Source: a virus
IMG/VR virus record: IMGVR_UViG_3300027834_000023
Location: 1 to 32,435 of that record
Length of the DNA stretch: 32,435 nucleotides
Reading direction: 5' to 3' (one strand)
Position 1 is the stretch's first letter. Every line of letters starts with the position of its first letter. Below the pieces are notes generated by a model. That model was not told the origin of the DNA. It worked only from the letters and a program-made list of their open reading frames with translations, and made no database searches. Shown here piece by piece: positions 1 through 32,435 of this stretch. The position numbers and the translations under genes were made by a program.

Positions 1-126
1 CGATCTTACATACCAGATATGGGTTTGGATCAATCTCTAACAGGTAAGATTATGTGTGCCTGTGCCGTGCTGGTTGCTGGGGCGCAGTGGTATAAGCAAG
101 GAGTAAAGAATGATAAGTCAGATTAA
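1..126 (+). CDS. C-terminal end of an unidentified lysis-region protein (possible holin)
   Basis: An open frame enters from the left edge and stops with TAA at 124-126, giving 41 residues of a protein whose start lies outside the window. Residues around KIMCACAVLVAGAQWY form a hydrophobic stretch near the C-terminus followed by a short charged tail. The end overlaps the start of the Rz-like gene by 17 bases, and its last codons carry that gene's ribosome binding site (AAGGAG at 98-103). A membrane-active protein directly before Rz/Rz1 suggests a holin, but this rests on position and hydrophobicity only. It could equally be the end of another lysis or membrane protein. Confidence 0.5.
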   Translation, partial: RSYIPDMGLDQSLTGKIMCACAVLVAGAQWYKQGVKNDKSD

Positions 127-394
127 ACTATATTTAGGCGCTGCCGCCATGGCTGTAATCGGTATATTTGCAGCTATATTTAAGTATCGCGGCGCTAAGA
201 TTGAATCGCTTAAAAGTGACAATTCAACGCTTAAAGAAAACTCAGATAAGTTAGATGATGTCATCCAGAAAAAAGAAAAGGAGATTGAAATCCGTGAAAC
301 TATTAACAAAATCTATTATAGCCCAGGTAGCGTTGATGAGTCTCTTGAGCGGTTGCGCCAGCGCAGAAAGGATCGTGAAAGTAGAAGTAAGTAA
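110..394 (+). CDS. Rz-like inner-membrane spanin (i-spanin)
   Basis: This 94-residue protein has one N-terminal membrane helix (about residues 6-25) followed by a long charged, helical, coiled-coil-like segment (about 28-90). That is the layout of Rz-type i-spanins, which sit in the inner membrane, reach across the periplasm, bind the outer-membrane lipoprotein Rz1 and disrupt the outer membrane in the last step of lysis. ATG at 110 follows AAGGAG with good spacing. A second reading frame inside its 3' half encodes a lipoprotein, the classic embedded Rz/Rz1 arrangement, which is the strongest support for the call because spanins are poorly conserved in sequence. Confidence 0.85.
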   Translation: MISQIKLYLGAAAMAVIGIFAAIFKYRGAKIESLKSDNSTLKENSDKLDDVIQKKEKEIEIRETINKIYYSPGSVDESLERLRQRRKDRESRSK

Positions 395-527
395 TTGCTC
401 GATAGTTCCTTACATTCAACTAACAGAAAAGCAGGAGGATGCTTTATATCTTGATGAGTTGTTTCATCAGCTGTTGATTGATATAGATAGGCAGTCTCAA
501 GTTATAGATGAGTGCAAACAACGATAA
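294..527 (+). CDS. Rz1-like outer-membrane lipoprotein spanin (o-spanin), +1-frame overlap with Rz
   Basis: Starts inside the Rz-like gene in another frame and runs past its end. The frame is open from ATG at 255, but the best start is GTG at 294: AAAGGAGA lies about 10 bases upstream, and it yields a compact lipoprotein signal (MKLLTKSIIAQVALMSLLSGC) with lipobox LLSGC, so the cysteine would be acylated. The mature part is about 58 residues, is rich in charged residues and is not proline-rich, unlike lambda Rz1. Its role would be to anchor in the outer membrane and pair with Rz across the periplasm. Using ATG 255 would place a long basic extension before the signal peptide, which is unlikely. 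Confidence 0.85.
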   Translation: MKLLTKSIIAQVALMSLLSGCASAERIVKVEVSNCSIVPYIQLTEKQEDALYLDELFHQLLIDIDRQSQVIDECKQR

Positions 528-565
528 ACGCCGGCACTGTGTTAGCTGCCGACGTTAGCGCATTT

Positions 566-649
566 ATGGATTTGAATATAACAAACCCGTTTAATATCAT
601 ACTGGCGTTTTACTTTACCACTCAGATTTTAAACGGGCTTAAGAAGTGA
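566..649 (+). CDS. Possible 27-residue hydrophobic peptide after Rz1
   Basis: A short frame encodes M-D-L-N-I-T-N-P followed by a hydrophobic stretch (FNIILAFYFTTQIL) and a lysine end, and stops just before a terminator hairpin. It lacks a clear ribosome binding site. The same frame is open back to GTG at 512, inside the end of Rz1, which would give 45 residues by coupled translation. It could be a small membrane peptide of the lysis region or a chance frame; I regard it as weakly supported. Confidence 0.25.
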   Translation: MDLNITNPFNIILAFYFTTQILNGLKK

Positions 650-653
650 AAAG

Positions 654-681
654 AAGCCCCGTTTATAGGGGCTTATTGTTT
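654..681. terminator. Hairpin terminator after the lysis genes
   Basis: AAGCCCC (654-660), a 7-base loop and GGGGCTT (668-674) form a GC-rich hairpin followed by ATTGTTT on the + strand. It directly follows the last possible lysis frame, so it likely ends lysis-gene transcription. On the - strand the hairpin is followed by CTTTTC, so it may also stop the tail-fibre transcript. Confidence 0.75.
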
Positions 682-694
682 GCATTTAATCTAG

Positions 695-720
695 TAGCCA
701 TTCATTCTATGCAATGGCTA
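695..720. other. Hairpin between two terminators (TAGCCATT...AATGGCTA)
   Basis: TAGCCATT (695-702) and AATGGCTA (713-720) form an 8-bp inverted repeat with a 10-base loop and no T-run after it. It lies between the terminators at 654-681 and 741-768 and shares AGCCAT/ATGGCT arms with the second of them. It may be a third stem in the convergent terminator region or the remains of a duplicated one. Confidence 0.5.
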
Positions 721-740
721 TGCTGTTTGGTCGTTGCGTT

Positions 741-768
741 AAAAATAGCCATTATAGTGGCTTTTTGT
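741..768. terminator. Bidirectional terminator between converging lysis and tail-fibre genes
   Basis: AGCCAT (747-752), loop TATA and GTGGCT (757-762) form a stem with TTTTTGTT after it on the + strand and a run of A before it at 741-745, which reads as a T-run on the - strand. It ends within a base of the stop codon of the - strand tail-fibre gene, so it probably ends both converging transcripts. Confidence 0.75.
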
Positions 769-3131
769 TACCTGTATTTTTTAATTGAATATCCTATCTG
801 CTTACCCCATTTGTCAGCACCAGCAACAGTTAAGTGTGTCCCGTCTGCATTCATAAAGCCTGAAGGTATACCGTTTCTATAAGTTATACCTCCCTCATTA
901 CAGGCATAAACTCTCTTAACTGCAAACTCTTGGTGAATTTCATCTAGAGCCGTCCTAACATCCAAATGCTGCGTTGGAAAACCTATTTCAACAGGTATGT
1001 CAATTAAAAACACCTCCATTTCTTTATTTATGAACGTTATGTAATCCAAAATTAAAGCTATGTTTCCATAATAAGAATCTGGATACCTGTTTAAGTGCTG
1101 TTCGATAGTTGAAAAAGTACTATATGGCACATCCCAGCACGTTTCGGGGAATGATTTTACATCAGCAACAGTCCCAGTTACTCCACCGTTTGTTCCTATT
1201 TGTATAGTGCAGAACGCTGCCAAGGAGTAATCAGGTAACGTGTATGAGCCGCCACCCTGCCTATCTAGTACGGGGGTCATTATCCCAACTAGCCTACCAG
1301 CCTCGGCACCACTTGACCCAAAGTTAGTAAACCCGCCAGGCTCTACTATTTGAGTTACTTTTCCAACATAAGATCCATCTGGAAACCCAAAAGTAATAGA
1401 GTCTCCAAAGTAAAATGCTTGCTTTGTTGAAAATCTATTACTTAGGCTTTCTGCGCCGCCTATTGGCTGATTGTCTATTGTTACTGGGCCAATAAAGTTA
1501 ATGCTTTTTATCTGTGTGTAGTCCTTGCTTGCTGGTAAGAAAAACGAACCCACATGATCATGAGTTCCTACAAATTGAGCTGCATCTAAGTAATGAACAA
1601 CTTCTACAGTTTTTGTTGATCTTCCGATCATTATGTAAGTGATACCGAAATCATCTGTAGTGTTGATAATTGGTTTTGCTGCGGCGGTAATTAGTGGCTG
1701 AAATACCCCATTGTTTGTATAAAAACCATCAGCATCAAATGTTGCTCCTGCGGAGTTGATATTGAAAACAACTTGGCTAGAACTAACCACGCTTGGCACA
1801 CTTGCGTTTTCATATCCTACGCTTTTAATTACGTTACCATCAACCGTCACATCGCCAGCAAAGTTTACCCACGTGACCCCCTTAAGAGTTCCAGCGTTTG
1901 GTGCCCATAGTGACCCTATTTGAGAATGAGTTTTAAAATACGCTGCTGCATCTAAGTAATGAACAATCTCTATAGTGTTTAATGTTGAAGAATAAAATAT
2001 ATAAGTTATACCAAGATCTAAATTTGTATTTACTACAGCCTTGTTTGTTATGTTTGGTATCAATGTAAACTCGCCTACAGAAGTGTAGTAAGCGCCTGTT
2101 ATACTGAAATTACTAGCAGCAGTGTCTATCTCAAGAGCGGCCTTTACTATACTTGGCACAGAGTCTCGATCTGGCCCTTCTTTAACGTATGGATTGCCGT
2201 ATCTAACACCGTCAACAGTAAAGAATCCGTTAAGAACTGGATCAGTGTTTAGCGCCTCGGTAAAGTACCCGAGCGATACGTGAGTATCTACGTCTACAGC
2301 TTGCCCCAATGCGTAAACATGCAAAGTGTTATCAGTAGTTTTTAAGTAAACGAAATAGAAAGAACCCGTGCCGACAAAAGAGTTTATAGCCGTTGCAGGC
2401 ATTGAAGCTACTGTATCACCGTAGGCAACCCTAGCTAACGAGTTCCATGTTATAGTTTTTGCTAAAGTGTCTATTACTATCAGATCAGGACTGAAGTCAT
2501 TAATGCTTGTTCCTTGCCTGAACTTTACATTTTCAGTAGCCAACTGATAAGCTTGACTTGCTAAATCACCAGACGATTGCACCCAAGACCCAGTACCAGT
2601 AGCGCCGCTTTTTCTGTACGTCCCATTGTTTGTTGCGGTTGGGTCATTTGTTACGTATGCTATAGATCCGTCTTTTGGGGCTAAGTCTGCATCCATCGCA
2701 GACCTGCTATCGTACCCATAAACCCCATCAACGCTTTCAGCGGCTGCAACGGTTTCATTCCTAAGTACCAGCGTCTCATCCCTGTAACCCTTAGCCTCTA
2801 AAACCAATTGTTCGACATATGCAATTTCTGGAGGCGTTAGCGGCTCGTTACTTAGTAGCAGCTCGCCAAGTGTTGTAGCAACTGTATTTGAGTTAACAAT
2901 AACCTTTTTAATCTGCTGAAACTTACCGTTGCTTTGGTTGTATCGCATCAGTACAGCGAACACGCCGAACTGAACATTTATTGAGTAAGAGCCATCCGCG
3001 CTAGTTTTATAAACAGCTGGGGAAGTGGTCATTACCTCACCTGCCCCTTGAAGGGTTATGAATTGTATCTCTGCAAAACTGGCTATCTCGCCGTAAGGAT
3101 CAAGTAAAACACCTGCTATTTGAACTGACAT
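768..3131 (-). CDS. Tail fibre/spike with lambda-type N-terminal domain and C-terminal SGNH hydrolase
   Basis: The 787-residue protein has three parts. Residues 1-130 resemble the lambda side-tail-fibre N-terminal (particle-attachment) domain. Residues about 324-438 and 442-553 are a tandem repeat, each copy running from a VPS-V start through a GITYI and a VHYLDAA motif to a V-x-F-x-G-x-V-T-V/I-D end. The last part is an SGNH/GDSL-type hydrolase, with block I GDSITFG near residue 577 and the Asp/His block DGTHLT near 765. Such domains in receptor-binding proteins usually remove acetyl or acyl groups from surface polysaccharide. ATG 3131 follows AAGGA. It is the last gene of the structural operon, where host-recognition genes usually lie. 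Substrate and trimer state are inferred. Confidence 0.85.
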   Translation of the reverse strand: MSVQIAGVLLDPYGEIASFAEIQFITLQGAGEVMTTSPAVYKTSADGSYSINVQFGVFAVLMRYNQSNGKFQQIKKVIVNSNTVATTLGELLLSNEPLTPPEIAYVEQLVLEAKGYRDETLVLRNETVAAAESVDGVYGYDSRSAMDADLAPKDGSIAYVTNDPTATNNGTYRKSGATGTGSWVQSSGDLASQAYQLATENVKFRQGTSINDFSPDLIVIDTLAKTITWNSLARVAYGDTVASMPATAINSFVGTGSFYFVYLKTTDNTLHVYALGQAVDVDTHVSLGYFTEALNTDPVLNGFFTVDGVRYGNPYVKEGPDRDSVPSIVKAALEIDTAASNFSITGAYYTSVGEFTLIPNITNKAVVNTNLDLGITYIFYSSTLNTIEIVHYLDAAAYFKTHSQIGSLWAPNAGTLKGVTWVNFAGDVTVDGNVIKSVGYENASVPSVVSSSQVVFNINSAGATFDADGFYTNNGVFQPLITAAAKPIINTTDDFGITYIMIGRSTKTVEVVHYLDAAQFVGTHDHVGSFFLPASKDYTQIKSINFIGPVTIDNQPIGGAESLSNRFSTKQAFYFGDSITFGFPDGSYVGKVTQIVEPGGFTNFGSSGAEAGRLVGIMTPVLDRQGGGSYTLPDYSLAAFCTIQIGTNGGVTGTVADVKSFPETCWDVPYSTFSTIEQHLNRYPDSYYGNIALILDYITFINKEMEVFLIDIPVEIGFPTQHLDVRTALDEIHQEFAVKRVYACNEGGITYRNGIPSGFMNADGTHLTVAGADKWGKQIGYSIKKYR

Positions 3132-3140
3132 ATAAAGTCC

Positions 3141-5501
3141 TTAATCTGGAGTGTCGCCACTACCATTAATGAATCGTGCTGTATCTGTGTATTGTATTGT
3201 AACAGTTGCGCCTGATTTAATTAAGCCGCTACCAGGTAAGCCGCCAGAGCCTCCGCCAATACCGCCAGCATTGACACCGCTTTGACCCCATCCACCACCA
3301 TTTATTCCGCCAGTACCTACGCCGCCATTCCCGTTTGTATCGCCGTTACCACCTATATCACCGTAGGTTACGCTGCTTAACTCGTAAGTAACACCAGCAG
3401 CTCCGCCTATCGCTGGAGTATTACCAGCCCCAGAGCCGCCTCCGTTACCTGGATCACCTTCAAACGAACCGCCAGAGCCGCCACCGCCACCACCAGGGGC
3501 GCGTAAGTAACCGTCAGCAGTTGGGTAGGTTGGGTTTCCTGTTGCGCCCTCCAGAAATATAGAAGTTCCCACCCCATCAGCGTTAAAACATACGCCGCCA
3601 TCATCGCCATCCCCAGCTCTAGGTTGTTGCACCCAAGGAGGCTGCCCGGGTTCAAACTCCCTTTCCCATCCTGCGCCGTTACCGCCTTCGCCTGAATGAG
3701 ATTGCCAGTCCGTGCCGTTAATGCAAATAATAGTTACAGTAGAACCAGCAGCGAAAGCGCCGTTTCTCATTGATGGATTGCTTGTATCATCAGATAGCAC
3801 AGTGCAGTTATCTAGAACCACAGTCCAGTCAACAGCTTGCGATGGCCTGCCAGCAAAATCATTGTGTATATCAATTTCTGAAATTACAGAGTCTTTGCGA
3901 TAAGTTATATTTTCTCCGCCGCCGCCAGATATTGCATTTAGGTATGTTGTCGCCTTCACTTTGTAAGCGCGACCTACGCCTTTGTAAGAGTATAGCGGTT
4001 TAACTTGTGTAACTTGCGCCCTAACAACTTCGCTACCGCCTTCAACGTTCTGCAAGTCTTGATGGGTGAATGAGACAATATCTCCAGCAAAATAATTTAA
4101 ATACTTCTCCTCGCAATCCCAAGAGTATTCGCGCGGTTCAATACTGAACCTAGAAGTATTTCTTTGCACTCTTAGCGTTGCGTCATTAGTATTAAGCAAT
4201 GAAGATGATTCTAGTTCGACAGATTTAACCGATCCGTAAAAATCTGAACCCTCGTAAGTTGTATCAGAGTTAATGGCAACTTTTTTATAATTACCAGCAT
4301 CATTATTTTCAGTCTTGAAAGGCTTGTCGTATTTAACGAAAGTTCTAGACGCTCTCATTTCTGGCTTTGTAGAGTAAGTAAACCCAAGCTCAGTAATACC
4401 TCTGCCAACCACGATATCCTGAGACGGCTCTTTCCATGCTGAAACTGCAGATACTTTTATTTTTGCAGGCTCTAAAGCTGACTCCCAAATGTCTAACATG
4501 TAATCCATGCAAAGGGAGTTGATTCTATCTTTAACAGCTATTGGCTCGTGCCATACGTTTGTGATCGTAGTTCCCGCCCAATAATCATCAAACTCAGCTT
4601 GCCATGCCGTAGCATCTAGATAATTAGCTGGAAGCTCTGCGGTCAGTAAAAGCTCCGTTAAGTAATCAGACATTGATTGCTCATCTGACACCCTGCATAT
4701 CTGAATGTTATCCCCTGCTTCATGGTCTTCCGCTACGGTTCTAGATATGGAATTTCCACCCGTACCCTTTACACCATATGAACGAGTTTGAACTGTTAAT
4801 ATCTCAGTGCCTGAGTCATAAGACACGGGTGTCATTAAGTCGTCACCAATCTTGATTGCTTGAGGCAATGATGACCAATTGTACTGCGCGTCATTAACTG
4901 GGATCGCAGTTGTAGATGAATTAATATCAAGCCTCAAAACTGTATCTGTTGACGGCGGATATTGGTTGTAGTCCTTGTAAGTGCGCTCAAGGTACGATTT
5001 GCAGGTTAGCGTGTAATCACCGCTAGCTGATACCTTTAACGCTTCAGATAGGTATACAGAGGTGCTAGTGATGGTGTTTATTCCACCTTCACGCGTAAAC
5101 CTGTAAAGCTTAACTTCTCGACCACTCAAAAAGTTACGGGCGTTAAACTTGGACATGTAAGTGCCATTTGGCGTGGTATTTACTGGGCCTGGATCACCTT
5201 CCCAATCATTAAATGTCACCGATAAACTTCCACGGCTTGCCATGCCGTCAAGCTTTAGTGTCGGTGTTGTTTCAGATATAGATTTAATCTGCCTGTAAAT
5301 AGGATGACCGGCTTCAAATTCATTTACACTGATTGGCACTTTCGCTGTGCCGAAATAATACGTCCACGTATCATTACCATTCTCTACACAAGTAATCGGC
5401 GTGTGGTAGCCTTGCGACCAGTTAACGCCTTGCGGGATTGTGCATGTGCCGTTAACGTATGGCAGTTCAATAGATAAAACCTCAAAATGTTCAATACTCA
5501 T
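3141..5501 (-). CDS. Tail tip/hub protein with glycine-rich adhesin-like C-terminus
   Basis: A 786-residue protein directly after the distal-tail-type gene and before the tail fibre. Its first 540 residues have no motif I can name but hold the position of the central tail-tip (gpJ-type) protein. From about 600 to 765 it becomes extremely glycine-rich, with runs such as APGGGGGGSGG separated by short hydrophobic turns, ending in a beta-like segment. This resembles the polyglycine sandwich of T-even-type gp38 adhesins, so the C-terminus may bind the receptor. The frame is open to TTG 5519, but ATG 5501 is better: it follows GACGGGG and overlaps the upstream stop as ATGA. The tail position is sure; the receptor-binding role is inferred. 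Confidence 0.7.
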   Translation of the reverse strand: MSIEHFEVLSIELPYVNGTCTIPQGVNWSQGYHTPITCVENGNDTWTYYFGTAKVPISVNEFEAGHPIYRQIKSISETTPTLKLDGMASRGSLSVTFNDWEGDPGPVNTTPNGTYMSKFNARNFLSGREVKLYRFTREGGINTITSTSVYLSEALKVSASGDYTLTCKSYLERTYKDYNQYPPSTDTVLRLDINSSTTAIPVNDAQYNWSSLPQAIKIGDDLMTPVSYDSGTEILTVQTRSYGVKGTGGNSISRTVAEDHEAGDNIQICRVSDEQSMSDYLTELLLTAELPANYLDATAWQAEFDDYWAGTTITNVWHEPIAVKDRINSLCMDYMLDIWESALEPAKIKVSAVSAWKEPSQDIVVGRGITELGFTYSTKPEMRASRTFVKYDKPFKTENNDAGNYKKVAINSDTTYEGSDFYGSVKSVELESSSLLNTNDATLRVQRNTSRFSIEPREYSWDCEEKYLNYFAGDIVSFTHQDLQNVEGGSEVVRAQVTQVKPLYSYKGVGRAYKVKATTYLNAISGGGGENITYRKDSVISEIDIHNDFAGRPSQAVDWTVVLDNCTVLSDDTSNPSMRNGAFAAGSTVTIICINGTDWQSHSGEGGNGAGWEREFEPGQPPWVQQPRAGDGDDGGVCFNADGVGTSIFLEGATGNPTYPTADGYLRAPGGGGGGSGGSFEGDPGNGGGSGAGNTPAIGGAAGVTYELSSVTYGDIGGNGDTNGNGGVGTGGINGGGWGQSGVNAGGIGGGSGGLPGSGLIKSGATVTIQYTDTARFINGSGDTPD

Positions 5502-6253
5502 AGAACGTACCCCGTCCAACAGCTAAACTTCATCGATACGTTTTGAAGCTCTCTTGTCTGGGGGTGGGCCTTAACTGATGACGGTACACAGTCATAACAA
5601 TAGTAGCCGCGATCGCCTCTTGTCTCTTCCTCAACAACAAACATCCCATTCCTAACGGCGAACCCTTGCATGGGAACCCAGACTTCTTCAATATCTATGT
5701 TGGTTATATTGTTGAATTTAAGAGTGCCGCTAACGCCTGTTGACTCAATAACTTTAGCTGTAGGCATTCCCAAGTTGGTTTGTGTTCTCTGCTTGTATGC
5801 AGGAGTCGACCAAGGTCGAGCGTATCCAGATTCCTCGCCACCATTTGGAACATTCCAGCAAGTGCCAGCTGCTAAATATGCAACGCCAACAATAGAGTTA
5901 GATAGTATCTTAGTAAACGTTATGCGCCACTTAGTGTAAGTTGTACTAGATGTGTTAACGTGCATTATCGTGGAATCTGATGTTATGTTATAAGTACCAT
6001 CGACAACATAAGCCACGCCATCCCAGTACTCGATATCAATCTTTGATACTTTGCCGAATACATCTAAGCCAGATAGGCCGATATATCCAACTTTATCAGT
6101 TTCTAGCTCAATCCTGAAAAAGTTAGAGCTTGTGCCGCTGCGATATATTTCTGAGAAATCCTTATTTAAAAGGTACTGAAGCGGATTGGCTCCAGCGTCC
6201 TCCGATATCGTTACATTCCCGCCTGTTAGGGTGTTACTTGTTGAGATATACAT
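5498..6253 (-). CDS. Putative distal tail / tail-tip protein
   Basis: A 251-residue protein between the tape measure and the tail-tip hub, the usual place of the distal tail protein that joins the tail tube to the tip. It has a beta-rich composition; the N-terminal half (about residues 20-115, with RIELETDKVGYIGLSGLDV) resembles a jelly-roll or F5/8-type carbohydrate-binding fold, but I cannot place it in a named family. Cysteines cluster near the end (YYCYDC...FSCW). It overlaps the following hub gene by 4 bases (ATGA), suggesting coupled translation. Role inferred mainly from gene order. Confidence 0.6.
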   Translation of the reverse strand: MYISTSNTLTGGNVTISEDAGANPLQYLLNKDFSEIYRSGTSSNFFRIELETDKVGYIGLSGLDVFGKVSKIDIEYWDGVAYVVDGTYNITSDSTIMHVNTSSTTYTKWRITFTKILSNSIVGVAYLAAGTCWNVPNGGEESGYARPWSTPAYKQRTQTNLGMPTAKVIESTGVSGTLKFNNITNIDIEEVWVPMQGFAVRNGMFVVEEETRGDRGYYCYDCVPSSVKAHPQTRELQNVSMKFSCWTGYVL

Positions 6254-6256
6254 TTT

Positions 6257-8140
6257 TTACCCCAGTGTAATTTCGCCGCTGTTAATCTTCTTGTTCATAA
6301 CGCTTGCGAAAGCCTCAGCTAATTCGTCGCCATCTTCTGCGGTTATTGTAACAGTATTGCTAACGTCAGACACTTGACCACCACTACCGATAGACTCGTT
6401 AATCTCAACCTCGCCTGTAACTGATGGCTGCTGCGCTTCTCCTGCTGATGATGAGGCCGACGGGCTTGATACTGTGCCGCCACCTTTCTGCGAGCTATTT
6501 ACCGCTGCTAGCTGTATCGCTCCGTTTGCAGCAATCGCCGCCGATGACGCTATAGCCGCTGGATATGGTAAATCAGCAAACTGCCTAGAGATTGCCATTG
6601 CGGTATCCGCAACAATTAAGCCAGAGCGAATGGCTTTGTTATCATCAAATAGCGCCGTGTTGATCGCCATGGCTGAAGACAACCCCACATCCTCCATGCG
6701 TCTTTTTTGTTTCTCTGACTTCTCCTCTTCTTTTATGTCAGCCTTTCTAAGCTTCTCTTTGTCTTTTGCAGCTTTATCTTCCTGCTTCTTTTTGTCGTCA
6801 AGGAATTGCTGATGTTTATCGAGTTGAGCTTGGTATGCTTCCGCTTGCCTTTCGTCGCTTTCTTCATCTAAGGCTAATAAGTTTTCTGTAAACTCATTCT
6901 CAAGCTCTAGCATTAGCTCTTTATTTCCTGCGGCTAACTCTAGCTCCCTTTCATACTTCTCTATTAACAACTCTTCTTCTGTTTTAAATCGATCCATTAG
7001 GGATTGAATTGCTTTGGCGTTATCGTCAGCGGTTAATAGCGTACTGCCGCCTGCTGTCGGGGTTTCCTCACCTCCTGATCCTTCTTCAGGTAGGGTTAAT
7101 CCGCTGGCCTCTGCAAGTTCAGCCTGTATAGACTTTCTTTCTTCTAGCAGCTCGTTAATGTCTTCTAGCGCAAACTTTTCTTGAGTGGTGTTGAATGTAA
7201 GCGTATTCCAAACTCTACCCCATCCAGACTCAGCATTAACCATGCTTTCCTCTAGGGTGGCTATCTCTTCATTTATCTCTACCAGTCTAGATGTTAGCTG
7301 CGCCTGAGTACCTTCATTAAGCGAGGCGTAAAAGTGAGCAGCTTTATCTGCTGTATCGATGAACGCCTCACCAAGAGCCAGTAAGACAGTATTAGTTAGG
7401 CTCTCAAGTGACTTTGCAGCTAGATCTGCGCTTTGCCCCATCTTAATGAACATATCGATATCATCATCAGATAACGGGACAACTACCCCCGCCATTGCAT
7501 CACTAACTGCTTGAAGCTCTCTGCCACCATCTTTTAGTAATGGTATTAACTTAGTTGTATCGCTAGCCATGCCCTCCAGCGCATGGGACATCTGCACTGC
7601 TGAAACGTTCGCCTCCTCCATGCGATCAACCATTTCTTGCAAAACTTCGGGGCCTGACAATTCTGAAAACTCTAGAGCTAACTCTCTAGCCTCATCTTTT
7701 GTTAGCTTCATTGCATCAGCGAAATCCTGAAACCCACCACCGCCAGTGTTAAGGAAGTCTCCAACCTTTTCCCTAGTGTCTTTTGAGATGTCACCAAGTT
7801 GCTCAAGACCGATGCCCACCGTGGCTGTAGCATGTGCCATTAGTTGCAACTCTTCAGCCGCAACACCTGACAAATCTGAGGCTATCTTGATTTCTTTTGC
7901 GTATTCGCTAGTAGTTACGGTTAGAGACGTTATTGCAGTTATCGCGGCTCCAGCAGCTGCAGCTACACCAGTGATCGCCCCAGCAGCAATCTTGCCAGTG
8001 TTGGACATGTTGAGAAGTGATTTGTCGTTCTTTTCTGTTTGGGTGTCTAGGTCTTTTAATTGCTTTTCAGTTTCGTTTAGCCGCTTCTCCAGCTCTGCGG
8101 TTTCCGCTTGCAATTCGACTATTAATTTTTCAGTAGCCAT
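6257..8140 (-). CDS. Tail tape measure protein
   Basis: A 627-residue, mostly helical protein. Residues 1-45 form a charged coiled coil (ELQAETAELEKRLNETEKQL), followed by an alanine/glycine-rich hydrophobic stretch (about 50-75) as is common in tape measures, then long helices, a second charged coiled coil (about 430-495) and an Ala/Ser/Gly-rich end. Tape measures set tail length and occupy the tube before DNA ejection. At roughly 1.5 Angstrom per residue a tail of about 90-100 nm would be expected, which is short for a siphovirus. It follows the frameshifted chaperone pair, whose extended product overlaps its start by 19 bases. The ribosome binding site is a weak G-rich run (ACGGGGC) about 11 bases upstream. 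Confidence 0.88.
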   Translation of the reverse strand: MATEKLIVELQAETAELEKRLNETEKQLKDLDTQTEKNDKSLLNMSNTGKIAAGAITGVAAAAGAAITAITSLTVTTSEYAKEIKIASDLSGVAAEELQLMAHATATVGIGLEQLGDISKDTREKVGDFLNTGGGGFQDFADAMKLTKDEARELALEFSELSGPEVLQEMVDRMEEANVSAVQMSHALEGMASDTTKLIPLLKDGGRELQAVSDAMAGVVVPLSDDDIDMFIKMGQSADLAAKSLESLTNTVLLALGEAFIDTADKAAHFYASLNEGTQAQLTSRLVEINEEIATLEESMVNAESGWGRVWNTLTFNTTQEKFALEDINELLEERKSIQAELAEASGLTLPEEGSGGEETPTAGGSTLLTADDNAKAIQSLMDRFKTEEELLIEKYERELELAAGNKELMLELENEFTENLLALDEESDERQAEAYQAQLDKHQQFLDDKKKQEDKAAKDKEKLRKADIKEEEKSEKQKRRMEDVGLSSAMAINTALFDDNKAIRSGLIVADTAMAISRQFADLPYPAAIASSAAIAANGAIQLAAVNSSQKGGGTVSSPSASSSAGEAQQPSVTGEVEINESIGSGGQVSDVSNTVTITAEDGDELAEAFASVMNKKINSGEITLG

Positions 8141-8756
8141 TGTTTATCAGCCCCGTTTCTGACTCGCTCGAAATTGAGCATTAATGAAAGGTCTTGCTTA
8201 GGCTCCTGACTTATTTCCGCCAAGGCTAATATTTCTTTGTAATCTAAATTCCAAGCCTCTGAAGGCTGAATGTTTAAATGTTTAACGCAATATTTCCACC
8301 AGCCCCACGAATCGAACTCAAAAGGTTTTAGCTTCCCTGCTACACCTGTGAGGTAGTGGCTATCTACTTTTTTTCTTTAACGCCCTCATTGAAGTATGCG
8401 TCAACGTCATAAGACAGCTTTACCATAACCAAAGGCCAAGGCTCTGACATGTCATCTTCGCGATCGCTTGGTAACCACCCTACACGAAACATAGCGTCCT
8501 CTATCTCGGCAAGCGGTATGCTTTTGTTTAGCGGCTTGATCATAGCGTAAAACAACTGTGAGGCTGTTTCAAAATCCATAACCTCATAAAGCTTTCTGAC
8601 TCTAGTTAAAGCCCCGTCGCCATCACTTGTGCGCCAACACTCTGTAAACTGAAGCAAAGAACACCACAGGTCTTTACCTGTAGCGCTCTTGAATGACTTC
8701 ATGGCATCGAGAGTTAGCTTTGCCTCATACTCTTTGTAACATAATTTAATAATCAT
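8122..8756 (-). CDS. Frameshifted tail chaperone fusion (gpG-gpT-like), -1 frame
   Basis: A -1 shift on A_AAA_AAG (8373-8367) joins the 130 zero-frame residues to 81 more, read from GTA at 8367 to TAA at 8124-8122. I translated the -1 frame by hand: it is open throughout, protein-like (VDSHYLTGVAGKLKPFEFDS, then a tryptophan-rich W-G-W-W), and ends 19 bases inside the tape measure gene. The 220-base space between chaperone and tape measure is otherwise unexplained. In lambda the T part of gpGT recruits tube subunits to the tape measure; the same role is likely. A weak hairpin 10-30 bases downstream (CTAC...GTAG, about 8356-8340) might stimulate the shift, but it is not convincing. Confidence 0.82.
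8364..8756 (-). CDS. Tail assembly chaperone, zero-frame product (gpG-like)
   Basis: A 130-residue protein lying between the tail tube gene and the tape measure, the invariant position of gpG-type tail chaperones. Its last codons (GAA AAA AAG TAG) contain a classic A_AAA_AAG slippery heptamer right before the stop, so most ribosomes stop here while a fraction shifts to -1 and makes the longer fusion. It would coat the tape measure and keep it in solution until the tube polymerises around it. ATG 8756 lies 3 bases after the tail tube stop region. I recognise the role from position and frameshift signal rather than from sequence family. Confidence 0.8.
   Translation of the reverse strand: MIIKLCYKEYEAKLTLDAMKSFKSATGKDLWCSLLQFTECWRTSDGDGALTRVRKLYEVMDFETASQLFYAMIKPLNKSIPLAEIEDAMFRVGWLPSDREDDMSEPWPLVMVKLSYDVDAYFNEGVKEKK
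8367..8373 (-). other. Programmed -1 ribosomal frameshift site A_AAA_AAG
   Basis: On the - strand the zero frame reads GAA AAA AAG TAG; the heptamer A AAA AAG fits the X_XXY_YYZ rule and is among the most efficient -1 slippery sequences known in E. coli. The stop codon directly after it and the open -1 frame behind it give strong support. Confidence 0.85.
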
Positions 8757-8758
8757 GA

Positions 8759-9172
8759 TTAAGGAGTCGGTGGCGTCTGAGGCGTTCTAGTTACTTCGCC
8801 GCTTGAGTTAAAGCTGATCGCAGTAGATACTTTATCACCATGCGGGATTGAATCGCTCATACCTGTAGGCACGAATGTTCCATCTAGCTTTTCACCAGTA
8901 AGGAAGTCTACGCCGTAGGTATCTTGCTTTCCTGTAAACGCTTCGTTTTTGATAGCTTCATAAGCAATATTATTGTTGTAAACGATGGTTCCCGCAATGA
9001 TAACCTGCTTTCCAGATAGGTTGTCGTCAAGCGAGGTAATCCAGTCGCCAAATGATTTGTTGGAAATATCGATAGGCGTGCCACCATAAGTAATGGTTGC
9101 CTCCATCTGCCCTACAACTCCAACGGCGTTTTTAGTAATTAATACCGTAGTTCCATTTATTTCACCAGCCAT
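8759..9172 (-). CDS. Major tail tube protein
   Basis: A 137-residue protein that looks like the TP901-1/HK97 type of major tail protein: it starts MAGEINGTTVLI, has alternating beta-type segments, a conserved-looking IDISNKSFGDWITSLDD stretch (about residues 34-50), and ends in a threonine/proline-rich tail. It would polymerise into the tube around the tape measure. It lies between the tail terminator gene and the tail chaperone pair, as expected, and follows a GAGGG ribosome binding site. No extra C-terminal Ig-like domain is present. Confidence 0.82.
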   Translation of the reverse strand: MAGEINGTTVLITKNAVGVVGQMEATITYGGTPIDISNKSFGDWITSLDDNLSGKQVIIAGTIVYNNNIAYEAIKNEAFTGKQDTYGVDFLTGEKLDGTFVPTGMSDSIPHGDKVSTAISFNSSGEVTRTPQTPPTP

Positions 9173-9174
9173 GT

Positions 9175-9594
9175 TTAAACCCTCTTTTTAAATGCTAAAT
9201 AATTTACTGTTAACCCGCCCTGATACCAACTTTCTGAATCGGTCGGGCTGATATTTGATGAGTCAAGTATGCTAACAACTTGGTCATTATAACTTGTTTC
9301 TACTCCATCTAGAAACACTGCCTTTATAGTGTCGATGGTCTCTAGGTATTTTGTTCCGTAGTCGCCAGAGTTGAGCTTTGTAAATACTGAAACCTGAACA
9401 AGGCCAAGCTGTTCTGATGAGCTGTTAATTGTCTTACCCATCGCAGACTCACCCGCAGGTAAAAAGTAGAACGCAATGTAATAATCCAAGTTGGCTGGAT
9501 CGAACGTTGTATTTTCCCACGCAATATTGCTTTGAGGTATACCGCTTGATATAAGCAGTGTAGCTAGTGCGCGTCTTATGTTTAAATCGCTCAT
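9175..9594 (-). CDS. Tail terminator/completion protein (gpU-like position)
   Basis: A 139-residue protein directly before the tail tube gene, overlapping its upstream neighbour by an ATGA. The N-terminus (LNIRRALATLL) and the WENTTFDP segment followed by beta strands (YYIAFYFLP, LVQVSVFT) match the pattern of the small DUF4128/gpU-like proteins that cap the tail tube and join it to the head. Family membership is from memory of the pattern, so the function rests partly on gene order. Confidence 0.65.
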   Translation of the reverse strand: MSDLNIRRALATLLISSGIPQSNIAWENTTFDPANLDYYIAFYFLPAGESAMGKTINSSSEQLGLVQVSVFTKLNSGDYGTKYLETIDTIKAVFLDGVETSYNDQVVSILDSSNISPTDSESWYQGGLTVNYLAFKKRV

Positions 9595-10046
9595 AATGTT
9601 CTAATCTTCTTTTGCATAAGGATTAAGTTTTTACGTACCCAGCCACCTGGAGCTTGCTTTGAGTATCCCCCGCTAGATAGTATTTGGTACTTGCCATCTA
9701 TCCACGAGCCAAGTTTAACAGGGTTTGGGTATCCGCCGTATTCAAGCAGGTTGATAGGTGGCGAGTTATTCACAAAATATAAAGTTTTGCCCAATACGCT
9801 TTTAGGCATTCCGCGTAATACTGATGATATGGAATCAGATCCATTCATTGACGGCTTTCTAGCAGTATTACTAACTTGACTCTTAGTTGACAAAAACCAA
9901 CTGTTACGAGTGCCGCCTGATTGCGCTGGGGTTTGTTCGATAATGTTTTTCATGCCAGCAAGATAAACACCAGTAACGTCATCGTTAGCCGATTGCTTTA
10001 AATCTTCCATAGCCTTCTTAACATTACCCAAACCTTTTAGTGGCAT
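9591..10046 (-). CDS. HK97 gp10-like neck/tail-completion protein
   Basis: A 151-residue protein with the gp10-like outline: an N-terminal helix (GLGNVKKAMEDLKQ), a TPAQSGGTRNSW segment where family members carry T-P-V-x-T-G-x-L-R, then a late NNSPPINLLEYGG motif and a basic C-terminal helix. Such proteins act at the head-tail joint. Starts at ATG 10046 as a TAATG overlap with the previous gene, and its end overlaps the next start as ATGA, so the neck genes are translationally linked. Confidence 0.7.
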   Translation of the reverse strand: MPLKGLGNVKKAMEDLKQSANDDVTGVYLAGMKNIIEQTPAQSGGTRNSWFLSTKSQVSNTARKPSMNGSDSISSVLRGMPKSVLGKTLYFVNNSPPINLLEYGGYPNPVKLGSWIDGKYQILSSGGYSKQAPGGWVRKNLILMQKKIRTL

Positions 10047-10417
10047 TATTGCTTCCTTACCTGTGCGATATAGGCTAGCGGCACACCTGCTGGCGTTTTA
10101 TTGTCCACACCAACGACAAGCCACCTATCAGAGCCTTCAATGATGACATTACCGTATTCAATATTAATATCGCCATTAGATACCAACTGCCTATCACCAG
10201 CTTTAACGCTCGTGCCGTCAATAGCGTTTTGATTGTAGCTTTTGAAAATAGCGTCAACCAGCTTAACAGTTGTTATAGTTTCAGTTGGCGGAGTTATGCC
10301 ATCGCCACCAGTTAAGGTTTTAACCTCTTTGAATATGGCGTTAGGGTTTTCGCCAACTGCTTTGTTAGCTTTGCGTAAGCCCTTTTTAACCTTGGCCGCT
10401 ACACTTGCGCCGCTCAT
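10046..10417 (-). CDS. Putative head-closure/neck protein
   Basis: A 123-residue protein between the DnaT-like connector gene and the gp10-like gene. The N-terminal 30 residues are basic and helical; the rest is beta-type with an AGDRQLVSNGDI segment and a DRWLVVGVDN-x-TPAG end, typical of small SPP1 gp16-like head-closure proteins. I name it mainly by position. It overlaps the upstream gene by ATGA and touches the next gene by TAATG. Confidence 0.6.
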   Translation of the reverse strand: MSGASVAAKVKKGLRKANKAVGENPNAIFKEVKTLTGGDGITPPTETITTVKLVDAIFKSYNQNAIDGTSVKAGDRQLVSNGDINIEYGNVIIEGSDRWLVVGVDNKTPAGVPLAYIAQVRKQ

Positions 10418-10959
10418 CTTAAGTAACCCATGCTTTCACGACCAAGACCGCTACCATAGCCACCGCCACCGCAGGGTGATTGCTGGAAGCCGATTTTTGT
10501 TAGCGGATACATTTGGTTAACAACACCTTGAACCACAGCGTTAATAGATTCGCTTGAGCCGTCTTGATATGTTTCAGAATAAACGCCGTCAACATTGAAT
10601 CCTGCTAGGCGCTGGCCGCCGCTAACCTCGTTAGTGCTAGCACCAGATTGAATAGCATCAGCTTGATACAGTTGCGATAGCTTAAGCTCGCTGGGTATTG
10701 AATCATTACCTACAGCGTTACAGTTTTTATAAACACCTGTGCGCGGATAGATATTAGTTTGGATTTGATGTGTGCGAACACCTTGCAGCGTAGACTCAAG
10801 TGGAATAAGTCCTAGATAGCCGTTACGCAATAATACTTCCGCTTCGGTGTCGTCGGTAGGCAATATGATCCCGTACTTAACAGCAAGCGCCCTAGCGTCT
10901 ACTAGTGATTGATAACTATCGGAGTCTAAAACGCCGCTTCCATCTTCCACGATTAACAT
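10414..10959 (-). CDS. DnaT-like head-tail connector protein
   Basis: A 181-residue protein. It starts MLIVEDGSGVLDSDSYQSLVDARALAVKYG, matching the pattern of phage proteins with a DnaT-like label that stand first in the neck module and behave as head-tail adaptors. The middle (YPRTGVYKNC, then IPSELKLSQLYQ) is also typical. The end is glycine-rich. ATG 10959 follows AGAGGG. Because a bidirectional terminator and an opposed gene cassette lie upstream, this gene probably begins a transcript of its own from an extended -10 promoter at 10993-10985. Confidence 0.7.
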   Translation of the reverse strand: MLIVEDGSGVLDSDSYQSLVDARALAVKYGIILPTDDTEAEVLLRNGYLGLIPLESTLQGVRTHQIQTNIYPRTGVYKNCNAVGNDSIPSELKLSQLYQADAIQSGASTNEVSGGQRLAGFNVDGVYSETYQDGSSESINAVVQGVVNQMYPLTKIGFQQSPCGGGGYGSGLGRESMGYLR

Positions 10960-10984
10960 AATAAACCCTCTTAAATTTTAACCA

Positions 10985-10993
10985 AGTATACCA
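10985..10993 (-). promoter_or_regulatory. Extended -10 promoter (TGGTATACT) for the neck-tail genes
   Basis: On the - strand TGG-TATACT fits the extended -10 form (TGn plus -10), which needs no strong -35. It lies 26 bases before ATG 10959 and 7 bases from the 15-bp dyad at 11000-11014. A promoter is required here because terminators and opposed genes separate the neck genes from the capsid transcript. Confidence 0.5.
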
Positions 10994-10999
10994 TATTGT

Positions 11000-11038
11000 A
11001 CTGGTCGGAGCAGTGAAACGAAAGTTTGGCGTTATAGT
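11000..11038 (+). promoter_or_regulatory. Dyad promoter, copy 1 (ACTGGTCGGAGCAGT + 18 bp + TATAGT)
   Basis: The dyad (11000-11014) is followed after exactly 18 bp by TATAGT (11033-11038); the start codon of the + strand gene is 52 bases past the dyad. The dyad has the imperfect symmetry ACTG-N-TC-N-GA-N-CAGT and takes the place of a -35 box. Four other copies with the same spacing exist in the window. Confidence 0.75.
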
Positions 11039-11066
11039 GTGTTTAAATTAATAAGGAGTGATTGTT

Positions 11067-11576
11067 ATGAAAGGTTTTAAAATAGAGTTGGACTTTAATG
11101 AAGTTGTCGAAGATATGTTTTGCGATGCGGATATTGACGAGGATTGCGGCGCTAGACCGTCCAACTCATTTAGTGATGCAGTTAAGGACTCTATAATCTC
11201 AAGTGTTAGCAGAGGTATTAAATCGCAGATATCAGCAAGTGCAATAGACTCTGCAACAAAAATGTCTCACAGTGCAGCAGAAAAGTTTATAAGCGAGTCT
11301 CTGGAAGGCATTGTTATTGAAAAGCTTAAATCTGGAGAGGTAAAAACAAGATTCGGTGGCGTGAAGTCTTTTGATGATTTAATTGAAAGCTACTTATCAG
11401 CATCAAAGCTTGAGCAGATTGTAGAGCGATGTGTAGGAAAAAAGGCAGATGAATTTGCTAAAGAAATGAAATCTAGATACGACAACGTTTTCGCTGCAAA
11501 AGTTGTTAGCGCATTAAGTAAGCAAAAAATGCTAAGCCCAGAAATATCAAAATTACTACTTGGTGAAGGTGAATAA
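11067..11576 (+). CDS. Unknown 169-residue helical protein (accessory cassette)
   Basis: Not recognised. The protein starts MKGFKIELDFNEVVEDMF, has an acidic N-terminus with two cysteines, then a serine/lysine-rich, largely helical body and no membrane segment. ATG 11067 has AAGGAG at 11053-11058; the frame is also open from GTG 11058, but that overlaps the ribosome binding site. It is the first gene of a three-gene cassette that opposes the structural operon and has its own dyad promoter and terminator, so it looks like an accessory (moron-type) gene expressed on a different schedule from the virion genes. Confidence 0.75.
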   Translation: MKGFKIELDFNEVVEDMFCDADIDEDCGARPSNSFSDAVKDSIISSVSRGIKSQISASAIDSATKMSHSAAEKFISESLEGIVIEKLKSGEVKTRFGGVKSFDDLIESYLSASKLEQIVERCVGKKADEFAKEMKSRYDNVFAAKVVSALSKQKMLSPEISKLLLGEGE

Positions 11577-11578
11577 AA

Positions 11579-11743
11579 ATGGAATCATACACAGGTACGG
11601 ATAGCGTTAACGCAGACTTGGCAAAATGCCGAAGTAAGCAAGGTCATCGCTCTCTGTGGGTTATCGCTGCTGACAGCAACAAGAAAGATAGAGTGGTTAA
11701 CGTTAAGAAAGTGGCAAGTTTGCCAGTATTTACGGGGTGTTAG
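11579..11743 (+). CDS. Unknown 54-residue protein
   Basis: A short frame starting 3 bases after the previous stop, MESYTGTDSVNADLAKCRSK, with a central hydrophobic segment (LWVIAADS) and a basic patch. The ribosome binding site is weak (GAAGGTGAA about 5-12 bases upstream); position in the cassette and full use of the space between its neighbours support it. The stop lies 2 bases before the next start. No function visible. Confidence 0.55.
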   Translation: MESYTGTDSVNADLAKCRSKQGHRSLWVIAADSNKKDRVVNVKKVASLPVFTGC

Positions 11744-11745
11744 GT

Positions 11746-12018
11746 ATGTTTAAAAAGAAAGGATCGATAGTTCCTAGGTATTTGTGCGAAAGCATAGAAA
11801 GAAAAGCTCAGCACTTGGTTAAGTTTGGCTGCGATGTTGAGATTGTTGGCAGGACGGTCACGGCAAAAAGCAACGGGAATGTTATTGTAATTCCGTGGCA
11901 AAAACACGTATTGAAAAAGAAAAGACAAAGAACTGTAAAGGGGTTCAAGATGAAAGGAGTCAGTGTTAAGGGTCTTCAGCTCACCACTGCAATAGACTTT
12001 CCATCGTTCTCTTTATGA
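11746..12018 (+). CDS. Unknown 90-residue basic protein
   Basis: Third gene of the accessory cassette, MFKKKGSIVPRYLCESIERK. It is strongly basic, with a Lys/Arg run near residue 60 (KKKRQR), and the middle (CDVEIVGRTVTAKSNGNVIVIPW) looks like a small beta fold; nucleic-acid binding is possible but unproven. ATG 11746 overlaps no gene; the alternative GTG at 11737 lies inside the previous gene. It ends 6 bases before a strong bidirectional terminator, closing the cassette. Confidence 0.6.
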   Translation: MFKKKGSIVPRYLCESIERKAQHLVKFGCDVEIVGRTVTAKSNGNVIVIPWQKHVLKKKRQRTVKGFKMKGVSVKGLQLTTAIDFPSFSL

Positions 12019-12024
12019 TAAAAC

Positions 12025-12050
12025 AAAGGCCTCAATTAAGAGGCCTTTTT
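12025..12050. terminator. Bidirectional terminator between converging genes
   Basis: AAAGGCCTC (12025-12033), 6-base loop and GAGGCCTTT (12040-12048) followed by TT; A-residues before the stem give a T-run on the other strand. It lies between the end of the + cassette (12018) and the end of the - strand virion gene (12053). Confidence 0.9.
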
Positions 12051-12052
12051 GC

Positions 12053-12634
12053 TTATGGCTGAGGTAAATCTAAACCCCCTTCATACCAGCTAAGATAACT
12101 TGATATATCCTGCGCCGAAGCATCCAAGGACGTTAAGCGCAAAAGGTAGGCGGTGTTAGGCTTGAGCAGTCTCTCTGCACCAAGTACAGAAGAAGTTGAC
12201 CCTTGCCCTTGATTAGACTTATTGCCGATTGAGTAAACAGGGGCGAAAGCTAGAAAGCCATCAGTTACTATTGACGCCCCAACTATAATCTTAGCCTCAC
12301 CAGCAACTGGGTTTATGTCTGATGCGTTCTGGTAGGTGGCTTCAGTTCCTCCAGTGTAAGTAGCGCCGCTGTATATCTCACCTGAAACCCCTTCACCTGA
12401 GTAGCTGATAACCCTACCTTTTAGTGCGACAGGAAGCGATCCAGTTAAAAATATAGTGTTATTGGTTCCAGAGCCGGGTACAGCAGTAAGCAAAACAGAT
12501 CCTTCATGCTGAACTCCATTTTTAGAGTTTGCTTCAACGTATGACTGAACCGTCAAAGCTCTATACCCTTCAAACACGCCAGCAGGAAAGCCGAGCTTCA
12601 CCAGCATCTCTAGTAAATAATTTCTTGTGAACAT
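12053..12634 (-). CDS. Putative minor virion (head-associated) protein
   Basis: A 193-residue protein downstream of the capsid gene. It starts MFTRNYLLEMLVKLGFPAGV, has a long beta-type middle rich in Gly, Ser and Thr, and ends SSYLSWYEGGLDLPQP. The end resembles phage structural proteins with a beta-barrel or decoration-type C-terminus, but I cannot name the family. It is set off from the capsid gene by a terminator (12771-12794) and from the neck genes by another (12025-12050), so it is transcribed alone or by read-through. No clear Shine-Dalgarno sequence precedes ATG 12634; a leader of about 130 bases does. Confidence 0.6.
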   Translation of the reverse strand: MFTRNYLLEMLVKLGFPAGVFEGYRALTVQSYVEANSKNGVQHEGSVLLTAVPGSGTNNTIFLTGSLPVALKGRVISYSGEGVSGEIYSGATYTGGTEATYQNASDINPVAGEAKIIVGASIVTDGFLAFAPVYSIGNKSNQGQGSTSSVLGAERLLKPNTAYLLRLTSLDASAQDISSYLSWYEGGLDLPQP

Positions 12635-12653
12635 AGCTATATCTCAGAGGGAT

Positions 12654-12737
12654 GCCCCGAAGGGCGTTGAGGGTATGACTTGAGGGTAAGAGGTGTTAAG
12701 CGGCCGCCCAACGTGTGAAAGCCCTCAATTCTTTCAC
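12654..12737 (-). promoter_or_regulatory. Structured leader of the 12634 virion gene (UUCG hairpin, inverted and direct repeats)
   Basis: On the - strand GCCC-TTCG-GGGC (12665-12654) forms the very stable cUUCGg tetraloop hairpin about 20 bases before the start codon. Upstream lie GTGAAAG/CTTTCAC arms (12715-12721, 12731-12737), and the 7-mer TTGAGGG occurs at 12667 and 12680 on the + strand and at 12728 on the - strand. These may form an operator or an RNA control element; a possible -10 (TATACT, around 12747) lies further up. Confidence 0.4.
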
Positions 12738-12770
12738 GGTGTTAGTATAACTTAAATCGTAGGCAATAAA

Positions 12771-12799
12771 AAACCCACCTGTTAGAGTGGGTTTTTGTT
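12771..12799. terminator. Terminator after the capsid gene pair
   Basis: AAACCCAC (12771-12778), 8-base loop and GTGGGTTT (12787-12794), with a T-run on the + side and A-residues (T-run on the - strand) on the other. On the - strand it lies about 20 bases past the stop of the small gene after the capsid gene. Confidence 0.85.
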
Positions 12800-12813
12800 A
12801 TACCTTGTCGGCG

Positions 12814-12960
12814 TTATTTGGTTTTGCGTTTTCGTTTAGGCTTTTCCGCTTCAACCTCTTCAGGCTTAAATCGCGCATCAATGATTCTAAATCCTTCAGC
12901 GCGATGCTTTGCCTTTTCTTCAGGTGAAACGGGATGCTTAAGATAGATAATCTTACCCAT
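12814..12960 (-). CDS. Small basic protein downstream of the capsid gene (48 residues)
   Basis: MGKIIYLKHPVSPEEKAKHR followed by a short acidic stretch and a very basic end (KPKRKRKTK). ATG 12960 has AAGGAG with 6-base spacing, overlapping the end region of the capsid gene, so it is clearly translated. Small proteins of this kind with a KIIYLKHPVSPEEK-type start are often found near phage capsid genes; their role is not known to me, perhaps head maturation or DNA contact. It shares the capsid transcript and ends before the terminator. Confidence 0.75.
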   Translation of the reverse strand: MGKIIYLKHPVSPEEKAKHRAEGFRIIDARFKPEEVEAEKPKRKRKTK

Positions 12961-12970
12961 CCCTTACTCC

Positions 12971-13939
12971 TTACTTGTCTGCATCAGCAACAGTCAGTGT
13001 ACCTAGGGTATGCTTGTTGCTTGAAACTGCTTTATCCCAGTTTGTGCCAGTGAATAGCGCGGCATCATTAGGGCTTGAACCGCCGTTTGTCTCATCCCAC
13101 TTGTAACCCTTGAGCTGCAATCCGAATGAGTAATCAGCCTGCCATGTAGTTTCAATTCGAGTATTACCGTTTGAAGTTTCCATGTTGGTGATAATGTCTG
13201 ATGCGTTGTCAACGATTACACCGCCAGCAGTGATAGATAGAACCTTGGTCTTGTTCGGAGTACCTGCAACATAAAGAGCTGGGATATCCGATACAACCAT
13301 AATCTTACCAAGGATCGAAACAACTGTTACATTGCTTGACACAAATAGGCGTTCGCCATTCTCCAAGGCTTTAGTTGTTAGAGACTCGGAGCCGCTAGAG
13401 TGCATAATGTCACAAACCAGCATCCCAGACATGTCACCAAACTTATAGTGACCTTTGTTTAGCGCTACTTGAGACATGCCAGCAGTAGCTGAGACATCGT
13501 TAACCAATGCTGAGATATTTTCCACAGCTGCAACAGCTGCACCAACCGCAGTGTTTAACTGGTCAGCAAGAAGTGCGTCAGCGAAACCTTCAGAGATTAC
13601 CATGATCGCCTCTGCTGGAGAGCGCAACAACCATGACATTTGAGAAGGTTCGAAAGTTACTGGACCAAAACCGCCAGCCACCTTTACGCCGCCAAATTCG
13701 CCTTGAGCTAAAGCTGTGCCAGCTTGTGGCGCGTTAGCTGTGTCTCGGTCTACTCGTCGCTGAGCGCCAGCTAAGGTTTGAAAGAATGCGTTCTTGGTGT
13801 AATTACCCTGCCATGCATTCGTATTAAGTACGATCGCACCACCTGAAGCCGCATTAAACGCTTCTAACTTTTGACCTAGCAACTCAATAGTAGTTGTATA
13901 AATCTCAGTGTCATAAACTTGCATGTTACTTAAAGCCAT
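12971..13939 (-). CDS. Major capsid protein
   Basis: A 322-residue protein directly after the scaffold gene. The middle segment (RSPAEAIMVISEGFADALLADQLN) is a long spine-type helix and the later beta strands (LFVSSNVTVVSILGKIMVVSDIP) match the P-domain pattern of HK97-fold capsid proteins. No N-terminal protease-cleaved delta domain is obvious, which fits the separate scaffold. ATG 13939 is 13 bases after the scaffold stop. It should be the most abundant protein of the phage; the terminator at 12771-12799 fits a short, heavily transcribed scaffold-capsid unit. Confidence 0.85.
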   Translation of the reverse strand: MALSNMQVYDTEIYTTTIELLGQKLEAFNAASGGAIVLNTNAWQGNYTKNAFFQTLAGAQRRVDRDTANAPQAGTALAQGEFGGVKVAGGFGPVTFEPSQMSWLLRSPAEAIMVISEGFADALLADQLNTAVGAAVAAVENISALVNDVSATAGMSQVALNKGHYKFGDMSGMLVCDIMHSSGSESLTTKALENGERLFVSSNVTVVSILGKIMVVSDIPALYVAGTPNKTKVLSITAGGVIVDNASDIITNMETSNGNTRIETTWQADYSFGLQLKGYKWDETNGGSSPNDAALFTGTNWDKAVSSNKHTLGTLTVADADK

Positions 13940-13951
13940 AATTTTACCCTT

Positions 13952-14599
13952 TTATTGATTAATGCCTTGGGCTTTAAGCCTTTGGCTGAGTCTAGATTGA
14001 ACTGTATTACCAGAGCCTGAAGCTCCAGATGATTGTGTTACCCCAGCTCCGCCAGAATCGACACCTTTTAAAACTTTCTTGTATTCTGAGTTTTCAGCAG
14101 CCCAGCCTTTGAATGACTCGATACTATCTGCCACCACTTCACCGTCATGCTTAAACGTGTGGGTGGCTACATTGTCGTCATTATAACCAATTTCTAGCGC
14201 ATTTGAAAACATGAGCTTTGCATGATACCCCATGTCACTATGAGCCATCTGCATTAACTCGCTCATAACCTCTGTTTTGTCTCGTGACATAAGTGCGTTC
14301 TGCGCGGTTTCTGCCGCAGCCTTTAACGCTGCTTTATCTTCAGCGTTGACCTTTTCATAGTGAGACTTGAGACCCTCCATGTCGCCAGCAAGCTTTAGCT
14401 TTTCTTCTTCCGCTAACTGTAAAGCCTTGCGCGTGTCTTCTGCTTGCTGCAACGCCTCTTGAGCCTTAAGCGCTGCCGCTTCTTTTTCTGTGCGGAATGA
14501 ATCACGATTGGTAACTAGACCATTAACACGCTCATTAGCCATCACCATTAATTCCTCTGGTGTTTTACCTTCGAAATCTGCCGCTGTAAACTCGCTCAT
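13952..14599 (-). CDS. Capsid scaffold protein
   Basis: A 215-residue, strongly charged and alanine-rich coiled-coil protein (about residues 30-110: repeated A/E/K helices) with a Gly/Ser linker and a basic C-terminal helix (VQSRLSQRLKAQGINQ), the layout of phage scaffold proteins whose C-terminus binds the capsid protein. The frame is open from TTG 14611, but ATG 14599 is chosen because GGAGGAT lies just upstream and overlaps the TTG. No protease domain is seen. Confidence 0.85.
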   Translation of the reverse strand: MSEFTAADFEGKTPEELMVMANERVNGLVTNRDSFRTEKEAAALKAQEALQQAEDTRKALQLAEEEKLKLAGDMEGLKSHYEKVNAEDKAALKAAAETAQNALMSRDKTEVMSELMQMAHSDMGYHAKLMFSNALEIGYNDDNVATHTFKHDGEVVADSIESFKGWAAENSEYKKVLKGVDSGGAGVTQSSGASGSGNTVQSRLSQRLKAQGINQ

Positions 14600-14649
14600 G
14601 TTATCCTCCAAGGATAGTTAGTGGCTCCTGCCACGTTATTGATTAAATG

Positions 14650-14658
14650 ATTATATCA
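14650..14658 (-). promoter_or_regulatory. Extended -10 promoter (TGATATAAT) for scaffold and capsid genes
   Basis: On the - strand TGA-TATAAT is a perfect extended -10 about 50 bases before the scaffold start. It lies 4 bases from the 15-bp dyad at 14663-14677 on its upstream side, mirroring the arrangement at 10985-11014. It would allow strong expression of the scaffold-capsid pair independent of the portal transcript. Confidence 0.6.
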
Positions 14659-14662
14659 TTAA

Positions 14663-14701
14663 ACTGGTCGGAGCAGTATATAGGTGTAAATGGTGTATGG
14701 T
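14663..14701 (+). promoter_or_regulatory. Dyad promoter, copy 2 (ACTGGTCGGAGCAGT + 18 bp + TATGGT), deformylase gene
   Basis: The dyad (14663-14677) is identical in all 15 bases to copy 1. TATGGT (14696-14701) follows after 18 bp, and the deformylase start codon is 50 bases past the dyad. Confidence 0.72.
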
Positions 14702-14727
14702 GGAGTGAATTATTAAAGGAGGTTATT

Positions 14728-15150
14728 ATGAAATTAGTTAGCGGCGAGCATGAGTCATTATCGATGGTTTCGCACGAGGTGGTTAAAGGTGATGATTTGG
14801 CCGAGACGATTGACGGTATGCTTCAATTAATGTCAAAGAGTAGAGGTATAGGTTTAGCGGCTAATCAAATTGGCTTGCTAAAGAGGGTCATAGTTGTTAG
14901 CGTTAGTGGTAAGGATGGCTATTTTGGCGAAATAATCAACCCTGTCATTACTAGAAAAACCGATACAATAAAGATGAGCCAAGAGGGCTGCTTATCGTTC
15001 CCGCACAGACAGTCTAGAATGAAGCGGAACTTCAAGGTTACTGTGAATGGGTTTGATCGTCATTGGAACCCGATATCAATAAATGCCAAAGGCTTGCTTT
15101 CTTTTTGCCTTCAGCATGAGATTGATCACTTAAACGGTATCACTATTTAG
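14728..15150 (+). CDS. def: Phage peptide deformylase, short form
   Basis: A 140-residue protein carrying all three deformylase motifs: GIGLAANQ (40-47), EGCLS (86-90) and HEIDH (130-134). Cys88, His130 and His134 would bind the metal and Glu131 act in catalysis, removing the N-formyl group from new proteins. It stops only six residues after HEIDH, so the C-terminal helix of bacterial enzymes (about 165-190 residues) is absent, as in the Vibrio phage Vp16 enzyme. ATG 14728 has an ideal AAAGGAGG. The gene opposes the structural operon, has its own dyad promoter, and its stop overlaps that of the MuF-like gene by 2 bases, leaving no room for a terminator. Its transcript would run antisense to that gene. 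Confidence 0.95.
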   Translation: MKLVSGEHESLSMVSHEVVKGDDLAETIDGMLQLMSKSRGIGLAANQIGLLKRVIVVSVSGKDGYFGEIINPVITRKTDTIKMSQEGCLSFPHRQSRMKRNFKVTVNGFDRHWNPISINAKGLLSFCLQHEIDHLNGITI

Positions 15151-16283
15151 CCTTTCTGCTTCCTAAGTATCTTGCCTAGCGCGTTATTCCTCTCTGACAT
15201 TTGCTTTAGAGTTAATGGCGCGTATAGGCTGTCAACTGTCATCTTACCAAAGGATTCAGGTGTAAGAGTTCCGTCTTTTATACCTTTTCTGAAAGCCTTG
15301 CCTAAAGTAGCACCCATTATCTTATCCATATCAGCAGCAGATAAGTTAGCGTCAATCATTTGCTGGTAATACATTTCAGCGCTTGATACTTGTTTTGGAT
15401 CGCGTAAGCCGTCTTTAGTGAATGATGATTGCCTTTTAGTGTCTGCACTATCTAACTTGTACCGCTCGTCAACATCATAACTTAGTGCGCTTCTGCATCC
15501 TCTATGGCGCGGCGGAGACCATGCAGAAAACTTAGGGTTATCGGCTTTCATTGTGGTTTGATCGCCCTGCCTGCACGTCTGTGAGGTTTGAGAGTCTATA
15601 ACAGCAATAAACACGTAACCCTTAACAAGTTTTGAGTTAGCCTCGCCAAATTGAACTCTTGTGACATTAGCAACATGGTTAACACCAGTAGCGGATAACG
15701 AGTCAGCCCCACGCCTAGACCTATCTAGCACGCTCTTTGATGCCTTGCGGCCTTGATAATGAATCTGGGTATACATTGCGTCGGCAATATCTTTGCCAGT
15801 TGTAGCGCCTTGCATAGAGGCTAGTGCAGCTGAATTAATCTCACTAACATAACCGTCAACAAATGACTTCTGCATACCTTTGTAAGTAGTCCACGATTTG
15901 TCACCTTGTTGAATTGGTGTAGCGATAACAGCCTGGTTAACATCTGACTTCTTAGGTTGGTTAATATCAACATCTGACTCTATAGCAGTATCTAACGCAA
16001 GAGTGCTTGCCGCAACCTCTTCAGCGCCAACAGCTTTCATGCTTACGTTATATTCAGCGATATAAGCGGCATATTCAGCTTTCGTTAGCGCATCGATATC
16101 TTTTAATATCTTATCGCGCCTAGCTGGGGTGATATTTTTATCTTCGCACTTACCTAAGATATCGAATATACCCGACTCGATACGGTTTAAGTATGGAATG
16201 ATATCAGCGCCAATAGCCTTGGCTACTCGCTGGAGGTTAGCGGTTTGCTGTGCCGCCATTGTCGTCAAAACCTCAACGGTCAT
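15147..16283 (-). CDS. MuF/SPP1 gp7-like minor head protein
   Basis: A 378-residue protein after the portal gene. The C-terminal half contains the MuF signature: VIDSQTSQTCRQGDQTTM (about residues 226-243), then WSPPRHRGCRSAL (about 255-267), matching D-x-x-T-x-x-x-C ... PPxHxxCR. Members bind the portal inside the head and are thought to affect DNA packaging or ejection. The N-terminal part is helical. ATG 16283 overlaps the portal stop (TAATG). No fused toxin or enzyme domain is seen. The converging deformylase gene meets its stop codon. Confidence 0.87.
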   Translation of the reverse strand: MTVEVLTTMAAQQTANLQRVAKAIGADIIPYLNRIESGIFDILGKCEDKNITPARRDKILKDIDALTKAEYAAYIAEYNVSMKAVGAEEVAASTLALDTAIESDVDINQPKKSDVNQAVIATPIQQGDKSWTTYKGMQKSFVDGYVSEINSAALASMQGATTGKDIADAMYTQIHYQGRKASKSVLDRSRRGADSLSATGVNHVANVTRVQFGEANSKLVKGYVFIAVIDSQTSQTCRQGDQTTMKADNPKFSAWSPPRHRGCRSALSYDVDERYKLDSADTKRQSSFTKDGLRDPKQVSSAEMYYQQMIDANLSAADMDKIMGATLGKAFRKGIKDGTLTPESFGKMTVDSLYAPLTLKQMSERNNALGKILRKQKG

Positions 16284-17815
16284 TAGCTATCACCTTGATT
16301 AGCCAACTGTTCACGCAGCGCGTCAACCTCAGCTTGCAGAGCCGCTTCTTTCTCGCTTAACCCCGCTAGCGACTCGCTATCTTTCATTAACTCATCAGCT
16401 ATCTGCTCATTATCAAGCTTGGTTAAACCTGCTTGCCTTGCTGAATCGTTTAGCGTTACTTGAGGTAATACGCCACCTTGAACTAGCGCCAAGTGTACGT
16501 TAAGCATTTCAGGCGTCATGTCATCAGTAATAAACTTAGAGTTAACCTTGTAAGTGTCGCCAGTAGGCGCGCCTGCAAACATAGCTAAATACTCCATTTG
16601 CTGCTCTAATCCGCTTGAGGCATTGTGAGATATTCGCCCGAGCGTTGACAGAGATGAACCCGTCTCGATTTTCTTTTGACCTAATGTCATTGCTGAGCCG
16701 TTAGGCTGAACCACTTGAGCGCCAGCCTGGATCATTCTGTCTTGGTCGCGTAACATTTCTTGCGGGATTGCTCCAGTAGCTTCAAGCTGCAACAGCTCGA
16801 CTTTATCCCCAGCCTTAAACATGTTCTTGCCCTTCGCGCCAGTATCTAAGCCTGTAGGGTTTAACGAGTCAAACTCATAACCTTCCATGTCAGTGAACAC
16901 GTTTGTCTGGCCCTGCCCGTGATAGTAAAGGTTATCCCTGTTATCACAATCAAGCGAGAAGTGGCCTAGGTTGATATGAGCTAAGTCAAACATAGGAGGC
17001 TTTGAGTAAGCTGGAGTGTTAGCGTCCGAGCCGTAAAATACAAACGGGATTTCCTGCAATACCTTGCCGCTAGCTCTAGGTGTTGACTCTTCTGTAAGCT
17101 CGTCTTTGTCATTGTATAAACGATTCACATAAACGCCATTGATAAGCATTAGGCGTCTAGTGTACTCAACGCATTTATAACTGTAGTCGTCACCTTCAGA
17201 TTTAACTGTGGTCGGTTCGTTAAGCGTGATATCAATAACAGAGCCATTCATAACGACTGCGCGAAGAATGTTTTTAGCCTCGTAACAAATAACCTTTGGT
17301 CGATACTCTGGCATTTCTTGCTCTGCTGCCGTCAGCTCTCTGTCGGTTGATTTCATATCAGATAATCCACCAAACCTACCATTAAGTATCAACTGGTAAG
17401 TGATGGTTTTCTCTAGCTCTTCGATGGCCTGGCCGCTACCGGTAATGTCTTCAGCTATGATTTGCATCTTAGGTGAAAGATTAGCTTCGGCTTTGTAGTT
17501 GTGGATCATGCCGTGGAAGCTTTCAACGGTCTTGCCTACAGCGTTAAAGAATCTACCTCGCGACCAATACTCATCACGCCTAGCTTTATTTGCTAGGTTT
17601 TTGTTGTAAGTGTAGTTAGCAGCTTTTTTTTGCCCGTCTTCGTCTAGATGGCTGTAATTCATCATAGGGCAATCAGGGTAGACTGTTGACGGTCTATCGC
17701 TTACTAACTTAATAACCTGTTTAGCGCCTTGGTTGCACGCGTCTATTTCTTCCCACATTTGCATGTGAGTGGGGTATTCGCAATCTACTTCGCGTAATCC
17801 TGTTTCTTTTGACAT
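16283..17815 (-). CDS. Portal protein (DUF4055-like)
   Basis: A 510-residue protein between the large terminase and the MuF-like gene. It has the general portal outline; the segment GSALTLGQKKIETGSSLSTL-type (here NGSAMTLGQKKIETGSSLST, about residues 370-390) and the following helix SSGLEQQMEYLAMFAGAP fit the DUF4055 portal group. It ends in a coiled-coil (about 470-505, KEAALQAEVDALREQLANQ). Twelve copies would form the ring through which DNA enters and leaves. Overlaps the next gene by TAATG. Confidence 0.85.
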   Translation of the reverse strand: MSKETGLREVDCEYPTHMQMWEEIDACNQGAKQVIKLVSDRPSTVYPDCPMMNYSHLDEDGQKKAANYTYNKNLANKARRDEYWSRGRFFNAVGKTVESFHGMIHNYKAEANLSPKMQIIAEDITGSGQAIEELEKTITYQLILNGRFGGLSDMKSTDRELTAAEQEMPEYRPKVICYEAKNILRAVVMNGSVIDITLNEPTTVKSEGDDYSYKCVEYTRRLMLINGVYVNRLYNDKDELTEESTPRASGKVLQEIPFVFYGSDANTPAYSKPPMFDLAHINLGHFSLDCDNRDNLYYHGQGQTNVFTDMEGYEFDSLNPTGLDTGAKGKNMFKAGDKVELLQLEATGAIPQEMLRDQDRMIQAGAQVVQPNGSAMTLGQKKIETGSSLSTLGRISHNASSGLEQQMEYLAMFAGAPTGDTYKVNSKFITDDMTPEMLNVHLALVQGGVLPQVTLNDSARQAGLTKLDNEQIADELMKDSESLAGLSEKEAALQAEVDALREQLANQGDS

Positions 17816-17850
17816 TATCTTAACCCTTTTGAATTTTGTTCATTGTATCA

Positions 17851-19107
17851 TTAATGCCCAAGATTTAAACGCGTGGCTGGGCGGCGCACTGGAAACTGGT
17901 GATTTATAAAATACCCTAGAGCATCGTTTGGGTGGTCATTATCATGTGACTTATCAGGCTCGCCCTGCTTGTTGTATACCTGCTGCTCAAGTGATTCCGT
18001 TGTATCTGGGCATGTTTCAGGGTTGATAAAGTAACGACGCTCACCATTAGCGTTGCATAGCATAGCTTGGACTGATGCAACCCGATCTTTTACAAATGGA
18101 TTCTTAGCGTTATTCCTTACCTCGAAATGCTCTTTAAGTTGGCTTATGTCTGTTTCGCTAGCGTTGCATGACTTTCGGTTATTGCCTGATGCGTCTGGGT
18201 AGATAATGCATTTGTGTTTAGGCCATCGCCGATTGATCTTATTAATCATATCTGGGGTGTCTAGTGCCCCCATAATCTCAGCTACTGCATGAGCTTCTTT
18301 GCCTCGCACAACATGAACAACCGCAGACATTTTGCCAACGTTAAAATCCATACCGATATGTAACTTATCACCCGGTTGAATGGTATCTCTTGAGCGATTA
18401 AGAAAGCGGTCAAAGCAAGTATAGACAGCACCGCTAGTAAGGTTAACAAAGTCACCTTCCAAGTATGACTTAATCAGATTATCTGGGTAAGTCTCTTTTA
18501 ATGATGATATGTAGTCAGGTGGTAGATACTTTTCATTCTCGTATGTTGACGCTTGCACCATTGAATATGATTCAGTCGGGCTTTTAGAAAATTGAGAATA
18601 AACAAACTTAAACCCCTCAGGCGTTGTGGTTACCCCTATTGAGTTTTGGACTCCCGGTATCACTAATCTCATTCTAGCTATGATTTTGATCCACGCCTGA
18701 TTAGCTTTATCTGTTGGCAATACGTCTAACTCATCACACAACGCCCGTGATATTTTAAAGCCAACAATTGATTTAGGGTTATCCATTGAGCGGCATATCA
18801 CCGTTCCGTAATAAAACCCTGCCCGGTAAACATGAACTTCCTTGTTTGACTCTTTAATGTCAACAGTAAAGCCTAATAGCTCAGCCGCTTCTTCAAATGT
18901 CGGGTAAAAGATATCCCTAATAGCTGGGTATGACGGCCCAAAGTAACCTTGCCTAGTTCCTGGGTGGGCAGCAAAGAATTGCAGCAGGTCTAAGCAGCCA
19001 ACAAATGTTTTACCAGAGCCGAACCCGCCAACGTAACCCCTGAACTTAGTATTAAGCCCGTTTAGAAATATACCCTGTGGATTACTTAGCTGAATACTAC
19101 TCGCCAC
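17851..19107 (-). CDS. terL: Terminase large subunit
   Basis: A 418-residue packaging motor. The ATPase has Walker A GGFGSGKT (27-34) and Walker B ending LCDELD with Asp125-Glu126; a coupling motif VTTTPEG follows at about 159-165. The nuclease domain has candidate metal-binding Asp254 (IGMDFNVGK), Asp305 (YPDASG) and Asp395 (PNDALG), the RNase H-like triad of terminases. The start is GTG 19107, overlapping the small subunit's end by 11 bases. It would cut concatemeric DNA and drive it into the procapsid through the portal. Confidence 0.95.
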   Translation of the reverse strand: MASSIQLSNPQGIFLNGLNTKFRGYVGGFGSGKTFVGCLDLLQFFAAHPGTRQGYFGPSYPAIRDIFYPTFEEAAELLGFTVDIKESNKEVHVYRAGFYYGTVICRSMDNPKSIVGFKISRALCDELDVLPTDKANQAWIKIIARMRLVIPGVQNSIGVTTTPEGFKFVYSQFSKSPTESYSMVQASTYENEKYLPPDYISSLKETYPDNLIKSYLEGDFVNLTSGAVYTCFDRFLNRSRDTIQPGDKLHIGMDFNVGKMSAVVHVVRGKEAHAVAEIMGALDTPDMINKINRRWPKHKCIIYPDASGNNRKSCNASETDISQLKEHFEVRNNAKNPFVKDRVASVQAMLCNANGERRYFINPETCPDTTESLEQQVYNKQGEPDKSHDNDHPNDALGYFINHQFPVRRPATRLNLGH

Positions 19108-19555
19108 GAGTAACCTTTACCTTCCCTACAGGCTCAGAGATATTGAAATTGATTGATATGCTTTCCCCTGTGTCGTTATCATCACCGCCAACGCCTAGCA
19201 TTTCATTCATTACCTTTACCGCTCCAGATGTGGCGGATAGGTTTTCTCTGCGCTGATTTCCTTGTTGGTCTGAATACGTTTCAAGCCCAGCTAAAGCAAC
19301 CTCGTTAAGCCATTCTAAGCGCTGCTCAACGCTTATGGTAAACTTGGCCTTGGCTATTTTATCGGCCTCAATTTGAAGTTCGGAGATTCTTAGGGATATC
19401 TTGGGGTGATTGTATAAATTGTCTGCGTCAACGCATTGCGAAGGCTTACTCATATTCATGCTGTAACCAGCGTCAGCTCTAGCCTTGACCTTATCGCCAC
19501 CGTTTTGCACAACATTCACTGCAAAAGCCTCTTGTTTAGGCTGAAGCTTTGCCAT
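19097..19555 (-). CDS. terS: Terminase small subunit
   Basis: A 152-residue protein directly before the large subunit. It opens MAKLQPKQEAFAVNVVQNGG, the typical start of Terminase_2-type small subunits (KQ-x-x-F-x-x-x-Y ... G-x-x-x-x-A-A-x-x-A-G-Y-S), with the DNA-binding helices in about residues 5-65 and an acidic beta-type tail. ATG 19555 is preferred over TTG 19567 because GGTGA lies 7 bases upstream. The protein would bind the packaging start site, which is often in or near this gene. Confidence 0.9.
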   Translation of the reverse strand: MAKLQPKQEAFAVNVVQNGGDKVKARADAGYSMNMSKPSQCVDADNLYNHPKISLRISELQIEADKIAKAKFTISVEQRLEWLNEVALAGLETYSDQQGNQRRENLSATSGAVKVMNEMLGVGGDDNDTGESISINFNISEPVGKVKVTRGE

Positions 19556-19556
19556 A

Positions 19557-19721
19557 TCAATCACCAACTGGAAGCGCTAGCAATTCAGCAACCATTTCTT
19601 TCGGTAGCTCATCTGCATACTTCTCTAAAATTGACATAAGACCGTTAACATATGGTAGGTCAGTGATTTGCATTTTAACCACTAGATTGCCGTCACTATC
19701 AGGCTTTCTGATTTGCTTCAT
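19557..19721 (-). CDS. Small unknown protein, first gene of the packaging operon (54 residues)
   Basis: Starts MKQIRKPDSDGNLVVKMQIT at ATG 19721 with GGGGAG 8 bases upstream; the frame is open further (to 19799), but the start with the ribosome binding site is clearly better. Contains one amphipathic helix (VNGLMSILEKYADELPKEMVAELLAL). It ends just before the small terminase start and shares its transcript. Function unknown. Confidence 0.7.
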   Translation of the reverse strand: MKQIRKPDSDGNLVVKMQITDLPYVNGLMSILEKYADELPKEMVAELLALPVGD

Positions 19722-19761
19722 TGTTATCTCCCCGAGATTATAGCGCCCTGCGCGATATGTA

Positions 19762-19790
19762 ATTATAACATTAATCGGGTAGATATAAAA
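19762..19790 (-). promoter_or_regulatory. Promoter of the packaging/head operon (TTTTAT-17-TATAAT)
   Basis: On the - strand a perfect TATAAT (19767-19762) lies 17 bp after TTTTAT (19790-19785), whose T-residues also form the T-run of the terminator at 19791-19810. A second TATAAT occurs nearer the start codon (about 19744-19739). Either could start the terminase-portal transcript. Confidence 0.6.
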
Positions 19791-19810
19791 AACCCTCATT
19801 TAAGAGGGTT
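19785..19810 (-). terminator. Terminator of the small-gene operon, upstream of the packaging promoter
   Basis: On the - strand AACCCTC (19810-19804), loop of 6 and GAGGGTT (19797-19791) are followed by TTTT. It separates the 19849-20619 genes from the terminase operon. Confidence 0.85.
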
Positions 19811-19848
19811 GATTGCTCCATCTGCTGTCGATTGCTGGTTAGGCTTCA

Positions 19849-20037
19849 TTACAGATTAACGTCTACACCATTTTCTATCGCGTAAGCGTGAAGTTTTGCG
19901 ATGCAAGCTTTATTGACTTTATTCATGGTGTCCACTGTCATCTCTATGAGATCGTCGCCCTGCTTAATTACTACGTGGTCATTTTCGTATATAGTCATTG
20001 ACACCCCATCGCATTCCGCGCTAACAATTACTTCCAT
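19849..20037 (-). CDS. Unknown 62-residue acidic protein
   Basis: MEVIVSAECDGVSMTIYEND, a small alpha/beta-type protein with an acidic composition and no membrane segment. ATG 20037 overlaps the upstream stop as TGATG, indicating coupled translation; the frame is open 3 bases further to GTG 20040. Last gene of its transcript before the terminator at 19785-19810. Not recognised. Confidence 0.65.
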   Translation of the reverse strand: MEVIVSAECDGVSMTIYENDHVVIKQGDDLIEMTVDTMNKVNKACIAKLHAYAIENGVDVNL

Positions 20038-20204
20038 CACTTCACCTCAATACATTTAAAATCAAACTTACGCCAGCTATTGGCCAATTCACCCTTAACC
20101 TCTTCCGCCGCCTTTTCGCACTCAGCCTTTGAGCTAAACCCATCGATTGATACCATCCCACCACCAGAGCTTATACCTAATGCAATTATTAATACCCAGT
20201 TCAT
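20037..20204 (-). CDS. Small possibly exported protein (55 residues)
   Basis: MNWVLIIALGISSGGGMVSI, a hydrophobic N-terminus (residues 2-18) that could be a signal or membrane segment, followed by a soluble part with DGFSSKAECEKAAEEV and a second cysteine near the end. This F-x-S-K-A-E-C pattern is common in short phage periplasmic proteins. AAGGATA precedes ATG 20204. Overlaps its neighbours on both sides (ATGA before, TGATG after). Confidence 0.65.
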   Translation of the reverse strand: MNWVLIIALGISSGGGMVSIDGFSSKAECEKAAEEVKGELANSWRKFDFKCIEVK

Positions 20205-20458
20205 TTTTGATTATCCTTTTTTGTTGCTGCTAGTGCTTTGCGAGACTTTATTACTTCATCGTCATCCTCTGGATTCCAGTTTCCAGCGTCACCGCTATTC
20301 ACTAAGTCGCACCAAGCCCCAGTCTGCTCAATCAAAGCCTCACGCAACAATTTATTATCCGCTTGCAGCAGCTTGAGTTGCTCGGCTTGTTTGTCTACTT
20401 CATCAGAAAGCTGGATTATTTGAACATCTGTTTCGCACCAATCGTCAGGCTGTCTCAT
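20201..20458 (-). CDS. Unknown 85-residue coiled-coil protein
   Basis: MRQPDDWCETDVQIIQLSDE, then a leucine-rich coiled coil (about residues 12-45, VDKQAEQLKLLQADNKLLREAL) and an acidic middle (NPEDDDEV). No membrane helix. Ends in an ATGA overlap with the next gene. Similar short coiled-coil proteins are common in phage early and middle regions; role unknown. Confidence 0.6.
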   Translation of the reverse strand: MRQPDDWCETDVQIIQLSDEVDKQAEQLKLLQADNKLLREALIEQTGAWCDLVNSGDAGNWNPEDDDEVIKSRKALAATKKDNQK

Positions 20459-20460
20459 AT

Positions 20461-20619
20461 CTATTCCTTATTAAGCCCAAGGGAGCTGTTAATTAATGTA
20501 TCGAAAGCATGCAGTACCAATTCAAGCTCACCGTCTGCCTTGATTTTATCTGCGTCAGTTTTGCATTCGCTTTTTACGTACGCCAACTGCCACTCTTTTA
20601 TCTTTTCAGTAATTTTCAC
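20461..20619 (-). CDS. Unknown 52-residue protein, first gene after dyad promoter 3
   Basis: Starts at GTG 20619 with AAGGAG 8 bases upstream: MKITEKIKEWQLAYVKSECK, then a helix-forming acidic stretch. Ends 2 bases before the next ATG. It is the first gene of a chain of four (to 19849) that ends at a terminator and begins at the dyad promoter at 20656-20694. No known family seen. Confidence 0.65.
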   Translation of the reverse strand: MKITEKIKEWQLAYVKSECKTDADKIKADGELELVLHAFDTLINSSLGLNKE

Positions 20620-20638
20620 CCTTCAATCTCCTTAAACG

Positions 20639-20666
20639 AAAAAACCCAATAACTTATGTTATCAGG
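20639..20666 (-). terminator. Terminator after the 20698 gene, overlapping dyad promoter 3
   Basis: On the - strand CC-T-GATAAC, loop ATAA and GTTATTGG (one bulge) are followed by G and six T (20644-20639). The -10 element of the dyad promoter lies inside this stem, so a transcript from that promoter would begin past most of the hairpin. Confidence 0.6.
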
Positions 20667-20694
20667 CTTTAGTGTTTTTACTGCTCCGACCAGT
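20656..20694 (-). promoter_or_regulatory. Dyad promoter, copy 3 (ACTGGTCGGAGCAGT + 18 bp + TAACAT)
   Basis: Dyad at 20694-20680 on the - strand, identical to copies 1 and 2; TAACAT (20661-20656) follows after 18 bp. The next start codon (GTG 20619) is 60 bases past the dyad. Confidence 0.68.
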
Positions 20695-20697
20695 TAG

Positions 20698-21036
20698 TTA
20701 TTTAGTGGCTATCAAATAAAATAATGCGCTTACCGTTAATGCTACGAATGTCTTTAGCGCCCAACCTCTAATCTCTTTCATTGACTCTTCAGCGGTGGCT
20801 ATATCCTCAACTGTTCTCAATCTTTTTGCGTGGTCGCTAGTTGTAGCCTCAAGCTTATCAACCTTAACGGTCTGCCCTGCGAATACCTTAGAGAGGCCAT
20901 GAAGCTCCTTTGCAACACTGGCTAGCTGCACGTTGGTTTCCATTGCGGCCTCTTGCATAGCTTTGTTTGATTGCTCTTGTGCTAGCTGACTAGCTTTTAG
21001 CTCGGCCATGTAGACTCTAATGTCGCTGTCTGGCAT
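20698..21036 (-). CDS. Tail-anchored coiled-coil membrane protein (112 residues)
   Basis: Begins MPDSDIRVYMAELKASQLAQ, has a long helical coiled coil (about residues 8-85) and ends in one hydrophobic helix (WALKTFVALTVSALFYLIATK) with a two-residue tail, so it is anchored by its C-terminus. The layout resembles XhlA-type phage membrane proteins, but the family cannot be settled by eye. It starts 2 bases after the stop of a multi-span membrane protein, suggesting the two work together at the inner membrane. Ends at a terminator. Confidence 0.65.
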   Translation of the reverse strand: MPDSDIRVYMAELKASQLAQEQSNKAMQEAAMETNVQLASVAKELHGLSKVFAGQTVKVDKLEATTSDHAKRLRTVEDIATAEESMKEIRGWALKTFVALTVSALFYLIATK

Positions 21037-21038
21037 TC

Positions 21039-21620
21039 TTAATTTTCTCTATTGACTTGTTTCGCTTTATTGTATCTTGTTTTGCCTCCACTAAGCAAAA
21101 CCCAACAACGATCCAAAAAAACACTTGATACAATGTCACGAAAGCGCCTTGAAAAGGATCGTAAATCATCCCCCCGAACCACTGAACCGATAACCACCAC
21201 ATGTAAGAGTGTGACAATAATCTCGTAATATTCATACAAGACGTTTTCAAATCCCTTGATGCTGAACTCGCTGTAAAATGTCTCATACGAAATAATCTCG
21301 AACAAGGCCATTATGAAGCACGTTACAGCTGGCTTATAGTTGCCTAAATTCTCTTTGATGTTTAATAGGATGGTTATAGCAAAGTAGATGGATGCTATGG
21401 CGTATATTGCGAAGTAGATAAAGAATATAACTGAGTTTGGGTAATTGCCTGTTAGGTAGTTATATAGAGGGGATAATGAAAATGCTATTGACGCCATGAC
21501 CGCTAGAAAACATATTGTTAGCCCCTTACTTGGCGAGGCCAGCGTGGCTACAAGGTACATAGCCACGAATACAGCGTTAGCAGGAATACTTTCAACCTGG
21601 CTAGCACTTAACCATAGCAT
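21039..21620 (-). CDS. Multi-span inner-membrane protein (193 residues)
   Basis: At least four to five hydrophobic helices are seen between residues about 13 and 150 (AVFVAMYLVATLA, LTICFLAVMASIAFSL, VIFFIYFAIYAIASIYFAITILL, AVTCFIMALFEII, IIVTLLHVVVIGSVV), then a basic cytoplasmic-type tail. No family recognised. It overlaps the 29-residue gene before it (TAATG) and is followed by a tail-anchored protein. The set of membrane genes away from the lysis cassette suggests a superinfection or envelope role, but this is a guess. Confidence 0.7.
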   Translation of the reverse strand: MLWLSASQVESIPANAVFVAMYLVATLASPSKGLTICFLAVMASIAFSLSPLYNYLTGNYPNSVIFFIYFAIYAIASIYFAITILLNIKENLGNYKPAVTCFIMALFEIISYETFYSEFSIKGFENVLYEYYEIIVTLLHVVVIGSVVRGDDLRSFSRRFRDIVSSVFLDRCWVLLSGGKTRYNKAKQVNREN

Positions 21621-21709
21621 TACTTTTTATCTTTAACCGGCTTGGTGGCGCTGCCAAGCGTATCAACAACCGGCTCGTCCTGCTCTGTAGGTTTCTTATC
21701 TTCGCACAT
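21620..21709 (-). CDS. 29-residue charged peptide coupled to the membrane-protein gene
   Basis: MCEDKKPTEQDEPVVDTLGS then a lysine-rich end. ATG 21709 has AGGAGT at good spacing, and the stop overlaps the next ATG as TAATG. The strong ribosome binding site here and its absence at the next gene suggest that this peptide's translation feeds the membrane protein. It has no membrane segment; it may act as a leader. Confidence 0.6.
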   Translation of the reverse strand: MCEDKKPTEQDEPVVDTLGSATKPVKDKK

Positions 21710-21796
21710 AATTTACTCCTAATAATGAATTGAGTTCCCAACTATTACGCCAGTTGGAGCGAGATTTACCACCTCCTCGTACCGTTGTAACTGAGT

Positions 21797-21985
21797 CTAT
21801 TTTAACACACCTTCGCTAACGTTAACCACCTTGCAAACATTTCTACCCTGATAATCTACATAATCACAGTTAAGCGTCTTCAGTGGTGGCTCTGTGACCT
21901 TTGGCGGGTGATACTCTACTAGGTAAGCTAGCGATATAAACCCAGCGGCTACAATTGATACTGTGACTATGCTTTCATATCTCAT
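21797..21985 (-). CDS. Small membrane-anchored or exported protein (62 residues)
   Basis: MRYESIVTVSIVAAGFISLA, an N-terminal hydrophobic helix, then a soluble part with two cysteines (LNCDYVDYQGRNVCKVVNVS) that could form a disulphide outside the cytoplasm. It overlaps the YopX-like gene by 11 bases. A hairpin (CCAACT...AGTTGG, about 21735-21755) lies downstream without a T-run. Function unknown. Confidence 0.65.
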   Translation of the reverse strand: MRYESIVTVSIVAAGFISLAYLVEYHPPKVTEPPLKTLNCDYVDYQGRNVCKVVNVSEGVLK

Positions 21986-22346
21986 CTTTATTCTCGTGTA
22001 TATTTCCGATCACAGTAAGATTGCCGTACTCGTATGCGTCCTGCTCTCCATCATCAAACCCAAATCCAGCATTGTTACCTGTAACTACAAACTCTACTGG
22101 GCATAGGCACTCGTAACTTGGATAATAGTAATCAGATTGAACAATATCACCTTCATAAATTTCCGTTCCGTTAACGTCTTTTAGACCGGTGAATTGACGC
22201 TTAGCGATAATTTCTACAGCAGAATAATCGAAAGTATCACGACCATCTATCATCCTATCTAGTGTCGTATAGTGCTTGGCAACTTTCTTATCGAATTCTT
22301 TTGTGCTCACTAAAAACATTATTTCGAACTTAATTTCTCTACTCAC
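21975..22346 (-). CDS. YopX-family phage protein
   Basis: A 123-residue protein. The segment RQFTGLKDVNGTEIYEGDIV is the hallmark of the YopX family, which occurs widely in phages and has no settled function. GTG 22346 is preferred: it gives the typical start (M-S-R-E-I-K-F) and has GAGGG 8 bases upstream, whereas TTG 22352 lies too close. The acidic C-terminus ends TVIGNIHENKDEI, also typical. Next to other small - strand genes of the early or middle region. Confidence 0.88.
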   Translation of the reverse strand: MSREIKFEIMFLVSTKEFDKKVAKHYTTLDRMIDGRDTFDYSAVEIIAKRQFTGLKDVNGTEIYEGDIVQSDYYYPSYECLCPVEFVVTGNNAGFGFDDGEQDAYEYGNLTVIGNIHENKDEI

Positions 22347-22383
22347 AATCAAACCCTCTTTGTTATTTATCTATTCAGTTAAT

Positions 22384-22710
22384 TTAACACTTGCTACAAG
22401 TACATAGCTCCATATGGTATGGGAATGAAGAATCAAGCTCGTCAAACCACACCCCATGCTCATCACACTTAAAAACTTGCCAAGGAAGGCCAAACTCAAC
22501 CATCCACTCAGCAACATGTTTCGGTACTGATATTGACTGCATTCCGTCCTCAACAATAACCTCGCCAACCTTGCCTGATAGAACCATATTGCTAAGATCG
22601 TAAACCTTGTCTCGCAATAGCTGATTCTCAACCTTTAAGAATTCATGCTCTTTTTTAAGCTTGGAATATAAGGTTTTGTATTTAGGTTCTGCAGCAAGTT
22701 TGATAGCCAT
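22384..22710 (-). CDS. Unknown 108-residue protein with coiled coil and C-terminal cysteines
   Basis: Residues 8-45 form a basic coiled coil (YKTLYSKLKKEHEFLKVENQ); the remainder has a small mixed fold and ends MELCTCSKC, with a further cysteine at about residue 82, so it may bind zinc. ATG 22710 has AAGGAA upstream. It is the first gene after the 527-base gene-free stretch. Not recognised. Confidence 0.65.
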   Translation of the reverse strand: MAIKLAAEPKYKTLYSKLKKEHEFLKVENQLLRDKVYDLSNMVLSGKVGEVIVEDGMQSISVPKHVAEWMVEFGLPWQVFKCDEHGVWFDELDSSFPYHMELCTCSKC

Positions 22711-22743
22711 TATTTATTCCTTCTTACCATTCAGTTAGGTGAA

Positions 22744-22801
22744 AATGATTAAACAATCCCTAAGAAATCAAAATTAATTGAAATCTTAGTCATTAATCAT
22801 T
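22744..22801. repeat. Nested AT-rich inverted repeat (58 bp)
   Basis: Outer arms AATGATTAA (22744-22752) and TTAATCATT (22793-22801); inner arms CTAAGA (22760-22765) with TCAA (22768-22771), and TTGA (22778-22781) with TCTTAG (22784-22789). The inner dyad is symmetric except for AA/AA at its middle. There is no T-run, so it is not a simple terminator; an operator, an origin unwinding element or a cruciform are possible. Confidence 0.65.
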
Positions 22802-23077
22802 CAGCATGGAGCCAATATGATGCCAATTCACGATAAGGTTAATCAGCTTGAGTATCTATGCGCTTAAACGCACCCTAACACCGTATACTCACATTATTTA
22901 CCACTAGCAAGGGAAACCACTTAAAACGCCATATCTCGGTTTTGCTTTAGCCTGTGACAATAACAACTCTCGCAGCCCCGCTTTGTTAGGATCCAGCTAG
23001 CGGGTTAATCAAGATAACGGCTCGGTTATGGTTGCTCCCGACATTATCAGGGCAATTTGAAGCGGATCTAAGGTAAG

Positions 23078-23179
23078 AAAAAAGGCTTAGTGATTGAGTT
23101 TGGTGGGAATGCTAGCTATTAACTGGCACAAACTCTATCTCTAAACCTTCTCTGTTATCTGGTTCCCACGCCAAATCAC
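23078..23179 (-). ncRNA. Candidate small RNA of about 100 nt, rod-like fold
   Basis: Downstream of the promoter at 23214-23186 the - strand can fold into one long stem: GTGA:TCAC, TTTG:CAAA and GTGGGAA:TTCCCAC (arms 23169-23163 and 23109-23103) separated by small bulges, with a loop of about 53 bases. Six T (23083-23078) follow the stem after TAAGCC. No coding frame is present. Start and end are inferred; the gap between stem and T-run makes the 3' end uncertain. Confidence 0.4.
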
Positions 23180-23185
23180 AACTCA

Positions 23186-23214
23186 ATTATACCGCTCTAC
23201 AACTTACAAAACAA
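23186..23214 (-). promoter_or_regulatory. Sigma70-type promoter (TTGTTT-17-TATAAT) inside the gene-free stretch
   Basis: On the - strand TTGTTT (23214-23209) and TATAAT (23191-23186) are 17 bp apart. No start codon with a ribosome binding site follows within 400 bases, so it points to an RNA product or a long leader. Confidence 0.65.
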
Positions 23215-23237
23215 CTACCGCGTGTGCGGCCACTTGC

Positions 23238-23390
23238 TTACAAGTACTTTTGAATCCATTTATCAGCGGCGTTGAAAGATTTAAATGTCTTGCTTTGGCT
23301 GAATGTCATTGCTGTAAATGTTCCGTTTGATTCCTCAGCAATACCAACTGTGCGATTATCTTCTTGACTGTAAAGTTTAACTAATTTCAT
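23238..23390 (-). CDS. Unknown 50-residue protein behind dyad promoter 4
   Basis: MKLVKLYSQEDNRTVGIAEE, then a beta-type segment and a helix ending AADKWIQKYL. It starts at ATG 23390, 55 bases past the dyad, with only a weak ribosome binding site (GGACT). It stands alone between the dyad promoter and the gene-free stretch, so it may be the only protein made from that promoter. No family recognised. Confidence 0.6.
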   Translation of the reverse strand: MKLVKLYSQEDNRTVGIAEESNGTFTAMTFSQSKTFKSFNAADKWIQKYL

Positions 23391-23421
23391 TTTGGTTTAG
23401 TCCGTTTCGTTTCGATAACTT

Positions 23422-23460
23422 AATATAACCCATAAACCCTATTTAACTGCTCCGACCAGA
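23422..23460 (-). promoter_or_regulatory. Dyad promoter, copy 4 (TCTGGTCGGAGCAGT + 18 bp + TATATT)
   Basis: Dyad at 23460-23446 on the - strand, differing from copies 1-3 only in the first base. TATATT (23427-23422) follows after 18 bp. A terminator for the upstream gene (23473-23500) lies 12 bases before it. Confidence 0.75.
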
Positions 23461-23472
23461 TGAATTTCAGCC

Positions 23473-23500
23473 AAAAAAAAGCCCCGAAGGAGAGCGGGGC
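23473..23500 (-). terminator. Strong terminator of the 23540 gene
   Basis: On the - strand GCCCCG (23500-23495), 8-base loop and CGGGGC (23486-23481) are followed by eight T (23480-23473). Confidence 0.92.
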
Positions 23501-23539
23501 GAAGAGTGATTGCATGGTTAGTTTATAGTGTGTTGGTTG

Positions 23540-23806
23540 CTAACTCAAATTTATAATTATTTTATTCGCAGACTCAGCATTAAAACAAGCATCTTCTGAA
23601 TCACTATCAACATCAACTATCGGCTCGTATAGCTCGATATTAACCAAGCACTTTGGAATGTATGACCAGCAGTTTAAGTCGTCGCTAACAGCTGATTTAA
23701 ACCACTCGTTAGCTTTGGTATCTTCATGCCACTTCAGGAACTCAGGTTGATCTAACTTCTTAAACCCTTGCTTCAATCTGTGAGTTGCGCCAGCTGGAAT
23801 ATTCAT
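23540..23806 (-). CDS. Unknown 88-residue acidic protein
   Basis: Starts MNIPAGATHRLKQGFKKLDQ at ATG 23806, with GGAGA about 8 bases upstream and a TGATG overlap with the preceding 27-residue frame. The frame is open to TTG 23839, but that start has no such support. The protein has several tryptophans in the middle (WFKSAVSDDLNCWSY) and an acidic stretch (DVDSDSEDA). Last gene of its transcript, followed by a strong terminator. Not recognised. Confidence 0.6.
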   Translation of the reverse strand: MNIPAGATHRLKQGFKKLDQPEFLKWHEDTKANEWFKSAVSDDLNCWSYIPKCLVNIELYEPIVDVDSDSEDACFNAESANKIIINLS

Positions 23807-23889
23807 CAGAAACTCTCCGCGCACATAATCAAAATGCAAACCATAAACAAACCTACAACCTGGATCTTATTTTTAATTGATTGACTCAT
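23806..23889 (-). CDS. 27-residue single-span membrane peptide
   Basis: MSQSIKNKIQVVGLFMVCIL plus IMCAESF: a basic N-terminus followed by one hydrophobic helix. Its ATG overlaps the upstream stop (TAATG) and its stop overlaps the next ATG (TGATG), so it fills the space between two genes exactly. Without these overlaps a frame this short would not be listed. Possible role at the inner membrane; function unknown. Confidence 0.5.
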   Translation of the reverse strand: MSQSIKNKIQVVGLFMVCILIMCAESF

Positions 23890-24074
23890 TACCATTTCTC
23901 CTTGAGTAACTTTTTCGATTCATCCATAGCTCGCTCATAGCAGCATACCGATGGATAGTGACCTGTGTTATTTTCTGAACTACTTACCAGCTGAGCTAGT
24001 TGATACTCTAACCGCTCGATACGCCGATTAGCGCTGAACAAATCCTTCTTAATCTGCTTCGATATATCCGTCAT
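23889..24074 (-). CDS. Unknown 61-residue coiled-coil protein behind dyad promoter 5
   Basis: MTDISKQIKKDLFSANRRIE, a basic helix continuing into a coiled coil (RRIERLEYQLAQL), then a segment with two adjacent cysteines (SVCCYERAMDESKKLL). ATG 24074 lies 52 bases past the dyad with a GGGG run as weak ribosome binding site. First of three overlapping genes that end at the terminator 23473-23500. Confidence 0.6.
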   Translation of the reverse strand: MTDISKQIKKDLFSANRRIERLEYQLAQLVSSSENNTGHYPSVCCYERAMDESKKLLKEKW

Positions 24075-24102
24075 AAAAACCCCAATTAACTAAACTGCAT
24101 GT

Positions 24103-24141
24103 ATTGTTACACAGTTTAGCTAATTGACTGCTCTGACCAGT
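24103..24141 (-). promoter_or_regulatory. Dyad promoter, copy 5 (ACTGGTCAGAGCAGT + AACAAT)
   Basis: Dyad at 24141-24127 on the - strand, with one change (G to A at position 8, the centre). After 18 bp comes AACAAT, or TAACAA after 17. Its first base overlaps the stop codon of the membrane-protein gene upstream. Confidence 0.65.
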
Positions 24142-24332
24142 TACTTCTTTATTGCAAACGCAAGCCCGATAGAAAGAATTGTTAAGACCAAGCCCGCGCT
24201 GATCCATAGTGGAGATAAAACCCACCACCAAGACCAATCTATATAATCAGTTAGCTTCAGGCCAACAAACAAGATAGTTAGCAGACCGACAAAGCCTATA
24301 CCACCACCGTTGCTATCACTTGATTTACTCAT
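24141..24332 (-). CDS. Small two-span membrane protein (Fragile-X-F-like phage protein)
   Basis: A 63-residue protein: a Ser/Gly-rich start, then two hydrophobic helices (about residues 13-28 and 36-60) around a KLTDYIDWSWWWVLSPLWI segment. The I-D-W-S-W-W-W-V-L-x-P-L-W-I pattern is typical of the phage proteins named transmembrane Fragile-X-F, whose role is unknown. ATG 24332 has AAGGAA upstream. A GCCGC/GCGGC hairpin (about 24344-24360) lies between it and the SSB-like gene. Confidence 0.75.
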   Translation of the reverse strand: MSKSSDSNGGGIGFVGLLTILFVGLKLTDYIDWSWWWVLSPLWISAGLVLTILSIGLAFAIKK

Positions 24333-24397
24333 AATATATTCCTTATTGCCGCCTTAGCGGCTTAGTAGTTGATTGAAATGTGGGTAACTCACGATCA

Positions 24398-24787
24398 TTA
24401 AAATGGCATTTGATCATCCCACCCATCGCCCAAATCTGGGTTTTGCTGCTGCTGAGGTTGAGGGTTAGTTCTCTGCTGTTGACCTTGGCGCTGAGGCTGC
24501 GGGTTTTGGTTTTGCTGGCGTTGCTGCTGAGGCTTTCCGCCAGACTGTAGCTCTTGCAGTCCATAAAAGATCTTACCATTACCAAGGATTGGCATTTGAA
24601 CTTGCTGGCCGCGCTCCTCCTTGCTTGTAGATTGAGTAATAAACCCGTGGTCTCCGTAAGTTCCCTCATTATCTGGGTCTAAGAACATTGTTAAATCCAC
24701 ATACAATGCGCCAGACTGCGCAGCGAAAAAACGAGCCTTATCTAACTTTTTAACGTCTAATTTAATACTGATTCCGATTTTAGCCAT
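24398..24787 (-). CDS. Single-stranded DNA-binding protein-like
   Basis: A 129-residue protein. The first 80 residues form a small beta domain (IGISIKLDVKKLDKARFFAA, then YVDLTMFLDPDN). A glutamine/proline/arginine-rich linker (about 84-117) leads to an acidic tip, WDDQMPF, which matches the conserved SSB tail that recruits partner proteins. The N-terminal domain is not a clear OB-fold match by eye. Together with the annealing protein upstream in the same transcript it forms a recombination module. Confidence 0.75.
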   Translation of the reverse strand: MAKIGISIKLDVKKLDKARFFAAQSGALYVDLTMFLDPDNEGTYGDHGFITQSTSKEERGQQVQMPILGNGKIFYGLQELQSGGKPQQQRQQNQNPQPQRQGQQQRTNPQPQQQQNPDLGDGWDDQMPF

Positions 24788-24798
24788 GACATTTATTC

Positions 24799-25836
24799 CT
24801 AGTAGTTAATTTGAATATTTGCAATTTTACGTGATGAAATTAGTTTTACAGCTAGCTTTGCGCTGGCTTTATCTAGACCACCTTGAACAAAACAATCGAA
24901 TGCTTGCGTCTTTATTGCTCGGCTATGCTTTTTGTCAGCTTCAAGCTTTGCAGCTTCCTGCTCTGCTGCAATTCTTGCTTGTTCTTGGCGTTGCTTCTCT
25001 TGCTCAACCGCTTGCTTAGCTGCTAACTCTGACTGCTGCTGAGCGTAAGCCTTGGCGTTTTCGGCGTCTATGGCGGCTTGTTTTTCCTGCTCAACTCTGC
25101 GCAACTCTGACTGATCAGCTTCGTGCTTTAATCGTTCGGTTTCAGCTGCTGCGTCCTGCTCAGCTTCCTGGCGCATTCTTTCGCGCATTTCCGCTTGTTC
25201 AACCTCTAGCTGTTGCGCGGCTTCTTGCTCTGCAATTTTACGCTGCTGCTCGTCAATGGCCGCTTGCTGCTTCGCTAGCTCGTCAGACTTGCGTTGCATT
25301 TCTTCAAACTGTAAAGCTGTTGACATTGCATCGGTTAGCTTGCCGATAACCTTAGACTGTAGATCTATAATTGCTGGCGTCTCTTTACCGTAAACAGATT
25401 GATCTGCATCAAAACAACCGCAATCATCTATCAATCCTTGGATAACCTGAGAGCTTTGATTGAATGCGCTCTCAATGTAACCGTTTAGAGTGTTGAAACC
25501 GTTTTGTATTGCGGCTTCCTTAGCTGCTTTGATGCGTTTCTTTTCTTCGTCAACAGCCTTGTATGCCTCTTGGTGAGGCTTTTGCGCTGCCTCAAGTATC
25601 TCCATTACTTCATTCTTTTTAGCATCTACAGCTCGACCACCTTCTAGGTAGAAAGCTTTTGCCTGCTTGTGCGCGCTAGTTAAAGCCGTTCTCGCTGGAG
25701 TTGTCACCTTTAAAACGTATTCCTTTGAAGCTTCGTAACCCTGCTTAGTTGTGCAATCTGGTAAAAAGTTACCTTTGTTTTGAATCTCTGCTAAATCAGC
25801 CAGTACTTTATCAAATGCTTTTAGTTGCTCACTCAT
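24799..25836 (-). CDS. Long coiled-coil protein of the recombination module
   Basis: A 345-residue protein. The first 170 residues are mixed helical (with KQAKAFYLEGGRAVDAKKNE); residues about 175-300 are a nearly unbroken Gln/Glu/Ala/Lys coiled coil, and the last 40 residues form a compact basic end (HSRAIKTQAFDCFVQGGLDK). Such proteins beside RecT/Erf-like genes are often annotated as DUF1351 or, misleadingly, TolA. It overlaps the annealing protein's stop (TAATG), pointing to joint function, perhaps as a scaffold or partner in DNA annealing. Role unproven. Confidence 0.7.
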   Translation of the reverse strand: MSEQLKAFDKVLADLAEIQNKGNFLPDCTTKQGYEASKEYVLKVTTPARTALTSAHKQAKAFYLEGGRAVDAKKNEVMEILEAAQKPHQEAYKAVDEEKKRIKAAKEAAIQNGFNTLNGYIESAFNQSSQVIQGLIDDCGCFDADQSVYGKETPAIIDLQSKVIGKLTDAMSTALQFEEMQRKSDELAKQQAAIDEQQRKIAEQEAAQQLEVEQAEMRERMRQEAEQDAAAETERLKHEADQSELRRVEQEKQAAIDAENAKAYAQQQSELAAKQAVEQEKQRQEQARIAAEQEAAKLEADKKHSRAIKTQAFDCFVQGGLDKASAKLAVKLISSRKIANIQINY

Positions 25837-26540
25837 TATTTGCTATCCTTATTTGCTAAGTTTTCTTTTGCCTTTTCTGCTTCTGCAAAAAGACGGTTAA
25901 CCATTTGCTGGCGCTTCTCTTGCGACGCCTTAATTATTGTTAGTTTATCTGCCATTTTAGAGTTAATTCGGTCGTACATCATATTTACAGCTCTTTCATT
26001 CGGAGCCAGATGCAAGCTTTTGCACTCGGTTGTGATCCATTCCTTAAATTCATCGTTAGCAGCTCGGATCTTTTCTTCGTCTCCGCTTTCGACTCTCGCC
26101 TTTGCGTCCATCATATTCACGTATTCAGGGTCATCGAAATGACCTAAGAACACGTCAGCACTAAAGCCAAGCTTTGACAACGCTTTGCTCATTGTGTTTG
26201 TTTCAGCCTTTTTTGCAAAGTCTGGATCTATTCTTGCTTTCTCACCTGCTCCGCTTTTCATGGCGTAAGCATTGTTAATTGGGAATGATGATTTTTCACC
26301 ATTCATCACATAGAAGAAAACAGCATTTACAAGAACTAGGCCAGAAACTTCAAACAGTTGGTAATCGTAGTTTATCGAGTCAAACCCCCAGCCTTTGCCA
26401 TAAGTGCCAAACTTTCGCGTTGCTTCTCTTATTTGGTATTGCGGGTCTATCGATGTAAATCCGCCGCGCTGCTTCACTTCTTTGGTGAATGTCGGGTCAG
26501 TCTCACAAACATCATTCCAAAAATCTAAATTATTACTCAT
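25836..26540 (-). CDS. Putative single-strand annealing recombinase (Erf/Rad52-like superfamily)
   Basis: A 234-residue protein. The N-terminal half carries the pattern FTSIDPQYQIREATRKFGTY-G-K-G-W-G, a hydrophobic beta pair, and KKAETNTMSKALSKLGFSAD followed by VFLGHFDDPEYV, as in phage Sak/Rad52-type annealing proteins; the C-terminal half is charged and helical. It would anneal complementary strands during replication and recombination. ATG 26540 is preferred to GTG 26549 because AAAAAGGAG lies 8 bases before it. Exact subfamily (Erf, Sak or other) not settled. No 5'-3' exonuclease gene is seen beside it. Confidence 0.72.
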   Translation of the reverse strand: MSNNLDFWNDVCETDPTFTKEVKQRGGFTSIDPQYQIREATRKFGTYGKGWGFDSINYDYQLFEVSGLVLVNAVFFYVMNGEKSSFPINNAYAMKSGAGEKARIDPDFAKKAETNTMSKALSKLGFSADVFLGHFDDPEYVNMMDAKARVESGDEEKIRAANDEFKEWITTECKSLHLAPNERAVNMMYDRINSKMADKLTIIKASQEKRQQMVNRLFAEAEKAKENLANKDSK

Positions 26541-26562
26541 TGCAATCACTCCTTTTTAACTT

Positions 26563-26703
26563 TTAAACTTTCTTGCTCTGCTTTAATGCCGCATCGATTA
26601 TTAGCTTCTCGATAAACTTTTGACGACTTCTTTTGTCGTTCTTTGCTGCCTCTTTAATTAACTCATTCTCTTTATGTGGGATGTCACATTTAAACGTTGC
26701 CAT
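26563..26703 (-). CDS. Small ribbon-helix-helix-like protein (46 residues)
   Basis: MATFKCDIPHKENELIKEAA followed by KNDKRSRQKFIEKLIIDAAL: a short strand then two helices, the size and pattern of Arc/CopG-type DNA-binding proteins. First gene of the - strand recombination transcript, 31 bases after the divergent promoter's -10 element, with AAGGAA before ATG 26703. It could autoregulate the divergent promoters, whose 18-bp dyad lies 36 bases upstream, but this is inferred. Confidence 0.6.
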   Translation of the reverse strand: MATFKCDIPHKENELIKEAAKNDKRSRQKFIEKLIIDAALKQSKKV

Positions 26704-26721
26704 ATTGATTCCTTTATTTAC

Positions 26722-26762
26722 TTGACGGGGTTAATTATGGGGTATAGTATTACCCCTGTCAA
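26722..26762. promoter_or_regulatory. Face-to-face divergent promoters with shared dyad operator
   Basis: + strand: TTGACG (26722-26727), 17 bp, TAGTAT (26745-26750). - strand: TTGACA (26762-26757), 17 bp, CATAAT (26739-26734). The two promoters occupy the same DNA, each -35 lying beyond the other's -10, so they should compete. GGGGTA (26739-26744) and TACCCC (26751-26756) form a dyad whose 6-bp spacer is the + strand -10; a third GGGGTTA half-site lies at 26727-26733. They drive the + replication genes and the - recombination genes. Confidence 0.8.
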
Positions 26763-26784
26763 CAACAAATTGGAGTTTAAATAA

Positions 26785-26985
26785 ATGAAGCGATATACAG
26801 ATCTAAGCATTCACGGCCAGCAAGTAGAATGCAGATACCTAGTTAAAGATACGATCGAACACCTAAACCTTTTAATCGGTGGTCAATGGGTTGGAATGGA
26901 TGACCTGCTAAACATAGATGAGGTTTACCTGGCACTAGATGCTCATCATCAAAACTTACTACAGGAAGATAATTGTGAAAGCTAA
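26785..26985 (+). CDS. Unknown 66-residue protein, first gene of the + early operon
   Basis: MKRYTDLSIHGQQVECRYLV, an acidic small protein with several leucines and an LNLLIGGQWVGMDDLLNIDE segment. GGAG precedes ATG 26785 by about 8 bases. It is the first gene behind the + strand early promoter, and its end overlaps the Ref-like gene by 11 bases. No family recognised. Confidence 0.65.
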   Translation: MKRYTDLSIHGQQVECRYLVKDTIEHLNLLIGGQWVGMDDLLNIDEVYLALDAHHQNLLQEDNCES

Positions 26986-27253
26986 AGATCGCAGACACCT
27001 TGGCAAGGTAGCAGCTATGGGGTGTATCGTTTGCATGAACCATAACAATATCGATACCCCAGCAGAGATACACCACATCGGTAACGGTACGATGGGCAAG
27101 AAGGCTACCAACTATCAAGTTATACCTCTTTGCCATTACCACCACAGAACAGGTGGCCACGGCGCAGCTATTCATGCTGGCCGTAAAACGTGGGAATCTA
27201 ATTTCGGCACTGAACAGCAATTGCTAGAGCAAGTAATGGAGATGATCAAATGA
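26975..27253 (+). CDS. Ref-like (HNH-type, RecA-dependent) nuclease
   Basis: A 92-residue protein. CIVCMNH (about 18-24) with EIHHIGNG (about 32-39) and PLCHYHHRTG (about 52-61) followed by GRKTWESNFGTEQQLL match the Ref family of phage HNH-type nucleases; in phage P1, Ref cuts DNA inside RecA-made D-loops. Start at GTG 26975 has AGGAAG upstream; the frame is open to 26939, but that adds an unrelated leader inside the previous gene. Placed with the resolvase, it fits a DNA recombination or processing role. RecA dependence is assumed from the family. Confidence 0.82.
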   Translation: MKAKDRRHLGKVAAMGCIVCMNHNNIDTPAEIHHIGNGTMGKKATNYQVIPLCHYHHRTGGHGAAIHAGRKTWESNFGTEQQLLEQVMEMIK

Positions 27254-27648
27254 GCGATTATTTTTTCACCATCCCAATATACGGGGTGGTAACCACGACA
27301 AAGAGCAATAAGAATACGGCGATAACTTTAAACTGGAGAGCTAACGCGCATAAGTTTACCTACAGCAATGCTAAAAAAAAGTTCTCAGCATTGATGGCTG
27401 AGCAGATAAAAAGCTTTGATCCAATTGATTGCCAAGTATCAATTAAATACGTCTACTACGCGAAAAGAAAAGGGACTGACTTGGATAACTTTATCGGCAT
27501 GGCTAAAAAGTTTTTTCAAGACTCGCTGGTTGACCACGGATTCATGCCTGACGACAATGTTAAATTCATAGTGGCAAACTCTGAATTTTATGGTGGTATA
27601 GACAAAGAAAACCCAAGAGTTGAGGCATTTATAACAACTTTGGATTAA
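27250..27648 (+). CDS. RusA-like Holliday junction resolvase
   Basis: A 132-residue protein. The core GTDLDNFIGMAKKFFQDSLV followed by FMPDDNVKFI matches RusA: D-x-D-N-x-x-K...D-x-L...G...D-D with acidic residues that bind metal. The N-terminal half has basic beta strands (ITLNWRANAHKFTYSN). RusA cuts four-way junctions, here probably to resolve replication and recombination intermediates before packaging. Starts as an ATGA overlap with the Ref-like gene. Confidence 0.8.
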   Translation: MSDYFFTIPIYGVVTTTKSNKNTAITLNWRANAHKFTYSNAKKKFSALMAEQIKSFDPIDCQVSIKYVYYAKRKGTDLDNFIGMAKKFFQDSLVDHGFMPDDNVKFIVANSEFYGGIDKENPRVEAFITTLD

Positions 27649-27665
27649 GCAAAAGGAACTTAAGA

Positions 27666-27869
27666 ATGAAATTCAAAATAGGCGATAGAGTGAAACACAT
27701 TGACCATCCGTTTTTAAGTGCTGGGGCTGTAACTGGCGTTCTTGGCGGCAAAGTTAATTCTCCTAGTGGACTAATGTACTTAGTTAAGCTAGACGAAAAG
27801 GCGCCTAACGAATACGCCTGGGATACAGATGAGGTTTTAGCTTTTTCAGAATACCTGGAGGCTGAATAA
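27666..27869 (+). CDS. Unknown 67-residue protein, SH3-like pattern
   Basis: MKFKIGDRVKHIDHPFLSAG ... VTGVLGGKV...LMYLVKLDEK: short strands and a GDRVKHxD start typical of small SH3-like or KOW-type barrels. AAAGGAAC precedes ATG 27666. The stop touches the next start codon. Such proteins are common in phage early regions; role unknown. Confidence 0.65.
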   Translation: MKFKIGDRVKHIDHPFLSAGAVTGVLGGKVNSPSGLMYLVKLDEKAPNEYAWDTDEVLAFSEYLEAE

Positions 27870-28283
27870 ATGAAATCAATAACAGTTAAACCCGAACACT
27901 CAAAACTTAGGCAGCTAGCAATTAAAGCTAAAACTAATCACGGGTATAAACTATCGCAAGAAATGCTTAAGGAGATTGAAATGATAGAAATCCCAATGTT
28001 AAGTACAGGCCAAAAACATGACGATGAAAAACCAATGTATAACTTACTTCCAGCCAATGCGATCGACTCAATGGCCAAAGTAATGACGTTCGGCGCAAAT
28101 AAGTACGCGCCGAACTCCTGGCAAATGGTTGATAACCCACTGGAGCGATATAGAGCAGCTTTATTGCGTCACGCTTTCGCTATCCAGCGCGGTGAACTTA
28201 TCGACAACGAGAGCGGGCTACCGCATTCTGCTCACGTAATGGTTAATGCAGCGTTTATCAACGAACTTGAGGGAAGCAAATAA
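27870..28283 (+). CDS. Putative dATP/dGTP diphosphohydrolase-type protein (DUF5664-like)
   Basis: A 137-residue protein. After a 45-residue leader it has KHDDEKPMYNLLPANAID, FGANKYAPNSWQMV, RYRAALLRHAFAIQRGE and SGLPHSAHVMVNAAFI, which match the phage family labelled dATP/dGTP diphosphohydrolase, N-terminal (DUF5664). It may trim the host nucleotide pool or exclude certain dNTPs. GGAGG precedes ATG 27870; an internal ATG (27981) after GGAGATT could give a shorter product near residue 38 that starts just before the conserved core. Confidence 0.75.
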   Translation: MKSITVKPEHSKLRQLAIKAKTNHGYKLSQEMLKEIEMIEIPMLSTGQKHDDEKPMYNLLPANAIDSMAKVMTFGANKYAPNSWQMVDNPLERYRAALLRHAFAIQRGELIDNESGLPHSAHVMVNAAFINELEGSK

Positions 28284-28726
28284 TGACAACAATCGCCTAT
28301 AACCACGAAAGCAAGCAGATAGCATATGACAGCCGCTCAACTCGCGATATTACGATAATGTCAGATAGCGTTGACAAAAGAATAGAAAGAGATGGTGTAT
28401 CATTTTTTATGTCAGGCTGTGTTGCGGACTACGATTTACTGATAAGCATATATTTTGGTGGCAAGGAAGAGTTAGTTCCAGAGTGTAACGCCTACGCGGT
28501 ATCAGAAAGCGGATGCTTCAGAATTGGAGTTAGCGAAAGCGGAGAATTCTGGCAGCAGAAGTTAGAGCACAATGAAGCAATGGGAAGTGGTTGGCAATGG
28601 GCAATAGCAGCGATGGACTTAGGCAAAACAGCAAGCGAAGCAGTTGAATACTCAAAAACAAGAGACTCCTGCACAGGTGGGAAGGTAAACGTTTTTGATA
28701 TACCACCATTCATAGGTAACAACTAA
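28283..28726 (+). CDS. HslV/proteasome-beta-like Ntn hydrolase homologue
   Basis: A 147-residue protein. It opens M-TTIAYNHESKQIAYDSRST; after loss of Met, Thr2 would be the N-terminal nucleophile as in HslV (TTIV...). The following strand, the basic residue near position 33 (SDSVDKR) and the late GSGWQWAIAAMDLGKTASEA-V-E-Y and GGKVNVFDI segments match the HslV pattern of G-S-G ... A-x-x-A ... T-A-x-E-x-V-E. HslV is a protease core that needs the HslU ATPase; no ATPase gene is nearby. It might act alone, use host HslU, or be a non-proteolytic relative. Overlaps the preceding stop (TAATG). Confidence 0.75.
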   Translation: MTTIAYNHESKQIAYDSRSTRDITIMSDSVDKRIERDGVSFFMSGCVADYDLLISIYFGGKEELVPECNAYAVSESGCFRIGVSESGEFWQQKLEHNEAMGSGWQWAIAAMDLGKTASEAVEYSKTRDSCTGGKVNVFDIPPFIGNN

Positions 28727-28848
28727 TGCAACAATGGTACATAGACAAAATGAAGCAAGCAGCGACATTTAAAGAAGCTAGCAATTACGCGCAAATGGCT
28801 GGGTTAACAATTCAAGACTTGATGCGTATTAGATATTTAGAGGAGTGA
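28726..28848 (+). CDS. Unknown 40-residue protein
   Basis: MQQWYIDKMKQAATFKEASN ... AQMAGLTIQDLMRIRYLEE. It overlaps the previous stop as TAATG, which makes it likely to be translated. The AGLTIQDLMR part could be half of a helix-turn-helix, but the protein is too short to call. Function unknown. Confidence 0.55.
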   Translation: MQQWYIDKMKQAATFKEASNYAQMAGLTIQDLMRIRYLEE

Positions 28849-28851
28849 GTG

Positions 28852-28908
28852 ATGATTGAATTTATTTCGTCTATTTACGCTTTATTTCTTTACAACGAAA
28901 TAGAATAG
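28852..28908 (+). CDS. Possible 18-residue peptide
   Basis: ATG 28852 has GAGGAG about 8 bases upstream and the frame gives MIEFISSIYALFLYNEIE before TAG. The ribosome binding site is good, the peptide is partly hydrophobic, and its end overlaps a promoter (28889-28917). It may be a real micro-peptide or a chance frame. Confidence 0.3.
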   Translation: MIEFISSIYALFLYNEIE

Positions 28909-28917
28909 TTATATTAT
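28889..28917 (+). promoter_or_regulatory. Sigma70-type promoter (TTTACA-17-TATTAT)
   Basis: TTTACA (28889-28894) and TATTAT (28912-28917) with a 17-bp spacer, 37 bases before ATG 28954. It would drive the three small genes ending at the terminator 29443-29466, independent of the main early promoter. Confidence 0.65.
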
Positions 28918-28953
28918 TAATCCATCGAAGCAAAACACACCAAGGATTACAAA

Positions 28954-29154
28954 ATGAAAACACTTACTAACCGCATAAACGAAAAGTTCACTTTCCTAAC
29001 AATAGTTTTTGAATCAAGAGAGGAAGCTGAGAAGAATTGTGATGAGAATATGGGCGAATGTGTTTGCAGAGCAATAAAAGCTCTAGATGGTGAGAATGGT
29101 TTTGTAGTTAAAAGTGCAGACGGTTACAAAGAATTTATTAAGGTTGCAATATGA
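28954..29154 (+). CDS. Unknown 66-residue protein
   Basis: MKTLTNRINEKFTFLTIVFE, a small alpha/beta-type protein with cysteines near residues 29-39 (NCDENMGECVC). ATG 28954 follows AAGGAT. Its end overlaps the next start as ATGA. Not recognised. Confidence 0.6.
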   Translation: MKTLTNRINEKFTFLTIVFESREEAEKNCDENMGECVCRAIKALDGENGFVVKSADGYKEFIKVAI

Positions 29155-29348
29155 TAAAAAGGATTGAGGTGGCGCTCACGCAGAGCGTCAAACTTCCAAG
29201 ATTCAACATGAACAAGGGCGACAAATGGGAAGTTAGGCCGGACAGATTTGAACGTGAAGGTTTCAAGCTTGGCGGAGGGTTTATTAACAACGATCAATTT
29301 GAGGTAACCAATGAAATCAGAAAAAGAGACAAGAGGTCGCAAGGCTAA
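29151..29348 (+). CDS. Unknown 65-residue basic protein
   Basis: MIKRIEVALTQSVKLPRFNM, basic and beta-rich (GDKWEVRPDRFEREGFKLGG). It overlaps the upstream gene by ATGA and the downstream gene by 38 bases in another frame. The long downstream overlap carries the next gene's ribosome binding site. Not recognised. Confidence 0.55.
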   Translation: MIKRIEVALTQSVKLPRFNMNKGDKWEVRPDRFEREGFKLGGGFINNDQFEVTNEIRKRDKRSQG

Positions 29349-29454
29349 GCAGTACGAACGAACAAACTTACGTATACCTGTAGCACTTAGGGCTAAGTTT
29401 AAGCGGGAGATACTAGAGTTTGAGCTAAATCTAGAAGAAAACAAACCCTCCTAG
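29311..29454 (+). CDS. Small ribbon-helix-helix-like DNA-binding protein (47 residues)
   Basis: MKSEKETRGRKAKQYERTNL then RIPVALRAKFKREILEFELN: a basic arm, a strand (RTNLRIP) and helices, the usual pattern of phage ribbon-helix-helix proteins (R-x-N-x-R-I-P-x-x-L). ATG 29311 follows GAGGTAA. Its stop codon lies in the loop of the terminator hairpin. Likely a small repressor; its target is unknown. Confidence 0.65.
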   Translation: MKSEKETRGRKAKQYERTNLRIPVALRAKFKREILEFELNLEENKPS

Positions 29455-29466
29455 CGAGGGTTTTTT
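29443..29466 (+). terminator. Terminator overlapping the stop of the 29311 gene
   Basis: AAACCCTC (29443-29450), loop CTAGC containing the TAG stop, GAGGGTTT (29456-29463) and TTT following. Strong rho-independent form on the + strand. Confidence 0.9.
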
Positions 29467-29489
29467 ATTGCTTATTTTCTAATAGGTGG

Positions 29490-29535
29490 TTGACTGTTGA
29501 TGTACCTTAGTTGTACAATAGATGTATCTTATAAT
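29490..29535 (+). promoter_or_regulatory. Promoter with three 11-bp-spaced TGTAY operator repeats
   Basis: TTGACT (29490-29495), 18 bp and TACAAT (29514-29519); a second -10, TATAAT (29530-29535), follows. TGTAC (29501), TGTAC (29512) and TGTAT (29523) are direct repeats exactly 11 bp apart, one DNA turn, overlapping the promoter. The next gene encodes a ribbon-helix-helix protein, so autoregulation is likely. Confidence 0.7.
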
Positions 29536-29549
29536 GTGAGGGTTTAAAA

Positions 29550-29744
29550 ATGGCGCGTATTGGAGTTGAGTTCGGTGATAAGCAAGTATTTCAAATAGAC
29601 GATTTAGCTAAGTCTTCAGGCTTTGGTAAGTCGCGTATAGCTCGTGCAGCAATGCAGATTGGGCTAGCAGCTATCAGAGACGCTGAAACAGATACTAGAC
29701 GTGATGAGGTTATTGCGATTAATGATCTAAAGGCTATCAATTAA
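29550..29744 (+). CDS. Ribbon-helix-helix (CopG/Arc-like) regulator
   Basis: A 64-residue protein: strand (QVFQIDDL), helix (AKSSGFGKSRIARAAM), helix (QIGLAAIRDAE), then an acidic tail. The LAKSSGFGKSRIARAAMQIG stretch is a typical helix-turn-helix of ribbon-helix-helix regulators, which bind DNA as dimers on short direct or inverted repeats. GAGGG precedes ATG 29550. It stands alone between a terminator and the replication genes, with its own promoter carrying three in-phase repeats. Target genes are probably its own and the replication genes downstream. Confidence 0.78.
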   Translation: MARIGVEFGDKQVFQIDDLAKSSGFGKSRIARAAMQIGLAAIRDAETDTRRDEVIAINDLKAIN

Positions 29745-29793
29745 AAAACCCGCTGGCGGGCGGGCAATTTGTTTATTACTAACGGGGTTAATT

Positions 29794-30435
29794 ATGTCAC
29801 AAGGTTGGATATGTGTACATAGAAAGCTATTGGATTGGGAGTGGTTTGATGATCACAACACATTCAGGCTGTTTATGTATTTCATGTTAAAAGCTAATCA
29901 CCAAGATAAGAAATGGAAAGGCATTCTTATTAAGCGTGGGCAGCATTTAACATCACTAGACAAGATAGTCGCTGGAAGTGGTTTATCAAAAAGCCAAATT
30001 CGAACCGCTATAAACAAGCTAAAATCGACACGCGAGATAGCACACGAAACTAACGCGCAACACACTGTTATTACTATCATTAATTACAATCTGTACCAAG
30101 CGAGTGACACACAGGTTAGCACGCCAGTGACACACCAATCGCACACGAATGACATACCAGTGACACCTAACAACAATGTAAACAATGAAAACAAAGAAGA
30201 AGTCCCTAAACAAAAAAAGAAGTCTGCAAAGAAAAGGGCTACTGCATTTCCTGATGATTTTACAATAACTCAGGAAATGGTTGATTGGTTTAAGAAGCAG
30301 GATTTTAATATAGATCTTGGAGTGGCGACAGACTCTTGGGTTGATGGGATGATATCTAAAGGCCTTACTTATGTTGACTGGACAGCAGCATGGAGAAACG
30401 GAATGAAGAATGCAGACAAGTGGAGCAAAACATGA
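29794..30435 (+). CDS. Phage replication protein (winged-helix, DnaD/O-like)
   Basis: A 213-residue protein. The N-terminus MSQGWICVHRKLLDWEWFDD and the following LFMYFMLKANHQ / IKRGQHLTSLDKIVAGSGLS segments are typical of phage replication initiators with a winged helix (about 1-105, helix-turn-helix SLDKIVAGSGLSKSQIRTAI). A threonine/asparagine and lysine-rich linker (about 108-150) leads to a small C-terminal helical domain ending WRNGMKNADKW, as seen in helicase-loading domains. Overlaps the helicase gene by ATGA. A GGGG run serves as ribosome binding site. Confidence 0.78.
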   Translation: MSQGWICVHRKLLDWEWFDDHNTFRLFMYFMLKANHQDKKWKGILIKRGQHLTSLDKIVAGSGLSKSQIRTAINKLKSTREIAHETNAQHTVITIINYNLYQASDTQVSTPVTHQSHTNDIPVTPNNNVNNENKEEVPKQKKKSAKKRATAFPDDFTITQEMVDWFKKQDFNIDLGVATDSWVDGMISKGLTYVDWTAAWRNGMKNADKWSKT

Positions 30436-31835
30436 TTTACAACGAACAGCTAGAACAAAATATATTAGGTGCAATATTCTGCCTTAACGGTTTTGGTGAA
30501 ACGGTATCGGATGTTTTAGATGAAGTTAAGGTTGAGGACTTTTACTCTCAGTCTCACAAGGCTATTTACTCAGCAATGCTTGATTGCAACTCAAAAGGAA
30601 TTAGCCCAGATGTAAACACTATTGGAGGGCATAGGTTTTGTGAAGATCAGTTTATGTACATTATGGAGATGTGGAAAGGAACGTCTAGCGGAATAAACCT
30701 AAGAAAGCATTCAGAGTCACTGCGCAAGATTTCAGAGCTTAGGCGAACGCAAGATCGCGTTAACTCTATTAACGAGATTATTAGCTCCAATGGTGACTTA
30801 GATGAAAAGCTAAACGAGATTGAGCAAATATTTTCTGCCGACATTGGGTTTTCATCAAATGAGATTGGAGCCAAGCACATTTCTGAGTGCGCAAGTAACT
30901 ATCTTGATTACCTAGATAAGCGTTGGAACAATCCAGATGATGTTATTTTCACGACAGGGATACCAGAGCTAGATGGAATTTTTGGAGGTGGACTAGAGGT
31001 TGGTCTTCACGCGGTAGCAGCTAGACCAAAGATGGGGAAGACAGAGTTAATGGGTAAAATGATCAACCACTTTGCCGTTGATAGAAACCTTCCTGTATAC
31101 GTAGGATCGCTTGAAATGCCAGACGACCAAGTTATGCATAGACTTACTAGCTCATTATCTCAAGTTGGCAAAGATGAGATAAAAAACAACTTCACCAGCA
31201 CTGAAGGTCATTATGATGCCGTTGCGTTTAGCGTGTTTAAAAAAGGGCTTTCAGACCTTGCAAACACCAATACTTATATCGACACAAGACACACTAACAC
31301 GGTAAAAAAAATCCGCAGAGAATGCGTAAAGATACAAAAAAAGCATGGAAGGGTTGGCGGTATATTTGTCGATTACCTTGGGCTGCTAGAAAGCGACGGT
31401 AAGCACGATAGGCACGATCTGGCTATTGCTCACATGACAAGAAGTTTAAAAGGTATGTCAAAAGAGTTTGAATGCCCCGTTGTAATGCTTTTACAGCTAA
31501 ACCGAGGCTTAGAGTCGAGGGATGATAAAAGGCCAATACCAAAAGACTCGAGAGATTCAGGATCTATTGAGCAGGACGTTGATAGCTGGACTGCAATTTA
31601 CAGAGATTCCGTATACAAGCCAGAGTCGCCTTGGAAGATGATTACAGAAATAATAGTAAGGCTAAACCGACACGGTGAAACTGGAACCTGCTACCAGGTA
31701 TTAACATCAAAAGGCTTTGTAAATGCTGATGAGCATACAGTTGCAAAGCTAATTCACGATGAAGAAGTAGCAAGGCAAAATAAAGAAGATAGTAACGGAG
31801 ACGGGTATGTCGGAAGAAGCTACTCGAGCAAATAA
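30432..31835 (+). CDS. DnaB-type replicative helicase
   Basis: A 467-residue protein. The N-terminal helical domain starts MIYNEQLEQNILGAIF, and the RecA-like core has Walker A ARPKMGKTEL (about 196-205), VGSLEM-type H2 region (YVGSLEMPDDQV), Walker B GIFVDYLGLL (about 309-318), a QLNRGLESRDDKRP loop and the SGSIEQDVD segment typical of DnaB. It would unwind DNA at the phage fork. The start is ATG 30432, overlapping the replication protein's stop (ATGA); an upstream ATG at 30390 lies inside that gene and is less likely. Confidence 0.93.
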   Translation: MIYNEQLEQNILGAIFCLNGFGETVSDVLDEVKVEDFYSQSHKAIYSAMLDCNSKGISPDVNTIGGHRFCEDQFMYIMEMWKGTSSGINLRKHSESLRKISELRRTQDRVNSINEIISSNGDLDEKLNEIEQIFSADIGFSSNEIGAKHISECASNYLDYLDKRWNNPDDVIFTTGIPELDGIFGGGLEVGLHAVAARPKMGKTELMGKMINHFAVDRNLPVYVGSLEMPDDQVMHRLTSSLSQVGKDEIKNNFTSTEGHYDAVAFSVFKKGLSDLANTNTYIDTRHTNTVKKIRRECVKIQKKHGRVGGIFVDYLGLLESDGKHDRHDLAIAHMTRSLKGMSKEFECPVVMLLQLNRGLESRDDKRPIPKDSRDSGSIEQDVDSWTAIYRDSVYKPESPWKMITEIIVRLNRHGETGTCYQVLTSKGFVNADEHTVAKLIHDEEVARQNKEDSNGDGYVGRSYSSK

Positions 31836-31887
31836 ACCTAAAACCAAATTAGAGCAGCGTATTGACGCGTTAAGGAATAAGAAATGA
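31807..31887 (+). CDS. 26-residue peptide between helicase and next gene
   Basis: MSEEATRANKPKTKLEQRID then ALRNKK. It begins inside the helicase gene's end with GGAG about 8 bases upstream and ends in an ATGA overlap with the next gene. These overlaps on both sides support translation. Its end (LEQRIDALRN) resembles the start of the last gene in the window (IQERLHRLANAG), so it might be a short relative. Confidence 0.5.
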   Translation: MSEEATRANKPKTKLEQRIDALRNKK

Positions 31888-32261
31888 TTATCAATGTAGG
31901 CGATGAATTCGAGATGGTATACCCATTTAAGATTATTGAAAACATTGTAGGCAATCGCTACGAGCCAGAAATAATGGAAAATTGGTACGCTGGATGTAAA
32001 GTAACAGAGGAGGAGGACGGTTCTGGTTATGGATATGAAAGGCACTTCACCGCCAACGGTGAGGGCAAGGTTATCTATAAGGTTTTGGCTATTGTTGAAA
32101 TGCCTCAAAAATACATTGATAGAGTTGTATTTCTAAGAAGTCTTATAGATCCAGATGGTAGCAAGTATAGCAAAGGCGAAGTTAGAACTTTAACGAAAAC
32201 CTTATTCGATAGGGACGTAAAGTCAATAACCCCATTTAAACCAGATTACGAGGTTGAATGA
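31884..32261 (+). CDS. Unknown 125-residue protein
   Basis: MIINVGDEFEMVYPFKIIEN, an acidic protein with a beta-type first half (GYERHFTANGEGKVIYKVLAIVEM) and a basic second half (FLRSLIDPDGSKYSKGEVRTLT). AAGGAAT precedes ATG 31884. Both ends overlap the neighbours (ATGA before, TGATG after). It is not recognised; position after the helicase suggests a replication-linked role. Confidence 0.65.
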   Translation: MIINVGDEFEMVYPFKIIENIVGNRYEPEIMENWYAGCKVTEEEDGSGYGYERHFTANGEGKVIYKVLAIVEMPQKYIDRVVFLRSLIDPDGSKYSKGEVRTLTKTLFDRDVKSITPFKPDYEVE

Positions 32262-32435
32262 TGGCTGAAACAATACAAGAGCGGCTACACCGACTTGCTA
32301 ACGCTGGGCGTAAAGCTCCAGAGAAGCCCAAGAGTGAGTTTGAAATGCCAGTTGATACCATTGAGCCACCGAAAGGTAAAGGCTACTTAGATAAGCTGCT
32401 AGACGCTGTAGACGTTAAAGCTATAGGGAGGGTTA
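32261..32435 (+). CDS. Unknown protein, N-terminal 58 residues (cut by window edge)
   Basis: MAETIQERLHRLANAGRKAP followed by EKPKSEFEMPVDTIEPPKGK and a helical start (GYLDKLLDAV). The frame remains open at the right edge. ATG overlaps the upstream stop (TGATG). The part seen is a flexible, charged leader; a primase, polymerase or other replication protein would fit the place, but nothing in it shows which. Confidence 0.65.
   Translation, partial: MAETIQERLHRLANAGRKAPEKPKSEFEMPVDTIEPPKGKGYLDKLLDAVDVKAIGRV

Follow-up and report, generated by a model that had tools for sequence, protein, structure and literature searches.

An interlocked pair of predicted divergent promoters and a candidate operator that is exchanged together with the adjacent regulator gene among related phages

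In the immI region of phage P22, the divergent early promoters Pant and Pmnt are accompanied by the very small ribbon-helix-helix (RHH) repressors Arc and Mnt, and the subsites of Arc lie about one helical turn (11 bp) apart. In phage λ, with its early promoters PR and PL, the gene for the early, self-limiting repressor Cro lies at the divergence of the early arms, and among heteroimmune lambdoid phages the specificity of regulator and operator is exchanged between relatives. Divergent promoters that overlap under the control of one repressor are already known, and it is the series of exchanged operators described below that adds interest over any single site. That overlapping promoters admit a single polymerase at once is established (discussed in PMC4207663), and in the case of the Pc/Pr pair of plasmid pLS20 the regulator RcoLS20 is also an activator and forms a DNA loop between two operators (PMC4207663).

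The stretch of DNA that we analysed (the window) is a single, incomplete virus record of 32,435 bases. Its left 26.7 kb lies mostly on the minus strand and carries tail, head, portal and terminase genes, its right part lies on the plus strand with genes for a DnaD-like helicase loader and a DnaB-like helicase at its end, and the two gene arms diverge at an 81-bp gap (26704-26784). The genes that bear on our argument are the following.

24398-24787, minus strand: left-arm gene for an SSB-like 129-aa protein with a Q-rich tail and an acidic DDQMPF end
25836-26549, minus strand: left arm gene 2, a 237-aa recombination-type protein (phrog_7838, named exonuclease; tblastn)
26563-26703, minus strand: left arm gene 1, a 46-aa protein with a predicted RHH fold, the proposed autorepressor
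26785-26985, plus strand: right arm gene 1, a 66-aa protein with no assigned function
26939-27253, plus strand: HNH/RecA-dependent-nuclease-like gene
27250-27648, plus strand: RusA-like Holliday junction resolvase gene

As read from the sequence of the window, a Shine-Dalgarno-like element stands ahead of the first gene in both leaders; on the minus strand it is AAGGAA, preceding the ATG of the 26563-26703 gene. Weak relatives of the 66-aa gene occupy the equivalent place in the related records L006 and L029 and in Shewanella phage 3/49. The 129-aa product belongs to no named family, and its sequence suggests an SSB-like identity. By its PHROGs label the 237-aa protein is a putative exonuclease, and its local motifs resemble, in our reading, those of annealing-type proteins.

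Within the gap, positions 26722-26762 consist, in succession, of TTGAC, GGGGTT, AATTAT, GGGGTA, TAGTAT, TACCCC and TGTCAA, in which we recognise the following predicted features.

26722-26750, plus strand: rightward σ70-type promoter, with -35 TTGACG (26722-26727), a 17-bp spacer and -10 TAGTAT (26745-26750)
26734-26762, minus strand: leftward σ70-type promoter, with -35 TTGACA (26762-26757), a 17-bp spacer and -10 CATAAT (26739-26734)
26727-26732, plus strand: candidate operator half-site 1, GGGGTT
26739-26744, plus strand: candidate operator half-site 2, GGGGTA, between both -10 boxes
26751-26756, minus strand: candidate operator half-site 3, GGGGTA (TACCCC on the plus strand)

The initial annotation had described two promoters within these 41 bp, each with a near-consensus -35, a 17-bp spacer and a good -10. 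Inspection of the sequence and a promoter scan place two opposed σ70-type promoters with overlapping cores exactly there, with the spacers described. The leftward promoter (TTGACA-17-CATAAT) scored 11/12 and was the top promoter within 24-30 kb; the rightward promoter (TTGACG-17-TAGTAT) scored 9/12, and its -10 proved moderate (4/6) rather than good. The promoters had also been said to stand face to face, which is wrong: the predicted starts, at about 26757 on the plus strand and about 26727 on the minus strand, put the transcripts apart, so that transcription from the overlapping promoters would be divergent and a convergent geometry is rejected.

The GGGGTW half-sites begin at 26727, 26739 and 26751, a period of exactly 12 bp, and form a triplet, two direct and one inverted, that is asymmetric about its centre. 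The two 6-bp gaps between these 6-bp half-sites hold the -10 boxes, the leftward of which shares one base with half-site 2, and the -35 boxes make up the ends of the site. In agreement with the initial annotation, the dyad GGGGTA-N6-TACCCC (26739-26756), for which this is the sole perfect match in the window, encloses the rightward -10 exactly and has an extra half-site (GGGGTT, 26727-26732) beside it. Since that GGGGTT lies 12 bp from the next half-site, the leftward -10 is also flanked by two half-sites.

At the scan thresholds the window has one overlapping divergent promoter pair. A pair of equal or better summed score arose in 3 of 60 dinucleotide shuffles of the whole window (about 5%), and within the 81-bp divergent gap the corresponding value was p = 0.0005 (1 in 2,000 mononucleotide shuffles); the promoter pair alone is therefore weaker evidence window-wide and strong evidence inside the intergenic gap. 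The half-site triplet was seen in 0 of 300 shuffles. Stronger than any of these chance estimates is the comparative argument, which begins with the protein encoded next to the site.

The AlphaFold2 model of the 46-aa protein has an extended start followed by two helices (mean pLDDT 80), with strand-like residues 1-9 and helices at residues 10-23 and 27-45, a strand-helix-helix fold of about 45 residues. Its top Foldseek matches are Arc, AmrZ, TacA2 and other RHH proteins (TM 0.7-0.8, probability up to 0.96), the structural matches span its whole length, and the VIA-align rows are mostly RHH proteins, with CopG and Arc at Z 6.3-6.5. These structural scores are middling (Foldseek E 0.25, Z about 6), as is expected at 46 residues. 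In Pfam and NCBIfam no family reached the cut-off, a TacA1-like antitoxin matching below threshold (E 0.046), and a PHROG Arc-like repressor matched with an E of 0.11. Judged from the model, the 46-aa product is most likely an Arc/CopG-like RHH protein.

Homologs of this protein are encoded in L006 (61% identity), L029 (63%) and Pseudoalteromonas phage HS2 (50%), and both L006 and L029 keep the interlocked layout beside a homologous RHH gene of 46-52 aa. The L006 site differs from the 41 bp of the window by one base, in the rightward -10, and the two sites, being near-identical, are not independent. The L029 site, TTGACTTGGGTTAAGTATAGGGGCTATTATTGAACCCGTCAA, has diverged: the overlapping promoters are both still present (each scoring 10/12; shuffle p 0.0005), as is an outer dyad, GGGT(T)-N20-(A)ACCC, and the middle half-site, AGGGGC, is degenerate. 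In HS2 the promoters lie apart (TTGCAA-18-TATAAT leftward and TTGACT-17-TACAAT rightward), each -10 stands between GGGT (ACCC) half-sites spaced 11 or 12 bp, and the 157-bp gap holds six ACCC, a number reached by <0.5% of sampled equal-length HS2 stretches. Because the HS2 promoters have moved apart, it is half-sites around the -10, and not promoter overlap, that accompany the regulator. (Note that the recombinase behind this common regulator family is swapped, being of the phrog_7838 type in the window and HS2, ERF-like in L006 and a Sak4-like ATPase in L029.)

In a second group of relatives the regulator itself has been exchanged. The first rightward gene of L029 is 97% identical to its counterpart in Shewanella phage 3/49, and this phage and its metagenomic kin L041 and L044 have overlapping promoters (TTGATT-17-TATATT and TTGACT-17-AATACT), the overlap being weak in 3/49 and L041 (shuffle p 0.08-0.10). 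In all three, GGGT is absent, TACGTA is present twice instead, and leftward gene 1 encodes an unrelated 75-aa protein; the structure model of this 3/49-type regulator was of low confidence and gave no informative match. L045 has TTGACT-18-TATGAT and TTGACG-17-TAATAT as its overlapping promoters and GTGC-TAATATTAAT-GCAC as its inner site, and a third kind of small protein is encoded by its first gene. Promoter overlap is thus conserved in L006, L029 and L045 and is weaker in 3/49, and in an alignment of six sites the inner part of both -35 boxes is among the invariant columns while most half-site columns vary. A profile search located the 46-aa family in every record that has GGGT half-sites (four) and in no record that lacks them (three). 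This co-exchange of gene and half-sites within conserved promoter elements points to the first leftward gene as that of the putative operator-binding protein, and is the best evidence, drawn from sequence comparison, that this gene may encode a repressor of both promoters.

A separate observation concerns L029, where the product of positions 5156-5563 resembles a GIY-YIG nuclease and has a C-terminal stretch of 50 residues that is 88% identical to the small regulator found free in L045, giving the impression that a regulator, once displaced, was joined to a nuclease.

These relatives also bear on whether both promoters of the window are real. The leftward promoter alone could be genuine, with the rightward one a by-product of the palindromic operator and the -35 dyad; a palindrome automatically yields promoter-like letters on both strands, 26 of the 41 bases of the window site are self-complementary, and the rightward -10 reaches just 4/6. 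We consider this improbable, given that the inner sites of L029 and L045 are non-palindromic (14/42 and 20/41) yet both of their promoters score 9-10/12, and that no alternative predicted promoter for the rightward arm lies between 26750 and the first gene.

In more remote phages the equivalent place is likewise the position of an early regulator. The Vibrio phages 1.151.O and 230E39-1 have a Cro/C1-type HTH gene exactly there, and the Vibrio breoganii phages 1.131.O, 1.182.O and 1.064.O have an annotated Arc-type RHH gene upstream of an annealing-protein gene. The latter match the window in gene order and divergence point, with RHH proteins 31-32% identical, but their promoters are separate and no GGGT half-sites were seen in them by eye. 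With separate promoters in both HS2 and the Vibrio phages, promoter overlap is not essential to such regulation.

The locus resembles P22 immI in its small, predicted RHH regulator, whose fold matches include Arc, in its predicted divergent early promoters and in candidate subsites about one turn apart. Unlike immI, it has a single regulator rather than two; both -10 boxes are interspersed with half-sites, recombination genes follow the regulator, and the phage has no detected integrase. Of an Arc/Mnt pair with antirepressor we found one RHH gene at the divergence and no antirepressor among the neighbouring genes examined. As with λ Cro, a proposed early, self-limiting repressor is encoded where the arms diverge, and regulator and operator specificity is exchanged among relatives, but the regulator is of the RHH rather than the HTH type and both promoters are interlocked in a single 41-bp unit. 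Unlike pLS20, the window has a single short array; a second operator array at a distance was not found in it.

We favour the reading, to which we assign a probability of about 0.72, that the 41 bp serve as the central control point for early transcription in both directions in a marine gammaproteobacterial siphophage of the PSA-HS2, Shewanella 3/49 and Vibrio breoganii-phage type, and that the RHH protein is an autorepressor that closes both arms jointly. From the layout of the site we infer the following course of promoter activity, polymerase occupancy, binding, joint repression and timing. On entry, host σ70 RNA polymerase would start from either promoter, one per DNA molecule at a time, since both footprints would coincide; the geometry thus supports the earlier suggestion that polymerase cannot occupy both promoters together. 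Leftward transcripts would carry the small RHH gene first and recombination genes next, and rightward transcripts would carry accessory recombination genes and, possibly via read-through, replication genes. As the RHH protein accumulates, its dimers would fill the three GGGGTW half-sites, probably as neighbours on the same face of the DNA and about one helical turn (12 bp) apart, and would cover the two -10 boxes as well as the inner edge of each -35 box. Joint shut-off of both arms would follow, with the repressor limiting its own synthesis in a Cro- or Arc-like role. Indeed, with both cores lying under the half-site array, full occupancy of the array should silence both promoters, which predicts negative autoregulation together with joint early shut-off. 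A common shut-off by one repressor, as had been proposed, is supported insofar as one operator is placed to block both promoters.

By contrast, the proposal in the initial annotation that replication and recombination operons exclude each other is unsupported, the first right-arm genes being also of recombination type (HNH, RusA-like). It is weakened further by a predicted terminator (29443-29463) and an additional predicted promoter (29490-29519) that separate those genes from the helicase loader and DnaB genes, and by the finding that in PSA-HS2 the helicase and recombination/repair genes are all early, and the structural genes late (PMC7082346), though the HS2 promoters do not overlap. The earlier reading as a whole is confirmed as an observation, with its term for the geometry corrected, and partly supported as an interpretation.

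The site might instead be a bistable or ordered switch, in which the two promoters respond unequally to the repressor (the strong leftward one being blocked first, for example, or one of them being activated at low dose) and the arms alternate. The overlapping divergent Pc/Pr pair of pLS20 works in this way, and theory holds that a toggle requires unequal action on the two promoters (PMC4207663); the predicted strengths here do differ (11/12 versus 9/12), and the half-sites, two direct and one inverted, are not symmetric about the centre. We nevertheless think a switch unlikely. We found no evidence here of such unequal action; every -10 is flanked by two half-sites, so a filled array should shut both promoters, and with a symmetric operator one would expect the promoters to be shut off jointly and not to toggle. 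The recombination and helicase genes of HS2 are both early (PMC7082346), though from separate promoters. Finally, we detected no lysogeny gene: integrase had no match in the window, whose record is incomplete, or in nine related records, no HTH_3 repressor was found in this incomplete window, and PSA-HS2 is without integration genes (PMC5498523).

A broader and distinctly tentative idea is that, in marine phages that apparently do not integrate, the interlocked promoters may form a fixed socket into which a repressor gene and its half-sites are swapped together. At least three specificities would exist, and phages that form no lysogens would achieve homotypic shut-off of early genes, or exclusion of superinfecting phages, according to specificity type. 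The natural sites (window, L006, L029, 3/49, L041, L045 and HS2) are a ready-made experiment, in that promoter elements stay roughly constant across them while half-site letters and repressor change. They make testable how an operator is rewritten inside overlapping promoters with neither promoter lost, and why specificity types might diversify in phages without lysogeny, and the site itself offers a very compact two-way repressible promoter.

Wider searches returned few further sites. The window had no match in a nucleotide search against phage records, a degenerate 44-base pattern matched nothing, a plasmid search gave no relative, an IMG/VR scan with the 237-aa protein gave no confirmed relative, and neither did a search for the RHH protein in GTDB genomes (one scan, two patterns). 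A general three-half-site pattern matched 22 stretches in IMG/VR, of which L006 alone was at the homologous place. On a Mu-like contig (L005, 4084-4132), GGGGTAATTTTTTACCCC and TTGACA-17-CATAAT lie between two divergent HTH regulator genes; the palindrome is similar but the regulators are unrelated, and we set this site aside as chance or convergence. A few such chance matches could be expected from so broad a search.

The window also encodes a second small RHH-like protein (64 aa, 29550-29744), whose gene has its own predicted promoter, TTGACT-18-TACAAT (region 29490-29744), accompanied by direct repeats of GATGTAYCTTA, and probably forms an autoregulated unit of its own. Another phage protein such as this one, also small and DNA-binding-like, might bind the GGGGTW half-sites, and CGGGGTTAATTATG, which repeats the left half of the operator, overlaps the start codon of the gene that follows (29783-29796). 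We regard this as highly improbable: a relative of the 64-aa protein is present in L044, which is without GGGT half-sites, and was undetected in L029 and HS2, which have them, and the repeats at its promoter are different, whereas the 46-aa protein tracks the half-sites. The CGGGGTTAATTATG copy, a 14-base exact match at the DnaD-like gene that was not seen at this gene in the other loci examined, could be due to chance or be a further binding site. The L006 contig carries a 43%-identical relative of the 64-aa protein.
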